Assembly: GCA_010672585.1 (NCBI GenBank)
Contig: JAAHGF010000005.1
Span: 1 to 64,000, forward strand
DNA: 64,000 nucleotides
Source of the DNA: Okeania sp. SIO1I7
Lineage (GTDB): Bacteria; Cyanobacteriota; Cyanobacteriia; Cyanobacteriales; Microcoleaceae
Direction: 5' to 3'
Shown: positions 1-64,000 of the stretch, one piece after another
Layout of the letters: each line of letters opens with the position of its first letter
Position numbering within the stretch: position 1 is the first letter of the stretch
Translations under genes and position numbers: made by a program
Notes under the pieces: model-generated
Seen by the model: the letters and a program-made list of their open reading frames with translations, nothing else
Database searches by the model: none
What the model was told of the DNA's origin: nothing

Positions 1-254
1 ATGCTGTTGGCTGGGCTGCTGACAGCTACGGTCAGGAAGTTACAGCCTTCTAGATAAGAACTGGCTAACCCGTGGGTATACCAGGATGTGACAAAGGTGG
101 TTCCAGTTAACCATGCTCCAATGGCCAAGAAGGCACATGGGAACAATAGTACACCAGACCAGCCTACAAATACGAAGCGATCGCGTTTCAGCCAGTCATC
201 CAGGACATCAAATGGTCCTCTTTGACTCTGCGGGCGTCCGACTGCTACAGTCAT
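1..254 (-). CDS. psbD: Photosystem II D2 protein, N-terminal part (runs off window start)
   Basis: D2 is a core reaction-centre subunit of photosystem II in the thylakoid membrane; with D1 it binds P680, pheophytin and the quinones. The minus-strand reading from the ATG at 252-254 gives MTVAVGRPQ..., then the nearly invariant [16 protein letters not shown] block, the first transmembrane helix ([16 protein letters not shown]) and [19 protein letters not shown]. About 84 of some 350 residues are present; the rest, and probably an overlapping psbC, lie outside the window. The N-terminal segment (residues 5-16) is slightly unusual, but the family assignment is secure. Confidence 0.97.
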
Positions 255-976
255 TACGGAATTCTCCAAATAATTATGATAACTACAGGTAATGTTTTTA
301 TCTCAACCTTCTCTTAATAATTATTGTTCTGCAGTAGCAGAATATGAGAGGTTTTGTAAACATTGTTTAAATTTCTTTACCTTAGTTATCATTATATAGG
401 TAATTTTCTTTTGGAGCAACAAAAAAAAATAGTTTTTAGGGACGATTTTTTTTTATATTTTAGATTTAGACTGGGAAGTTAAGTATTTTCAATTGCTATG
501 GGGCCAGTTCAGATGACTTTGCTTGAATCTTATTAGGGAATTGAGAGCTGTGCCAAAAGTATTCAAAGTATAGATTGGCAGTTGGATAAGATGCAACATT
601 TAAGATGAAACAATCCACTACAATGATGCGTTAGATGGGGAGATCGGGAGATAAAGACACCTAGAAGCAAAAATCTATTGTACAGTTTTAGGTGTGCCAC
701 TCCACTACTGTCGTGTCAAGCTTAAAATAGGGGTAATAGGAAAATGGCAAAATCTAAGCTATGTATTGTTTTTGTCCAAAACCCTAATACAACATCTAAG
801 GCTGAACAAGCCACTACGCAAGATTCTTTAATGGTGATTCAGCCTTGAATTCTCAGCCTACTTGATTATACTATTAAACGTATGGCCGAGAGTTATTAAA
901 TTTTGTCAAATACTTAGTAGCTCTTTTGTACAAATTCACGAAGACTTTTGAAATCGTTAGAATATATATGACTATA
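255..976. other. Spacer upstream of psbD
   Basis: About 720 AT-rich bases between psbD and the first IS605-derived unit. No convincing ORF, tRNA or known RNA fold was seen. The first 200 bases or so must hold the psbD promoter and leader, but I cannot single out -10/-35 boxes with confidence. Confidence 0.5.
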
Positions 977-981
977 TTTAT

Positions 982-1290
982 CTCAACGTTGGCCATTGAC
1001 CCGCGCTCTCCCGTTGGCGGAGCCTAGAGGCAGCTATTAGGGGAGCGGAGGGATGGGAAAACCAATCAATTTTGAGGCGCATGTCAATAGTATGTTAGAC
1101 TTAAAATTTTGCTGCTGGGCTAGCAGTGTCAGTCTGTGGAGCGCGCCTTTAGACCGAAAAGAGGCGAGGGCCTTGGAGGCTGGTGCATTGGAGCGCGCAG
1201 CTCCTCTGCAAGAGGCAGCAGAAAGACCTAAGAGCGCGATGGTTAGGAATCCCACGCTTTCACGCAAGTGCAGCGTCGGGAGGATGTCAA
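982..1290 (+). mobile_element. IS200/IS605-derived unit 1 without transposase (left end plus omega-RNA-like right end)
   Basis: Begins ctcaacgtt directly after TTTAT (977-981) and ends gggaggatgtcaa, the typical right-end terminus of cyanobacterial IS605/tnpB elements. It contains a left-end hairpin (cgctctccc ... ggggagcg) and a right-end hairpin (tcccgcgct ... agcgtcggga). The region just before the right end can be read as the last ~50 codons of a TnpB protein (EAGALE...), the stretch that overlaps omega RNA in intact elements. No tnpA or tnpB core is present. Two relatives lie at 1304-1584 and 31025-31284. Nonautonomous status is inferred from structure. Confidence 0.72.
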
Positions 1291-1303
1291 GTATAACGTT
1301 TAT

Positions 1304-1584
1304 CTCAACGTTATACTTGACCCGCGCTCTCCCGTTGGCGGATCCTAGCGGCAGCTATTAGGGGAGCGTCGCATGGGAAAACCAATCAATCTTGCGGTTC
1401 TTACAATAGTGTGCTATCCTAAATAGGATAAGGCTGCTGGGCTAGCAGTGTCAGTCTGTGGAGCGACCGTAAGACCGAAAAGAGGTTCGGCCTCGGAGGC
1501 TGGTGCATTGAAGCAGAAAGTCCCTATCAGTGATGTTAGGGAATCCCGCGCTTTCACGCAAGTGCAGCGTCGGGAGGATGTCAA
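1304..1584 (+). mobile_element. IS200/IS605-derived unit 2 without transposase
   Basis: Same architecture as unit 1: TTAT before ctcaacgtt, the shared block atgggaaaaccaatcaat, gctgctgggctagcagtgtc, the TnpB-tail-like EAGALKQK reading, and the terminus gggaggatgtcaa. It lies 13 bases after unit 1 and ends 20 bases before the UPF0367 start codon, so it forms that gene's upstream region. Confidence 0.72.
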
Positions 1585-1604
1585 TATACTTATCTAACTA
1601 AGAA

Positions 1605-1871
1605 ATGTTCACTATTGACATTATTGTGAAGTATACCCCTGCACCATTTTCAGTACAACGTAAGTTAGCTGAGGATGCTGAAGCTGTTTATCAACAAGTC
1701 CTTGAGTCTATTCGTTCTGGTAATCCTCAAGTTATAGAACTTACTTGCGAGAAAATGCCTGAGAAAAAGATTGCTATACTAGCCAGTGAAATTTCTGGTG
1801 TCCAGATTTCCCAAAAATCTGGTGCTGCAGCTACTGGAAGACCACCTGGTTTTGTTGCCCTGACACAATGA
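1605..1871 (+). CDS. UPF0367 family protein
   Basis: Small soluble protein of 88 aa, matching the cyanobacterial/plastid UPF0367 family by memory of its sequence (MFTIDIIVKYTP..SVQRK..EDAEAVYQQVLESIRSGNPQVIELTCEK..EKKIAILASEISGVQI). Function unknown. Its stop overlaps the next start (ATGA at 1868-1871), so it is probably translationally coupled to the downstream ATPase. The region immediately upstream is occupied by an IS605-derived unit ending at 1584, leaving only about 20 bases of leader and no obvious Shine-Dalgarno. Confidence 0.88.
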   Translation: MFTIDIIVKYTPAPFSVQRKLAEDAEAVYQQVLESIRSGNPQVIELTCEKMPEKKIAILASEISGVQISQKSGAAATGRPPGFVALTQ

Positions 1872-2548
1872 ACCCTACGAATAATAGTATTCAAATTACT
1901 CATCCAGCGATTGTAGTACAAAACCTTTGTTTTGATTGGCCTAATGGTGGCCATGTTTTACGTTATTGTTCTCTAAAAGTACCTAAGGGAGAGTTCTGGA
2001 TGCTCTTGGGTACTAATGGTAGTGGTAAATCAACTTTGTTAAGGGTATTAGCAGGACTTTTGTCTCCTCAGTCTGGAAAAATTCATTTTGAAGGGCGAAT
2101 GGGTTTTGTTTTCCAAAATCCTGACCATCAATTGGTGATGCCTACTGTGGGAGCAGATGTGGCTTTTGGACTGGTTGAAGAGAGACTTTCTCAACTTCAA
2201 ATTCGTCATCGGGTAGAAGATGCTTTAACAGCAGTAAATCTTTTAGAGCTACAAAGGCGTCCTATATATGCTTTAAGTGGTGGTCAAAAACAAAGGATAG
2301 CGATCGCTGGAGCTATTGCCCGTAATTGTGACATATTGCTATTGGACGAGCCGACTGCTTTACTTGACCCAGACAGTCAATTAGATTTGGTCACTCAAGT
2401 TCAAAGCTTGGTGAAAAAGCGAGGTATTACTGCTCTGTGGGTTACTCATCGTTTAAATGAGTTGGATTATTGCGATGGAGCATTTGTATTAGATAGAGGT
2501 CAAGCAGTAATACGCAAACCCGAAACTGTTGAAAAAAAGTTTGATTAA
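1868..2548 (+). CDS. Energy-coupling-factor type ABC transporter ATP-binding protein
   Basis: Cytoplasmic ATPase subunit of an ABC importer, most like CbiO/EcfA proteins of cobalt and vitamin ECF transporters. Visible motifs: Walker A GTNGSGKST (48-56), Q-loop FQNP (82-85), signature LSGGQKQR (136-143), Walker B DILLLDEP (155-162) and the H-loop in WVTHR. Length (226 aa) is normal. It overlaps the UPF0367 gene by 4 bases. No membrane subunit is nearby, so the substrate is unknown. Confidence 0.88.
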   Translation: MNPTNNSIQITHPAIVVQNLCFDWPNGGHVLRYCSLKVPKGEFWMLLGTNGSGKSTLLRVLAGLLSPQSGKIHFEGRMGFVFQNPDHQLVMPTVGADVAFGLVEERLSQLQIRHRVEDALTAVNLLELQRRPIYALSGGQKQRIAIAGAIARNCDILLLDEPTALLDPDSQLDLVTQVQSLVKKRGITALWVTHRLNELDYCDGAFVLDRGQAVIRKPETVEKKFD

Positions 2549-2702
2549 ATATTGAGCTTAAGCTAGCACTTCCTAATCTACATTCTCAAATATACAAAGT
2601 AGGAGTAGAAGGAATGGCAAACACGGGTGATAGTATGAAGAAAATTAAACTACGCAGATAGTGATTCGATGTTCCCTGAAAGATTACAGCCAAATTTCCG
2701 AT

Positions 2703-2745
2703 CCTTAAACTCTCAAGCTTTGAAAGTTTAGGGATTATTTTTTTT
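2703..2745 (+). terminator. Rho-independent terminator after the ATPase gene
   Basis: Inverted repeat ccttaaactctcaa / tttgaaagtttaggg followed by a run of eight T. Placed about 155 bases after the ATPase stop, it probably ends the UPF0367-ATPase transcript. Confidence 0.6.
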
Positions 2746-2828
2746 GACCACGATAGAATCTGAATAAATGTTATATTACATTAGATTAGTATTTGTTAAC
2801 ATTCTGTGGAGAATTATCCCTTTGAATC

Positions 2829-3374
2829 ATGTCACGCTCTTTAAGACGAAAGGTTATGTTCGTAGATGGCTATAATGTCATTGGTATCTGGCCTCGCCTC
2901 CAAGAAAGCTTTAGGATTAATGGCTTGGAAACAGCGAGACGAGATTTGATAGAAGCGATGGTAAATTATAGTGCTAGTCAAGACTTGAATAGTCGCATAG
3001 TATTTGATTCTCAATACCAGCATACTCCCACAGTTAAAGAGGTTATTACTGACCGTTTATCTGTTTATTATACAGAATTCGGCCAGACCGCAGATACATA
3101 TATAGAGAAAGCTTGTGCTAATCTTCGTCAAGAGATGCGCTTGTCTAAGAGTAGGTTAATTGTTGCGACTTCAGATCGTGTTCAACAACTTACTGTGGCA
3201 GGTTATGGTGCAGAATGGATATCTTCTCAACAGCTTGCACATGATATTGAAAGTGTAGCAAGTAGCGTTCGGCGTAGATGTCAACGAAGCAAAAGAACAT
3301 CAAGTCGTTTTTTGGCTAATTACCTAGACCTAGAGTCTCAAAAGCGCCTAGCTGAACTAAGAATGGGCAAATAA
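2829..3374 (+). CDS. NYN-domain (YacP/Rae1-like) endoribonuclease family protein
   Basis: The 181-aa protein opens with FVDGYNVIG, the first acidic motif of PIN-like NYN nucleases, and continues with ..DSRIVFDSQY.. and LIVATSDRVQQ.. and GAEWISSQQL.., the pattern of the YacP/DUF901 family. Characterised relatives (Bacillus Rae1) cut mRNA on the ribosome; an equivalent role here is inference. The C-terminal ~30 residues are basic. It is monocistronic, 280 bases after the ATPase gene and upstream of tRNA-Asn. Spacer 2549-2828 holds only the terminator. Confidence 0.88.
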   Translation: MSRSLRRKVMFVDGYNVIGIWPRLQESFRINGLETARRDLIEAMVNYSASQDLNSRIVFDSQYQHTPTVKEVITDRLSVYYTEFGQTADTYIEKACANLRQEMRLSKSRLIVATSDRVQQLTVAGYGAEWISSQQLAHDIESVASSVRRRCQRSKRTSSRFLANYLDLESQKRLAELRMGK

Positions 3375-3526
3375 TTTTTGCTAATCATAATAATACCTGA
3401 AAGTCAAATTAGTTTTATAAAACTATATTATGATAAGTATTAATAAAAAAAATATAAAAAAGGGTTGCAAAATATGTTGAGTTAGGGTTAAGATTAGTAA
3501 TCGTAGCTCAGAGATAAAGTTGACAT

Positions 3527-3598
3527 TCCTCGGTAGCTCAGCGGTAGAGCGGTCGGCTGTTAACCGATTGGTCGCAGGTTCGAATCCCGCCCGGGGAG
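3527..3598 (+). tRNA. trnN: tRNA-Asn (GTT anticodon)
   Basis: Cloverleaf of 72 nt: acceptor TCCTCGG pairs with CCGGGGA (one G-U), D arm gctcagcggtagagc, anticodon loop with GTT at 3559-3561, T arm with ggttcgaatcc, discriminator G. CCA is not encoded. The IS5-type element starts 48 bases downstream. Confidence 0.97.
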
Positions 3599-3646
3599 TT
3601 TAAAAATTTTTAGGTTCTTGACTCGGAGATAGTTAAGAGATAGTTA

Positions 3647-4562
3647 GGGCGTGTCATCAATTAAAGAGGTTGACATTAAATGTATAGTATGCTTATGAAG
3701 AATAATGACAGGAACAACATGCATAGGACTGCTCTAAATGACTAGACGTTATGCTTTGCGGGATGACCAATGGGAACGCATTCAAAATTTACTACCAGGG
3801 TGTCAAGGAACTGTAGGAAGGACAGCAAAGGACAACCGCCTCTTTGTGGAAGCTGTTTTGTACAGATATAGAGCAGGAATTCCTTGGAGAGACTTACCAG
3901 AAAGATTTGGGGACTTCCGGGTTATCCATACCCGTTTTAGCCGTTGGAGTCGCTCTGGAGTCTGGGAAAGAGTGTTTCAGGTTTTAGCCGAGGATGCAGA
4001 TAATGAATATGCCATGATCGATGCTACTATTGTTCGCGCTCATCAACATAGTGCAGGAGCCGCATACAGTAGTGCAGAACAGGAAAATATTGGCCGTAGT
4101 AAAGGAGGATTGGCTACGAAAATACATGGGGTAGTAGATGCTCTGGGTAATCCCACCCATTTTTTTTAACCCCAGGTCAAGCATGCGACTTAGATGGAGC
4201 AGATGTTTTATTACCGATGGTAGAAGCTGAAGCAGTTTTGGCTGATAAAGCTTATGATGCTCAGGAGCGAGTAATTGGGCCTTTAACTGAGAGAGGAATA
4301 GAAGTAGTAATTCCCCCTAAAAAAAACCGAAAAGAACTCCGTAACTACGATGAGATATTGTACAAAGCACGCCATCTCATAGAAAATTTCTTTGCCAAAC
4401 TCAAACAATATAGAGCGATCGCTACAAGATATGACAAGCGTTCCGTAAACTTTCTGGGAGGAATTTATTTGGTAGCCTCAGTCATTTTATTAGCATAGCG
4501 ATCGCTATCCACCTAGACCATACTATACCAATTTTGTCAATTTTTTAATTGATGACACGCCC
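3647..4562 (+). mobile_element. IS5-family (IS427-like) insertion sequence, complete
   Basis: 916-bp element with terminal inverted repeats GGGCGTGTCATCAATTAA / TTAATTGATGACACGCCC. It is flanked by TA on both sides (3645-3646 and 4563-4564), matching the 2-bp duplication of the IS427 group. It carries one transposase split over two frames (3738-4498). Ends and coding potential look intact, so it may be recent. Confidence 0.9.
3738..4498 (+). CDS. IS5-family transposase expressed by -1 frameshift
   Basis: DDE transposase in two overlapping frames. Frame one (3738-4169) gives MTRRYALRDDQWERIQNLLP... with the first catalytic Asp in MIDATIVRAH, and ends at TAA 4167-4169 just after NPTHFF. A run of eight T (4160-4167) is a slippery site; slipping back one base continues as FFLTPGQACDLDGADVLLP... 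with the second Asp in VLADKAYD and the catalytic Glu in HLIENFFAKLKQYRAIATRYDK, ending at 4498. This arrangement is usual for IS427-group elements, so it reads as programmed rather than as decay. Confidence 0.87.
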
Positions 4563-4643
4563 TAGTAATTCTATCATAAATGTTGAAAGATTTTGAGCCG
4601 TTATAATCGCTCTTATTTAACGGGCACGATGAATTGAAACTAG

Positions 4644-4741
4644 CAGGAGTTACGCACGCATACGAAATTATACACCATCTGTAGGGGGGAACGGCCGTTC
4701 CCCCCCTTACTAACTACATGTGGTGGTTGTGCGTAAGTCCT
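4644..4741. repeat. Family F MITE, copy 1
   Basis: Inverted termini caggagttacgca / tgcgtaagtcctg around a perfect central palindrome (gggggaacggccgttccccc). Other copies or ends: 32925-33212, 37615-37702, 45163-45255, 59889-60188, and a single end near 50940-50953. Confidence 0.65.
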
Positions 4742-4747
4742 GAACTT

Positions 4748-5906
4748 TTAACCCCAAATATAGCCCAAACTCTTTTTATAAGAGGTAAACACGTCGATAT
4801 TTTTAGTTAACCAATCAAAAAAACGAAAAGACATGGCTGTACGAAACCCTTCTAAAGCTTCAGTAAATGTCTTCAAAGGTTTACTTCCCCATTGTCTTTG
4901 TCACCCTCCAGTTAACTTATGCCGAATGATGAAAGTATAGGCACAAAATACTAATATAAAATGGCGCTCCCGGCTCCATTTATCTCTTATATCATGTCCG
5001 GTGAACAGTTATAAATAAATAACGACGGAGTCCTCAGGAGTCAACCCACCCGCGGGTCCCTCCCAGGAGGGGAAGTCAGGAGTCAGGAGGAAAGAGGGAA
5101 GGAAGAAGAAGAACTGGAGTTGAAGGAGAAAGTTTTTGATCACGCTCTTATCCGGACATGATATTACTTGATATTCTTTTAGCCCTAACCATCATAATTG
5201 CTTCTCGGTAAAAAACCTCTATCCAATTTCTGCTTGAGTCAGTATTTACTATTCACTCAGATGTCACTTTTGACTGGTCAAAATTGGTAATAAAATAATC
5301 AATTTCTGTTGCCTATTCTAGAGAATTAGCATCTCCTACGATAGCAAAAGTTCTTTCTGCTGTGAGGCGTGAAATTGATGCTCGTTTAGGTGGTCCCCAA
5401 AACTATTTTTGGTTTTTCTATACTTAAGATAACTAATTCAAATTTCTCTACTGGTAAGCTTTTTACTAATTCATCTATTCTAATTTCCGTTTCTTGTTGG
5501 AATTTTTGTTTAACTACTACTTTTTGGTTTTTGGCAATTCCTCGAAATAATGTAACCGATTATAAACTACTCCCATAGAGTTATTGGCCATTTGAGATAT
5601 GTTTTTCCTTTCACTCTCCCCTAGTAGTCCACCCAAATAATGGCGGAATCCTGTTTTTTGAGGTGTGTTTTGCCAACAATCATCAAATTGTTGACACCAC
5701 TTTTCAAAGCCAGGGGGTATTCCAGAAGGGGTTGTTTCATAGAAGAGCGATCGCTTCGACGTAAAATCATACGCCTCGCCCTTGTAGGGTGACTTTTTAT
5801 TTGATTTGCAAGTGAATTGAATATATGCTACAGTGTTGTTAGTAGCCTCAGGGCACGCCTCCCCCAAAGGAGCTGCGCTTTTTCCTATCGGAATGCTTCG
5901 CGACAT
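4748..5906 (-). pseudogene. IS701-like transposase remnant, interrupted
   Basis: On the minus strand, 5517-5740 encodes an N-terminal transposase segment (FEKWCQQFDDCWQ.., TGFRHYLGGLLGESERKNIS, QMANNSMGVVYNRLHYF). About 350 bases of scrambled sequence follow, then a family B MITE (4989-5164), then a C-terminal segment at 4748-4985 (FCAYTFIIRHKLTGG, stop, KPLKTFTEALEGFRTAMSFRF). These match the two ends of IS4/IS701-type transposases as I remember them. The middle is missing and at least one in-frame stop is present, so it is dead. The part above about 5750 is repeat-derived and not transposase. Confidence 0.68.
4989..5164. repeat. Family B MITE, copy 1
   Basis: Inverted termini atatcatgtccgg / ccggacatgatat bounding about 150 bp with internal 'gtcaggagtcaggagg'-type short repeats. 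It sits inside the IS701-like remnant. Confidence 0.72.
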
Positions 5907-6405
5907 ATTTGCGGAGCGAAACGAAAACTATAAACGGACGTGGAGACAAGCATAACCCACCGCCATCCCCTTCCGGGAGGGCAGCAAGAGGGGTGGGTGC
6001 AGCAGCCTAAGAAGCGTCAACTCGCCGAATATCTACGACTCAACAGGAATCTCTGTGCCTGACCACTGGAGAGCATATCAAAAGTTTATTCAGTGTAATC
6101 ATAAAGTTGAGAAGTTAACTATAGTTTACCTAAGTCGATCCATAACAATAGTTAGTGATGAATCTAAACAAAATATCAATCACTAACTATTCCTACCTAG
6201 AGACTGTTTGTAAACAAAAGATTAAGTAGGGTGTGTGACGACACGCTGACTATTTCTGGAATAATAGTCAGTTTTACACCTCACGCACTGCGTGTTGTGG
6301 GATTATGCGTTAGTGTCACGTAACGCACCCTATGTGATTTAATATTCATTTTACAAACACTCTCTTACTTGATGAAACTAATTTTGAGTACTTTTCAACT
6401 ATTAC
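5907..6405. other. Spacer with hairpin repeats
   Basis: No gene seen. Contains a GC-rich hairpin repeat at about 5949-6004 (aacccaccgcc ... ggtgggtg) also found inside the broken tnpB near 37430. A palindromic repeat at 6227-6333 has tagggtgtgtgac and gtcacgtaacgcaccctat at its two ends. Confidence 0.5.
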
Positions 6406-6663
6406 CTACTCATGAACTTTCAAGTCTTTGCACAAAAGACGTTCACACCTAATTTCACCATTTTCTAGGCTTTGATGAATTTCTAATTCTGCTTCTGGAA
6501 TTGCTTCAAATAAGAAACGTTCTCCTGGGAAAACAGTGTGTTCCCAATATTCATTGTTAGGATTACTAATTCTAGCAATCTGTATCTTGTGAGTAGTATT
6601 CACATAGAAACAGAGAATTTTTTGAGCTTGTTTTTTTGGTAGTCTATCTAGTGCTATAGTCAC
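6406..6663 (-). CDS. DUF1830 domain-containing protein
   Basis: 85 aa, matching the cyanobacterial DUF1830 family: KILCFYVNTTHKIQIARI, then EHTVFPGERFLFEAIPEAELEIH and ERLLCKDLKV. Function unknown. It starts at GTG (6661-6663); an AGAGGGA ribosome-binding site lies about 10 bases upstream and supports this start. Likely soluble. It follows the HemW-like gene on the same strand with a 200-base gap, so linkage is possible but not shown. Confidence 0.88.
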   Translation of the reverse strand: MTIALDRLPKKQAQKILCFYVNTTHKIQIARISNPNNEYWEHTVFPGERFLFEAIPEAELEIHQSLENGEIRCERLLCKDLKVHE

Positions 6664-6860
6664 AATTTTTTATTCCCTCTAAGTTTTTGCTGCTAATTAG
6701 CAACCCTACTGAACCTTGATATCTTTGAGTGCCAATAAAATTATTATAAACTAATAGGGATCGCTTCAGCGTACTTTTAATTGCTTTTGTTGAAGAAAAT
6801 TAATTAGGCTTAAGTCGTCCACTATAAACCCAGTATTTTTCCAGTATAAATACTCATATT

Positions 6861-8168
6861 TTAGTACTCCATACTGATAGAATTACTCAGTTTACTAAAT
6901 AACGTCGATAAAATTGTATTGGAGAACAAAAAACCTTCAGGATCAGTTAATCTCAAATATCCTTCTACTGGAAATTTTTGGTTATTTGAGAATAAGGTCA
7001 CTATACCTTTTGGATTAATCAATTCTACCCACCCTAACTTTTGATAGGGTTGCAAGTAGATTAATATTTGCTCTACAGTTCGTTGACCAAAATGCTTAGA
7101 TAATGCTAATAGATTCACCCCTTCTGCCAAGCGGAATCTTAACATTAGTGTTTCTAACAAACACTCCTGATTAGCTTCTAAGCAGTTATTAGATGTATCA
7201 ATACCCTGATGTTTAAAACTAAGATCTTGAAGCGATAGCTTGTATTGTCTATCGACAGATTGCACCCATTGATAATATTCTTTGCGTGTAGGTGGTCGGG
7301 TAAATCTTTCCCCTGCTACATAACTTGCTGCACCCATACCAAAGCCATAATAGGGACGATTTTCCCAGTAGACTCGATTATGACCACACTGATAATCTGG
7401 CTTGGCGTAATTTGATATCTCATAATGTTCATATCCTGAAATTGATATCAACTGCTGTGCCATTCGATACATTTGTGCAGCTGTTTCATCTGTAGGTAAA
7501 GGAGGATTACCAGGTTGATAATAACGTCCAAAAGCTGTAACAGGTTCTAGCACTAGGTCATAACTAGAGATATGAGTTGGAGAAATAGCAATTCCAGCTT
7601 CTAAAGAAGTTTGCCATTGTTCTAGAGTTTGATGTGGTAGTCCCGAAATTAAATCTATGCTGAAATTAACAATTCCTGCTTGATGTAATATGTCTACTGC
7701 TTTGTAAATATCCGAGACATTGTGCGTTCTCCCACAAACCTTTAATAACTCATCTTGAAATGCTTGTACCCCCAAACTAACTCGATTTATCCCTAGAGAT
7801 TTATATCCTCGTACCTGTTCTAAGTCAAAAGTTCCTGGGTCCATTTCTATAGAAATTTCAGCATTGGCCACAATTCTAAATTTTTGTTCTAGGGCATCTA
7901 GAATTTGGTTCAATTGGCTAATTGACAAAAGGGAGGGTGTACCACCGCCAAAGAAAATAGTTTCTAGGGGTTGATAGAAAGATTTTGTAATGTTTATTTC
8001 CTCACAAATTACCTCCACATATTCTTGAATAGGAGAATAGTTATCGCCTCTTTTATTATCCCCCACTACAGAAATCGGAAAATCACAGTAATAGCACCGC
8101 CGTCGGCAGAAAGGTATATGGACATAAGCCGAACTAGGAATACAGTAATTTCCGATTGGCCTTTTCAT
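6861..8168 (-). CDS. hemW: HemW-like radical SAM protein (coproporphyrinogen III oxidase family)
   Basis: Radical SAM protein of 435 aa. YVHIPFCRRRCYYCDF carries the cluster-binding Cys21, Cys25 and Cys28 (CxxxCxxC); GGGTPS is at 74-79; the SAM-binding core continues through EMDPGTF and RVSLGVQAF; the HemN-type C-terminal domain begins near residue 340. Family members were named oxygen-independent coproporphyrinogen oxidases, but the HemW branch is thought to bind and deliver haem. The lone CxxxCxxC motif, without the extra Cys of true HemN, and the length fit HemW. Start ATG is at 8166-8168. Confidence 0.87.
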   Translation of the reverse strand: MKRPIGNYCIPSSAYVHIPFCRRRCYYCDFPISVVGDNKRGDNYSPIQEYVEVICEEINITKSFYQPLETIFFGGGTPSLLSISQLNQILDALEQKFRIVANAEISIEMDPGTFDLEQVRGYKSLGINRVSLGVQAFQDELLKVCGRTHNVSDIYKAVDILHQAGIVNFSIDLISGLPHQTLEQWQTSLEAGIAISPTHISSYDLVLEPVTAFGRYYQPGNPPLPTDETAAQMYRMAQQLISISGYEHYEISNYAKPDYQCGHNRVYWENRPYYGFGMGAASYVAGERFTRPPTRKEYYQWVQSVDRQYKLSLQDLSFKHQGIDTSNNCLEANQECLLETLMLRFRLAEGVNLLALSKHFGQRTVEQILIYLQPYQKLGWVELINPKGIVTLFSNNQKFPVEGYLRLTDPEGFLFSNTILSTLFSKLSNSISMEY

Positions 8169-8622
8169 TACAAAATATATCCTTATATAAAACTATCTTA
8201 AACAATTATGAATTTAATTAAGAGTAGCTGTACAATCAATTACAAAAAATTAATACCGATCAATAGAAATATTACTTAAGTAAAAAGTAAAAAAAATAAC
8301 TTTAGTACATGACTGTATTACTGCTTTAAATACCTAATATTAAAAATATTGTCATCAAAGCTTAAGTAATAATAATCACATTATCCTTGTTGCGAGATAG
8401 ATTTTATACTTTAGGACGAGCTCTGAAGAGTAGAGTTAATTATGAATAGCTTCAAACTTTTATGAGTTGAACAAGCTTATAACAAGAAAACTCTACAAAA
8501 TGGAACATCAACTGGAAGATATAATAGAAGCAACATTGAGCAGCCCAAAAATTATGGTTATTACTCACTATTGCTGAGTACCTACTGGGAAAATCTCTAT
8601 ATCTATAAAACAAACTAAAAAA
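8169..8622. other. Divergent promoter spacer between HemW-like and PIN-TRAM genes
   Basis: 454 AT-rich bases with no repeat family recognised. An ATG-initiated 25-codon reading at 8500-8577 has no ribosome-binding site and no recognised similarity; I do not call it. Promoters for both flanking genes should lie here. Confidence 0.45.
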
Positions 8623-9702
8623 ATGCTTGACGCAATCATTATCATTTCATTTGTACTCGCTGGAGCAGGAATAGGATTCTATAGCATAGAATTACTACCC
8701 CCCAATGTATTATTAGAAGTTACTAATATTGAAGGTTTACGTTCAGTGTTAGCTGCTTTTACTTCCTTGATTGGCTTTGTATTGGGATTGGTATTTCAAA
8801 CTACATATCGGCGAGTTGAAGCAAAAGTCGCCCAGATGCCAGTTGATTTATTATTAACTCGAGCAATAGGATTAGTCATTGGATTATTAGTGGCAAACTT
8901 AATGCTAGCGCCACTCTTTTTACTTCCTATTCCGGAGGAATTTAGCTTTATTAAGCCTCTTGTGGCAGTTTTAGGCAGCGTCATGTTAGGGTTTACAGGA
9001 GTTAACGTTGCTGATACTCATGGTCGTGGTTTTTTACGGCTGATCAATCCTAACAGTCTAGATGCAGTATTAATAGCAGAAGGTACTCTTCAGCCTGCTA
9101 CTACTAAAATTTTGGATACTAGCTGTATTATTGATGGCAGAATAGAAAATTTACTGGAAACAGGTTTTCTTGAGGGGCAAATTCTGGTACCACAGTTTGT
9201 TTTACAGGAACTACAGCTTATAGCTGATGCTTCTAACGATCAAAAAAGAGTTAGAGGTAGAAGGGGGTTAGACATTTTAAATAGAATCAAAGAAGTTTAC
9301 CCTTCTCAGATTCAAATTCATTTTGCAGACTATGAAGATATTTCTACAGTAGATGCTAAATTGGTTCATTTTGCTCTGGAAATTAATGGTACTCTGTTAA
9401 CTAATGACTACAATTTGTCTAAAGTTGCTAGTTTACAAAAAGTTATGGTACTAAATATTAATGACTTGACTCAAGCAGTACGACCCAGTTATCTACCTGG
9501 CGATACTATTGAAATCAAAATTCGTAAAGCAGGGAAGGAACCATCTCAGGGTATTGGATATCTGGATGATGGCACAATGGTAGTTGTGGAATCAGGTAGT
9601 GAATATGTTGGAGATGAGGTTAGAGTTATTGTTACCAGTTCCCTGCAAACTTCTGCAGGTAGAATGATTTTTGCCCGGACTCAAGAGTCTGCTTTAGCTT
9701 GA
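8623..9702 (+). CDS. PIN/TRAM domain membrane protein
   Basis: 359 aa. The N-terminal ~130 residues hold four predicted membrane helices (e.g. AIIIISFVLAGAGIGFY, LTSLIG-type helix near 48-60, GLVIGLLVANLMLAPLFLL). A PIN nuclease-like domain follows (about 160-285) with acidic residues Asp165 (ILDTS), Glu196, Asp244 and Asp262. A TRAM RNA-binding domain closes it (about 288-350). This is the YacL-type architecture common to cyanobacteria and Firmicutes. Role in RNA metabolism is inferred from the domains. Confidence 0.9.
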   Translation: MLDAIIIISFVLAGAGIGFYSIELLPPNVLLEVTNIEGLRSVLAAFTSLIGFVLGLVFQTTYRRVEAKVAQMPVDLLLTRAIGLVIGLLVANLMLAPLFLLPIPEEFSFIKPLVAVLGSVMLGFTGVNVADTHGRGFLRLINPNSLDAVLIAEGTLQPATTKILDTSCIIDGRIENLLETGFLEGQILVPQFVLQELQLIADASNDQKRVRGRRGLDILNRIKEVYPSQIQIHFADYEDISTVDAKLVHFALEINGTLLTNDYNLSKVASLQKVMVLNINDLTQAVRPSYLPGDTIEIKIRKAGKEPSQGIGYLDDGTMVVVESGSEYVGDEVRVIVTSSLQTSAGRMIFARTQESALA

Positions 9703-9888
9703 TTTTGGCGGTCGCTTTCATCACCTGAAAAATCTCTCATAAAATATGCTCAAAAAACTGCCCCAATTTTCTGTATTTCCCGATCATTGGGGTTAATTAA
9801 TTCAAAATTTTCATAAAAAAACGGACGAAAGAACTCAAAATAAATTTGGTGGTGGTGCATGGTAATGGTATTGGATAATATATAATTA

Positions 9889-10230
9889 GGGTTTGCTGAA
9901 AAAGTCTTATGGGTGAGGGTAGGAGACAACCCACCCCTGACCCCTCCGGTGGAGGGGAAGACAGGAGACAACCCACCCCTAGCCCCTCCGGTGGAGGGGA
10001 AGACAGGAGACAACCCACCCCTAGCCCCTCCGGTGGAGGGGAAGACAGGAGAAAAGGGTCGGGAGCAAGGAGGTAGGAGTAAGAATTATCCCAAGATTGT
10101 TCTGCCCAACTATGCGCCTAAAATACAGTCCTTTTTGAGCGTGAAGAGCTGAAACAGGCGCACTTTTTAAAGGCCCCAAAAAGGCACTTGTCTTTATATG
10201 TCAATGCTTTTAGATTTAATCAGCAAGCTC
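9889..10230. repeat. Family A MITE, copy 1, with TAATTA target duplication
   Basis: Termini gggtttgctgaaaaa and tttaatcagcaagctc, flanked by TAATTA on both sides (9883-9888 and 10231-10236). Inside are three direct copies of a ~45-bp unit containing ccctccggtggagggg, and a conserved subterminal part (gttctgcccaactatgcgcc, cctttttgagcgtgaagagc). Same family at 28195-28623, 50417-about 50640, 54957-55226, 61773-62017 and a right end at about 62560-62650. Confidence 0.82.
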
Positions 10231-10341
10231 TAATTATTCAAAACCAGAATCAAAGGAAATAATAGCACTCAAAGAGACAATTAAGACTAGGGAAAAAGAC
10301 ACCAATTTTCAGGTAGAAAAACTAGAATTTTTAGTTGCCTC

Positions 10342-10721
10342 ATATCAAATCCGGTTGAATACTTATTATATACTTGGGAGTAGGGGAGTGGGGGAGTAGG
10401 GAAGGTTAAATATTGAAGTAATTATAGAAGTATAAACAGATATTATAGAACCCCCGATCATATCTTCATAAATTTAGCAAGGAGTCAGGAGACAGGAGAC
10501 AACCCACCCCTAGCTCCCAGTAGGGGGAGACAGGAGGGAAGAGGGAACAGGGAAGAGGGAACAGGGAAGATGTGGGGAGAAATAATACAAAAAATTCAAC
10601 ACTCCTTCAGATGATTTTTCCTCAAAATTGATGCACGAAAAGACTTTACTACCATAATTATATAGCTCTCAAATGGGTTCTATATAACCAGATTCTATGT
10701 GCAATTAACCGGATTTGATAT
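10342..10721. repeat. Family B MITE, variant copy
   Basis: Termini atatcaaatccgg / ccggatttgatat, differing from the other copies (atatcatgtccgg) by compensating changes at both ends. It holds 'gggagtaggggagtggggg' and 'ggagacaggagac' short repeats. Confidence 0.65.
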
Positions 10722-10854
10722 CACCTGAACTTTTAAATACACTGAAACAAGAGTTTATTAATTTGATGATTAACGCTCCTAGATGCCCTCAAAATAAAAA
10801 ATAATAAATTTATTAATTAGGGAGAAAAATTTACATTATGAATCTACAAACTAA

Positions 10855-11454
10855 TCATCTATAGAAATTAAACAAAATATTAGCAGCTTCATCTAAATCT
10901 TTCCCAAAAGAAATTATCCCATCTTCGTGACCTGCCATTACTAATATTTTTTCTACTCCTAACTTCTCCTCATCAAACAAACGAAATATTTCTTTTGCCA
11001 TTTGTGGAGTACCATAAGGTACTTCTTGATTAGAAGTAGGAACTTTATACATAAGTTCTTGCCAAAGCTGAGAGTTATGAATATGAATAATACCCATAAT
11101 TTCTGGTTGATAATAATAGATAGCAGCATGAGTTAATGATTCAGAAGAAGCTTTGAGTGGTCCGCAACAAGTTAGGCTATTTTCCTCGATATTAAAATCA
11201 GTAACTACCGTGTAATATTCTGTTCCTAAAATTGCTAAATGGGCGGTTTGAGTGCCAGTAATAATAAATTGATTTGAGTCATTTATTCTCTGACTGACAT
11301 TCCCAAAACCAATACCATTTTCATAAACGCCAATTAATCCTAACGAGTACATTAAATCCCGCTTTTTCATTAAATCAGTAATTCTATAGCTTGCCACAGG
11401 TTCGTCTTTAACCCAATGACAATTATATTTTATTACTCCCTCATCCCTAACCAT
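10855..11454 (-). CDS. Class II aldolase/adducin-like protein
   Basis: About 199 aa. Motifs of the class II aldolase fold: the GFGNVSQRI glycine-rich loop, KASSESLTHAAIYYY, the zinc-ligand pair in GIIHIHNSQ, and a third His in MAGHEDGI. Such enzymes use Zn2+ to cleave or epimerise sugar phosphates; the substrate cannot be told. I place the start at ATG 11452-11454, because the longer frame to 11505 draws its first 17 codons from a palindromic repeat (11474-11549). No Shine-Dalgarno is evident. Confidence 0.83.
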   Translation of the reverse strand: MVRDEGVIKYNCHWVKDEPVASYRITDLMKKRDLMYSLGLIGVYENGIGFGNVSQRINDSNQFIITGTQTAHLAILGTEYYTVVTDFNIEENSLTCCGPLKASSESLTHAAIYYYQPEIMGIIHIHNSQLWQELMYKVPTSNQEVPYGTPQMAKEIFRLFDEEKLGVEKILVMAGHEDGIISFGKDLDEAANILFNFYR

Positions 11455-11473
11455 AAATTTAAATGTCGTTAAT

Positions 11474-11549
11474 GTAGGTTGGGTTGAGGAACCGAAACCC
11501 AACAATAGTAAGGTTTTGTTGGGTTGCGCTTCCGCTTAACCCAACCTAC
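11474..11549. repeat. Palindromic repeat, GTAGGTTGGGTTGAGG type (family D)
   Basis: Inverted ends gtaggttgggttgagg and cttaacccaacctac. Related pieces: about 17468-17500, 17625-17677 and 50651-50704. It lies between the aldolase-like gene and the beta-propeller gene and would fold in RNA. Confidence 0.65.
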
Positions 11550-11568
11550 TGTATCATATTAATTAGGC

Positions 11569-12852
11569 TTAATTTTCTGCAGGAACGAAATTTAATGCTT
11601 GACCATTCAACTGAGGAAACTCAATAAACACATCTATCAAGTCACCCGTTGCACCATCAAAACGAACCACACTACCAGTACCAGTGCTACTAGCATAGAG
11701 ATTACCATCAGGTCCAAAACCTAAACCTCTTGGCGCATCCAATATTGGTGTTCCTTCTGCATCTAAACCAGCATCAAGTACATCTAACAATGCTCCTGTA
11801 TCAACATCATACACGCGAACAGTAGCTACCGAGTCATCCTGACCAAATGGAAATTCACTGCTGACATAGATATTGCCATCCAGACCATTAATCACATCTA
11901 GGGGACTTAATTCAGGGTCATTGACAAAATTAGGATTCAATACTTCACCCGTGAGACCATCATATTGAATGACTGTACCACCACCACCACCTGTTGCTGG
12001 ATCGGCACCATTTCCTAAGTAAAAATTGCCATCGGAACCAAATACAAAACCTCTGGGAAAATCTACTAATTCTGAGGGAATAAACTCATCAATAAAATCT
12101 CCAGTTTGACCGTTGAAACGTACAATTGAACCTAGCGATCGCGCCCCTACATAATAATTATTATCTGGTCCAAAAACGGCACCACCACCATTTAATTCGG
12201 GAAATTCTATAAATGTTTCAATGAAGTTTCCTGTAGTAGCATCGAAGCGTAAAACATTGTCATTTCCACCATTAATTAAAACAGTATTAGACTCATCAAT
12301 TTCTTGTACAATATCTCTGGGGTCGGTTAATCCTCCACCATTAGGAAATTCACCAATTAATCGACCAGTTAAACCATCAAAACGAATTGCTGCATCGTTA
12401 CCATTATTAGCTGCACTTGTAACAACTACATCAAATATTGTGCCGATAAAATTTTGGGAAAATAATCTATTTTCAGCAATACCAAAATTAACGAAATGTT
12501 CGATGGAAGTTAATAAGTTTTGTTGAACTGCATCAGCAACATCTGGATTTGTTTGGAGATAAATATCGGTATTAAATTGAGAATTAGGGTCGCGATTTTC
12601 AAATTGACCGACTTGAATAAAATGTTGAATGGGAGTAATTGAATTTTGTTGAACTAAGGCAGTAACATCTGGATTATTGGTTAAATAAAAGTTAGTATCA
12701 AAAAAAATACTGGGGTCTCGCCCTTCAAATTGACCGAAGCGAATAAAGTGGTCGAAGCCGCTTTGTACGATACCATTGTTTACTGCTTCTGCAACGTCGG
12801 GGTTAACATCTAGATAAAGGTTTTCATCAAATAAGTCAATAATTTCTAGCAT
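11569..12852 (-). CDS. Beta-propeller (NHL/streptogramin-lyase-like) protein with N-terminal repeats
   Basis: 427 aa. The first ~130 residues contain three ~38-residue repeats of the form F(D/N)..YL..NPDV..AV..... HF...G..E.R, a module found in large cyanobacterial extracellular or calcium-binding proteins. The rest repeats FGPDGN(L/Y)Y(V/A)... VRFDG.TG..I..F, the signature of a six- or seven-bladed propeller. No signal peptide, so secretion, if any, would be non-classical. Acidic and Gly/Asn-rich. Function unknown. It runs on the same strand as the aldolase-like gene. Confidence 0.82.
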   Translation of the reverse strand: MLEIIDLFDENLYLDVNPDVAEAVNNGIVQSGFDHFIRFGQFEGRDPSIFFDTNFYLTNNPDVTALVQQNSITPIQHFIQVGQFENRDPNSQFNTDIYLQTNPDVADAVQQNLLTSIEHFVNFGIAENRLFSQNFIGTIFDVVVTSAANNGNDAAIRFDGLTGRLIGEFPNGGGLTDPRDIVQEIDESNTVLINGGNDNVLRFDATTGNFIETFIEFPELNGGGAVFGPDNNYYVGARSLGSIVRFNGQTGDFIDEFIPSELVDFPRGFVFGSDGNFYLGNGADPATGGGGGTVIQYDGLTGEVLNPNFVNDPELSPLDVINGLDGNIYVSSEFPFGQDDSVATVRVYDVDTGALLDVLDAGLDAEGTPILDAPRGLGFGPDGNLYASSTGTGSVVRFDGATGDLIDVFIEFPQLNGQALNFVPAEN

Positions 12853-13718
12853 AATTCATGTATTTATTCGGGATATTTTAATTATTAATACACAACTATT
12901 TTTATTTGGCAAGTTTTTGTATTTTATTGCTTTTGATTTAGCAAGAATTGAATAATTTTTGTGTAGGTTTTTATCTGTTTATGAGTTACTTGGAAAAAAT
13001 CAGAAAATTATATTTAGATATTTTCATTTTTACACCTTTCTACACATTTTAAAATTGACGATTTTGAGTGGATTTAGTGATGTGCTTTTAGAGCGGGTCT
13101 CATTAATGAGATGTAATAAAAATACTCTTCTTGATTCTCTTTAAAATGTCTGAAATTTCCCACCATTCTCTACTCCGATACTCCCTATTCCTGTACGGGA
13201 GATTTGCGTTTGTGGAGCATTAGCAAATAATTAATAATGAATAATTAATAATTAATAATTAAGAGTTGATAGTTAATAATTATTCATTCAACAATTCACG
13301 CCTTGAAGCCTCCCCTTTGAAGGGGATAAAATCAAAAAAAATCCTTTTAGTCAATCCTATTCGTTTTAAGGAGAGGTAATTATTAATTGTTAATTGTTAA
13401 TTACTGAACTAGAAAATAGCCCCTAGCTATTAAGGAAGTCAGAAGTCAGAAGTCAGAAGTCAGAAGTTATTTTTGTAACGGGGATGCGTGAGCAACTCTC
13501 CAAAAATATTTCGCCTTAAAAGGCGGGGTTTTAGACCCAATTATTTTGATAAATGTTATTTGTGGGTATTTAAAGATACATGATATTACCTGTTATAGCA
13601 CTCGAAGGAAAGGTTAGGAGATATTAAAAGTCTAAAACTCAGACAAAGCAATATTTTTTCTTCTTCCTTCTTCCTTCTTCTTTGTTCCTTTTTCCTTCTG
13701 CTATATTTGATAGATATT
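12853..13718. other. Spacer with family C MITE and a second repeat unit
   Basis: No gene recognised. Holds a family C copy (about 13222-13405), then 13435-13558, a unit beginning with tandem 'gtcagaa' and containing acggggat...tctccaaaaa...cgcc...acccaattattttgataa, present again at 26806-26928. Confidence 0.6.
13222..13405. repeat. Family C MITE, copy 1
   Basis: AT-rich end of repeated 'aattaat', then gcctcccctttgaagggg, the core aatcctttt...tcaatcct, and ggagaggtaattattaatt at the other end. Other copies: 22456-about 22790, 32970-33174, 35212-35344, 35490-35686, 36712-36872, 37141-37288, 45870-46052, 54758-54956, 59972-60183. Confidence 0.72.
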
Positions 13719-14378
13719 TTAAACCAGAATATTTTCCACTCCAGCTATATTTCCAATTTCTGCTTGTTCAATAATTCTTCTATATTGTAATCTCCATTGC
13801 AAAGCATTAGAGATAGTAATATAACCTTGTTGTGGAGGTTCTTTTATTATTCTTTCAGCCAAAATTTCACGTCCTATTTCATCTAAAGGAAGGTTACGGT
13901 CTTCTAAAAATCCTATTACATCATCTTGATTACCATTACGATTGATAATTTCTAGTAAACCCCGTGTAGTTTGATAATCTCCTGTTTTTTCTTTGGCTAC
14001 AAATATCGCGCTTTTAAAATTTAAATTTGCTGCTCGTAATTCTTGATTATCTATTTTTTCATACACAAAAATAAGTAGATGATAGCCTAATCCATAAACC
14101 TTTTGACTAGCATCTCGAAACGGACAAGATGATTGTGGTTGTCGAATAGATGTCACCTTTAAATCTACTTCTAATTCTGGAAAATCTATTCCACTAGCTG
14201 CACTACCTGGAATATATAAATATTTGGATATTAAATATTTATTGAATGCTTGTTCTACATAAGTTCCTATTGCTTTACCATCCGTAATACCGTACAGATC
14301 AAAAATTGGTCTAGCAGTTAATTCTCTAACAAAAATTGCTGCCTCAGTTTTAAATAATGATAGTGTCAGTTCTTTCAT
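13719..14378 (-). CDS. Type II restriction endonuclease (PD-(D/E)xK-like)
   Basis: 219 aa, directly after a C5 methyltransferase gene with an 18-base gap, so very likely its cognate endonuclease. A candidate nuclease core is Glu42 (YVEQAF) plus GIDFPELEVDLKVTS, where Asp65 and Asp72-x-Lys74 fit PD-(D/E)xK spacing. The recognition site cannot be read from sequence. Assignment rests on synteny plus this motif. The frame is intact with a normal ATG. Confidence 0.8.
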   Translation of the reverse strand: MKELTLSLFKTEAAIFVRELTARPIFDLYGITDGKAIGTYVEQAFNKYLISKYLYIPGSAASGIDFPELEVDLKVTSIRQPQSSCPFRDASQKVYGLGYHLLIFVYEKIDNQELRAANLNFKSAIFVAKEKTGDYQTTRGLLEIINRNGNQDDVIGFLEDRNLPLDEIGREILAERIIKEPPQQGYITISNALQWRLQYRRIIEQAEIGNIAGVENILV

Positions 14379-14396
14379 ATATTTATTAATATTGAA

Positions 14397-15572
14397 TTAA
14401 CTAAATAATGTTAATTGTTGCCAAGTCCGATGGTTAAATTTAAAGTTTTGTTTGCCTATTCTTTCACAGATCCATTTTACACAATCTGGCACAACTGAAT
14501 TACCATATAAAGCATATTGGTGATAAATTTTAGCAACCCGACACCAATTATCAGGAAATCCCATTAAGCGAGCATATTCTACATTAGTTAAACGGCGAAA
14601 TTTATCACCAACTTGATATCTTTCATAATGTCTAGAAGTAGAGGCAGTTAATGTGGAAGTAACCCCATTAATACCGAAGATAGTATAGCCAAGACGCGCT
14701 CCTCCACCCTGGTTATATAATATTTCAACACCGTTGCAATATCTATTGATAGTTTTGCTCTGTTTGATTCTTTCAATAGTTTCAGAAGTAAAATCAAATT
14801 GTGTATTTATTTCTGATTCATGTTGCAGAATATCTTTGAGTTTTTTTCTGGGTTTGATGTCAGACATTAAAGGTAAAGATTGACTATAAAATTTATTTTT
14901 ATACGCAATACCCCAGTGATAATTTTTGCTAGTACCATGAAGAATAGGCTGCATAGATGTTTCTATTTCGCTATTTTTATTCCAGGGTAAGCTGTCAATA
15001 TCGTTCTCTGTTAAAAATACAGAAAATTTTTCTAGATCGAGTATTTTTTGTGTTGAATTTACTCTTGTGCCAAAAATAAAAATTCTGTCTCTATTTTGGG
15101 GGATACCAAAATTTATTGGGTTAATAATTCGCCATTCAATAAAATAATCTAATGCAGCCAGAGCATTTAAAATTATTCGGAAATGATACCCCTTTTCCAT
15201 TGTCAAGATTCTTTTGACATTTTCTAATAAAAAATATTGGGGTTGTTTGGCTTGAATAATTTCAATAATCCGCTCAAAAAGTGTTCCTCTAACTTTATCT
15301 CTAATTCCCATTTTTTTGCCAGCTTGACTAAATGGTTGACAGGGAAAACCAGCAGTTAAAATATCGTGTTCAGGAATTTTTGATATCTGAATTTTATTAA
15401 TATCACCTAATACTATTGAGTCACTACCAAAATTACTTTGATAAACCTGACAGCAAAGTTCGTTAATATCATTAGCCCAAATAGTTTCAATATTTGCAGC
15501 TTTCATTCCTAAACAAAATCCACCAATTCCAGAAAATAATTCTATAGCTTTGAGTTTGTTAATATTATTCAA
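14397..15572 (-). CDS. DNA (cytosine-5-)-methyltransferase of a type II R-M system
   Basis: 391 aa with the ordered C5-MTase motifs: I ELFSGIGGFCLG (11-22), IV GFPCQPFSQAG with catalytic Cys78, VI ENVKR (117-121), VIII QNRDRIFI, then a target-recognition segment with GGGARLGYTIFG, and the FRRLTNVEYARLMGFP and YGNSVVP (motif X) blocks. Protects host DNA from the adjacent endonuclease. The start is TTG (15570-15572), fixed by an AAGGAG ribosome-binding site eight bases upstream and the absence of a suitable ATG before motif I. The gene is transcribed first, then the endonuclease. Confidence 0.92.
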   Translation of the reverse strand: MNNINKLKAIELFSGIGGFCLGMKAANIETIWANDINELCCQVYQSNFGSDSIVLGDINKIQISKIPEHDILTAGFPCQPFSQAGKKMGIRDKVRGTLFERIIEIIQAKQPQYFLLENVKRILTMEKGYHFRIILNALAALDYFIEWRIINPINFGIPQNRDRIFIFGTRVNSTQKILDLEKFSVFLTENDIDSLPWNKNSEIETSMQPILHGTSKNYHWGIAYKNKFYSQSLPLMSDIKPRKKLKDILQHESEINTQFDFTSETIERIKQSKTINRYCNGVEILYNQGGGARLGYTIFGINGVTSTLTASTSRHYERYQVGDKFRRLTNVEYARLMGFPDNWCRVAKIYHQYALYGNSVVPDCVKWICERIGKQNFKFNHRTWQQLTLFS

Positions 15573-16177
15573 TTTATATTCTCCTTTTAACTAGCTATCA
15601 GCATTTCAGCTATCAGCATTTCAGCACTCAGCACACTAAAAGCTTGGGTTTAAGTCCCCAACTTCTAGCTTGTTATTTAATTTTAGGAGGAGTTTAAATC
15701 CCCTTTTTAAAAGCTGAATTATAAACCCTGTTTACGTTTGTGAAGCATTCCGTCAGGAAACGCTTTTTAATGAAATAACGATCGCTATCTCAAACTTTCA
15801 ACCTAACTAACTATCAAGACGGACATAATATAATTTGTACTGAAAATATTTCCTACGTTCTAAATTTTTAAGTATGACGTAAGCATTTCCTGCGGAATGC
15901 TGCGCAAACAGCTATTAGCCGTCAGCTGTCAGCAATAAGACCCTGTATTTAAGGACAGGGTTTAAATGAATATAGACTTTAGAGCTGACTTTTGTAGTAA
16001 GATTTTTCGCTTCTCAATTAATAAAACTTTTATCACTAACTAAAAGCAATAGCTGATAGCTGATAGCTGATAGCTGACGGCTGAATGCTTACAGTATGAC
16101 GGCTTGTCTTTTGACATTTTTACTACTCTTACCCATCATAACAAAATTAAAAATCATAAAATCAAGGAAAAACAAGG
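15573..16177. other. Spacer with a family E MITE
   Basis: No gene. Contains the family E element and runs of 'agctgatagctgatagctg' and 'atttcagctatcagc'. A promoter for the secreted-protein gene should lie near 16100-16170. Confidence 0.55.
15879..16092. repeat. Family E MITE, copy 1
   Basis: Outer ends gtaagcatt and aatgcttac; next to them gccgtcagctg and tagctgacggctg form a longer stem. A related copy is at about 45470-45598 with the same agctgacggctg and aaatgcttac end. Confidence 0.6.
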
Positions 16178-16651
16178 ATGAAAAAACTACTAAAACTCAC
16201 ATCAATCATATTAATTGTAACTGCGGGATTAGGAATTGCTAAAACAGTTCATTCTTCTGGTAACAATCTAATTGCTGATGAGTCTCACGGAGGTATGAAT
16301 CATAGTCATAAAAAAATGGAAATTCCAGCAGATAAACCAGTTCCTGAAGTTGATTTAGTTGCTTATAAGGATACTATGAAGGGATGGAATTTAGAGTTGA
16401 AGCTAACTAACTTTAAGTTTGCCCCGGAAACAGTAAATCAAAGTAGTAATCCTAATGAAGGTCATGCTCATTTATATATCAATGACAAAAAAATTACTAG
16501 AATTTATAGCAATTGGTATTATCTAGGAAATTTAGACCCAGGCAGCAATAAAATAACTGTTACTTTAAATACGAATAAACACGAAGATTTAGTCAGTAAC
16601 AGTAAGATGATTATGGATACAGAAATTATTGAAGTGACAGCACAAAAATAG
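16178..16651 (+). CDS. Secreted His-rich protein of unknown function
   Basis: 157 aa. The N-terminus MKKLLKLTSIILIVTAGLGI is a signal peptide, so the protein is probably periplasmic or lipid-free secreted. The mature part begins with a His-rich stretch (ESHGGMNHSHKKME) and ends with a beta-rich domain (LTNFKFAPETV, GHAHLYINDKKITR, LDPGSNKITVTLNTNKHEDL) resembling cupredoxin-like or copper-handling exported domains. Metal binding is inference. Start ATG has an AAGGAAAAACAAGG leader. The stop codon is shared with the end of an inserted MITE (16651-16769). Confidence 0.72.
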   Translation: MKKLLKLTSIILIVTAGLGIAKTVHSSGNNLIADESHGGMNHSHKKMEIPADKPVPEVDLVAYKDTMKGWNLELKLTNFKFAPETVNQSSNPNEGHAHLYINDKKITRIYSNWYYLGNLDPGSNKITVTLNTNKHEDLVSNSKMIMDTEIIEVTAQK

Positions 16652-16769
16652 GGTGCATCTCAATTTTGAATACAGCCAAAAATTTATTGCTTTAGGGAAC
16701 AGGGAACAGGGAATAGGGAATAGGGAATATATAGGAAAAAAGTATTTTTGCAAATATGAGATGCACCCC
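16651..16769. repeat. Short TIR element (GGGTGCATCTCA) at a stop codon, with 9-bp direct repeats
   Basis: Termini gggtgcatctca / tgagatgcacccc, 119 bp, inside 'gggaacagggaatagg' repeats. The sequence aaaaatagg occurs on both sides (16644-16652 and 16770-16778), consistent with an 8-9 bp target duplication that includes the TAG stop of the preceding gene. Confidence 0.75.
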
Positions 16770-16995
16770 AAAAATAGGATTAATTACAGCAGTTATCGAG
16801 TTGATGAAGTACAAGGTTTTATTGCTTTAGGGAACAGGGAATAGGGAACAGGGAACAGGGAGAAACTTATCAGAGAAAAGATTTTTATTATGGCTAATTA
16901 ATGAAACTTGATATAACTGATAAATAATCATCCCTTCCTTCTTCCTTCTTCCTTCTTACTTCTTCCTTCTTACTTCTTACTTCTTCCTTCTTCAA
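16770..16995. other. Spacer with simple repeats
   Basis: Contains a copy of the 'acagcag..gagttgatgaagtacaa' repeat seen in the suf array, then runs of gggaacaggg and cttccttcttac. No gene. Confidence 0.5.
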
Positions 16996-17373
16996 CTATT
17001 TATCTTTTTTAAATATCAGAATATATAATCCTCGCCCACTAGAAGGATTAAAAACCACATCAGTTTGACTTAATTCCCATCCATCTTTACCCGCATCATT
17101 TAAAGCTTCTATATAGCGGTCTCTTTCTTCATTACTTTGAGGAAAACCAAATTGATATTCAACCTTATACTCATATTTCCTACCTCTACCTTGACTTAAC
17201 TTTTCTGACTCGAACGCCTCAATTTTTGGCTCTATTTTAGGTCTAGTTTCAGCAATGGAAGTTGCCAAAGTTTTATTAGGTGAAAAAATTAACGCCACCG
17301 CTAGAAAAATAATCGCAATATTCAAAACAATTAAGTTAATAACTATCAGTTTATTTAGATTCCAGTCTCTCAT
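16996..17373 (-). CDS. Membrane-anchored DUF4177-like protein
   Basis: 125 aa. One N-terminal membrane helix (LIVINLIVLNIAIIFLAVALIF), a linker, then YEYKVEYQFGF... ERDRYIEALNDAGKDGWELSQTDV..., the pattern of the small DUF4177 domain. Function unknown. The ATG (17371-17373) lies inside the terminal repeat of a family B MITE, so the sequence upstream of the gene is MITE-derived. Confidence 0.7.
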   Translation of the reverse strand: MRDWNLNKLIVINLIVLNIAIIFLAVALIFSPNKTLATSIAETRPKIEPKIEAFESEKLSQGRGRKYEYKVEYQFGFPQSNEERDRYIEALNDAGKDGWELSQTDVVFNPSSGRGLYILIFKKDK

Positions 17374-17573
17374 ATCATGTCCGCTTGAATATTTACACTT
17401 TAGTCAAAGGAAGGCAGAAAGCAGAAGGGTTTCTTACAATTATGATTTAATTCTATATTCACTTTTGTAGGTTGGGTTGAGGAACAAAATTCAACACATA
17501 GGACATTAGCAGAACTTACATTATTTCTGCTTAAACAAAGAAATATAATCAACTATTATCCGGTCATTTCAGT
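17372..17573. repeat. Family B MITE, degenerate copy, with family D pieces
   Basis: Left end atatcatgtccgcttgaata; the right end near 17551-17573 (ttatccggtcatttcag) is degraded. Family D fragments lie at about 17468-17500 and 17625-17677. The rest of the spacer to 17752 is pyrimidine-rich simple sequence with no gene. Confidence 0.5.
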
Positions 17574-17752
17574 TATCAATTATCAGTACCTCTAGTTAAA
17601 GTCAAGTGAAAAATAACAGTTAATGTAGGTTTGGTTTAGGTATTTGTTGGGTTGCGCTTCCGCTTAACCCAAGCTACTTTATCTTTCTCCTTTTCCTCCT
17701 CTTGCTTCTTTCTTTCCTCCTGACTTCTGACTCCTGAGGACTGACTCCTCTC

Positions 17753-19015
17753 TTATCCCATAATATTGCTAAAAAACTCTATTGTTTCTTTCAAAGCAAC
17801 AATAAAAGCATCAATATCATCACGAGTATTATAAAAAGATAAACTTGCTCTAGCGGTGGATGAAATATTCAAATATTGATGTAAAGGTTGAGCACAATGA
17901 TGACCGGAACGAATTGCTACACCTGCTTCATCTAACATTGTTGATAAATCGTTAGGGTGAAGATTTTCTACGGTAAAAGATGCTAATGCTGCCCTACTTT
18001 CACCATTCGCATTTGGTTGAGGTCCATAAATAGTAACTTCAGGAATTTGGTTCAATTTTTCAAATAAATAAGTAGTTAATTCTGCTTCATAATTATGGAT
18101 TTTTTCCATACCTATATTTGTCAGATAATCTACTGCTGCACCAAGGGCGATCGCTTCTCCAATAGCTGGTGTTCCTGCTTCAAATTTATGGGGTAATTCT
18201 GCATAGGTGGAATGGTCAAAAAATACTTCGGAAATCATTTCGCCTCCTCCTAAGAATGGAGGCATTTCTTCTAATAATTCTAATTTTCCATAGAGAAAAC
18301 CGATACCAGTAGGAGCGCACATTTTATGACCGGAAGCTACTAACCAATCACAATCTATTTCCCGTACATCTACTCTGATATGAGGTACACTTTGGCAAGC
18401 ATCTATTAATACTTTTGCTCCATATTGATGAGCGATGGTGCAGATTTCTTGCACTGGGTTTTGACAACCTAAAACATTAGAAATATGGGCAACTGCTACT
18501 AATTTTGTTTTGTATGAAAATAGAGTTTTATATTGTTCAAAATTAAATTCTCCAGTATTGGTTAGCTCTACAAATTTTAAAACTGCTCCGGTTTTTTGAG
18601 CAATCATTTGCCAGGGAACAAAATTACTATGATGTTCCATAACTGAAACAATAATTTCATCTCCCGCTTTGAGATTATTTAAACCCCAAGAATAGGCGAC
18701 TAAATTAATTGCTTCACTAGCATTTCGAGTATAAACAATTTCATTCCGAGATGCTGCATTGACAAAAGCAGCTACTTTATCTCTTGTTCCTTCATAAGCA
18801 TCTGTTGCTTTTGTGCTTAAGGTGTGAATACCACGATGCACATTAGAGTTATATTTGAGGTAATATTCTTGCCAAGCATTAATAACTGCTAGGGGTTTTT
18901 GGGAAGTAGCAGCATTATCTAAATAAACCAGTGGTTTACCATTTATTTCCTGATTTAAAATCGGAAAATCTTCCCGTACTTTTTCACCTAATGTTTTTTC
19001 TTGAATAATAGTCAT
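17753..19015 (-). CDS. sufS: Cysteine desulfurase SufS
   Basis: PLP enzyme that takes sulfur from cysteine for Fe-S assembly by the SUF machinery. 420 aa, full length. The PLP-binding Lys231 lies in [11 protein letters not shown] and the catalytic Cys374 in [21 protein letters not shown] and the RNASEAIN block are group II desulfurase features. It is the last gene of the minus-strand suf cluster but is separated from sufD by a 2.07-kb repeat array, which raises the question of whether it is still co-transcribed. Confidence 0.96.
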
Positions 19016-19130
19016 ATTTCTTTTAAGTAAGATTTTGTTTTGATTAATTTTAAATCTGTTTACTTGAAGTAGTAAGAAGGTTTAAATTAGGACTTTTGTC
19101 TTCAAGGTTAACAAATTTCAGGTTAATTTC

Positions 19131-20990
19131 CTGATGTTTCTTAGATGTTGACTAAAAATACTCTTGGCAATTTTCCAAGATTATCTTTTTCTATGACATA
19201 AGTCTAAATCAACTTTTACAGCAGTTTTGGAGTTGATGAAGTACAAAGTTTGACAAATTTAGGGAATAGGGAATAGAGATTAGTATTAAACTCTACTTCA
19301 CCCTTCCTCAAAAGTTCTGTAAACCTACCTTCTTCCTCCTTTCTTCTTCCTTCTTTTTTAGATATTTTGCCCAGTGGAAAAATCAAATGTCTACTTTTGC
19401 TGATATTTCTCATCTACTAGATGTTGACTCAAAATATTCCTGTCAATTTTCACACTATGGCAAAAGACAAAAAGGGAAAATTCTCAAATGCTTTAGATAT
19501 TTTGCCCAGTGGAAAAATTAAAGGTCTACTTTTGCTGATGTTTCTCATCTACTAGATGTTGACTCAAAATATTCCTGTCAATTTTCACACTATGGCAAAA
19601 GACAAAAAGGGAAAATTCTCAAATGCTTTAGATATTTTGCCCAGTGGAAAAATTAAAGGTCTACTTTTAGTGATGTTTCTCATCTATTAAATGTTGAATC
19701 AAAATACTCTTGGCAATTTTCCAAGATTATCTTTTTCTATGACATAAGTCTAAATCAACTTTTACAGCAGTTTTGGAGTTGATGAAGTACAAAGTTTGAC
19801 AAATTTAGGGAATAGGGAATAGAGATTAGTATTAAACTCTACCTCACCCTTCCTCAAAAGTTCTGTAAACCTACCTTCTTCCTCCTACCTCCTATCTTCT
19901 TCCTTCTTTTTTAGATATTTTGCCCAGTGGAAAAATCAAAGGTCTACTTTTGCTGATGTTTCTTATCTACTAGATGTTGACTCAAAATATTCCTGTCAAT
20001 TTTCACACTATGGCAAAAGACAAAAAGGGAAAATTCTCAAATGCTTTAGATATTTTGCCCAGTGGAAAAATTAAAGGTCTACTTTTGCTGATGTTTCTCA
20101 TCTACTAGATGTTGACTCAAAATATTCCTGTCAATTTTCACACTATGGCAAAAGACAAAAAGGGAAAATTCTCAAATGCTTTAGATATTTTGCCCAGTGG
20201 AAAAATTAAAGGTCTACTTTTAGTGATGTTTCTCATCTATTAAATGTTGAATCAAAATACTCTTGGCAATTTTCCAAGATTATCTTTTTCTATGACATAA
20301 GTCTAAATCAACTTTTACAGCAGTTTTGGAGTTGATGAAGTACAAAGTTTGACAAATTTAGGGAATAGGGAATAGAGATTAGTATTAAACTCTACCTCAC
20401 CCTTCCTCAAAAGTTCTGTAAACCTACCTTCTTCCTCCTTTCTTCTTCCTTCTTTTTTAGATATTTTGCCCAGTGGAAAAATCAAAGGTCTACTTTTGCT
20501 GATGTTTCTCATCTACTAGATGTTGACTCAAAATACTCCTGGCAATTTTCACACTATGGCAAAAGACAAAAAGGGAAAATTCTCAAATGCTTTAGATATT
20601 TTGCCCAGTGGAAAAATTAAAGGTCTACTTTTACTGATGTTTCTCATCTATTAAATGTTGAATCAAAATACTCTTGGCAATTTTCCAAGATTATCTTTTT
20701 CTATGACATAAGTCTAAATCAACTTTGACAGCAGTTTTGGAGTTGATGAAGTACAAAGTTTGACAAATTTAGGGAATAGGGAATAGAGATTAGTATTAAA
20801 CTCTACCTCACCCTTCCTCAAATTTTCTGTCAACCTACCTTCTTCCTCCTTCCTTCTTCCTTCTTTTTTAGATATTTTGCCCAGTGGAAAAATCAAAGGT
20901 CTACTTTTGCTGATGTTTCTCATCTATTAGATTTTGACTCAAAATATTCCTGTCAATTTTCCAAGATTATCTTTTTCCATGACATAGTCT
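19131..20990. repeat. Nested tandem repeat array between sufD and sufS
   Basis: Two unit types alternate. The long unit (about 276 bp) starts near aattttccaagattatcttt, at 19169, 19715, 20268, 20679 and 20955 (last partial), and contains acagcagttttggagttgatg and a cttcttcctcc tract. The short unit (135 bp) carries cacactatggcaaaagacaa, at 19451, 19586, 20004, 20139 and 20550. Spacings of the long unit are 546, 553, 411 and 276 bp, i.e. 276 plus two, two, one and zero short units (one copy has 7 extra bases). Short minus-strand frames of 65 codons recur once per long unit and are by-products. Confidence 0.9.
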
Positions 20991-21088
20991 AAATAAATTT
21001 TTAAATTTACCTTTTTCCTTCTTCCTCCTTTCTTCTTTCTTTTTTTAAGTTTACCTTCTTCCTTCTTCCTTCTTCCTCCTTCCTTCTT

Positions 21089-22450
21089 CTAAACTTTACA
21101 AGCAACACATTGTTTTAAAATATTTTGCAAAGAAGGTAGTGGCAACTTGTTAAGAATTTCTGCCGCAAAAGCATCAATTAATAAGTTACGACTTACTTCT
21201 TCATTCAAACCTCGACTTTGCAAATAAAATACTTCATCATCATCCAACTGACTAACAGTTGCACCATGAGAACATTGAACATTATCTGCAATAATTTCTA
21301 ACTGCGGTTTTGTATCAACTCTCCCACCAGAAGAAAGTAACAAATTACGATTTAACTGAGCTGCATTAGTCAACTGTGCATCTTGAGAAACATAGACTTT
21401 GCCATTAAATATAGAATGCGCTTTCTCATCAACAATAGACTTATAAACTTGGTCAGTCACACCATTGGGATGATTCAAAATAATGGCACTGTGAGTATCC
21501 GCTTCTTGCTCATTACCAATAAATGCCAAACCGTAAAGATTAGTTTCTGTACCCTCTCCCATTTGAGCAACTTCCAAATTATGACGAGATAACCTTGCTC
21601 CTAAATGGATAGCATTGCAAGTATAACGACTATTCTTAGCTTGAGCGATCGCTGTTTTGCCGATATGAAATGCTGCACCTGCATCTCGTTGGACGCGGGT
21701 ATGATTAATTTCGGCATTTTCCTCTACCCATATTTCTGTAACTGTATTTGTCAGATAAGGACGAGAACTGGGTGCTTCCGGACAAATAACTTCTGCTGTA
21801 ACACAATGCTCAATTATTGTTGCACTACTGTTACGCTCCGCTACTACCAAACAACGACGCTGAGTCAAAATCGGAATTTCTGTCTGAGTCGCAATAAATA
21901 ATAGATGTATTGGTTTTTCTACAACTTGATTTTTGGGCAACCATACCACTGCTGCATCAGTTAAACCAGCAGTATTTAAGGACGTAAATACTTCCTTGCT
22001 CCCCTGTTGTTGCCCCAAATAATCTCCAATGCGGTCTTGATATTCGGGAGGTAACTGCCCCAAGTTTCCCACAAACACTCGATCTGTCAAACCTTCAACT
22101 GATGATAACTTTGGTGCAAATACACCATTCACAAATACCAACCGACTGCCTATTGCTTCCGGCAAAATAAACGGAGCAATATTCAAAGCATCCAAATTTA
22201 CTGGTGCAGGTGCTTGAAAATCTAACTTCATCATTGCAGACAAGTCAGAAAACCGCCATTGTTCATCTTGCTTTGTCGGAAAGGCCAACTCACGCACCCA
22301 AGTTGCTGCGCGATCGCGTACTTGCTGTAACCAACTTGCCATATTTCCATCTAGAGGAAATTCTGGCGGTACCGTTGGAGATACTCCTTTACAACACTCT
22401 TTCAGCAATTTGTCTAAATAAGATATCTCTGGTTTTACGGACACTTGCAT
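21089..22450 (-). CDS. sufD: Fe-S cluster assembly protein SufD
   Basis: 453 aa, usual length. SufD pairs with SufB and SufC in the cytosolic SufBC2D scaffold that builds Fe-S clusters. Shows the SufBD core: EHCVTAE..., IHLGARLSRHNLEV, NHPNGVTDQVYKSIVDEKAHSIFNGKV, QLNRNLLLSSGGRVDTKPQLEI and CSHGATVSQLDDDEVFYLQSRG with the conserved His near the C-terminus. The ATG (22448-22450) is only about 5 bases from the end of a family C MITE, so the upstream ggtaaaaagt that could act as a weak ribosome-binding site is at least partly MITE sequence. Confidence 0.96.
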   Translation of the reverse strand: MQVSVKPEISYLDKLLKECCKGVSPTVPPEFPLDGNMASWLQQVRDRAATWVRELAFPTKQDEQWRFSDLSAMMKLDFQAPAPVNLDALNIAPFILPEAIGSRLVFVNGVFAPKLSSVEGLTDRVFVGNLGQLPPEYQDRIGDYLGQQQGSKEVFTSLNTAGLTDAAVVWLPKNQVVEKPIHLLFIATQTEIPILTQRRCLVVAERNSSATIIEHCVTAEVICPEAPSSRPYLTNTVTEIWVEENAEINHTRVQRDAGAAFHIGKTAIAQAKNSRYTCNAIHLGARLSRHNLEVAQMGEGTETNLYGLAFIGNEQEADTHSAIILNHPNGVTDQVYKSIVDEKAHSIFNGKVYVSQDAQLTNAAQLNRNLLLSSGGRVDTKPQLEIIADNVQCSHGATVSQLDDDEVFYLQSRGLNEEVSRNLLIDAFAAEILNKLPLPSLQNILKQCVACKV

Positions 22451-22455
22451 ACTTT

Positions 22456-22790
22456 TTACCGAATAATTAAGGTTTAAAAAAGTGGCGTTGCTGATTCTGG
22501 GTATGATGCAAGCCCCCCCACCCCCAATTTTGGGGGGAATAAAACTCTAAAAGTCCCCCAATTTTGGGGGATTTAGGGGGCATGACCAGAGCCAAACAAT
22601 CGCGCATTCATACTTCAATTCAGCAACGCCAAAAAAGCCTCTCCTCTAAAGGAGAAAAAGCGGTCTAGGGATAGCGATATTTTCTCCCCATATTCATTAG
22701 ACCAAGAGAAGACCAAATTTTCCTTAAGCCTCTAAAGAAGAGGTAATAATTAATAATTAATAATTAATAATTAATAATTAATAATTAATT
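22456..22790. repeat. Family C MITE carrying a second MITE inside (22483-22631)
   Basis: The outer element runs from ttaccgaataattaagg to the 'aagaggtaataattaat' end. The inner element has termini tggcgttgctga / tcagcaacgcca and is flanked by AAAAAG on both sides (22477-22482 and 22632-22637). It contains mirror runs of cccccaattttggggg also seen at about 46590-46675. Together they fill the whole sufC-sufD spacer. Confidence 0.8.
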
Positions 22791-23569
22791 ATGTAAGCTT
22801 TTGCCTCTTCAACTACATCATCGTAACCTTTTTCTTCTAATTCTAATGCTAGTTCTTTTGTACCAGTTTTAATAATTCTACCGCCTTCTGTTACATGAAC
22901 AAAGTCTGGCACAATATAGTTTAATAAACGTTGGTAGTGAGTAATTACTAACAGAGAATTTGATTCATTTGCTAATTGATTTACTCCATTTGCTACTATT
23001 CTCAAAGCATCAATATCTAACCCTGAGTCTGTCTCATCTAAAATTGCTAATTTTGGCTCTAACAATGCCATTTGTAAGATTTCATTGCGCTTTTTTTCTC
23101 CACCAGAAAAACCTTCATTTACACTCCGGTCTAAAAACTCTGGTTTCATCTTGACAATATCTAATTTATCCTGCACTAAATCGTCAAAATCAAAAGCGTC
23201 TAATTCTTCTAATCCCTGATGTTTACGTTTAGTATTATAAGCAACTCGCAAAAAGTCTAAATTACTAACTCCAGGAATTTCTAGGGGATATTGAAATGCC
23301 AAGAAAATACCATTTAATGAACGTTCTTCAGGCTCCATCTCTAATAAATTTTTGCCTAAAAATGTTACTTCTCCCCCTGTAACTTCGTAAGCTGGATGAC
23401 CTGCTAATACTTTAGAAAAAGTACTTTTGCCCGAACCATTAGGACCCATAATGGCATGAATTTCTCCAGCTTTTATTTCTAAATTTAAGCCTTTGAGAAT
23501 CTCCTTTCCTTCTACATTAGCCGTTAAATTTTTAACAGATAAAATAACTTCGCTATTTTCTTTAATCAT
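22778..23569 (-). CDS. sufC: Fe-S assembly ATPase SufC
   Basis: ABC-type ATPase of the SufBC2D complex, cytosolic. With the start at ATG 23567-23569 the protein is 263 aa: Walker [10 protein letters not shown] (42-50), the family signature [10 protein letters not shown], Walker [13 protein letters not shown] and the [10 protein letters not shown]-motif. This start is preferred over an upstream one (23614) because AAAGAGGTAAAT, a good ribosome-binding site, sits immediately before it and the upstream 15 codons are repeat-like. Lies between the four-helix gene and sufD on the same strand. Confidence 0.95.
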
Positions 23570-23774
23570 ATTTACCTCTTTTGTAATTGATAATGGATAA
23601 TTAATAATGAACAATTAATAATTATTTGATTTAGCAGATTTGACAATAGCCGTCATCCGTAAATAATGAATAATTAATAATGAATAATTAATAATTGGCA
23701 TTGGTAATTTTGGCTATGATTTTGCTTTAATGGCAATTGCCAAACTATTAACTGAAAACCATTTTATATAACGC
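23570..23774. other. Spacer with a duplicated 3' end of the four-helix gene
   Basis: At 23618-23660 the minus strand reads MTAIVKSAKSNNY and stop, almost the same as the last residues of the neighbouring four-helix gene (LTAIVKSTKSNNY, ending 23775). The rest is 'aataattaat' sequence. Confidence 0.65.
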
Positions 23775-24131
23775 TTAATAATTATTTGATTTTGTCGATT
23801 TGACAATAGCTGTCAGGAGTTTCAAGAGTTCTATACAGTCTTGATTAATTGAGTTAAATCCTCTGACATCAATGTAATTTGCTTGATGTAATAGCTCTAA
23901 CCAATACAGAGTTTCATTGACCTCTTTCAGAGCAACAGCATTTTTATGTACAAAGTCGGCACTACTTTCAGCATATTCAGCTTCACGCACCAAAGCACCA
24001 ATTGCTGTACCACTACGAAGTAATTGCTTTGATAAAACATACTCCTGTTTCTCTTGATTCAGGTGTTTTGACAATTTAACAATTCGTAGTGCAAATGCAA
24101 ATGATTTTTCTTTAACTACATTATTTTTCAT
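23775..24131 (-). CDS. Four-helix bundle protein (23S rRNA intervening-sequence protein family)
   Basis: 118 aa from ATG 24129-24131 (the frame extends three codons to a TTG, less likely). Sequence fits the four-helix bundle family: KSFAFALRIVKLSKHL, LSKQLLRSGTAIGALVREAEYAES..DFVHKNAVALKEVNETLYWLELL. Members occur in 23S rRNA intervening sequences, near retroelements, or alone; the function of solitary ones is unknown. It sits inside the suf operon between sufB and sufC on the same strand, next to a MITE, so it looks like a later arrival. Confidence 0.88.
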   Translation of the reverse strand: MKNNVVKEKSFAFALRIVKLSKHLNQEKQEYVLSKQLLRSGTAIGALVREAEYAESSADFVHKNAVALKEVNETLYWLELLHQANYIDVRGFNSINQDCIELLKLLTAIVKSTKSNNY

Positions 24132-24152
24132 AATTACCAATTACCAATTATT

Positions 24153-24287
24153 AGAGCTGATTTACAAAGTAAATATTAAGAGGATAAATGCTTTACAGTG
24201 TAAGAGTTCGACACTATCCCCCCAGGAAATAGTTTTCCGCAAACCTATAGTATAAATAAGTTTCAACCCAGTTTACAAATCAGCTCT
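24153..24287. repeat. TIR element between sufB and the four-helix gene
   Basis: Termini agagctgatttacaaa / tttacaaatcagctct bounding 135 bp without coding capacity. Confidence 0.72.
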
Positions 24288-24318
24288 TAATTATTAATTA
24301 TTAATTATTAATTATTAA

Positions 24319-25755
24319 TTATCCAACTGTTCCTTCTAATTTCAAACTCAATAATTTGTCAGCTTCAACAGCAAATTCCATAGGCAACTCATTAAAAACA
24401 TCCTTACAGAAACCACTAATAATCATAGACACCGCATCTTCAGCAGAAATACCCCGTTGAGTAAAATAGAAAAGTTGGTCTTCACCAATTTTAGAAGTAG
24501 AAGCTTCATGCTCAACCTTAGCAGTATTATTATCTACTTGAATATAGGGAAAAGTATTTGCTTGAGCGCGATCGCCAATTAACATTGAGTCACATTGAGA
24601 ATAATTCCGCGATCCCTTAGCACCAGACCCCATTTTCACCAAACCACGGTAACTATTAGCAGAGTTTCCAGCAGAAATACCTTTAGAAATAATTGTACTG
24701 CGAGTATTTTTGCCAATATGCACCATTTTCGTACCTGTATCTGCTTGCTGCTTATTATTAGTCAGAGCAACAGAATAAAATTCTCCCACAGAGTTGTCTC
24801 CCACCAACACACAACTAGGATATTTCCAAGTAATAGCAGAACCAGTTTCTACCTGCGTCCAAGAAATTTTAGAATTTACTCCCTTGCACAAACCGCGCTT
24901 AGTCACAAAATTATAAATACCACCCTTACCATTTTCATCACCAGCAAACCAGTTTTGCACCGTCGAATATTTAATCTCAGCATTATCGAGAGTAACAAGT
25001 TCAACTACAGCAGCATGAAGTTGGTTAGTATCAAACATTGGAGCAGTGCAACCCTCCAAATATGTTACCGAACTACCTTCCTCAGCAACAATTAAAGTCC
25101 GCTCAAACTGACCAGCGTCTCCATTGTTAATTCTAAAGTAAGTAGAAAGATCCATCGGACATTTTACACCTTTAGGAATAAACACAAAAGACCCATCACT
25201 AAATACAGCAGAATTAAGAGCAGCAAAGAAATTATCCCCTACAGGTACAACACTACCAAGATATTTTTCCACCAACTCTGGATATTCCTGCACCGCTTCA
25301 GAAATAGAACAAAAAATCACACCATCTTCAGCGAGTTTCTCCTTAAAAGTAGTCGCAACAGAAACACTATCAAATACAGCATCAACCGCAACATTACTCA
25401 GACGCTTCTGTTCCGAAAGGGGAATACCAAGTTTCTCAAAAGTATCCAACAAAGTAGGATCTACTTCATCCAGACTTTTCTTCTTATCTTGAACTTTTGG
25501 CGCAGAATAATAAATAATATTCTGATAATCTATTTGTGGATAGTCAACCTGTGCCCAAATTGGTTCCTTCATTTGTAGCCACTTTCGATATGCTTTCAGA
25601 CGAAAGTTGAGCATGAACTCTGGCTCATTTTTTTTAGCAGATATCAGACGAACTACATCTTCGCTCAGTCCACGAGGAATAGTTTCTGATTCGATATCGG
25701 TAACGAAACCATACTTATAAGGTTGATTAACTAAGGTTGTTACTTTAGCAGTCAT
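24319..25755 (-). CDS. sufB: Fe-S cluster assembly protein SufB
   Basis: 478 aa, full length. Scaffold subunit of SufBC2D. Family blocks seen: [58 protein letters not shown]-like segment with conserved Cys, [30 protein letters not shown], and [14 protein letters not shown] with the scaffold Cys; [21 protein letters not shown] near the end. First gene of the minus-strand operon, divergent from sufR; a ggaaat ribosome-binding site precedes the ATG. Confidence 0.97.
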
Positions 25756-25925
25756 TGTATTTATTTCCTAGTTATATTTACTTCTTTAGTAATTTGATCT
25801 TTTCTGTGACGGGTTTAATACCCCATCGTCAACAGGGTGCTTAAAATTGTTTGGGGTTTGAATTCATAAGCAATCTTCCCTTCTGCCTTCTGCCTTTTTC
25901 AAATGGCCTTTAGCAGCCACTTAAA

Positions 25926-25939
25926 CAACTTATTTGTTG
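25926..25939. promoter_or_regulatory. SufR operator, perfect CAAC-N6-GTTG
   Basis: CAACTTATTTGTTG in the sufR-sufB spacer is a perfect match to the inverted repeat reported as the high-affinity SufR site in Synechocystis. SufR would repress sufBCDS, and probably itself, from here when clusters are sufficient. Confidence 0.88.
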
Positions 25940-25965
25940 CTTAAGTCTATTTTAGGTTACATTAA

Positions 25966-25979
25966 CAACAATGATATTG
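25966..25979. promoter_or_regulatory. Second, imperfect SufR site, CAAC-N6-ATTG
   Basis: CAACAATGATATTG differs from the consensus by one base and lies about 40 bp from the perfect site, closer to the sufR start (26014). It matches the described arrangement of one strong and one weaker operator. Confidence 0.7.
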
Positions 25980-26013
25980 TCAAAGTCCAATTTAAATATT
26001 TTTTTTTGACAAA

Positions 26014-26787
26014 ATGGAAATTACCCAACAAAATTCGACCAAACAAGAAATCCTACAACATTTAATGAAGCGAACTCAAGCCACCGCCTTAGAGTTAGCA
26101 GAATCTTTAGAAATTAGCCCCCAAGCTATACGTCGCCATTTAAAAGACTTAGAAACAGAAGGACTTATTATGTATAAGTCACTACAAACCGGGATGGGAA
26201 GGCCACAACATATTTATCAATTAACAACTCAAGGACGCGATCGCTTTCCCCATAATTATGATGAATTTGCCGTTTCCTTCCTTGACACCTTAGCCGAAAC
26301 TATTGGCCCAGACCAACTCAGTCAAGTATTCCACAAACAATGGCAGCGTAAAGCAATGCACTATCGCCAACTATTAGGGACAGGAAAAGTGCAGGAACGC
26401 GTAGCCCATTTAGTAGAACTCCGCAAAGCAGAGGGTTTCATGGCAGAGTGGTATCCTGTAGAATCTCAGGAAGTAGATAATCAGCCACTCAAAATTCAGA
26501 ACTCAGAAGTCAAAAGTGATTCAGCTTCCTCAGCAGAAATAGACGAACCACAGTTGCCTGTTGAAAGCTACATATTTATGGAGCATAACTGTGCTATCTC
26601 CAGTGTGGCCGAATCTTTCCCCAGTGTTTGTGGCCATGAATTAGAGATGTTTGGTGCTGTACTGCCTGATTGTACTGTGGAGAGAACTCATTGGATTGTT
26701 AATGGAGAACATCGTTGTGGTTATTTAATAACTAGGAAAGACAAAAGTTACAGCAGGGAAGAGGGAGAAAAATATTTTCCTGTCTGA
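26014..26787 (+). CDS. sufR: SufR, Fe-S cluster-sensing repressor of the suf operon
   Basis: 257 aa. DeoR/ArsR-like winged helix at residues 10-75 (ATALELAESLEISPQAIRRHLKDLE). C-terminal cysteines Cys193, Cys206, Cys220 and Cys235 reproduce the CX12CX13CX14C pattern of SufR, which binds a [4Fe-4S] cluster. Divergent from sufB with two operators in the 258-bp spacer, so it is likely autoregulated. Residues 150-180 are a Ser-rich variable linker. Confidence 0.96.
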   Translation: MEITQQNSTKQEILQHLMKRTQATALELAESLEISPQAIRRHLKDLETEGLIMYKSLQTGMGRPQHIYQLTTQGRDRFPHNYDEFAVSFLDTLAETIGPDQLSQVFHKQWQRKAMHYRQLLGTGKVQERVAHLVELRKAEGFMAEWYPVESQEVDNQPLKIQNSEVKSDSASSAEIDEPQLPVESYIFMEHNCAISSVAESFPSVCGHELEMFGAVLPDCTVERTHWIVNGEHRCGYLITRKDKSYSREEGEKYFPV

Positions 26788-26805
26788 GGTTCATCATCAG
26801 CTTAA

Positions 26806-26928
26806 CGAAGTCAGAAGTCAGAAGTCAGAAGTCAGAAGTTGTTTTTGTCACGGGGATTTGAGTAAGTCTCCAAAAACATTTCGCCATTTCCTGACGGGGT
26901 GACGCGACCCAATTATTTTGATAAGTCC
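26806..26928. repeat. 'gtcagaa' plus acggggat repeat unit, copy 2
   Basis: Four tandem 'gtcagaa' units followed by acggggat, tctccaaaaa.atttcgcc and acccaattattttgataa. The other copy is 13435-13558. It lies right after sufR and could take part in transcript ending. Confidence 0.65.
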
Positions 26929-27094
26929 TAAACAACTTTAAAAATTAGTGTCTAATTCTGAGAAGACTTTTCTGGCGGAAATGCGACGCAAACATAATAT
27001 AAGACCTACTCAAAACACTCAAAAGTCAAAAGTAATTCTATATTTGTATCAACCTATTTTATCGTCAATTAAAAATATTAAATCAAAAATTCAT

Positions 27095-27463
27095 ATGCAA
27101 CAATCTCTGGAATTTTTAACAGCGGAGGAATCTGCTCAAGTTGATGCAGCGCTCCTAACTTCCAAAGACAAGTTTTCAACGCGACTGGCCATTTATTCAT
27201 TGAGGTGTCTGAAGCAAATAGCAGAGGAAACGGGTTTAGCTCCAGAAGAAATACCCTCAGAGCAAATAACTACTTGGATTCAAAAGGACGAGAATATTAA
27301 GGAACATTTAGATGTAGATGCTAACTTTGAGAGCTTTTTTACTAGGTTAGTCATCTCCTCGTTACGTCCTTTAAAAGAGGTTTCTCAAGAATTTGGCGTA
27401 CCACTTCAAGATTTGACAGTCCAACAGGTGGTTAAATGGTATGAGAAAGAGGGAATTCAATAA
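27095..27463 (+). CDS. Unrecognised small protein made of two similar halves
   Basis: From ATG 27095 the product is 122 aa; the frame stays open to a GTG at 26948 (171 aa), but the extra part is basic, low in similarity to anything and abuts a repeat. Two ~45-residue segments resemble each other: FSTRLAIYSLRCLKQIAEETGL..EEIPSEQITTWI and FFTRLVISSLRPLKEVSQEFGV..QDLTVQQVVKWY, suggesting an internal duplication of a small helical domain. No family recognised, no membrane segment, no neighbour that suggests a role. Confidence 0.62.
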   Translation: MQQSLEFLTAEESAQVDAALLTSKDKFSTRLAIYSLRCLKQIAEETGLAPEEIPSEQITTWIQKDENIKEHLDVDANFESFFTRLVISSLRPLKEVSQEFGVPLQDLTVQQVVKWYEKEGIQ

Positions 27464-27951
27464 TGAATAATGAATAATGGATAATGGATAATGGATAATT
27501 GATAATTGATAATTACCTTGATTTATCTGAATTTCTCCCCTGCTCCCCTACTCCCCTGCTCCCCTGCTCCCCTACTCCCCTGCTCCCCTACTCCTCCAGG
27601 GCTAATTCATTGCCTGGGGAGAATATTAATATGAAGTACATTTAATTGTGCAAATATACAAATATCTCCATCTCCCATCTCCCCATCCCCCCAAATTCCC
27701 CTCCTGGGAGGGGGAGGGGCTAGGGGTGGGTCCCCATCTCCCCATCCCCCCATCAATTTTTCGCTCGCGTGACAATAAATAGACCCTGCCCTGCTCCCCT
27801 TGGCCGAAAATTCAGAGATTAAAAAAAATTTGCTTAGGGGGTTGACATTTCTGAAAAAGATATTTATAGTAGTAAATGTAAGGAAAAGAAAGCGCCCAAT
27901 ACTTTAAACGGTTTAAGGCAAAAATAATTAATCTATATAATTATCAGCTTT
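27464..27951. other. Spacer with simple repeats and the 5S promoter
   Basis: Contains runs of 'ctcccctgctcccctactcc' and a hairpin around cccctcctgggagggg. No 23S rRNA sequence is present here. Confidence 0.6.
27842..27870 (+). promoter_or_regulatory. Strong sigma70-type promoter for the 5S rRNA gene
   Basis: TTGACA (27842-27847), 17-bp spacer, TATAGT (27865-27870), about 80 bases before the mature 5S start. It is the best consensus promoter I see in the window. Confidence 0.78.
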
Positions 27952-28069
27952 TCCTGGTGTCTATGACGTAGTGGACCCACTCCGATCCATCCCGAACTCG
28001 GAAGTTAAACACTACAGTGGCGAAGATACTCGGTGGGTAGCCGCCCGGTAAAATAGCGCGATGCCAGGT
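27952..28069 (+). rRNA. rrf: 5S ribosomal RNA, solitary
   Basis: About 118 nt. tcctggtgtctatgacgtag pairs at its outer end with gatgccagg; the inner loops include the conserved ccgatccatcccgaactcgg and aagttaaacactacagtggc. No 23S gene lies upstream, and the gene has its own promoter and terminator. Confidence 0.93.
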
Positions 28070-28078
28070 TAAATATAA

Positions 28079-28120
28079 ACAAAGGTTCTCTTAACGATAC
28101 GAGGGAGCCTTTGTTTTTTT
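28079..28120 (+). terminator. Rho-independent terminator of the 5S unit
   Basis: Stem acaaaggttctc / gagggagcctttgt followed by seven T, 10 bases after the 5S 3' end. Confidence 0.85.
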
Positions 28121-28194
28121 AGTGAATTTATTTAATTTATAGCGGTTTTCAGCTAGATGAAGTACAGGGTAGGTTCAACAATTAATAATTATTG

Positions 28195-28623
28195 CTCTGC
28201 TGATTAACTATCAAAGTATTGAAATATAAAGGTTTCAGCCTTATTAGCTTGAAAAAAAGTGCCAGCTTTTCGGTCAAGAAAGCTCAAAAAACTAGCATTT
28301 TGTGCAAGAGTTGGGCAGAAAAATTAAGGGACAATTCTTCCAACTACATCCTCTGTAATTCCTATTTCTCCTGACTCGTTCCTCCTGAGTTCCCCTCCTG
28401 GGAGGGGTGAGGGTAGGAGACAGGAGACAGGAGACAGGAGAAAAGGGAATGAGGGAGGAGGTAGGAGCTAGGTTTTGTAAGAATGATTTTTCTGCCCAAC
28501 TATTATGCGCCTAAAATACGCTCCTTTTTGAGCGTGAAGAGCTGAAAAATTTGCACTTTTTTCGAGTCCAAAAAGGCTAAAATCTTTATCTGTAAATACT
28601 TTTAGATTTAATCAGCAAACCCT
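28195..28623. repeat. Family A MITE, long palindromic copy
   Basis: Both arms carry the subterminal family sequence in opposite orientation (gttgggcagaaaaattaaggg near 28310 and tttttctgcccaact near 28487), so the copy is an imperfect inverted pair. The right end is aatcagcaaaccct. Fills most of the 5S-TerB spacer; no gene here. Confidence 0.65.
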
Positions 28624-28745
28624 GAAACGCCTGTACTGTCATAAAACTGTCATCAAGATGTTGAAATAATGATAAACACAAATTAGATTGATTATAGTTA
28701 TGATACTATCCTGAAGACTAATCTTATTTCTCATTACTAATAACT

Positions 28746-29237
28746 ATGAGCAATTTATCTGGAAAAAAAGTAGAATTTCCTGAATTTTATCAACAGACAT
28801 ATGGTTTATCCTATGCAGATGAAATAGCTACTCTTAAATATGGCTATGCGATGTTGACTATTGCTGGAGCAGATGGAGAAGTAAGCGTTGCAGAAATGAA
28901 TTGGTTGATAAATCATCAACGTTCTATAAATGTGCCAGAAGAAATTATTGAGGCATACAAAGTATTTGACTATAAAAATGCTAACTTGGAAGAGCTAGTT
29001 CCTGATATTAATAGATGTGATGTGCCTTTTAGTGTTCCTAGGACATTAATTTTTGATGCCATTCAAATGTGTAGAGCAGATTCAGAATTCGCCACTCAAG
29101 AACAAATGGCAGTCAAAAAAGCAGCTAAACTTTTAGGAGTTCCTGATGATATTGTATTAGCTCTAAACCGTCTGGTGGATCAAGAAGAAAGCCTAAATGC
29201 TATGCGGAGGGCATTGCTGGAGACAGAGAGATTATAA
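28746..29237 (+). CDS. TerB-like (tellurite resistance TerB family) protein
   Basis: 163 aa, all-helical and acidic. KYGYAMLTIAGADGEVSVAEMNWLIN is the TerB-type acidic metal-binding motif (ADGEVS.AE), and a second copy-like part lies near IFDAIQMCRADSEFATQEQMAVKKAAKLLGV. Family members are small cytoplasmic proteins linked to stress and metal response; the exact role is unknown. Monocistronic, ATG start. Confidence 0.75.
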   Translation: MSNLSGKKVEFPEFYQQTYGLSYADEIATLKYGYAMLTIAGADGEVSVAEMNWLINHQRSINVPEEIIEAYKVFDYKNANLEELVPDINRCDVPFSVPRTLIFDAIQMCRADSEFATQEQMAVKKAAKLLGVPDDIVLALNRLVDQEESLNAMRRALLETERL

Positions 29238-29584
29238 TTATAGTCGGAATTCACCTAATATATTCTACTAAGAACTTGGATTTACACAAAATTATTAATA
29301 TGTCAGTGTAAACCAACTTTCTTTAGAAAAAATTATGAAATCTAATTATACCACCAAAAATAATATTAGACAATAGACATCAATTATTCGGTAAATATAC
29401 AGACAAAATTGCAGATATGTCGGTGCAACTGCTTGATACTCTTGTATAAATCCAAGGGTGAATATCTATAGAAAATTTAGTTTTTTCGGGCTTTTAAACC
29501 TTATCTCCTAGATAACTAAAGCCTTCTTGCTTCTTCCTGACCCTTACTTTTTTTTTCCTTCTTCCTTCTTGCTTCTTCCTTTTT
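29238..29584. other. Convergent spacer, no gene
   Basis: AT-rich, ending in a pyrimidine tract (cttcttgcttcttcc). No repeat element with clear ends was found. Confidence 0.5.
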
Positions 29585-30613
29585 CTACTTTGAAATAAAA
29601 TGTACCCAAAAACTCCCATCTGGCATACAAACATTCCGAATTAATCGATAAGAATAATGTAAATAAGCACCACTTAGGTCAGTGCGATATCCAGTAGAAA
29701 ACCATTCGCCATAGGGGTCATGGATAAATAATCCTTCATTATCAAAACCAACACCGACAATCAGATGACCAAAAGCAGTAAAATAACTATGTACAGCCAC
29801 AGGATTTCCTGCTATTAGCCAATCTTTAACTTCTTCAATAGTAGCATTAGTTTTAACATTATCTCTACATCCATAATCTCTCACAATCCTAGCTAGATGA
29901 TCTGGACTATGACGACTGTAACCTTGATTTAAAGCATATTCATAAAGTTCATCTTCAAATTGACCATAATTAGACCTTCGATTAGCCTGCAAAAACTCTA
30001 AACAGGAGGCGATAGAAGTAATATTACATAAACCTGTAGGATTATACCAATCATCTAGTTTTGATTTGTAGGGAACCTTAATTCTAACAGTATCTGGTTT
30101 AAGCTTGGGATGCACAACTTGATTATTTTCTAAAATTTCAATATGTTTTTCATGAATATACCAAACTCCTAAACTATTGTGCTTATTATTCCGAAAAGCA
30201 ATTCGGAAGTGGTTTCTAACTGGAACATAAGCCAAAAGTTGAAATTCTTGATTGGCCGGAATCTGGTGTTTTTCTGACTCAGTTAATTGAGAAGATTGAA
30301 GGGGTCTAGACTTAAGAATAGTATCTTTTTTAGTTTTGAGGATAATTGGGGCTGCCGGAATATTTGCTTCCTTGGCCTCGAATAACTTTTTCGTAGTTTT
30401 CTCACCTAAATATCCAGCCTCACCACTTTTTTGATCCACTTGAAACCGATGAAGTGCTGCTGTAGTTAATGGGCCAAATATGCCATCCACTGGAGGGTTA
30501 AGCATATTTAGGTCAATGAGTATGGCCTGAATCTCGCGAGTGAGGTGCTCATCATCGGCGAGGGTTTTGACATCGTATTTAAGGTCTGTCCCCAGAAAGT
30601 CTTTGAGTTCCAT
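29585..30613 (-). CDS. Peptidoglycan-binding plus C39-like cysteine peptidase domain protein
   Basis: 342 aa. Residues about 20-80 form a PG_binding_1 domain (LTREIQAILIDLNML..VDGIFGPLTTAALHRFQ). Residues about 190-340 resemble Peptidase_C39_2: the candidate catalytic Cys in TGLCNITSIASCLEF, His in FGHLIVGVGFD and Asp in IHDPYGEW. There is no signal peptide, which is odd for a wall-binding enzyme. It may act on peptides or peptidoglycan cross-links; the substrate is unknown. Lone gene, convergent with the TerB-like gene. Confidence 0.82.
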   Translation of the reverse strand: MELKDFLGTDLKYDVKTLADDEHLTREIQAILIDLNMLNPPVDGIFGPLTTAALHRFQVDQKSGEAGYLGEKTTKKLFEAKEANIPAAPIILKTKKDTILKSRPLQSSQLTESEKHQIPANQEFQLLAYVPVRNHFRIAFRNNKHNSLGVWYIHEKHIEILENNQVVHPKLKPDTVRIKVPYKSKLDDWYNPTGLCNITSIASCLEFLQANRRSNYGQFEDELYEYALNQGYSRHSPDHLARIVRDYGCRDNVKTNATIEEVKDWLIAGNPVAVHSYFTAFGHLIVGVGFDNEGLFIHDPYGEWFSTGYRTDLSGAYLHYSYRLIRNVCMPDGSFWVHFISK

Positions 30614-31024
30614 GCTAGGTTAATGATCACTAGGAAATAGCTAATCAGCAGCATAGTATACTCTGACTCTAGACTCAACTCGGAAATGGGACACTTTTGA
30701 GAAAGAGTTGGGCAATGGGGAGACAGAATTAATTATTGGAGGGAGCTAAAGGGAAGTTGCTACCTCTTAGGTAACTAGACCTTCACGCACGGGAGCAAGA
30801 TGCTCCCACTGGCCAACAACTGAATCTTGACAGACTACTACTTTTGATTGCTCGGTGCGTTAAGGCGAACATATTCAATTTAGCAAAATAGTATCGGAAT
30901 AGTTATTGCCATTTATTTAATCTTCTATATTTGCAAGCATCCAGATATCTATAACCCCTCTCCGAGAATTTATGCAAATTTAAATAGAAAAAATAAAAAT
31001 TGTCCAAAAAATCATGATTTTTAT
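30614..31024. other. Spacer upstream of the C39-like gene
   Basis: No gene recognised. Contains 'acgcacgggagcaagatgctccc' near 30784 and AT-rich sequence up to the IS605-derived unit. Confidence 0.45.
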
Positions 31025-31284
31025 CTCAACGTTGGTTGAAGACCCGCGCTCTCCCGAAGGGGAGCGTCGTATGGGAAAACCAATCAATAAGAGCGGTTTT
31101 TACACATAGTATGCTATAGTAAACAAATCTAGGCTGCTGGGCTAGCAGTGTCAGTCTGTGGAGCGACTGTAAGACCGAAAAGAGGCTCGACCTTGGAGGC
31201 TGGTGCATTGAAGCAGAAAGGCCTAATCAGCGATGGTTAGGAATCCCGCGCTGTACCGTCAGGTCAGCGTCGGGAGGATGTCAA
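31025..31284 (+). mobile_element. IS200/IS605-derived unit 3 without transposase
   Basis: Starts ctcaacgttgg after TTTAT (31020-31024) and ends gggaggatgtcaa. It shares atgggaaaaccaatcaat, ggctgctgggctagcagtgt and the TnpB-tail reading (SVCGATVRPKRGS, EAGALKQK) with units 1 and 2, but the left hairpin is shorter (cgctctcccgaaggggagcg). Confidence 0.72.
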
Positions 31285-31301
31285 TGAGCCAGATAACTTA
31301 T

Positions 31302-31440
31302 GTAACTATTGGACAATAGATAAATCAAACATCAATCTCCCGAAACTCAGCGATCGCTTTCCCCTGACTGTATCTAAACTCAAAATAACTATTGGACAAT
31401 AGATAAATCAAACATCAATCCCCTGAAAGTGAGCGATCGC
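31302..31440. repeat. Two direct copies of an 85-bp unit
   Basis: aactattggacaatag followed by ataaatcaaacatcaatc and a HIP1 site (gcgatcgctt) occurs at about 31304 and 31387. The palindrome attggacaat also appears near 37650 and 59935. Confidence 0.65.
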
Positions 31441-31523
31441 TTGAGTAAGGGACTAGCAAAAAAATAGCTTACCAGATCGTCTTTTGTGTAACAAAGCCAT
31501 TATTAATTATTAATTGTTGAAAC

Positions 31524-32822
31524 CTACTTAGGTCGAAACGCTACTACTCCATAAGCATCAACAGATAAATATTTTGATGCCGCCTGTTGAATATCTGACG
31601 AGTCAAGTGCTTGAATATGTTGAGGATAACTGAGTGCTGGTGCTAAGTCTCCCACTATTGAGTGATAGTAACCATATAAATTAGCTCGATCGCTTGGTGT
31701 CTCGTTGGCAAAAACAAATCTGTTGGCGACTAATGTCCTAATACGTTTAATTTCTGTTTCTGTCACTGACTCTTGTTGGATAGTATGTATGTGGTGAGCG
31801 ATCGCTGCTTCTACTTCAGATAAATTTTCTTCTGGCAACCTAGCGGATATATAGAAAACTCCTTGATGACGATGACTCATATTACTCACACCAATAGAAT
31901 AAACCAAACCTCGTTCTTCCCGTAAGTCACGCACTAGGCGAGATGTTTTTCCCCGACTCAAAATAGTTGCCAGTACATCTAAGGTATAAGTTTCATGTAA
32001 TTGAGTTAACCCCGGTACTCGCCAAAGCATGATTAACCTTGCTTGTTGAAGAGCTTCGTCAACTACTTCATGGCGAACTATTTTTGTAAAAGGTGGTTCT
32101 GGGGTTAAATTATTTGTGGGTGGTAGTGGAGGTATTTCTGGAATATTTTGGCTGTTTTCAGCTTCGGTAAATGAGCTAGCAACGATATCAATTAATTCTT
32201 CTACTGGTAAATTTCCGACTACAGTAGCAGTCATGGAAGTAGGTTGATACCAGGTATGGTGAAAGTCGCGCATTTGTTGGGGTTGCAGTTGAGAAATAAT
32301 TTTAGCAGGACCTAATACCGGACGACGATAGGGTAATTTTTCAAAGGCGGTTTCAATAGCTTTTCGGTAACAACGACGGTTAAGGTTATCATCTGAGCGC
32401 CGAATTTCTTCTAGTACAACATACCGCTCTCTTTCAAAAGAGTCATCAGTAATACTGGCATTGAGGAGTACTTCCCACTGCAAAGGTGCTAATTTGGCAA
32501 AGTCTTTAGGAGCAGTGGTAATGTAAAAGTGGGTGTAGTCTTGGCTAGTGGCGGCGTTCATTACCGCACCTTGTTGTTCCACTAAGCGTTCAAATTCACC
32601 ACCAGGGAGTTTGGGAGTGCCTTTGAAAATTAGATGCTCAAGAAAATGGGCCATGCCATTAATTGTTTCAGACTCAACTGCAGAGCCAACGTTTAGCCAA
32701 ATATTGAGATTAACTGCTTCAACTGGTAGGTGTTCGGCAATGATAGTAAGTCCATTTGGTAGTTGGTGGATAGTAGGGGTGTTTAGAGATTCGAGGGTTG
32801 GTTGGACTAGGGTTGAGGTCAT
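31524..32822 (-). CDS. M16-family zinc peptidase (processing-peptidase-like)
   Basis: About 432 aa. HFLEH (59-63) is the inverted zinc motif of M16 peptidases, with the distal Glu in the following helix region (ERERYVVLEEIRRSDDN). The substrate-binding RGL/F-type block (LREERGLVYSIGV) is present. Such proteins degrade peptides or process precursors. I choose ATG 32820-32822 (MTSTLVQ, the usual family start) over 32870, because the additional codons derive from a repeat (cttttctggagatgtc) present elsewhere. Monocistronic. Confidence 0.9.
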   Translation of the reverse strand: MTSTLVQPTLESLNTPTIHQLPNGLTIIAEHLPVEAVNLNIWLNVGSAVESETINGMAHFLEHLIFKGTPKLPGGEFERLVEQQGAVMNAATSQDYTHFYITTAPKDFAKLAPLQWEVLLNASITDDSFERERYVVLEEIRRSDDNLNRRCYRKAIETAFEKLPYRRPVLGPAKIISQLQPQQMRDFHHTWYQPTSMTATVVGNLPVEELIDIVASSFTEAENSQNIPEIPPLPPTNNLTPEPPFTKIVRHEVVDEALQQARLIMLWRVPGLTQLHETYTLDVLATILSRGKTSRLVRDLREERGLVYSIGVSNMSHRHQGVFYISARLPEENLSEVEAAIAHHIHTIQQESVTETEIKRIRTLVANRFVFANETPSDRANLYGYYHSIVGDLAPALSYPQHIQALDSSDIQQAASKYLSVDAYGVVAFRPK

Positions 32823-33541
32823 TCTTGATTTTTTCTGTGGTTTACCTTTCTCAATATATATATTAGACATCTCCAGAAAAGAGGGAACAGGGAATAGGGA
32901 ATAGGAAACAGGGAGAAATAATTAAGGACTTACGCATGAACGCTATTGGTAGGGTGTGTTAGTGGTAGCTTCAAGAATTTAGAATTTAGAATTTAGAATT
33001 TAGAATTACCTCTCCTTTAAATACGGATAGGATTGAATCAAAGGAAAATTTTTCTTCTCTTGGTCGATTGGATATGGTTAGGAAACCCATCCATCCCACC
33101 CTACGGGAAACTGCGCTAACGACCACTTTTTATCCTCTTAAAAGAGGAGGCTTTCAACCACAATTTTTCGGTAACGCACAAAGCACTATATATATTGAAA
33201 TGCCTAAGTCCTGGCAAATTTTTGGCGATTTTAGTTGATTTTTATAGCAGAAGGAAGAAGGAAGAGGCAAGAAGGAAAAATATTGCTTTGTCTTAGTTTT
33301 AGGCTTTTGATCTTTCATTGTCCCTACCTACTCTCCCTACTCCTTACAAGGAATCAACGATTCCTATTGACCACTATAATTTTCTTCTTACTTTGAACTT
33401 TTAACTTTGAACTTTTAACTTTCTTCGTTGATTCCTATTGACCAATATATTTTTCTTCTTACTTTTAACTTTTGACTTTTGACTTTTGACTTTCTTCTGC
33501 CTTTCTTCCACCAAGGTATAAGTATTCAAGCGGATATGATA
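32823..33541. other. Spacer with nested MITEs
   Basis: Holds a family F element (32925-33212) into which a family C element (about 32970-33174) has inserted. Next come two ~70-bp direct repeats around gattcctattgaccaatat-like sequence (33350-33480) and the right end of a family B MITE (attcaagcggatatgatat, to 33542). No gene. Confidence 0.65.
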
Positions 33542-35050
33542 TTACAACCAAATATTAGGAAATATTGATTTCCCTATCTCTCTGACAGACTTATTAATTG
33601 TCCTGGCAAATTGAATATGCTCTTCATCTTTTTCTACGGGAATAATATTAGCTTTCTGTCCTAATTTAAACTTATCTACTACTAAGTTAGCTGCTTCTAA
33701 ACCTGTTACATAAGCTTTTTCCTGAGACCATGAACCGTGACGGTTAACAATCCAATCTCCGCTCATAAATACATTCTCAAAACTTGTTTTAGCAGGGAGT
33801 AAATACTGATAACTACCAGGAAAAAAGTGAGTGACTGCTTCTCTAACTCTAACGACACTTTGGTCAATAATTTCTGCTTCTATAAATTCTGGAATACAAG
33901 TTGCTAAATATGTCTGTACCATTTTAATAATTTCTCGATCGCTCAAAGGTAAAAACTGATTAGCATGATAAAAATCTACTTCTACAACTGTTCCTGGTTC
34001 ATGGTGGAATTCATCATGTAAAGCATTCAAATCAAAAAACGTCCAACCTGTAGTTGTATCAAATCCAAAACAAGCATTAGAAGCACGAGGAATTGAAATT
34101 TTTCGGTCGAACCATAATCTGGTTCCTAATACATCAACTCCACCTAAATTATTAATATTCCTAAATTCTTGACGACTTTGCAGAGCCTCACTCCCTGCCA
34201 TAATCTTTTTCATTCCACTAATACCAACAGCAAAAATTACCGCATCTGCTTCAAATATTTGGTCTTCACAAACAACCTTTGTTGCTTTGCTATTATCATC
34301 AACAATTAGGTCAGTAACTCGCTGTTTTGTCAGAACTTTTCCACCTAGATTTTCGATGTTTTCTACCCAAGGTTTAAATATCATTTCTCCTACAGTTCCC
34401 CGACACCAAACTACATCAAAATCTGGTTGATGAGCTAGGATAAAATAATATAACATTCCCAATGCAGCAGCAGCCGAACATTGTTCTCCCGGAGCAAATA
34501 AACCAACTAATAACATGGCGTTAAAAGCATCATCATATAATCTTTTAGTCACGCCATATTGTTTGAATAATTCTCTCGCTGTTACTGAGTCATATCTTCG
34601 CCAAGCTTCATCAGAATTATCAAAATCTATCACAGAATAAAGCAGTGGGAGAGCAGAAAGGCGATCGCTTAAAGGCAACCGTTTAAATTGAGTATAAATA
34701 AAAGTACCAAGAGGCGTTGGTAAAGGTGGTAAATCTTGAAAAATAGGTGATTCTACCTCTAACCCAGCAGGAGAATATTGAGCTGAACGAGTCCAGGGAG
34801 TGAATGGATCAAGGTTTAACTTCTTGACAAGAGAAAATATGTTATGGTAAGGATACCAAAAACCATGTATGCCCACTTCTACGGAACGGCCTCCGGGAGT
34901 TTTCCAGCCAGCGACTAAACCACCGGGATAAGGGCCAGCTTCTAGGAGTGTAACGTCATAGCCGTTTTTGGCTAGGTGGTGAGTGGCTCCTAAACCAGCC
35001 CAACCAGCACCAACTACTACTATCTTTGGAGTTTTAATTTCTGTTGTCAT
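33542..35050 (-). CDS. FAD-dependent oxidoreductase, carotene-desaturase-like
   Basis: 502 aa. N-terminal dinucleotide-binding fold VVVGAGWAGLGATHHLAKNGYDVTLLEAG (GxGxxG at 14-19) and a C-terminal FAD block (NVFMSGDWIVNRHGSWSQEKAYVTGLEAANLV). Middle segments (PGGRSVEVGIHGFWYPYHNIF, FAPGEQCSAAAALGML) match the phytoene/zeta-carotene-desaturase-related flavoproteins. It probably oxidises an isoprenoid, but it is not clearly CrtP or CrtQ. The stop codon abuts a family B MITE end. Confidence 0.85.
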   Translation of the reverse strand: MTTEIKTPKIVVVGAGWAGLGATHHLAKNGYDVTLLEAGPYPGGLVAGWKTPGGRSVEVGIHGFWYPYHNIFSLVKKLNLDPFTPWTRSAQYSPAGLEVESPIFQDLPPLPTPLGTFIYTQFKRLPLSDRLSALPLLYSVIDFDNSDEAWRRYDSVTARELFKQYGVTKRLYDDAFNAMLLVGLFAPGEQCSAAAALGMLYYFILAHQPDFDVVWCRGTVGEMIFKPWVENIENLGGKVLTKQRVTDLIVDDNSKATKVVCEDQIFEADAVIFAVGISGMKKIMAGSEALQSRQEFRNINNLGGVDVLGTRLWFDRKISIPRASNACFGFDTTTGWTFFDLNALHDEFHHEPGTVVEVDFYHANQFLPLSDREIIKMVQTYLATCIPEFIEAEIIDQSVVRVREAVTHFFPGSYQYLLPAKTSFENVFMSGDWIVNRHGSWSQEKAYVTGLEAANLVVDKFKLGQKANIIPVEKDEEHIQFARTINKSVREIGKSIFPNIWL

Positions 35051-35859
35051 ACTACTTTTTTTTAAGTCAAAAATTCAGTAATGTTTGTGGATTTTCTCAA
35101 GCCAATTTTCAGGCAAGTTTCCCAATTTTCTTCTAATTTGCTTAATTTTCTAGTAGTTGTCAAGGCTGTGCATAGATAATATTTTGAAAGAGAAAGGATA
35201 TGAGAAGAGATTTCAATAATTGATAATTGATAATGAATAATTGATAATTACCTCTCTCTAAAAGCAAGAGGATTGATGCGGTAGGGAATTTTTTTTCTTG
35301 TTTTTCCTTTAAAATAGAGGCTTTCAAGCTTAATTATTCGGTAAAAGTATTAGTTATAAATATCTTAAGATTTAATCTCTAAAATAAAAAGTTTTCCTAT
35401 GTCATTAAGATATTCAATTTTTTTAAGTAAAAAAATTAATTGTACTAATTACCAATTCACTTAAAAAATGTCACAAACAGTTGTTCAACAATGAATAATG
35501 AATAATGAATAATTAATAATTACCTCTTCTTTTCAAGGAGAAGATTGACTAATAATAAAAATTTTTCTTCTCTTGATCGATTGGATATGGTTAGGAAACC
35601 CATCCATCCCACCCTACGGGACGCTGCGCTAACGACCGCTTATTATCCCCTTAAAAGAGGAGGCTTTAAACCACAATTTTTCGGTAACTGATGAAGTCAA
35701 ATAATAAGCTGAAATTACTGTATAATGAAAGTTTTAAGTTCCATTAATATCACTTCTGATTTCTAATTTTTGACTTTAGTGAAATGGTATAACTTCCCTC
35801 TGGAAAACCTTCTATTTAATTAATAATTTCTAACCTCAAATATGCGAACTCTATCAGAG
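35051..35859. other. Spacer with two family C MITEs
   Basis: Family C copies at 35212-35344 and 35490-35686. The second has the core cttgatcgattggatatgg...catcccaccctacggg. No gene. Confidence 0.6.
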
Positions 35860-36711
35860 AATGTGGAAAGAGTTCGAGTCGCTATAATCGGAGACTTAGG
35901 GGTGAGATGAATTTCAACCAGCTAATTAACTGAGCGATCACGAAACAAATTTTGTGTGATAATTAAATAGTATTTAGTTAGAAGTTGAATAACAAAGTTG
36001 ATTACTTTAACTTACCAGTACAAGCTGAAACTAACTCAGCATCAAGAGGCAGAAATTAATCACATTCTTGATGTCTGTAAAAGTGTATATAACTATGCCT
36101 TAAGAGAACGAAAAGACTGGTTAAATTCGATAAAATCATCAATTAGTAGTTGTTCAATTATTTCTGAGTATATTATTCCTGCTGATGCCCTTTGTCCTAA
36201 TTACAATCATCAAGCAAAAAACTTAACAATAGCTAAGAAAACTAATCCTAGATTAAAATCAGTAAATGCTCAGGTTTTACAACAAACTTTAAAACAATTA
36301 GACAGGGCATTTTCTGAGATGAAAAGTTTAGGCAAAAGCTTTCCTAGATTCAAGAATAGGATGAGGAGTTTTGTCTTTTCTGCCATGCTGAAAAATTGTC
36401 TGGGTTGCGGTAGATTCAAGTTACCTCAATTGGGGTGAGTTAAATTAAAACAAAGCAGGCCATGCCAAGAATAAATGGTGGCTAAACAAGCCAGGATAGT
36501 CAAAAAAGCTAGTGGTTATTATCTGATGATTACCTTTACTTCATCAGAATTAGTTCCAGATAATCCAGTAGGTGAAAGGTCATTAGGCATTGATGCAGGA
36601 ATAGAATATTTTGTAGCTACTTCCACTGGAAAGTTAATCAAATCTCCTAAGTTTTTATTGAGTTCACTGCGCGAGCTGAAAGCGAAGCTCCTCCGGAGGA
36701 GGCAATTGGTT

Positions 36712-36872
36712 TCAATAATTGATAATTGATAATGGATAATTGATAATTACCTCTCCCTAAAAGGAAGAGGATTGAATAAAAGGAAAATTTTTTCTTGTTT
36801 CCCCTTGAAAGGGGAGGCTTTAAACCTAAATTATTTAATTATTTAATTATTTAATTATTAATTCTTCGGTAA
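36712..36872. repeat. Family C MITE inside tnpB, first insertion
   Basis: ttcaataattgataattg ... attcttcggtaa, with gaagaggattgaataaaagg and ccccttgaaaggggaggc inside. It interrupts the codons between the RRRQ and KIRGSNNW parts of TnpB. Confidence 0.8.
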
Positions 36873-37140
36873 AGAGGACTTAAGAAGAAAATCAGAGGCT
36901 CAAATAACTGGTTAAAACTCCAGAATAAAATAGCTATACTACATGAAAAAATAGCTAATACTAGATGTGATTTGCATTTAAAACTAGCTCATCAACTTTG
37001 CGATTTTAAAGACAATATTTTTGTTGAAGATATGAATTTTAAATCTTGGTCTCAAGGTATTGTTAGAAAACAATCCTTGGATTCTGGAATTGGTCAGTTT
37101 ATCAATGAAATATTGCCTTATGTGTGCTGAAAACGAGTTC

Positions 37141-37288
37141 ATTAATTGATAATGGATAATTGATAATTACCTCTGGTTAAAACCGTTACGGAATTGAATA
37201 TAAGGAAATATTATTTCTTTTTTTTCCCCGATCAAGGGGAGGCTTTAAACCTGAATTATTTAATTATTAATTATTAATTATTCGGTAA
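37141..37288. repeat. Family C MITE inside tnpB, second insertion
   Basis: attaattgataatggataattg ends and ttattcggtaa, with ggaattgaatataagg and gatcaaggggaggc inside. It interrupts TnpB between LPYVC*KRV and YYSKVDNNYTSQE. Confidence 0.8.
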
Positions 37289-37886
37289 GTACTATTCCAA
37301 AGTTGACAATAATTATACCTCTCAAGAATATCCGTTATGTGGGCATATTCAGAAGCAGAAATTCTCTGATAGAAAACATAATTGCAGCAACTGTGGTTAT
37401 CAACTGAATCAGGATGTAGCTGCTGCACCCACCCCCATCCCCTCCCGGGAGGAGAGCAAGAGGGGTGGGTGAGGATTAATAGCCGTGGGGCACACGGCCC
37501 GAGAAAAGCGCACCGCCTGTGCTGAGGTTCCCGAGGGCGTAAAGACGGAGCAAGAAAGCTTGTGGAGATGGTAGTAGCGGGGGTACAACTCAGTTTATTT
37601 GATTTGTTATCTATAGAACTTACGCAGATACGCTATATATATTGTTCAAAACTATTGTCCAATAGTGGCATGACTCTATAGATAGTGCATTTCCCTAAGT
37701 CCCGATCTAGCCCGAGAATCTGTGATACAAGAATCTCCCGTTATAATCTCCGATTTAACGGTGAGAGTGTCAATTTGAGAGATGTAGTTAAAATTAAAAG
37801 ATAAAGTCTATTATTTACTCGTTAATTAAAAAAAACAGAATAGACAATATCACAAAACCTGTATAAAGTCAATAAAATAAACATTA

Positions 37887-40598
37887 GTGTCATACTCAAC
37901 CCAGAACAGCCGAGAGCTGGATCTGAAGACCTTATTTCCATTTGAATTAGACAACTTCCAGAAAGAGGCGATCGTCGCTGTAAACGCTGGAAAATCCGTA
38001 GTTGTTTGTACCCCTACCGGCTCAGGCAAAACCCTCATTGGAGAATATGCCATCTACCGTGCCCTAAGTCGCGGGCGACGAGTGTTCTATACCACACCTC
38101 TAAAAGCTCTGTCAAACCAAAAATTGCGGGACTTCCGGGACAAATTTGGAGCAGACAAAGTAGGGTTAGTCACGGGAGATACCTCCGTCAATAGGGAAGC
38201 ATCAGTCCTAGTAATGACTACAGAAGTCTTCCGCAATATGCTCTATGGCACTCCCATAGGAGAAATAGGCACATCTCTAGAAAAAGTAGAAGCCGTAGTC
38301 CTGGACGAATGCCACTACATGAACGATCGCCAAAGAGGCACAGTATGGGAAGAATTAATAATTTATTGTCCACCAGAAATTCAACTATTAGCTCTCTCCG
38401 CTACAGTAGCCAACAGCGACCAGCTTACAGATTGGATTAATAAAGTACATGGGCCAACTGAACTGATTTACTCTGATTTTCGGCCAGTACCTCTCCAATT
38501 TAATTTTTCTAATAGTAAAGGTCTATTTCCTCTACTGAGCAACAACCAAAAAAGAGTAAATCCTTTGCTCAAGCCTAAAAATCGACATATAGGTAGAGAT
38601 AGAAGAGAAAAACAATTAGAACCAATATTACCGGCAGTTTTATCTCAACTCAAAGAGCGGGATATGTTACCAGCTATCTACTTCATATTTAGTCGTCGAG
38701 GTTGCGATCGCGCAGTAGCAGAAATAGCACAAGTCAGCAATCTTACTTTGCTGGACGAAACAGAAAAAATTCAACTGCAAAATTTAATTCAAAAATTTCT
38801 TAATAGTAACCCAGACCTAACTCACTCTAAAAAACTCGAACCCCTAAGTAAAGGTATAGCATCCCACCATGCGGGAATGTTACCAGTGTGGAAAGGATTA
38901 GTGGAGGAATTATTTCAGCTAGGTTTAATCAAAGTAGTATTTGCCACTGAAACCCTAGCTGCTGGAATTAATATGCCAGCTCGTACTACTGTAATCTCTA
39001 GCCTCTCCAAACGCACAGATGAAGGCCACAGATTACTAAAACCATCAGAATTTCTGCAAATGGCAGGTAGAGCTGGACGCCGGGGGATGGATGTTCAAGG
39101 TTACGTTTTAACTGTCCAAACTAGGTTTGAGGGTGCGAAGGAGGCGTCTTATTTAGCAACTTCAGAAGCTGACCCCCTGGTTAGTCAGTTTACTCCTAGT
39201 TATGGTATGGTGCTGAATTTGCTACAAACTCATACTTTGGAGGAGGCAAAGGAGTTAGTCGAACGTAGTTTTGGTCAATATTTATCTACCCTTTCCCTGG
39301 AAACAGAACGCATAGAGATTGAGCAACAGCAGGCAGAGTTAACTTCTTTGCAAAATAAATTGGGGATTTATGAACAGAATGATTTGGTAAATTTGGAGGA
39401 GTTGCTGAGAGATTATGAGAAGATACGAGAAAGAGTAAAAGAAGAAAAACGACTGCTGAAAATTTTGCAAAGGCAAGCGGATGAAAATCGCATTAAGGAG
39501 ATGTCTTTGTCTTTGTCTTTTGCTCTATCGGGAACTATTATGAGTTTAAAAGGAAAGCACGTTCCTACTGCGAAGAGGTCTGATGCTAAACCTATTGCTG
39601 CTGCTTTGGTAGCTAAAATTCCTGGTTCTGGTCAGTCTTCTTACTATGTGTGTTTGGGTAAGGATAATCGATGGTATGTGGTGGCAGCTATGGATGTTGT
39701 CGGTTTACACCCAGATGTACCCCGCTTAGTGGCGGTAGAACAGATGGAATTGCCTGCTGAGATAGATTTTAGGTTAGGACAATGTCGTAAAGGAGATGAA
39801 ATTTATCTGAGTTTATCTGAACAAATTCCAGAGGTACCTCCACCAATAGATGCTCCAGAAGTTTTGGTACAAATGCAGAAAGTAGCAACGGTGGAAGTAA
39901 AGATTCAGGAACATCCGCTCAAGGAATGGGGAAGTCCTCGTATTTTGTTGAAGGGTTGGCGACGAATGGGTATATTGCAGATGGAAATAGGCGATCGCCA
40001 AACTGAGTTGGAGGATAAGTTGGCTCGTCATTGGCAGGAGTTTCTCAATCTCATTGAAATTTTGCAATATTTTGGTTGTCTGCATGAGGTGGTGCCTACG
40101 GATATTGGTCAAGCTTGTGCGGCAATCCGAGGTGATAATGAATTGTGGCTTGGTTTGGCGTTGATGTCTGGTGTTCTTGATGAACTGGACCCTCATCATT
40201 TGGCTGCTGCTTGTGCTGCTCTGGTGATGGAGATTACCAGACCTGATAGTTGGTCGCGTTATGATTTGTCTATGGAGGTAGAGGATGCTTTAGGTGGTTT
40301 GCGTAGTTTACGACATCAGTTATTTCAGGTGCAGCGTCGGTATCGGGTAAGTTTACCTGTTTGGCTGGAGAGGGATTTGATTAGTTTGGTTGAACAGTGG
40401 GCACTGGAGGTGGAATGGCAGGTGTTGGTGGACAATACGAGTCTGGATGAGGGTGATGTTGTCCGGATTTTACGTCGGACTCTGGATTTTCTTTCTCAGA
40501 TTCCTCATGTGCCTCATTTATCTGATGTTTTGCGACGGAATGCTTATCGGGCTATGCAGTTGATAGACCGTTTTCCTGTTAATGAGGAGGTTAAGTAA
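37887..40598 (+). CDS. Ski2-like DEAD/DExH-box RNA helicase
   Basis: 903 aa, GTG start at 37887 (no ATG fits before the conserved FPFELDNFQKEAI). Helicase core: motif I PTGSGKT (43-49), Ia TTPLKALSNQK, II DECH (140-143), III SAT (171-173), V TLAAGINMPARTTVISS, VI QMAGRAGRRG. The C-terminal ~450 residues hold a coiled coil (QQQAELTSLQNKLGIYEQ...) and a DSHCT-like region. Ski2-like enzymes unwind RNA for decay or processing in the cytoplasm. Full length for the cyanobacterial family. The IS605 right end lies 114 bp upstream. Confidence 0.94.
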   Translation: MSYSTQNSRELDLKTLFPFELDNFQKEAIVAVNAGKSVVVCTPTGSGKTLIGEYAIYRALSRGRRVFYTTPLKALSNQKLRDFRDKFGADKVGLVTGDTSVNREASVLVMTTEVFRNMLYGTPIGEIGTSLEKVEAVVLDECHYMNDRQRGTVWEELIIYCPPEIQLLALSATVANSDQLTDWINKVHGPTELIYSDFRPVPLQFNFSNSKGLFPLLSNNQKRVNPLLKPKNRHIGRDRREKQLEPILPAVLSQLKERDMLPAIYFIFSRRGCDRAVAEIAQVSNLTLLDETEKIQLQNLIQKFLNSNPDLTHSKKLEPLSKGIASHHAGMLPVWKGLVEELFQLGLIKVVFATETLAAGINMPARTTVISSLSKRTDEGHRLLKPSEFLQMAGRAGRRGMDVQGYVLTVQTRFEGAKEASYLATSEADPLVSQFTPSYGMVLNLLQTHTLEEAKELVERSFGQYLSTLSLETERIEIEQQQAELTSLQNKLGIYEQNDLVNLEELLRDYEKIRERVKEEKRLLKILQRQADENRIKEMSLSLSFALSGTIMSLKGKHVPTAKRSDAKPIAAALVAKIPGSGQSSYYVCLGKDNRWYVVAAMDVVGLHPDVPRLVAVEQMELPAEIDFRLGQCRKGDEIYLSLSEQIPEVPPPIDAPEVLVQMQKVATVEVKIQEHPLKEWGSPRILLKGWRRMGILQMEIGDRQTELEDKLARHWQEFLNLIEILQYFGCLHEVVPTDIGQACAAIRGDNELWLGLALMSGVLDELDPHHLAAACAALVMEITRPDSWSRYDLSMEVEDALGGLRSLRHQLFQVQRRYRVSLPVWLERDLISLVEQWALEVEWQVLVDNTSLDEGDVVRILRRTLDFLSQIPHVPHLSDVLRRNAYRAMQLIDRFPVNEEVK

Positions 40599-42326
40599 TC
40601 GTTGAAGTTTCTAGTGCTGCTACGCGGAAGTCAAAAGTCGTAGGGGCGAATGGCATTGGCTAGCGCCAAGCTCCGCTAACGCCCTCAAAAGTATTGATTG
40701 GTAAGACTTTTAGGATTTCGTAACCAGTTATTTCCGCCATCCTGTACTAGGAGTTTAAATAACCTAGATTTTAAGAAGGAAGAGGCAAGAGAGAAGAATT
40801 TTGTGTTGTCTGAGTTTTCAGCTTTTGATATGTCTGCGCCTTTTCCTTCGACTGCTATTACTATTATTGTACAATAGTTGAATAAAAAGTCATGCGTAGG
40901 GGCGAGTAACAACCAATGATTACATACTACCATGATTTTTTTGAGGATGCAAGGGGAAATTCTTTCTGTTTTTTTGGAGCTTCACAGAATGCAGATTCTA
41001 TATTTTGATGAGCGATCGCGGAGCGTTTAGCGGAGCTATGCGTCAGCAAAACGTAGTTTTATCGCGACGGGGGAACAGAGTTTTATCCCTTTATTTGCCG
41101 ATGGTCAAAAATTTTCTACCTTGTAGTAGACCGACACCCTTCAAATGTTGGAATGGTAGAGGTGGGTTTTCCTTCAATTTAGTATTAATATTCAAGTTGT
41201 ATCTTGGTTGAATAAAAAGTCATGCGTAGGGGCGAACGACTCCCAATGCACACAAGGATTTGGCCACGGATATACGGATTGATGCAGATTCTATATTTTG
41301 ATGAGCGATTGCGACGGGGCAACCGAGTTTTATCTCTTTATTTGCCTATGGTAGAAAATTTGGTGGTGGTGAATTTTCAGAATACCTTACCGATTTTTTG
41401 AGCTTCACAGGATGCAGATTAATCATCCGTGTATCCGTGACCAAATCCTTGTCTGGCTAATGGTGTGAGTATCTCTTCTATATATATTCAGTGGCGATAT
41501 GCTGTTTTTGGGTTGAATAAAAAGTCATGGGTAGGGGCGAGCAACCCCCAATGCACACAAGGATTTGGCCACGGATGTACGGATTGATGCAGATTCTATA
41601 TTTTGGTGAGCTTTGATGAGCTTTGATGAGCGATCGCGACGAGGGAACGGAGTTTTATCTCTTTATTTGCCTATGGTAGAAAATTTGGTGGTGGTGCATT
41701 TTCAGAGGAAATACCTTGCCGTTTTTTGGAGCTTCACAAGATGCAGATTAATCATCCGTGTATCTGTGGCAAAATCCTTGTCTGGCTGATGGTGTGAGTA
41801 TCTCTTCTATATATGTTCAGTGGCGAAATGCTGTTTTTGCGTTGAATAAAAAGTCATGCGCAGGGGCGAACGACACCCAACGATTAAATCGTATCATAAT
41901 TTTTTTGGCGATGCAAGAGGAATATCCTTGCCGATTTTTTGAGCTTCACAAGATGCAGATTAATCATCCGTGTATCTGTGGCAAAATCCTTGTCTGGCTA
42001 ATGGTGCAAGTATCTCTTCTATATATATTCAGTGGCGATATGCTATTTTGGGGTTGAATAAAAAGTCATACGTAGGGGCAAGTAACCCCCAATAATTACA
42101 TACTACTATGATTTTTTTAGGAATGCAAGGGGAAATTCCTTCCCGCCCGACTTAATTTTTAGAGCTTCACAGAATGCAGATTAACATCCCTACATCTGTA
42201 GCAAAATCCTTTTCTGACAACAACTTCTCTTGCTCTGAAAAAAAATTTACCCGCTCTGCAGGAGGGAAAAGAGAAAAGAAAAAGAGGGAAAAGGGGAAAA
42301 GAGGAAAAGAATAAAGGGGAAGAATT
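40599..42326. other. Spacer holding a degenerate ~300-bp tandem array
   Basis: No gene; short open frames follow the repeat units. See the repeat entry for its structure. Confidence 0.6.
40870..42190. repeat. Degenerate tandem array, about five units
   Basis: The phrase gttgaataaaaagtcat recurs at 40878, 41208, 41512, 41841 and 42053 (spacings 330, 304, 329, 212). Each unit may contain aggggcga, ccacggatatacggatt, gatgcagattctatattttg, a HIP1-like gcgatcgc, ttttatctctttatttgcc and gatgcagattaatcatccgtg. The segments ccacggat.tacggatt and aatcatccgtgtatccgtg are inverted with respect to each other, so each unit can fold. Confidence 0.82.
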
Positions 42327-44294
42327 CTAGGAACCAGAGACAGGCAAGACAATCCGAAAACCCCCATTGCTGACGACTTTATCGGCATCGTGGTTGTAAC
42401 GCACGGCACTCCGACAATCCCTAGAATTGTTGACCCAGCTACCGCCACGGAGCAGTCTGTAATTACTATCTCCTCCAGTTTCCCAAGCACTACCATCATT
42501 AGGCGCTCCATTATAATTATCGTGCCAAACATCCTGACACCATTTCAGGACATTGCCATGCATATCATACAAACCAAAGGCATTGGGTGGAAAAATTCCT
42601 ACATCTGTTGTTTCTCCACGATATATTCCTTTCGGTGCATCAGCATAAGGATGATTACCATTGTAGTTAACTAACTCAGACGTTATAGTTTCACCAAAAT
42701 AAAAAGGTGTGGTTGTTCCTGCTCGACAAGCATATTCCCACTGACTCTCACTGGGTAAAAAATATAGTTTACCTGTCATTTGTGAGAGTTTCTGACAAAA
42801 TTCTGTCGCGTCGTTCCAACTTACTCTTTCCACAGGACGGTTTGCACCTTTAAACACAGAAGGATTATTTCCCATAACTGCTGACCACTGTGCTTGAGTG
42901 ACTGGATACTTTCCCATGAAAAATTCTGGCACATCTACATAATGTTGCGGACCTTCACTATCTGTTCTCCCTGCTTCTGTCTCTGGAGACCCCATGAGAA
43001 AACCACCTCCAGGAATTTTTACCATTTCTAGGGAGACTCCATTGAAGTTTTCTGTCATTACTTCTGCCTTACCTTCACGACTACTTATTGTTTCTCCTCT
43101 GCGGTTAACTGTGACGGTGGTAAATATCTGAATGGGAATTTTGGGTTGTGGTGGAGGGGGAGGTGCTGGAGTTGGTTGGGGAGTAGAAATAATTTCTGGA
43201 GTTTTTTCTGGAGTTGGTTGGGGAGCAGGAATATTTTCTGGTGTTGTTTCTGGTATTGGTTGGGGAGAAGAAATAATTTCTGGAGATGGTTTATTACCAA
43301 AACCTCTACTTAATATTGCTGCGACAAACCCACTTCCTGCTAAACCTCCTAATATTAAAATCTGTCTTCTAGTTTTATTAGGTTGGGGTTGGGGTTGGGG
43401 TGTTGCGACTACTGTTTTTGTTTGAGTAGGTTGGGGTGCTGGTTTTGGTTGTGGTCTAAGTGTTGGGGTTGTCAAACCTAATGCTTCTAATACTTTCGTA
43501 GCATTTTCATAACGCTGTGGAAAATATTCATGTACCATCCTATCTAATATATTTGCCAGACGGTTACTTACTTTTGCTTCATTTCGCCAGATAACATTTC
43601 CTGTATTTGGGTCTGTTGGTAAATTTCCTGGGTTTTTACCAGTCAGTGCTTTTATTCCTACCATTCCTACTGCATATATATCGCTACTCAGTTTTGGTTT
43701 ACCTATCCCCTGTTCGCTTGGCATATATCCAGGGGTTCCGACTGCTACAGTTAAGGTGGTTGTTCCTGGTTTGTTTGCTGTGGTTAATACGTTTATTTCT
43801 TTTACTGCTCCAAAGTCGATTAATACTATTTTTTTGTCTGATTTACGACGCATCAAGTTTTCTGGTTTGATGTCTCGGTGAATTATATTATTTTGATGAG
43901 CTTTTTCTAATGCTGATAATATTCCTTTGAGTAGGGTAATGGTATAAGATTCGCTTAATTTTTTTCCTGGTGTTAGTTCTTTACTTATATCGTGACCTTC
44001 TATATATTCTTGTACTAGGTAAAATTCTGTTCTTTCTTGGAAATGAGCAAATAATTTTGGTATTTGGTCTGAGTCTTTTCCTAGTTTATATAAGGTTTCT
44101 GCTTCTCTCTCAAATAATCTTTGGGCAATTGTCAAAACTCCTGGATCTGAACTTTTAGGTGATAGATGTTTGACTACGCATTTTGGTTTGCCTGGTAAGT
44201 CTAAGTCTTGAGCTAAATAGGTATCTCCGAATCCTCCACTTCCTAGAGTGTCGATAATTTTGTAGTGGTTTCTCAGGATTTTTCCAGACTGCAT
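42327..44294 (-). CDS. Ser/Thr protein kinase fused to a formylglycine-generating-enzyme-type domain
   Basis: 655 aa. Kinase domain 10-275: Gly loop GSGGFGDTY (18-26), Lys42, catalytic IIHRDIKPENL (Asp141), DFG at 160-162, so it looks active. A Pro/Gln-rich linker follows, then a membrane helix near 310-332 (ILILGGLAGSGFVAAIL), a Pro/Thr-rich repeat (PQPIPETTPE...), and an FGE-sulfatase (SUMF1-type) domain about 405-650 (MVKIPGGGFLMGSPETE, VERVSWNDATEFC, LPSESQWEYACRAGT, LRGGSWVNNSRDCRSAVR). The layout places the kinase inside and the FGE-like domain outside the membrane. The FGE fold here may bind ligand rather than make formylglycine. Confidence 0.92.
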   Translation of the reverse strand: MQSGKILRNHYKIIDTLGSGGFGDTYLAQDLDLPGKPKCVVKHLSPKSSDPGVLTIAQRLFEREAETLYKLGKDSDQIPKLFAHFQERTEFYLVQEYIEGHDISKELTPGKKLSESYTITLLKGILSALEKAHQNNIIHRDIKPENLMRRKSDKKIVLIDFGAVKEINVLTTANKPGTTTLTVAVGTPGYMPSEQGIGKPKLSSDIYAVGMVGIKALTGKNPGNLPTDPNTGNVIWRNEAKVSNRLANILDRMVHEYFPQRYENATKVLEALGLTTPTLRPQPKPAPQPTQTKTVVATPQPQPQPNKTRRQILILGGLAGSGFVAAILSRGFGNKPSPEIISSPQPIPETTPENIPAPQPTPEKTPEIISTPQPTPAPPPPPQPKIPIQIFTTVTVNRRGETISSREGKAEVMTENFNGVSLEMVKIPGGGFLMGSPETEAGRTDSEGPQHYVDVPEFFMGKYPVTQAQWSAVMGNNPSVFKGANRPVERVSWNDATEFCQKLSQMTGKLYFLPSESQWEYACRAGTTTPFYFGETITSELVNYNGNHPYADAPKGIYRGETTDVGIFPPNAFGLYDMHGNVLKWCQDVWHDNYNGAPNDGSAWETGGDSNYRLLRGGSWVNNSRDCRSAVRYNHDADKVVSNGGFRIVLPVSGS

Positions 44295-46774
44295 TTTCAG
44301 TTATCAGTTATCAGTTATCAGCTTTTTTAGTTATTAGTTACCAGTTATTAGACTTCTTCTTATTCAGTTATCAGTTATCAGCTATTCTTCAACAATTAGC
44401 ATTAAAGAATTAAACTCATTCATTACTAATTACTTTAGTGGGCAAGTATGGTTTTTTGGCCTAATTTTTTTGAGTATATATGAGCGCACCTTTCCCATTA
44501 TATTTATAATATCATGTCAAGTTTTTTTGTCAACCCCCTTTTTTCAGTTATCAGTTATCAGTATCCAGTTAGTAGTAGGAGTTGAGAAATAGAATAAATA
44601 TTTCATGGGTTGAAACCCTACTACAAACAAAGGAGATTTCAGTAACGCCCAAAAATTCAATGAATTATCGTACACAAATCATCAATTATTTCCCCCTACT
44701 CTGTAGGGACGTTGTATGCAACTACTACTCCCTCTTTTGTGGAGATATCTAACTAATCAGAATAATTAAAATACTTTTTTTGATGAGCGATCGCCTGTCG
44801 TTAAGATTTTGTACTAGAAATTGTTTTTCCCAATCTGATTTTCTATTAGTTCCTACTCTACTTTCATATTCTCTAGAATCATTAATTCTGTTACCTGTTA
44901 TTAGAAGTTATTAGAATGTTTAGCAGAGAAATATGACTTTTCTGGACTAATTTTTTTGAGTATATATGAGCGCACCTTTCCCATTATATTTATAGTATCA
45001 TGTCAAGTTTTTTTGTCAATCCCCTTTTTTTCAGTTATCAGTTGTTGTACCAAGGGTTAAAAAAGAATGTTTAGAATAATCAGGATAATTAGAATACTTT
45101 CTTTGGTGAGCGATCGCCTGTCGTTAAGATTTTGTACTAGAAATTGTTTTTCCCAACAGAATCAGGAATTATGCACGGAAACTAAATCCAGTGAGGGTAA
45201 ATGATCATTCTTCCTCTACATATGGCGTTTTGAATATTAATTTGCGTAAGTCCTGAGAATTTTGTATTAGTTCCTACTCTACTTCCCTATTATCTAGAAT
45301 CATAAATTCTGTTATCGGTTATTAGACTGCCTAGTAGAGGAATATAGTTTTTTTGGCCTAATTTTTTTGAGTATATATGAGCGCACCTTTTCCATTATAT
45401 TTATAGTATCATGTCAAGTTTTTTTGTCAACCCCGTTTTTCAGTTATCAGTTGTTCTATCAAGGGTCATTTCAGTTATCAGTTAGTAAAGCTTTTATCTA
45501 AAATTAAAAGCAATAGCTGATTGCTGATAACGCAGTTCCTCCTACAGGAGGCTAGCTGACGGCTGTTTGCGCAGCATGACAAACGGAAATGCTTACATTA
45601 GCAATAATCTTTAATTTTTATTTTACAAATTAGCTAAAACTTATATTCGTTAAGCTTTTCAGATTTTTCTTATTTTTTTTTGTACCTATAGATACTAAAA
45701 ATAGTCATAGTAATTATCTATTAATTATCAGCAGTAGTTTTAATTCTATAGGAGTTTACTTTATCTGATACTGTATATTTAAACGCTTGGAAAGTTTTAA
45801 GTTTTTTCTGAGTTCAGCCTTTCTTTAATTGCAAGATATTTTCTGTATCATTCAAATCAAACTACTAAATTACCGAATAATGAAGAATTAATAATGAAGA
45901 ATTAATAATGAAGAGTTGATAGTTAATAATTATTCATTCAACAATTCAGGTTTAAAGCCTCCCCCTTTGAAGGGGATAAAATCAAAAAAATGCTTTTAGT
46001 CAATCCTCTTATTTTAAGAATAGGTAATTTTAATTATTAATTGTTAATTGCTGAATGACACAAAGTTTTCATTTATTGCAATATTTTAGTAAGTTATATC
46101 AAAATACTTAAGGAAAATCATGGAAAATTAAATATAATTTTATCCTGAAAGTTAGTTGTATTTATTGATAAAGAATCAATAGACACTACTTAATTTTCAC
46201 CTGTAGATTGATTAAATAAATTATGAGACAATTTTGAAAATCTAGTAAGTACTTATATTATTTATTTTATGTGTATAAAAATATTTTTATTTGACATAAA
46301 AGATTGAATATGTTAGAAAAAATAGTAATTGCCACCATATTTTGAGGAAATGAGAACAGATAAAACTGGCCTCAAGTCTGCTAAATAAATTAATTTTTAA
46401 GATGAAATCAAAATGCCTAATATTTCTAAATAAAAAATTTATGAAGTTAACTAAAGTAGAGAATTGCAATTAATTTATGGATAAATATGAGTTTCTCAAT
46501 CATTTCATGCTAATAAAACTTATCAGAAAGAAACAACTTGTGAAATAAAATAACTATTAGAGGTTGTCTGAGAAGTCCAATATGCTAGATCCAAGCCCCC
46601 TAAATCCCCCAAAATTGGGGGACTTTTAGAAGCAAATTGACTCTTGTTCCCCCCAAAGTTGGCTTGCTCGGGGGGCAAAATTCAGTATCAAAAAACTTTT
46701 CAGATATCCTCTTAATTAAAGCAATTATTAATGAATTTTATTTGAATACTTATTTAATTAAATCAAGAAGAGTA
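44295..46774. other. Long repeat-filled spacer
   Basis: No gene in about 2.5 kb. 44295-44400: 'cagttatcagttatcag' runs. 44445-45440: a three-unit tandem array. 45163-45255: family F. 45470-45598: family E. 45870-46052: family C. 46582-46675: mirrored 'cccccaaaattggggg' repeat also found at about 22510-22580. The stretch 46060-46560 is AT-rich with nothing recognised. Confidence 0.6.
44445..45440. repeat. Tandem array of three ~410-485-bp units
   Basis: ttttttgagtatatatgagc followed by gcacctttcccattatatttata and atcatgtcaagtttttttgt recurs near 44465, 44950 and 45362. The phrase gcgatcgcctgtcgttaaga with tttgtactagaaattgtttt occurs near 44790 and 45112. The third unit carries a family F MITE. 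Confidence 0.82.
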
Positions 46775-49700
46775 ATGAGTAAAAAAAAGCCTATATATAA
46801 ACAACTTTTACTACAGCTAACAAGTGGCTTACTAAGTTTAATTGTACTGTTACCAACCCCAAGTAGAGCTAATACTTTATTAGGAATAATTCGAGGTGAT
46901 GGAAATACAGATGAATGGAATAACATCATTACACGAATACGCAATCTAGGTATTAGTTATGAACCTATTGATTTAAGACAAATTAATACAGTAGCTGACC
47001 TATCTGGGGTGAAAGTTATCTTTTTACCAAACATTGAAACCTTAACTGAAACTCAAGTAGACATTATAGAAGAGTGGGTAAAACAGGGAGGGAAATTAAT
47101 AGCTAGTGGCCAGGTAGGGAGAAAATCTAAACCAGGGGTAAGGCAAGAATTGCGATCGCTTCTTGGGTCTTATTGGGCTTTTCCATTGAGTCAACCTGCA
47201 ATACCGGAGGCAAGATATCGTTGTTTAGATATTGCTTGCAAAAAGTCTACAAGTTGGGCACCCATGGGAAATGACCAAGATACTGTTGAGGGTGGAGTAT
47301 TAATTCCGGCAGGGTTAAGCAGCACAACTGCAGCTACTTGGAAAGGAAGTTCGGGTTCTTCAGCGGTAGTTATTACTCCTCAAGCAACCTACTTCGGTTG
47401 GAACTGGGGTAGTAGTACCTCTGCAACGTTAGATAGTGCTTGGTTGCAAGCTGTGTTAAATCGCTATCAGAGTCAGCCACAATTTACAGCCAGAAATAAT
47501 AATCCATTACCCACAGCGAATAGTAGTCCGACTGCTCCCATTACTCCTAGCACTAACCCAGTTAAAATTAGACCCCGTATTTCCTCTGCACCACCAAGGA
47601 CTGAAAAGACAAATCCAGTTAGAGTTCAACCTAGAACTGCAGCAGTAAATACAAATCAACCTTCTACTACAACTCAAAATTCGACTGAAAATACCAATCA
47701 AGTTAGAGTTCAACCTAGAACTGCACCAGTAAATTCAAATATAAATCAACCTTCGACGACAACTCAAAATTCGACTGAAAATACCAATCAAGTTAGAGTT
47801 CAACCTCAAACTGCACCAGTAAATTCAAACATAAATCAACCTCCTACTACAACTCAAAATTCTACTACGGAACAAGATAATATTTGGCTGAGAAGTCAGC
47901 AACAGAAGACAACCACCGAACAAAAACCGCTACAACCAAATCAAGCATCAGGAACATTAGGTAGTCAAAATAATAATTTAACCTCACAGACAAGTACAGT
48001 TCCCCAGAGTAATAATGTTTGGAACAGATTTCGAGAACAGATAGAACGACAAAACCAGAAAGCTGAAAATATCAATACCAAGGAAAGCGTTGTTAATTCA
48101 CTGGAAAACTCTAGTTCAGAAACCACAAATAATAGAGACAATATTTGGAACAGAGTTAGACAGCAAACTGAGCAACAAAATCAACCAACTGAAAAAATCA
48201 GTACCAAGGAAACCGATAACCCTACTTCAGAAACCGCAAATAATAGAGACAATATTTGGAATAGATCCAGACAACAAACAACAACACCATCCTCTCGCCG
48301 TAACCCCCTAGCTGCAATACTCCGACCTTTGCCTCCACCAGAGGTACAAGTACCAAATTCCCAAAAAGATCCTTCATCAGAATCAGCACCTGCAGGTTTG
48401 GAAGTCAGACAAGGAAACTATCCAATTAGTAGAGCAGAAGCTAATGCAATGTTGCAAGAGTTAAATAATCTCTTGGGTAGATTTGAAAGTGCTTTGGTTG
48501 CAGCAAAATCAGCAAATGTAGAAGTGAATTTGTCAGCAGATGAGGGTAGTTTGGTAGCTACCAATAGCGATCGTAGTACATTTATTGCTCAAAGAAATCG
48601 AGAAATAAGTGATGCTCAACAAATAGTCGAACGAGCACGTTTAGTAATTCAAAGATTCCCCCAACAGGTGGCATCCAAACAATATGCTACTGCTAGGAAT
48701 CAATGGCTGCAAACAAGGCAAATGTTGTGGCAGAATTATCCCACTGATGGGGAAAGAGCGGGGGCTGAGATTAGAGCTGTGTGGTTAGATAGGGGTACAA
48801 TTGTTAGGGCGCGGTCAGAACGAGGTCTGGCAATGGTTTTTGACCGACTTGCTGCTGCTGGTATTAATACTGTTTTCTTTGAAACTCTGAATGCTGGTTA
48901 CACAATTTATCCTAGTAATGTTGCTCCCAGACAGAATCCTTTGACAATTTCTTGGGACCCCCTTGAGTCTGCTGTTAAATTGGCTCGCGAGCGGAATATG
49001 GAGATACACGCTTGGATATGGACGTTTGCGACGGGAAATAAGGCTCATAACCGCGCTCTCGGTCAGCCAGATAGTTATTTGGGTCCGGTGATTTCAGCTC
49101 ACCCTGATTGGGTGATGACTGATAACAAGGGTCGGAAAAGACACCCTTCTGATGGCAAGGTTTATATGGACCCTGCTAATCCTTATGTTCGGCAATATCT
49201 GCTGAGGATAATAGATGAAATTGCTAGTCGCTATCAGGTTGATGGGATTCAACTTGACTATATTCGCTATCCTTTTCAAAATCCTGGTCGGAATTTTTCT
49301 TATGGTTACAGCACGATAGCTCGTCAACAGTTTCAGCGGTTGCATGGTGTAGACCCGATGAAGATTTCTTCACGCGATCGCCAAAATAGGTGGAAATGGA
49401 CTGAGTTTAAAATTAATCAAGTTAATAGCTTTGTTGCGGATACTTCGAGATTTCTCAAACAGAAATATCCAAGGATGATTTTGTCGGCGGCGGTGTTTCC
49501 TTTTCCACGTCATGAGCGTTTTGATAAAATTCAGCAAGATTGGGAGACTTGGGTTCTCAGGGGTGATATTGATTTGTTGACTCCGATGACTTATGCTTTG
49601 GATACGAATCGTTTCCAGCAAATTACGCAACCGCTGACCAGTACGCGAGTATTAGGTAGTACTTTGATAACGCCTGCAGTTAAGCTTTTGAATCTTCCTG

Positions 49701-50254
49701 AAATTGTTGCGGTTGACCAAATTCAAGCGGCGAGGGATTTGCCTACAGGGGGTTACATTATTTTTGCTGCAGAAAGAATTACTGGGGGGTTACATGGATT
49801 TTTGACTCGTACTCAGGGAGGACCGGAAACTGGGAAGAATAATAGAGCTTCGTTAAGTACTTTTGCGAACCCTTCTCATGTTGTGGAGGGTCCTATTCCC
49901 TATCGAAAACCATTTGCAGCAGCAGCAGATCGTTTTCAAGCTTTGAAAAAGGAATGGAGTTTTTTGTTGGCAAATGAGCAACTTTCTATAAGGCAGTCTG
50001 AACTTGAGAGTTGGCGGAATAAAGCTGAGGAGTTGGCAGCAGATTTGAATCAATTGGCTGAAAATCCGGATAATAGTAATTTGAATCAAGCTAGAAATAG
50101 TTTGAGAAGATTTCAGTTACAGTTTAGGGGTTCTATGGGTGTTCATGCTAGGGAAAATGCTTATCAAGTTCAGACTTGGCAAAATCGTTTAGCTGCTTTG
50201 GAAATGTTGTTAAATTATGGCGAGCGAGTGCGGTTAAAAAGTGGGAGATTTTAA
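46775..50254 (+). CDS. Secreted GHL10 (DUF187) glycosidase-like protein with long repetitive linker
   Basis: 1159 aa from ATG 46775 (aagaagag upstream; the frame extends to a TTG at 46637, but that region is a repeat). Signal peptide 1-32 (LLLQLTSGLLSLIVLLP..SRA). Residues 34-220 form a GATase-like or Rossmann-type domain (LGIIRGDGNTDEWNNIITRI...). Residues about 230-540 are an Asn/Gln/Thr linker with repeats (STTTQNSTENTNQVRVQPRT; NNRDNIWNR.RQQT). A glycosyl-hydrolase-like 10 domain starts about 660 (EIRAVWLDRGTI...NTVFFETLNAGYTIYPS...QVDGIQLDYIRYPF) and runs to about 960. A helical tail follows. Likely acts on envelope or extracellular glycans. Confidence 0.88.
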   Translation: MSKKKPIYKQLLLQLTSGLLSLIVLLPTPSRANTLLGIIRGDGNTDEWNNIITRIRNLGISYEPIDLRQINTVADLSGVKVIFLPNIETLTETQVDIIEEWVKQGGKLIASGQVGRKSKPGVRQELRSLLGSYWAFPLSQPAIPEARYRCLDIACKKSTSWAPMGNDQDTVEGGVLIPAGLSSTTAATWKGSSGSSAVVITPQATYFGWNWGSSTSATLDSAWLQAVLNRYQSQPQFTARNNNPLPTANSSPTAPITPSTNPVKIRPRISSAPPRTEKTNPVRVQPRTAAVNTNQPSTTTQNSTENTNQVRVQPRTAPVNSNINQPSTTTQNSTENTNQVRVQPQTAPVNSNINQPPTTTQNSTTEQDNIWLRSQQQKTTTEQKPLQPNQASGTLGSQNNNLTSQTSTVPQSNNVWNRFREQIERQNQKAENINTKESVVNSLENSSSETTNNRDNIWNRVRQQTEQQNQPTEKISTKETDNPTSETANNRDNIWNRSRQQTTTPSSRRNPLAAILRPLPPPEVQVPNSQKDPSSESAPAGLEVRQGNYPISRAEANAMLQELNNLLGRFESALVAAKSANVEVNLSADEGSLVATNSDRSTFIAQRNREISDAQQIVERARLVIQRFPQQVASKQYATARNQWLQTRQMLWQNYPTDGERAGAEIRAVWLDRGTIVRARSERGLAMVFDRLAAAGINTVFFETLNAGYTIYPSNVAPRQNPLTISWDPLESAVKLARERNMEIHAWIWTFATGNKAHNRALGQPDSYLGPVISAHPDWVMTDNKGRKRHPSDGKVYMDPANPYVRQYLLRIIDEIASRYQVDGIQLDYIRYPFQNPGRNFSYGYSTIARQQFQRLHGVDPMKISSRDRQNRWKWTEFKINQVNSFVADTSRFLKQKYPRMILSAAVFPFPRHERFDKIQQDWETWVLRGDIDLLTPMTYALDTNRFQQITQPLTSTRVLGSTLITPAVKLLNLPEIVAVDQIQAARDLPTGGYIIFAAERITGGLHGFLTRTQGGPETGKNNRASLSTFANPSHVVEGPIPYRKPFAAAADRFQALKKEWSFLLANEQLSIRQSELESWRNKAEELAADLNQLAENPDNSNLNQARNSLRRFQLQFRGSMGVHARENAYQVQTWQNRLAALEMLLNYGERVRLKSGRF

Positions 50255-50963
<709 letters not shown>

Positions 50964-52727
50964 CTACTCATTCAAACTACCATCAGGCATAATTGCCCCT
51001 TGCAGATTTGCCCCTTGCAGATTTGCTTTTTCAATATTTGCTCCTTGTAAATTGGCATTCTTCAGGTTAGCTCCCTTGAGATTAGCTCCTTGAAGGTCAA
51101 CACCCATTAACTTAGCACCAGTCAAATTTGCTCCTGCTAAGTCTACTCTCCTGAGGTCAGCATCTTTTAAAATTGCCCTCCTGAGATCGACACCTCGGAG
51201 ACTAGCACGACTGATCATTGCCCCACCTAAATTCGCTCCTTTTAAATTCGCTCCTTTTAAATTCGCTCTAGTGAGTTTAGCATCTTTGAGATTAGCCACT
51301 TGCAAATTAGCAGCTTGCAAATTAGAACTCATCAAATTTGCACCAGATAAATTAGCTTGTCGTAAGTTAGCATTTTCTAATACTGCCCTCATTAAAGTTG
51401 CTCCACCAAGGAAAGCTCTTTCCAACTCGGTATTTTGCAAATTAGAACTCATCAAATTTGCTCCCTCTAAACGAGCGTGAGACAAATTAGCTTGCTGTAG
51501 TTTAGCTTTAATTAGGTTTGCTCCTTGAAGTTGCGCACCTTTGAGGTTGGCATTTTGCAATCTGGCTTCCCTAAGTTCGATACCTCTCAAATTAGCTTTG
51601 AATAAATCTGCTTCTCGCAAATAAGCATCTTCAATTTTGATAGCTGCCAAGTTTGCACCACGAAGGTTACAACCTTGACATTCTCCAGTTGTTCGTAATT
51701 GCTCTACTACACTCTTGCCCGAGATTTTTTGGATAGCAATTTCCTGTGGAGTTCTTTCCGTTATTGGGGAATTCGTTTGTTGTCGTTGCTGTCGAAAAAC
51801 TGTTAAACTCGTAGCTAGTATAGCAAGAGCCGCAATACTAGCCATTCCGACTATTGCAGATGTTTTTACGGGTTTTATTGCCATCGCTAAATTCCGAAAA
51901 TTAGTAGCATCGCCAAACATAGGAATTGGTTTCAGCGCGGCTATTGCTGCTGCTGCGTTTTCAAAGCGGTCTTTGCTATTGGGAGATACCATTTTCTCTA
52001 GCCACATTGTGAATAATGTACTCAGTTGTGGCATTAATTTTTTGACGTTGAAATTATAGTTGCGGTCTATTAATTTTTTGATATCTGTACTGCGGGTACC
52101 GGTTAATAAGCAGATCAAGGTTGCGCCTAAACTATATAAGTCAGAATTTATAGTGACAGTACCATTTAATTCTTGTTCTGGTGACATAAACCCTGGAGTA
52201 CCACTTATACCATCACTTAAAATATCTTCTATTCCTATACGCGCAGAACCAAAATTAATTAAATGTGCAATAGGGAATCTTTCACCGTGGGAGTGGGTAT
52301 CAACTAATATATTTTCTGGTTTGATATTGCCGTGAATAATTGGTGGAGTTTGCTTTTGTAAATGAACTAAAATTTCTAAAGTTGAAACAGCAATTTGCTT
52401 GATTTGTTCGGGAGTAAAACTTCTTCTTTCTGCTAAAGAATTGCCTATTTGATATTTTGTAATTAAGCAAAATCCTTCGGTGGTTTCTAAAGAGTCTACA
52501 TAATTGGGAATACGAGGATGTTGTAGTTGTTTGAGAATTTCTACTTCTCGTTCATAAGCTTCAAACCCTGCCCAATTTGCATCACTATCTGCAAAACGAA
52601 ATTCTTTAATGACAACCTCTTGGTCTTGTTTGAGAGCTAGTCCCTGGTATGTCACTTCTCCTTCGTTTTGGTGACGTTCTATTTCTCGAATAATTTGATA
52701 GCCTTGGCTAGAAAGGTCTTGTTTCAT
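50964..52727 (-). CDS. Pentapeptide-repeat protein with N-terminal kinase domain, probably a pseudokinase
   Basis: 587 aa. Residues 10-270 have a Ser/Thr kinase fold with Lys41 and Glu61 kept, but the catalytic loop reads IIHGNIKPEN (Asn134 where Asp is needed) and the metal-binding DFG is NFG (158-160). The Gly loop is also poor. A membrane helix follows (about 287-310), then about 220 residues of A(N/D)LxxA pentapeptide repeats forming a right-handed quadrilateral helix. In normal family members the kinase signals across the membrane; here it probably binds or scaffolds. No frameshift; the fold is otherwise intact. Confidence 0.9.
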   Translation of the reverse strand: MKQDLSSQGYQIIREIERHQNEGEVTYQGLALKQDQEVVIKEFRFADSDANWAGFEAYEREVEILKQLQHPRIPNYVDSLETTEGFCLITKYQIGNSLAERRSFTPEQIKQIAVSTLEILVHLQKQTPPIIHGNIKPENILVDTHSHGERFPIAHLINFGSARIGIEDILSDGISGTPGFMSPEQELNGTVTINSDLYSLGATLICLLTGTRSTDIKKLIDRNYNFNVKKLMPQLSTLFTMWLEKMVSPNSKDRFENAAAAIAALKPIPMFGDATNFRNLAMAIKPVKTSAIVGMASIAALAILATSLTVFRQQRQQTNSPITERTPQEIAIQKISGKSVVEQLRTTGECQGCNLRGANLAAIKIEDAYLREADLFKANLRGIELREARLQNANLKGAQLQGANLIKAKLQQANLSHARLEGANLMSSNLQNTELERAFLGGATLMRAVLENANLRQANLSGANLMSSNLQAANLQVANLKDAKLTRANLKGANLKGANLGGAMISRASLRGVDLRRAILKDADLRRVDLAGANLTGAKLMGVDLQGANLKGANLKNANLQGANIEKANLQGANLQGAIMPDGSLNE

Positions 52728-53208
52728 GTTAATAGTACCACCGTTTTTTTTTATCTGTAAATGGGGCGCTAATGCAATAACTCTGATTGAGTATTATATC
52801 ATATTTTTGATTGAGTAGCAATTACAAATTGTCACTATTCCTCGTTTTGCCAAAAATATTTCAGAATTATAATTTTTTTTTGATGAAATAAAAATTAAGT
52901 ACATCAGAAATTATTTAGTTACTTAGTTAGCTCACCAACTTTTATTATACTTGTACTTAATTCTCCTGAAAATAAGTGGAATAATGGAGATATATTAATT
53001 GCCGTTTATAGCTAAAATATTTACAATAAATTTTTGCCTAAAGATGGTATTTTTTGATACTTTTTATACAATAGTAAGTATCGATATATTGGAGAGACTA
53101 TTTTTTATTACCTATTATTAAGATGAGTTGTAAACAGTACTAATAAATTTCAAAACGACTCTTTTATGGTAAAATAATGTAAAACTATTTTCAGAAAAAG
53201 AGGTTTCT
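52728..53208. other. Divergent promoter spacer
   Basis: 481 AT-rich bases without repeats I recognise; promoters for the pseudokinase and the DUF3386 gene must lie here. AGAGG sits about 5 bases before the DUF3386 ATG. Confidence 0.5.
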
Positions 53209-53856
53209 ATGACAGAACAAAATGCTCGTGATTTATTTAAAGCTGCCTACGAACATCGTTATACTTGGGACTCTAATTTTCCCGGTTATAGTGCCGATAT
53301 TGAACTAAAACAAGGGTCAGAACTGTACAATGGCCAAATTTCGATAAAAGCAGACTTCAGTGTAGAAGTCACAGGTATCTCAGACGAGGAAGTACAACAA
53401 AGCGTTTATACTCAAATGCGGGATGTAGTTACTCACCGCAAACGTTCATCCTTTGAAGCATCCCACGGTAAAAATAGCTTCAGTCTAGGCAATCGGGATG
53501 AGACTGGTGCAGTTGAAATTCTTGTTGAAGGTGATGCGATGGGGTCAAATTATAAGGTTAGAGATCGGGAAATTTGTCTAGTTAGTCGGGTAATGGGCCG
53601 AATGGCTTTCGTAATTAATACTCACAAAAGCTTGGATACAGAAGAAGGTTCTGTTGCTACTCACTATAACGCCATTTTCCGCAACCCTCAAACCAATGAA
53701 GTTATAAGAGAACTAGAATTTGAGGACAGTTATGAAAAAATTGGCAGTTATTACATAATGACTCGTCAGGTAGTCAATTCTACAGAAAAAGGTCAAGTAA
53801 CAACAACCGAATTTAACTACTCTAATATCAAATTGCTAGAACCAGCAGTTGTGTAG
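53209..53856 (+). CDS. DUF3386 domain-containing protein
   Basis: 215 aa, full length for this cyanobacteria/plant family: ARDLFKAAYEHRYTWDSNFPGYSADIEL at the start, HRKRSSFEASHGKNSFSLG in the middle, and VINTHKSLDTEEGSVATHYNAIFRNPQTNEVIRELEFEDSY towards the end. Soluble, function unknown. It has an AGAGG ribosome-binding site. The NifU-C gene follows 105 bases downstream on the same strand, perhaps in one unit. Confidence 0.87.
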   Translation: MTEQNARDLFKAAYEHRYTWDSNFPGYSADIELKQGSELYNGQISIKADFSVEVTGISDEEVQQSVYTQMRDVVTHRKRSSFEASHGKNSFSLGNRDETGAVEILVEGDAMGSNYKVRDREICLVSRVMGRMAFVINTHKSLDTEEGSVATHYNAIFRNPQTNEVIRELEFEDSYEKIGSYYIMTRQVVNSTEKGQVTTTEFNYSNIKLLEPAVV

Positions 53857-53961
53857 AGACAATCTGAACTTTTGGTTGATTTTGATGTTAATTCCGCTAG
53901 GATTAATTTAGGAGAACCATAGTTCTAAATATTATAAATTCAACAAAACAAGGAGAAAAAA

Positions 53962-54198
53962 ATGCCTAAAGCACTGACCAAAGAAAATGTGGAAAATGTA
54001 TTAGATGAATTACGTCCCTATCTCGCGGCAGATGGTGGTAACGTAAAATTAGTAGACATTGATGGTCCGATAGTAAATCTTCAACTACAAGGAGCTTGTA
54101 GTTCTTGTCCTAGTTCTACTATGACTCTCAAAATGGGTATTGAGCGCAAACTTAGGGAAGAAATTCCTGAAATTTCTGAAGTCAATTCTGTGATGTAG
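53962..54198 (+). CDS. NifU C-terminal domain protein (Nfu-type Fe-S scaffold)
   Basis: 78 aa consisting only of the NifU-C domain: [23 protein letters not shown], then the cluster-binding CSSCPSST (CxxC), and [18 protein letters not shown]. In cyanobacteria such proteins carry and pass Fe-S clusters, including to photosystem I. An aaggag ribosome-binding site lies upstream. Functionally it links to the suf genes in this window, 28 kb away, but it is not in their operon. Confidence 0.94.
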
Positions 54199-55256
54199 AG
54201 ATAATTTTCCCCACTCACATTATTTTTGGTGTGGGTGGGAAATTTATTAAAGTAGCAGTCAGCACTCAGCTATCAGCTATCAGCTTTTCCAGGTGTATAA
54301 TGGGGGATACTCAAGGGTAGCAAAACAGAGAACGGAAAACTTTAAACAGAAAAATATCTGAGTAGTAAATATACAAATAATTTTGCCTATCTACTAAGAA
54401 AATAATCTGTTAACAATAACTCTAAATCTACTTAAAAAAACATACAGTTGATTATCTAAAAATCTACTTAATTACCCCTAAACAACTGTATCTTAAATAT
54501 CTTTATTTAACAGATAAAAAGCTTCAAATTCAGACAAGGTCAGATTTTTCTTTCTTCCTTCTTCCTTCTGCTATAGAAATAAATCTTGATAGTTAAATCG
54601 TAACTAAGGTAATCACAGATAAATAGCCAGTATCAGTAGATAAATAAAGTTCTGCAAAGCTGTTGTTCATAGAATTAAGTATTAATTGTTAGGTCAATTT
54701 TTTTCATCTACAAACCTGCAATAACTGTTTGAGCCATTGCCAATTACTTATTACCCATTACCGAATAATTAAGGTTTAAAGCCTCTCCTTTATTTAAAGG
54801 AGAAAAAAGCGGTCGTTTGCGGAGCATGACCTTAGGATGGGATGGCGAGGTTTCCTCGCTGGCCTCCAATCAAGCAAGAGAAGAAAAAATTTTCCCTACC
54901 ACGTCAATCCTCTTCTTTTCAAGGAGAGATAATGGTTAATTATTAATTATTAATTAGGGCTTGCTGATTAAATCTAAAACCATTGACATATAAATATTTT
55001 AGCCTTTTTAGGTCTGAAATACCTTGGTCTTCAGCTCTTCACGCTCAAAAAGGAGTGTATTTTAGGCTCATAGTTGGGCAGAAAAATCAAGGGACAAAAC
55101 GCCCGCTCCTACCTCTTCTAAATTCCTATTTCTCCTGTCTCCTGTCTTCCCCTCCACCGGAGGGGTTGGGGGTGGGTTGTCTCCTGTCTCCTACAAAGAG
55201 CAAAAAGACTTTCCATACGCAAACCCTAATTATTAATTGTTTAACGACCTTTATCA
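54199..55256. other. Spacer with family C and family A MITEs back to back
   Basis: 54199-54750: AT-rich sequence, 'cagctatcagctatcag' runs and a ttcttccttcttcc tract; no gene. 54758-54956: family C. 54957-55226: family A. The regulator gene starts 30 bases after the family A copy. Confidence 0.62.
54957..55226. repeat. Family A MITE with TAATTA target duplication
   Basis: gggcttgctgattaaatcta ... ccatacgcaaaccc, flanked by TAATTA at 54951-54956 and 55227-55232. Contains cttcccctccaccggagggg. Confidence 0.83.
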
Positions 55257-57329
55257 ATGAAAATTCTAGTTGTAGAAGATGATCGATTTATCGCCGAAAC
55301 TTTAGCTGATGCCTTAACTGAACAACTTTTTGTAGTTGATATAACCACAGATGGTCAAGCAGGTTGGGAGCAAGCTCAAGCCTGCGATTATGATTTAATT
55401 TTATTAGATGTAATGCTGCCTAAATTAGATGGTATTACTTTATGTCAGAAGTTACGTTATTTTAATAAAAACATTCCTATTTTACTTTTAACAGCTCGTA
55501 ATAACAATCAAGATAAAGTAAAAGGTTTAAATGCTGGAGCTGATGATTATGTAGTTAAACCTTTTAATTTAGAAGAGCTTTTAGCAAGAATTAGAGCATT
55601 ATTGCGGCGGGGAAACGAGTCTGCTTCTCTCATCAAAAAATGGGGTAATTTATGTTTAAATCCTCAAAATTGTGAAGTTACTTACAATAACAAACAGTTA
55701 AATCTTACTCCTAAAGAATATGAAATTCTAAATCTGTTTATGCACAATAATCAAAGAATATTTAATTGTAGTGCAATTTTAGATAAAGTTTGGAGTTGGG
55801 AAGACACTCCTACAGAAGATACAGTTAGAGCGCATATTAAAGGTTTAAGAAATAAATTAAAAGCAGTAGGTGCGCCTAGTGATTTAATCGAAACTGTTTA
55901 TGGTTTAGGTTATCGGTTAAAACAAGTTGAAGAAGGAAGAAGAAAGAAGGAAGAAGAAGGAAGGAAGAAGGAAGAAGGAAGAAGGAAGAAGAAGGAAGGA
56001 AGAAGCAAAAAGTGGATGGGGGTTCAAAATACAACCAATTGTAAACACTGTTTATGTGGCAGGGTATTAAACTCAAAAGAAAAAGATAAAAATAATTTAC
56101 CAGTCAATAATAATCAAATAAAAGATCAAGAAAAGCCTCAAAAATATCAGGAATCTCAACAAAAACTGCAAGATTCCATCAGTAAAATATGGGATAGATT
56201 TAAAGGAGGTATTAATGAGCGGATTGATGTACTAGAACAAGTAGTAGTAGCTGGAAAAAATGAAATATTAGAGATTGATTTACAAAGAAAAGCACAACAA
56301 GAAGCTCATAAATTAGCAGGTTCTCTAGGTACATTTGGTTTAGTAGATGGCTCAGATTTAGCTAGAGAAATAGAAAGTTTATTGGCAGCGGAAAAGCCTC
56401 TTAATTATAGCGAAATATTTCATCTATCTAAATTAGTAAAAAGTCTATGCAACAAGATAGAAAAGCATAGTAATATCGACAAAGAAAAAAGTGATAATCA
56501 ACAGATAAAATATCTCGATTGTCAATATTCTATTCCTATTGTTCCAGAATGTAAATTATTATTAATACTAGACAAAGATAGTTTATTCGCCAAACAATTA
56601 ATTGAGGAGGCTGTCACAAAAAAAATACAATTTAAGCTGGCTCCAGATGTTTTAATAACCACAGATATAGATGCTTATATTAATCATAATTTAAACAATA
56701 GTTTACAAGATTTATCATTTTGTCCTAATGTAGTTTTACTTGACCTTGAAGTTGCTGCTAATTCAGAGGAAATATTAGGCCAATTTTCTAGTCAGATGCC
56801 ATCTGTACCTGTAGTTGTACTTAATACTAAAGGTGAATTGAGCGATCGCGTAAAAATTGCTAAACTAGGAGCATCAGCATATCTAAAAAAGCCATTACCC
56901 GCAGCTCAAGTTATAGACATAGTATTAGATATCTGGCAAAAAAATCAGACTTTAGCAACTGTGATGATTGTAGATGACGACCTGCAAATTTTAGAGAACA
57001 TCGAACAGATACTAACGCAGTGGGGAATTAAAGTTGTAACCCTGAGTGATGAGCGATATTTCTGGACAACCTTAGAAAATACAGTGCCAGATTTATTAAT
57101 TTTAGACATAGAAATGCCATATTTTAATGGAATTGATTTGTGTCAAATTATTCGTAACGATCCACATTGGAATTGGCTTCCTGTTATATTTCTGACAGCT
57201 CATTGTGACCCTATTATTTGTCATCAAGTTTTTACTGCTGGTGCGGATGATTATATCTGTAAATCATTTAAATATTCTGATTTAATTACTCGTATTATTA
57301 ATCGGATTAAACGTAGTATAAGTGTTTAA
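55257..57329 (+). CDS. Multidomain response regulator (REC-winged helix-HPt-REC-REC) with inserted cassette
   Basis: 690 aa. REC1 1-115 (phospho-acceptor Asp51, Lys101), OmpR-type winged helix 128-222 (LNLTPKEYEILNLF ... TVRAHIKGLRNKL ... TVYGLGYRLK), HPt 310-405 (phospho-His351 in QEAHKLAGSLG), REC2 433-560 (Asp496), REC3 568-685 (Asp617, Lys669). A transcription factor able to take part in a phosphorelay. Between winged helix and HPt lies a foreign-looking segment (225-278): EEGRRKKEEEGRKKEEG.. then WMGVQNTTNCKHC...VLNSKEKD. A very similar segment occurs in the next gene. A family A MITE ends 30 bases before the start, so the local promoter region is MITE-derived. Confidence 0.92.
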   Translation: MKILVVEDDRFIAETLADALTEQLFVVDITTDGQAGWEQAQACDYDLILLDVMLPKLDGITLCQKLRYFNKNIPILLLTARNNNQDKVKGLNAGADDYVVKPFNLEELLARIRALLRRGNESASLIKKWGNLCLNPQNCEVTYNNKQLNLTPKEYEILNLFMHNNQRIFNCSAILDKVWSWEDTPTEDTVRAHIKGLRNKLKAVGAPSDLIETVYGLGYRLKQVEEGRRKKEEEGRKKEEGRRKKKEGRSKKWMGVQNTTNCKHCLCGRVLNSKEKDKNNLPVNNNQIKDQEKPQKYQESQQKLQDSISKIWDRFKGGINERIDVLEQVVVAGKNEILEIDLQRKAQQEAHKLAGSLGTFGLVDGSDLAREIESLLAAEKPLNYSEIFHLSKLVKSLCNKIEKHSNIDKEKSDNQQIKYLDCQYSIPIVPECKLLLILDKDSLFAKQLIEEAVTKKIQFKLAPDVLITTDIDAYINHNLNNSLQDLSFCPNVVLLDLEVAANSEEILGQFSSQMPSVPVVVLNTKGELSDRVKIAKLGASAYLKKPLPAAQVIDIVLDIWQKNQTLATVMIVDDDLQILENIEQILTQWGIKVVTLSDERYFWTTLENTVPDLLILDIEMPYFNGIDLCQIIRNDPHWNWLPVIFLTAHCDPIICHQVFTAGADDYICKSFKYSDLITRIINRIKRSISV
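55929..56090 (+). repeat. In-frame cassette in the response regulator gene
   Basis: gttgaagaaggaagaag run, then ggatgggggttcaaaatac, accaattgtaaacac and gggtattaaactc...gaaaaagata. The same order and largely the same bases are found at about 58430-58756 in the kinase gene. Confidence 0.8.
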
Positions 57330-57331
57330 TT

Positions 57332-59740
57332 ATGCAACTAATTAACTGTAAAAATCAAAAAAATAGGATGAAAAAAATGCCAAGTATTACTGAAAATCAA
57401 ACCAATTTAATAGAATCTTTAAAAAATGCTAATGCTCAATTAAAAGCAGAAATTAGGGAGCGTCAAAGAGCAGAAAAAGCACTACAAGAGCTAGTAGAAA
57501 AATATCAAAAAACATCTTTACAACTCCGAACTTTAATTAACGCTATGCCAGATATTGTGTGCTTTAAAGATGGTACAGGTAAATGGCTAGAAGCTAATCA
57601 ATCAATGCAGGAATTATTTGAAATAGAAAAAGTAGATTATCGTGGTAAATCAGATATTGAATTGGGAGAAATTAGTAGTTTTTATCGAGAGGCTTTTTTA
57701 TCTTGTCATCATAGCGATCGAGAAGCATGGAAGAAAAGAACTTTGTCTAGGGGTGAAGAAATAATTCCCAAACGAGATGGCAGTGTCAAAATTTATGACG
57801 TAATTAAAGTACCGTTATTTTATGAAGATGGAAAACGGAATGGAATAGTTGTTTTGGGGCGTGATATTACAGAGAAAAAACAAACAGAAAAAGTGATGAT
57901 TAGATTAGCTTCTATAGTAGAATCCTCTAACGATGCAGTTATTGGTAATACCTTAGAAGGAATTATTTATAGTTGGAATTCAGGAGCAGAAGCAATTTAT
58001 GGTTACTCTATTTATGAGGTAAAAGGCCGTTTTATTTCTATGTTAGCTGTGCCAGAAAGACCAAATGAAATTTCCCAAATTTTAGCAAATATTAGGGCAG
58101 GAGCTAGTATAAATAATTATGAAACTGTACATATTAGAAAAGATGGTAAACATATAGATGTAGCTTTAACAATATCTCCAATCAAAGACACTGAAGGTAA
58201 TATTATAGGAGTCTCAACTATTGCTCGGGATATAAGCGATCGTAAGCGAATAGAAAAATCTTTTGAACAGCTTCGTTACCAACATAAATTAATATTAGAT
58301 TCAGCGGGAGAAGGAATTTGTGGAATAGATATATTGGGAAAAATTTCTTTTGCTAATCCAGCCGCAGCAAGAATGACTGGTTATACAATTAAAGAGCTGG
58401 TAAATAGTGACTGGAGTTTGATAATTTCTGGGGTTGAAGAAGGAAGAAGTAAGAAGGAAGAAGGAAGAAGTAAGAAGGAAGAAGAAAGAAGTAAGAAGGA
58501 AGAAGGAAGAAGTAAGAAGGAAGAAGGAAGAAGTAAGAAGGAAGAAGGAAGAAGTAAGAAGGAAGAAGGAAGAAGTAAGAAGGAAGAAGGAAGAAGCGCT
58601 GCGACCCCGCGTCGGCGACAGACGCAAGGGAATGCGCACCAAGAGAGGAAAAAATTGATGGGGACTCAAACTCAAACCAATTGTAAACATTGTGTAGACA
58701 GCGGGGTATTAAACCTCAAAGAAAAAGATACAGTTAACAACAAAAATGATAAATTTTCAGCACAAAAAAATAACTCAGATAGTCAAGTTACAACAACTTT
58801 AAAAAAAGGTATAGTCTGCCAAGTTACTGATGAATTTATTCAGCGACGAGACGGTTCACATTTTCCCGTAGAATATGTAAGCACACCTATTTTAGAACAG
58901 GAAAAAATTATTGGTGCAGTTGTAACATTTAAAGATATAACAGAACGTCAAGCAGTCGAACAGATGAAAAACGAATTTATTTCTGTTGTGAGTCACGAGT
59001 TACGCACTCCTCTTGCTTCTATTCACGGTGCTTTAGCTTTATTGAAAAGTGGATTACTTAATCAAGCGCCAGAAAGAGGTAACAGGATGCTAAATATTGC
59101 CATTGCTAACACAGACCGTTTAATACGGTTAATCAACGATATTCTAGATTTAGAACGCCTTCATTCCCAGCAAGTAACAACGCTGAAACAAACTTGTAAC
59201 ATTGCTGAATTAATGCTCCAGACAGTAAATGAAATGCAACCTATTGCAGAGGAAGCAGGAGTTAATTTGTCAGTAAGAACAGTGGATGCTAAGTTGTGGG
59301 GATGTCCCGACCAATTAATTCAAACCTTCACTAACTTACTTAGTAATGCCATCAAATATTCCCCGAAAGGAACAACTGTCTGGTTAACTGCCAACAAACA
59401 ATTTATCAATATAAATCATACTTTTAGCTCCGATAACTTCCCTTCAACAGTTAAAACCAAATGCACTAAAGCAACTACCTGTAATATTCATCATAGCTAT
59501 CAAGTTTTGATTGCAGTTAAAGACCGAGGGCGAGGTATTCCTGCTGATAAGATAGAAAGTATTTTTGGTCGCTTTCAACAAGTTAATGCTTCTGACTCTC
59601 GCCAGAAAGGAGGAACAGGTTTAGGTTTAGCCATTTGTCGCAATATTGTCCAACAACATCAAGGTAAAATTTGGGCTGAAAGCACTTTAGGAGAAGGTAG
59701 CACTTTTTTTGTAGCCTTACCAATTTTGGATGAGGAGTAG
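57332..59740 (+). CDS. PAS-domain sensor histidine kinase with inserted cassette
   Basis: 802 aa (an internal ATG at 57368 is an alternative start). N-terminal coiled coil, PAS1 about 67-180, PAS2 190-302, PAS3 315-545, HisKA with His562 (SVVSHELRTPLAS), HATPase with N box (FTNLLSNAIKYS), G1 DRGRGIP (738-744) and G2 GTGLGLA (768-774). No membrane helix, so a cytoplasmic sensor. It follows the response regulator by 2 bases, so the two are surely partners. PAS3 is split after LIISGV by residues 369 to about 495, with seven-residue EEGRSKK repeats, a basic stretch, then LMGTQTQTNCKHC...VLNLKEKD; PAS resumes at KKGIVCQVTDEFIQRRDGSHFPVEYV. Confidence 0.93.
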   Translation: MQLINCKNQKNRMKKMPSITENQTNLIESLKNANAQLKAEIRERQRAEKALQELVEKYQKTSLQLRTLINAMPDIVCFKDGTGKWLEANQSMQELFEIEKVDYRGKSDIELGEISSFYREAFLSCHHSDREAWKKRTLSRGEEIIPKRDGSVKIYDVIKVPLFYEDGKRNGIVVLGRDITEKKQTEKVMIRLASIVESSNDAVIGNTLEGIIYSWNSGAEAIYGYSIYEVKGRFISMLAVPERPNEISQILANIRAGASINNYETVHIRKDGKHIDVALTISPIKDTEGNIIGVSTIARDISDRKRIEKSFEQLRYQHKLILDSAGEGICGIDILGKISFANPAAARMTGYTIKELVNSDWSLIISGVEEGRSKKEEGRSKKEEERSKKEEGRSKKEEGRSKKEEGRSKKEEGRSKKEEGRSAATPRRRQTQGNAHQERKKLMGTQTQTNCKHCVDSGVLNLKEKDTVNNKNDKFSAQKNNSDSQVTTTLKKGIVCQVTDEFIQRRDGSHFPVEYVSTPILEQEKIIGAVVTFKDITERQAVEQMKNEFISVVSHELRTPLASIHGALALLKSGLLNQAPERGNRMLNIAIANTDRLIRLINDILDLERLHSQQVTTLKQTCNIAELMLQTVNEMQPIAEEAGVNLSVRTVDAKLWGCPDQLIQTFTNLLSNAIKYSPKGTTVWLTANKQFININHTFSSDNFPSTVKTKCTKATTCNIHHSYQVLIAVKDRGRGIPADKIESIFGRFQQVNASDSRQKGGTGLGLAICRNIVQQHQGKIWAESTLGEGSTFFVALPILDEE
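58436..58756 (+). repeat. In-frame cassette with 21-bp minisatellite in the histidine kinase gene
   Basis: About eight copies of a 21-bp unit (gaagaaggaagaagtaagaa plus g) to about 58594, a GC-richer piece (gctgcgaccccgcgtcggcg ...) to about 58648, then gatggggactcaaactcaaa, ccaattgtaaacattg and gggtattaaacctc..gaaaaagata as in the regulator gene. Confidence 0.82.
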
Positions 59741-60386
59741 GGAGTAGGGGAGTGGCTCACACTGATTATGGCACAGATACACGGATACGGAAAGGAGCAG
59801 GGAAGCGGGAGAGTGGGGGAGATTAAATATTGAAGTAATTGAAGTAATTATAGAATTATCAACATATACTGTATAACCGGATTCTATCAGGACTTACGCA
59901 AAGACACTGTGTATAGAGTCCAGTAACTATTGGACAATAGTTATGAGAACTATATATAGCGTATCTGCTTCATTAATTGATAATTGATAATGGATAATTG
60001 ATAATTACCTCGGGTTTTAACCGTTACGGAATTGAATATCAGGAAATATTATTTCTTCTCTTGGTTGATTGGATATGGCGAGGGGACCTCGCCATCCGGA
60101 GACCGCTTTTTTCCCCTTAAAAGGGGAGGCTTCAAGGCGCGAATTATTTAATTATTAATTATTAATAATTAATAATTCGGTAAGTCCTATCTATATAACT
60201 ATACTCTGGTGATAATAAAAAATAAAATCAATTATCACACAGAAATTATCAATTATTCCCCTCCTGGGAGGGGGAGGGGCGAGGGGTGGGTTCCCTACTC
60301 CTGTACGGGCGAATCGCGATTCGCCCCTACTGCCTACTCCCTCTTTTCTGGAGATGTCTACTGATAACTGATAACTAATAACTGAA
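59741..60386. other. Spacer with nested family F and C MITEs
   Basis: Family F left end at 59889-59900 and right end at 60183-60188, with a family C copy (59972-60183) inside. Then a cccctcctgggagggg hairpin near 60258 and a 'gggcgaatcgcgattcgcccc' palindrome near 60307-60327. No gene. Confidence 0.68.
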
Positions 60387-61532
60387 ATGCTTAATTCTAA
60401 TGGTGCAAAAATCATTCTCGGTACACCATCCTCTGATTCCCTAGTTATACCACTCACACCCAGTTCAACCACAATGTTCGGACCCCGTGGAGCTTGCTTA
60501 ATCTCAGAAACTGGACCTCTGTGGGTTGCTGATACCGGACATCATCGATTATTGGGATGGCGAAAATGTCCTGAAGTTGATACGCAACCTGCTGACTGGG
60601 TTATCGGACAACCTGACTTTTCTCAAGAAGGGCAAAATGCTAATGGTACAACCACCGCAGCAACAGTAAGCGTCCCCACTGGTATCTGTGCTTGTGGAGA
60701 AGGGTTAGCAGTAGCTGATGCTTGGAATCATCGGGTATTAATTTGGAAGCAGTTACCCGAAGATAATAATGTTCCTGCTGATATTGTTTTAGGTCAGGCA
60801 GATTTTTCTCAAAATGAATCTAACCGGGGTCAATCAGAAACTGCTGCGGACCGAATGCACTGGCCTTATGGTGTCGCCTACCATCAAGGAAAACTCTGGG
60901 TAGCAGATACGGGGAACCGTCGGGTTTTGATGTGGCAGCAATTACCAGAGGTTAACGGACAACCTGCCGATCTAGTTTTGGGGCAGGCAAATATGAGTTG
61001 TCGGGATGAGAATGGAGGGGGTGAAGCTACGGCGGCGAGTATGCGTTGGCCTCATGCAATTACTTTTTGGGGCAATAATGTTCCGCAACAGTATGGCGAT
61101 CGCTTGGTTGTGACTGATGCTGGAAATAATCGGGTAATGATTTGGGATACTATCCCTACTGAGAATAATCAACCTTGTTCTGTAGTTCTCGGTCAGTCTC
61201 AATTTAATACAGTACAGCTAAATCAGGGGATTTATTTTCCTTCTGCTGCTAGTTTGAGTATGCCTTATGGTGTGGTTGCAGTTGCTAATTGGTTGATTGT
61301 TGCTGATACTGCTAATTCTCGGTTGTTGGGTTGGCGGGATACTGTGGATATTGGTACTCCGGCAGTTGCATTAATTGGTCAGTCAGATTTTCAGAGTAAG
61401 GGTGAAAATGCTTTGAGTTTGCATCCGACTCGTCAAAGTTTGTGTTGGCCTTATGGGATTTCTGTTTGTGGTAGTACTGTTGTTATTGCTGACTCTGGTA
61501 ATAATCGAGTATTGTTGTGGTGCAATAATTGA
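60387..61532 (+). CDS. NHL-repeat protein
   Basis: 381 aa made of about six blades with the recurring pattern (L/W)VADTGN.RVL.W...P.....PAD.VLGQ..F, e.g. LWVADTGHHRLLGW, LAVADAWNHRVLIW, LWVADTGNRRVLMW, LVVTDAGNNRVMIW, LIVADTANSRLLGW, VVIADSGNNRVLLW. A closed beta-propeller is expected, giving a binding platform. No signal peptide. Relatives occur near hydrogenase-maturation genes in some cyanobacteria, but none are seen here. Partner unknown. Confidence 0.87.
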   Translation: MLNSNGAKIILGTPSSDSLVIPLTPSSTTMFGPRGACLISETGPLWVADTGHHRLLGWRKCPEVDTQPADWVIGQPDFSQEGQNANGTTTAATVSVPTGICACGEGLAVADAWNHRVLIWKQLPEDNNVPADIVLGQADFSQNESNRGQSETAADRMHWPYGVAYHQGKLWVADTGNRRVLMWQQLPEVNGQPADLVLGQANMSCRDENGGGEATAASMRWPHAITFWGNNVPQQYGDRLVVTDAGNNRVMIWDTIPTENNQPCSVVLGQSQFNTVQLNQGIYFPSAASLSMPYGVVAVANWLIVADTANSRLLGWRDTVDIGTPAVALIGQSDFQSKGENALSLHPTRQSLCWPYGISVCGSTVVIADSGNNRVLLWCNN

Positions 61533-61565
61533 TTTGATTTTTTGGCGTTGCTGATTTGAGGTATG

Positions 61566-61692
61566 ATATCATGTCCGGTTGAATACTTACACTTTGGAGG
61601 AGGTAAGGCAGGAGGCAGGAGGCAGGAGGCAGAAGGGTTTCCCGCAATTTCAACCTAATTCTATACACAAACGATGCTACCGGACATGATAT
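61566..61692. repeat. Family B MITE
   Basis: Termini atatcatgtccgg / ccggacatgatat, with tandem 'aggcaggaggcaggagg' inside. Confidence 0.82.
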
Positions 61693-61772
61693 GAAATTCA
61701 ACATAGCAACCGCTAGGTTAGTTAGGACAATTAGTGCGAGCATCTTGCTCGCGTCATAAATCATCATAATTA

Positions 61773-62017
<245 letters not shown>

Positions 62018-62197
62018 TAATTATCCGATGTCCTAACTATAGTGGCGACTGCTATAACTGTTCAACCAGACATGATATTACTTGAGATAACAAAGTTTAA
62101 ATTTATTTTATGAAATATTGAGATTAACGACTGGAGGGATTAATTTATTCAATAAGTAGGTTAATGTTAAATTAGCAAACAATTGTGGATAGAAAAA

Positions 62198-62386
62198 ATG
62201 ATTGATAAAGAAAAAAATCTCCCACGAAATACTTTGAATAACGTAACTGAAAAACAACAAATTAATAATAACTTAAAACCTCTGGTAGCTGTGTCTGATG
62301 ATGAGAGACTCAGAAAAGCAGACCCTTTTGAAACTATGAGAGGATGGAACTATGGCATTCCTGGATGGTATGTAGAACGGTATTGA
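62198..62386 (+). CDS. Small protein, 62 aa, function unknown
   Basis: From ATG 62198 (a TTG at 62183 is a less likely start). Polar N-terminal half, then the distinctive C-terminus RKADPFETMRGWNYGIPGWYVERY. The aromatic C-terminal motif and clean ATG suggest a real gene, though I do not recognise a named family. It is followed by a HIP1 site. It may form a unit with the NHL gene, but 665 bases of MITEs separate them. Confidence 0.62.
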   Translation: MIDKEKNLPRNTLNNVTEKQQINNNLKPLVAVSDDERLRKADPFETMRGWNYGIPGWYVERY

Positions 62387-62433
62387 ATAGCGATCGCGGG
62401 ATAGCAACTTCAACCTCGCTATTTTTCCCTCTT

Positions 62434-62549
62434 ATATCATGTTCGGATAATCAGTTATAAAAAACCTTCTGCCTTCTAACCTTACTCTTTCCCTTCTGCC
62501 TTCTGCTTTCGGTCCACAGATATTATAAGTATTCAACCGAACATGATAT
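62434..62549. repeat. Family B MITE joined to a family A right end
   Basis: Family B termini atatcatgttcgg / ccgaacatgatat; directly after it, about 62552-62650 is the right half of a family A element ending tttttcagcaaaccct. The whole spacer 62387-62688 is repeat, with no gene. Confidence 0.75.
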
Positions 62550-62688
62550 TTGGGACAAAACTTAGCTCCTACCTTCTCTAAATTCCCATTTCTCCTGTCT
62601 CCTGTCTCCTGTCTCCTACTCTTACCCATAAGACTTTTTCAGCAAACCCTAATTATTAATTATTAATTATTAATTATTAATTATTCCT

Positions 62689-64000
62689 TTACCATGGCGA
62701 ACCAATCATCGTAAATGCTGCCCAATAATAAGGATGAGATAAATCCCTTCTACCTCCTCTAGCTAACTCCTGTGGTAGAGGAAGATGTTTATTTCCATTT
62801 CGGAGTATATGACCATCTTGTAAATGTACCTCTCCCCGTAACATTGCTAACTGCGCTTGTCGTAACGCTTGTGCTTTAATTGGTCTGTTAGATAAATTCT
62901 GATAAAACTCGGTCATTAAAGCTAATGTACCAGTATCACTAACATACCAAAGACTTGCCAAAGCAGACTTGACCCCCGCTTGCACTGCTAACCCAGCAAA
63001 ACCTAACTCAGCTTCTTCATCTCCGACTGCAGTAGTACAAGCACTCAAAACTAATAACTCTACCTGTGCATTATACAAACGTAACTGACGTAATTGATTT
63101 AAGCGTAACTTAGTATCCCAGAGTTGAATATAAGAATTGTCAGCACCCCCTGGATGAAATTCTCCATGAGTAGCTAAATGAATAATTTTGAATTTTTCTT
63201 TGCTACTTTGTTGCTTTAAATTTTCGAGAGTAAATCCTTGATTCAAAAAAGATTGACCAGGCCAAAGATTATTCACGATAGTTTTAAGTTCTACAGGAAC
63301 TGCAGGTAGAGGAGTTTGCTCGGTATTACCAGGAAATTCAGATGCTCCCATTGCCAAAACTTGAGAACCATTTAATCCAACATAGCTTGTATCAGTTAAA
63401 GTAAAACTAGGAATTAATCCCAAACTATATTGTTCGACCAGGAATTGTTGACCATCGTGTAGAGCTGCTATGGGAATAGTTCGCAAACCTTTATCCATGG
63501 AAAAAACGATCGTATTAATATTATGATTTGCCAATTCTTCAGCAATTGGTGCAATTAACCATTGATGTAATTTTTGAGCATTTTGTAAATAATTATGAGA
63601 GTTTAATTGACTGGGAGTCCTAATCTGATTTGTAAATTTTTTGGCAACCTCAATCACTTCATCTCTTGTTTTCCCACTACTTCTGACAATAGGTTTACCG
63701 TTTGGCAAAAACAATTGCAGTTCTAAATTATTAGGTTGTGCAGATACATATATAATTGCTGGTCTTATACCAATTTTTTCAACGCTGCTGAGAGTATTTC
63801 GGATATTTGCTGCTGTGACAGTTTTTTTAGTAATATTTTTTCCGAAATAACCTGCGAATTCTCTACCTCTGTTTAACTCTATTTGGGATAGGGTATCAGT
63901 TAAATTAATTTGATAATTATCGTTGCGAGAAATTTCGGAAGTAGTGGTTGTTATACTTTCTTCTACGACTATAGTTGGAGTTGGTTTCTGAGAGGACTTA
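62689..64000 (-). CDS. CHAT-domain protein, C-terminal 437 residues (runs off window end)
   Basis: The frame is open from 62689 to the last base; the methionine-like TTG at 63714 is not a start. The CHAT peptidase-like domain covers the last ~300 residues with the predicted catalytic His in IIHLATHGEF and Cys in LSACTTAVG. Flanking features are TIVFSMDKGLRTIPIAALHDG and the C-terminal YYWAAFTMIGSPW. In cyanobacteria such proteins usually carry N-terminal TPR repeats, here outside the window; the visible upstream part is Thr/Ser-rich then LNRGREFAGYFG. Likely a caspase-related protease or scaffold. Confidence 0.92.
   Translation of the reverse strand, partial: KSSQKPTPTIVVEESITTTTSEISRNDNYQINLTDTLSQIELNRGREFAGYFGKNITKKTVTAANIRNTLSSVEKIGIRPAIIYVSAQPNNLELQLFLPNGKPIVRSSGKTRDEVIEVAKKFTNQIRTPSQLNSHNYLQNAQKLHQWLIAPIAEELANHNINTIVFSMDKGLRTIPIAALHDGQQFLVEQYSLGLIPSFTLTDTSYVGLNGSQVLAMGASEFPGNTEQTPLPAVPVELKTIVNNLWPGQSFLNQGFTLENLKQQSSKEKFKIIHLATHGEFHPGGADNSYIQLWDTKLRLNQLRQLRLYNAQVELLVLSACTTAVGDEEAELGFAGLAVQAGVKSALASLWYVSDTGTLALMTEFYQNLSNRPIKAQALRQAQLAMLRGEVHLQDGHILRNGNKHLPLPQELARGGRRDLSHPYYWAAFTMIGSPW

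Follow-up and report, generated by a model that had tools for sequence, protein, structure and literature searches.

Two copies of one insert in neighboring genes

The window, that is, the whole stretch of 64,000 nucleotides analysed here, belongs to a genome of 9.48 Mb in 109 contigs (G000) and carries on its plus strand two adjacent genes that each harbor an insert. The first gene (55257..57329), open over 690 aa, encodes a response regulator with the organization REC-winged helix-HPt-REC-REC, in which Pfam recognizes response regulator, Trans_reg_C and Hpt domains, and the second (57332..59740), open over 802 aa, encodes a sensor histidine kinase with the organization PAS-PAS-PAS-HisKA-HATPase (Pfam PAS, HisKA and HATPase). 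The insert in the regulator (copy 1; 55927..56085, plus strand) is 159 bp or 53 codons long, begins with TTGAAGAAGG and ends with AAAAAG. It is made of a purine, GAAGAAG-like array recognizable from the sequence (55927..56006, plus strand) and a core (56007..56085, plus strand) that scores 62.0 bits with nhmmer, the match (56007-56088) extending into the tetranucleotide ATAA (56086..56089, plus strand) which junction comparison places as the target at the right end. The insert in the kinase (copy 2; 58434..58727, plus strand) is 294 bp or 98 codons long. Its purine array (58434..58595, plus strand) is built on a 21-nt unit (GAAGAAGGAAGAAGTAAGAAG-like) and is followed by an unrelated second dispersed repeat (GCGCTGCGACCCCGCGTCGG..., 58596..58647, plus strand), nested in the copy and sharing its motif with the flanks of other copies, and then by the core (58648..58727, plus strand; 72.4 bits, the match at 58648-58730 again running into the target). 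The target remnant next to it is ATAC (58728..58731, plus strand), where three congeners (G002, G003 and G004) have ATAA. A third, diverged copy was found by the element search on the minus strand (25805..25866), outside any long ORF.

The limits of both inserts were drawn from empty sites elsewhere. With a slash marking the junction, the regulator reads AAACAAG/ACAAGAATAATTT in other genera (for example G008), and the kinase reads TATGGAG/ACCAAACTAAC in G034. An earlier note on this DNA had seen the same cassette in frame in both genes and, indeed, the two inserts are homologous, in frame and multiples of three in length, and both genes are open. The position between the winged helix and HPt which it gave for the regulator is also correct. 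In the kinase the note had placed the cassette inside the third PAS domain; the insert is present in that gene, but the Pfam scan puts it downstream of the third PAS match (PAS_8, residues 319-366), upstream of HisKA (545-612). An AlphaFold2 model of the split PAS, made from 5 alignment rows, had a mean pLDDT of 41.7 and was unusable. When twenty operon regions were compared (4 from Okeania and 16 others), the regulator insert was found in all five Okeania including G000 and was absent from all 8 alignable regulators among the 16 others, while the kinase insert was likewise present in 5/5 Okeania and absent from 16/16 others, so that the cassette-free orthologues that the note had proposed to look for do exist.

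A dispersed repeat family

The element joins an array of purine heptamers (TTGAAGAAGG...) to a core of some 82 bp, the last bases of which are AAAAAG, and its consensus can be written TTGAAGAAGG(heptamers)GAAAAAGTGGATGGGGACTCAAACCCCAACCAATTGTAAACACCGTGTAGACGGTGGGGTATTAAACCCAAAAGAAAAAG. The genomic copies predicted by the earlier note are numerous: nhmmer placed the element at 118 positions of G000 at E<=1, at 94 with 25 bits or more and at 79 with 40 bits or more, all of these being lower bounds obtained by scanning the retrieved loci of G000 and counting copies as distinct by genome coordinate. A pattern made of the 25 bases at the 3′ end of the core, allowing up to 3 mismatches, matches the genome 74 times and the reversed control pattern 0 times, which is far more than chance would give. 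BLAST-type searches gave at least 52 matches in G000 with copy 1 (40 of 156 candidates scored) and at least 49 with the consensus (40 of 195 candidates scored).

The family is centered on Okeania. The exact 25-base pattern was found in 60 stretches across the genome-contig collection, 59 of them in four Okeania and one in a Clostridia MAG, which we take as a chance match. Among 98 genomes (our own and its relatives) the consensus matched 11 at E<=0.001, strongly in all five Okeania, at about 1e-20 in G016, G021 and G034, which represent another genus of the same family, and weakly in G008, G011 and G058. The four congeners correspond to Okeania hirsuta PAB10Feb10-1 (G003) and the MAGs SIO3B5 (G001), SIO2B3 (G002) and SIO2C9 (G004). 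Of five loci inspected outside Okeania, two hold an in-frame sense copy, in a PEP-synthase-like gene of G034 and in an intein within the ThyX gene of G016.

Copies inside genes

We counted a copy as internal to an ORF when a stop-free frame of at least 100 codons extended at least 90 nt past both of its ends. By this measure 34 of the 94 copies of G000 lie in 19 ORFs and the other 60 elsewhere, and all 34 are in sense orientation and in one common frame. All but one of the host ORFs are 292 aa or longer (18/19); the exception, L182, has only 103 aa and was outside the Pfam scan. Loci from four named Okeania genomes contributed 85 distinct copies scoring at least 40 bits, with 48 in ORFs (47 sense and 1 antisense) and 37 outside, these in-ORF counts referring to orientation only, as the frame anchor was used for G000 alone. 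The sole antisense case (L279, 183 aa) looks like a spurious ORF.

By their Pfam domains, the hosts in G000 are the window's own regulator and kinase, a further two histidine kinases, proteins of the PAS-GGDEF, TPR-GT61, TPR-GT41 and WD40 types, CobN, CbiG-CobJ, PEP-synthase-like and phosphorylase-like proteins, and two proteases, one PatG-like and one of the CAAX kind; four hosts had no Pfam family above the cut-off. One of the two further histidine kinases (L167) is a doubtful host, its copy being near the N-terminus where it may precede the real start. CobN and CobJ also scored above their NCBIfam cut-offs (TIGR02257, 1644.9 against 822, and TIGR01466, 315.6 against 246). In about 18 proteins the added peptide is of the form (V/I/L/T)EEGRRKK..KWMGTQTPTNCKHPVDGGVLNPKEKD-like. 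With its copies in one orientation and one frame in many intact genes, the repeat appears to lengthen the proteins by a charged segment rather than to destroy them.

In the consensus core a single frame is open in each orientation, and the antisense one gives a hydrophobic peptide. Among full-length copies the sense frame is open in all 30 of the genic ones, against 18 of 35 non-genic ones, while the antisense frame is open in 17/30 and 23/35, respectively. A sense frame open in every full genic copy is what would be expected if genic copies were selected for translation. The same result weighs against a loss of the segments, by intron-like splicing or translational bypass, before they can have an effect, a device that gene-tolerant mobile elements sometimes use: all in-ORF copies keep the frame, whereas 17 of the 35 full non-genic copies do not have it open, and a search of Rfam at the locus returned no family of note (best E 0.38). 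We consider such removal extremely unlikely. The genic copies would instead be translated through, and they would persist because they landed in permissive linkers and because, in the sense frame, the array encodes a peptide that is hydrophilic and charged and the core is free of stops.

Empty alleles within and outside the genus

Filled and empty alleles were searched with host peptides joined across the junction, for 10 sites in 12 genomes and for 8 sites in 10 genomes. Among the matches listed, six sites are polymorphic within Okeania. The CobN and hybrid kinase sites are filled in G000, G001 and G002 and empty in G003 and G004; the GGDEF site is also filled in G000-G002 and empty in G004, with G003 absent among the matches listed; and the L176 site is filled in G000-G003 and empty only in G004. 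Conversely, the L244 site is empty in G000 and G002 and filled in G003, G004 and G001 (a split match in the last), and the L236 site is filled in G001 and G004 and empty in G000, G002 and G003. The PEP-synthase-like, CAAX protease, phosphorylase and CbiG-CobJ sites are filled in 4/4 congeners and empty in several other genera. An apparent empty allele of TPR41 in G001 was left out of the count, because the DNA there begins with a heptamer array. On a two-gene tree, in which one node has a support of 0.47, patterns such as that of L236 require repeated gain, precise loss or exchange.

All five Okeania are filled at most of the sites examined, as they would be if the segments were an ancestral domain or linker lost by other lineages. 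However, the junction is empty in outgroups and in part of the congeners, and the same sequence occurs in about 18 ORFs of many families as well as in intergenic DNA. The genomic copies already refute this explanation, to which we give practically no credence, and none of the observations that the earlier note had named as fatal to a mobile repeat (segments in all orthologues, no cassette-free alleles, no genomic copies) was made. That the cassette is a mobile repeat inserted in frame, as the note had proposed, is now almost certain, with both cassette-free alleles and many genomic copies found.

The linker of CbiG-CobJ (L178, L229, L230 and L231) is occupied by the element in Okeania and by inserts of unrelated, partly repetitive sequence in G016, G034 and G011, so this linker may be a hotspot open to several repeat families.

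Junctions and the insertion rule

Ten empty/filled pairs gave junctions at the DNA level; PatG, L168c, L169, L170a, L170b, L175 and AAA_L245 are outside this set. The inserted DNA spans (T/C)TGAA to AAAAAG (AAAAG in some copies) and lies exactly 5′ of an ATAA-like tetranucleotide. The empty target is ATAA in six of the ten sites: CTA/ATAATATT in GGDEF, TGA/ATAATC in CobN, CAG/ATAATT in L244, CAG/ATAAAA in L236 (as read in G003, with CAA on the left in G000 and G002), TAC/ATAAAA in L176 and TAG/ATAAAA in the PEP-synthase-like gene. It is ACAA in the regulator (AAG/ACAAGA), ACCA in the kinase (GAG/ACCAAA), ATGA in the phosphorylase (TTG/ATGAGT) and AGAA in the hybrid kinase (CAC/AGAATT). No target duplication is evident at any of the ten junction pairs. 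Where a G precedes the site (6/10) the junction is ambiguous by one base, and the cut could equally be set one base further left. Flanks near the junction are exactly identical for GGDEF (G004 compared with SIO2B3) and for CobN (G004 compared with G001 and G002); the remaining eight pairs have at least one substitution or come from other genera.

By inspection, insertion took place after codon position 1 at 10/10 sites, splitting GAT or GAC in six, AAT in two, CAT in one and CAG in one, so that the first base mostly belongs to Asp or Asn codons (8/10 sites). Only in that codon phase does the open sense frame of the element fall in register. On the left side, the protein would then become (V/I/L/T)EEGR.., and the right side would rebuild Asp. 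ATAA also follows the right end in 43 of 63 readable copies of G000 and in 56 of 65 in congeners, the signal ending there; in the congeners, and in some of the G000 copies, the search pattern already covered the first two of these bases, and the last two are independent of it. The left end is less uniform, being called TTGAAGAA in 31 of 78 copies of G000 and variant or unclear in the others.

Growth and constraint after insertion

The inserts differ in size between species. The kinase insert has a single core in G000 and G002; in G003, G004 and G001 its units stand in tandem and number three or four. In the PEP-synthase-like gene the insert ranges from 270 to 1266 nt among the five Okeania. 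A TPR protein of 2362 aa contains ten copies and one fragment. Heptamers and whole units would expand after insertion in multiples of 3, through slippage or recombination.

In the regulator, pN/pS was 0.52 for the insert and 0.46 for its core, compared with 0.26 and 0.47 for the left and right flanks, and in the kinase it was 0.59 for the insert and 0.83 for the core, compared with 0.22 and 0.34. Values for the inserts above those of the flanks indicate that constraint is relaxed, not absent. The earlier note had proposed that the cassette adds a charged helical spacer and a CxxC motif to both partners of one signalling pair. A rival explanation would make it an adaptive signalling module selected in both genes. 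Both genes do carry it in all five Okeania, and the pN/pS of the regulator core is close to that of the right flank. However, the same insert occurs in 17 other ORFs of G000, including cobalamin and other metabolic enzymes, the kinase core evolves with a pN/pS exceeding both of its flanks, and the number of copies varies from one to four between species. As for the CxxC, the regulator keeps it in 5/5 Okeania and the kinase does not (CKHC, CKHC, CKHS, SKHC and CQHH across the five), and the motif is absent from the insert peptides of the 17 other host ORFs. The two-component pair is not special among the hosts, a functional CxxC is not supported, and we regard an adaptive module in the pair as very unlikely.

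How the element may move

We consider it likely that the segments are copies of a dispersed, non-autonomous mobile repeat of Okeania, translated through in genes and perhaps mobilised by a Y1 transposase. The last part is the weaker one: the element would have moved as single-stranded DNA through a Y1 (HUH) transposase acting in trans, as suggested by the minus strand, on which it is found 3′ of TTAT with an end that is typically TCAA, as in IS608. IS608 inserts 3′ of TTAC, is cleaved at TCAA on its right side and favors C at +1 (PMC5934647). The Okeania element resembles the IS200/IS605 group in its minus-strand insertion 3′ of a tetranucleotide (TTAT) without duplication and in the TCAA right end of its TTGAA-type copies, and C follows the target on the minus strand, that is, at +1, in 6/10 sites.

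The differences are also clear. The element is too short to contain a Y1 gene, and Y1 genes lie elsewhere, with 10 matches in G000 and 84 across the five genomes. An autonomous parent with the ends of the element was found at none of the 32 Y1 loci examined (8 of our own genome and 24 of congeners). Weak matches at L304 and L308 were rejected as a parent transposon, that of L304 lying inside a coding region, presumably a gas-vesicle-like one. Three short hairpins can be drawn in the element, and two of them, H1 and H3, are found with at most one mismatch in 34/43 and 38/43 copies, as could befit the subterminal hairpins of IS200/IS605, but without significant covariation. Pairing was 82.1%, not above the 81.6% of shuffled alignments, and RNAalifold keeps one 3-bp stem, so we rejected a reading of the element as a structured RNA. 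A left guide pairing with TTAT is not evident, TTTT preceding the left hairpin.

As a side observation, a complete, separate copy of the element is found near a decayed Y1 transposase gene in G004 (C264, L364).

The position of copies next to genes brings in another explanation. Among the 60 copies not internal to ORFs, 20 adjoin a sense ORF (80 codons or more) that stops in their left end or within 30 nt of it, and none has the antisense equivalent. Coding selection alone does not explain this sense bias outside ORFs. Spread through an RNA intermediate, by reverse transcription of sense transcripts as is reported for cyanobacterial small dispersed repeats, would account for it, and also for the 18 sense against 2 antisense copies found between co-directional gene pairs. 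On the other hand, a Y1 transposase would fit both the TTAT/TCAA ends and a target that is a fixed, unduplicated tetranucleotide, and sense copies at gene ends may arise because the ATAA target forms part of many TAA stop codons. In a smaller list of 18 gene-end sense copies, 5 read into the element and 3 use its TGA as their stop. We think an RNA intermediate unlikely, and tentatively hold the Y1 mechanism to be the best single one. A fuller scheme, which we offer only as a possibility, is that of a single-strand (Y1-type) element whose whole body is translatable and which enters genes 5′ of ATAA-like sequences, one base into a codon, acting as a genus-wide linker that can be moved, expanded and precisely removed.

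Comparison with known repeats

To our knowledge, small repeats that invade proteins in frame have been described mainly in Rickettsia and in some REP-bearing bacteria. A full-text literature search, judged on titles and abstract openings, found no description of in-frame, protein-invading repeats in cyanobacteria, although Elhai 2008 could contain related cases. What appears to be new is that cyanobacteria show such an invasion, that it reaches about 18 genes in a single genome, and that sister species carry empty alleles and insertion follows a sharp rule. This makes it testable how such elements move and how proteins gain new disordered linkers. It is also a warning that some protein segments which look specific to Okeania are repeat DNA.

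Cyanobacterial small dispersed repeats (SDR) are often embedded in heptamer (STRR) arrays, and those of Elhai 2008 are reportedly 21 to 27 nt long. By this description, the Okeania element is similar in being a small cyanobacterial repeat tied to heptamer arrays. It differs in the length of its core, in the array that forms part of it and in its hallmark, residence in frame in proteins.

Rickettsia palindromic elements (RPE), among them the in-gene repeats of CGTC type in R. conorii, are short dispersed repeats found in frame in many likely functional proteins (PMC3733652). The Okeania repeat is like them, by description, in lying in frame in many ORFs as well as elsewhere and in having orthologues without the insert. 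It differs from them in being made of a heptamer array and a core, read in sense only and in one frame, in having an ATAA target without duplication and tandem growth up to 1266 nt, and in residing in cyanobacterial genomes of about 9 to 11 Mb. As to palindromic structure, the three short hairpins described above can be drawn, with pairing no higher than in shuffles. The cyanobacterial counterpart of RPE imagined in the earlier note is thus borne out in the way the element works, though its architecture is another one.

The GTAG/CGTC REPs are small non-autonomous repeats of which some lie in genes and which sometimes supply a stop codon to flanking ORFs (PMC3733652). The Okeania element shares with REP/RAYT systems its small size and non-autonomy, the presence of some copies in genes and a proposed Y1-type transposase. 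In contrast, it has no GTAG or CGTC terminal tag, its ends being TTGAAG and AAAAAG with GTAG only inside the core; this core is about 82 bp long, and no Y1 gene with the same repeat was seen among the 32 loci.

Variant copies and nested repeats

Several copies depart from the consensus. Some non-genic ones (for example L011, L016 and L038) have AAAATAAAAAG at the 3′ end, which creates a stop in the sense frame. In L128 (1444-1526) the first hairpin segment is inverted, GGGGTTTGAGTCCC replacing GGGGACTCAAACCCC, with the frame still open, and in L143, L124, L141, L151 and L156 a longer alternative segment, with about 25 nt extra, replaces the first hairpin, as if modules had been exchanged. Nested in the element are other dispersed repeats, of the GCGACCCCGCGTCGGCGACAG type and TCCCCCCTTGCCCCCCTTTGAAAGGGGGG (which reads HPPLPPFERGE), and the reading frame runs on through them, as at 58596-58647 in the window and in L174, L217 and L222. 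Finally, in the ThyX gene of G016 (PF02511; L301) a diverged copy on the reverse strand, at about 1504-1584, lies in frame in the intein (PF14890), a mobile repeat within a mobile protein element.
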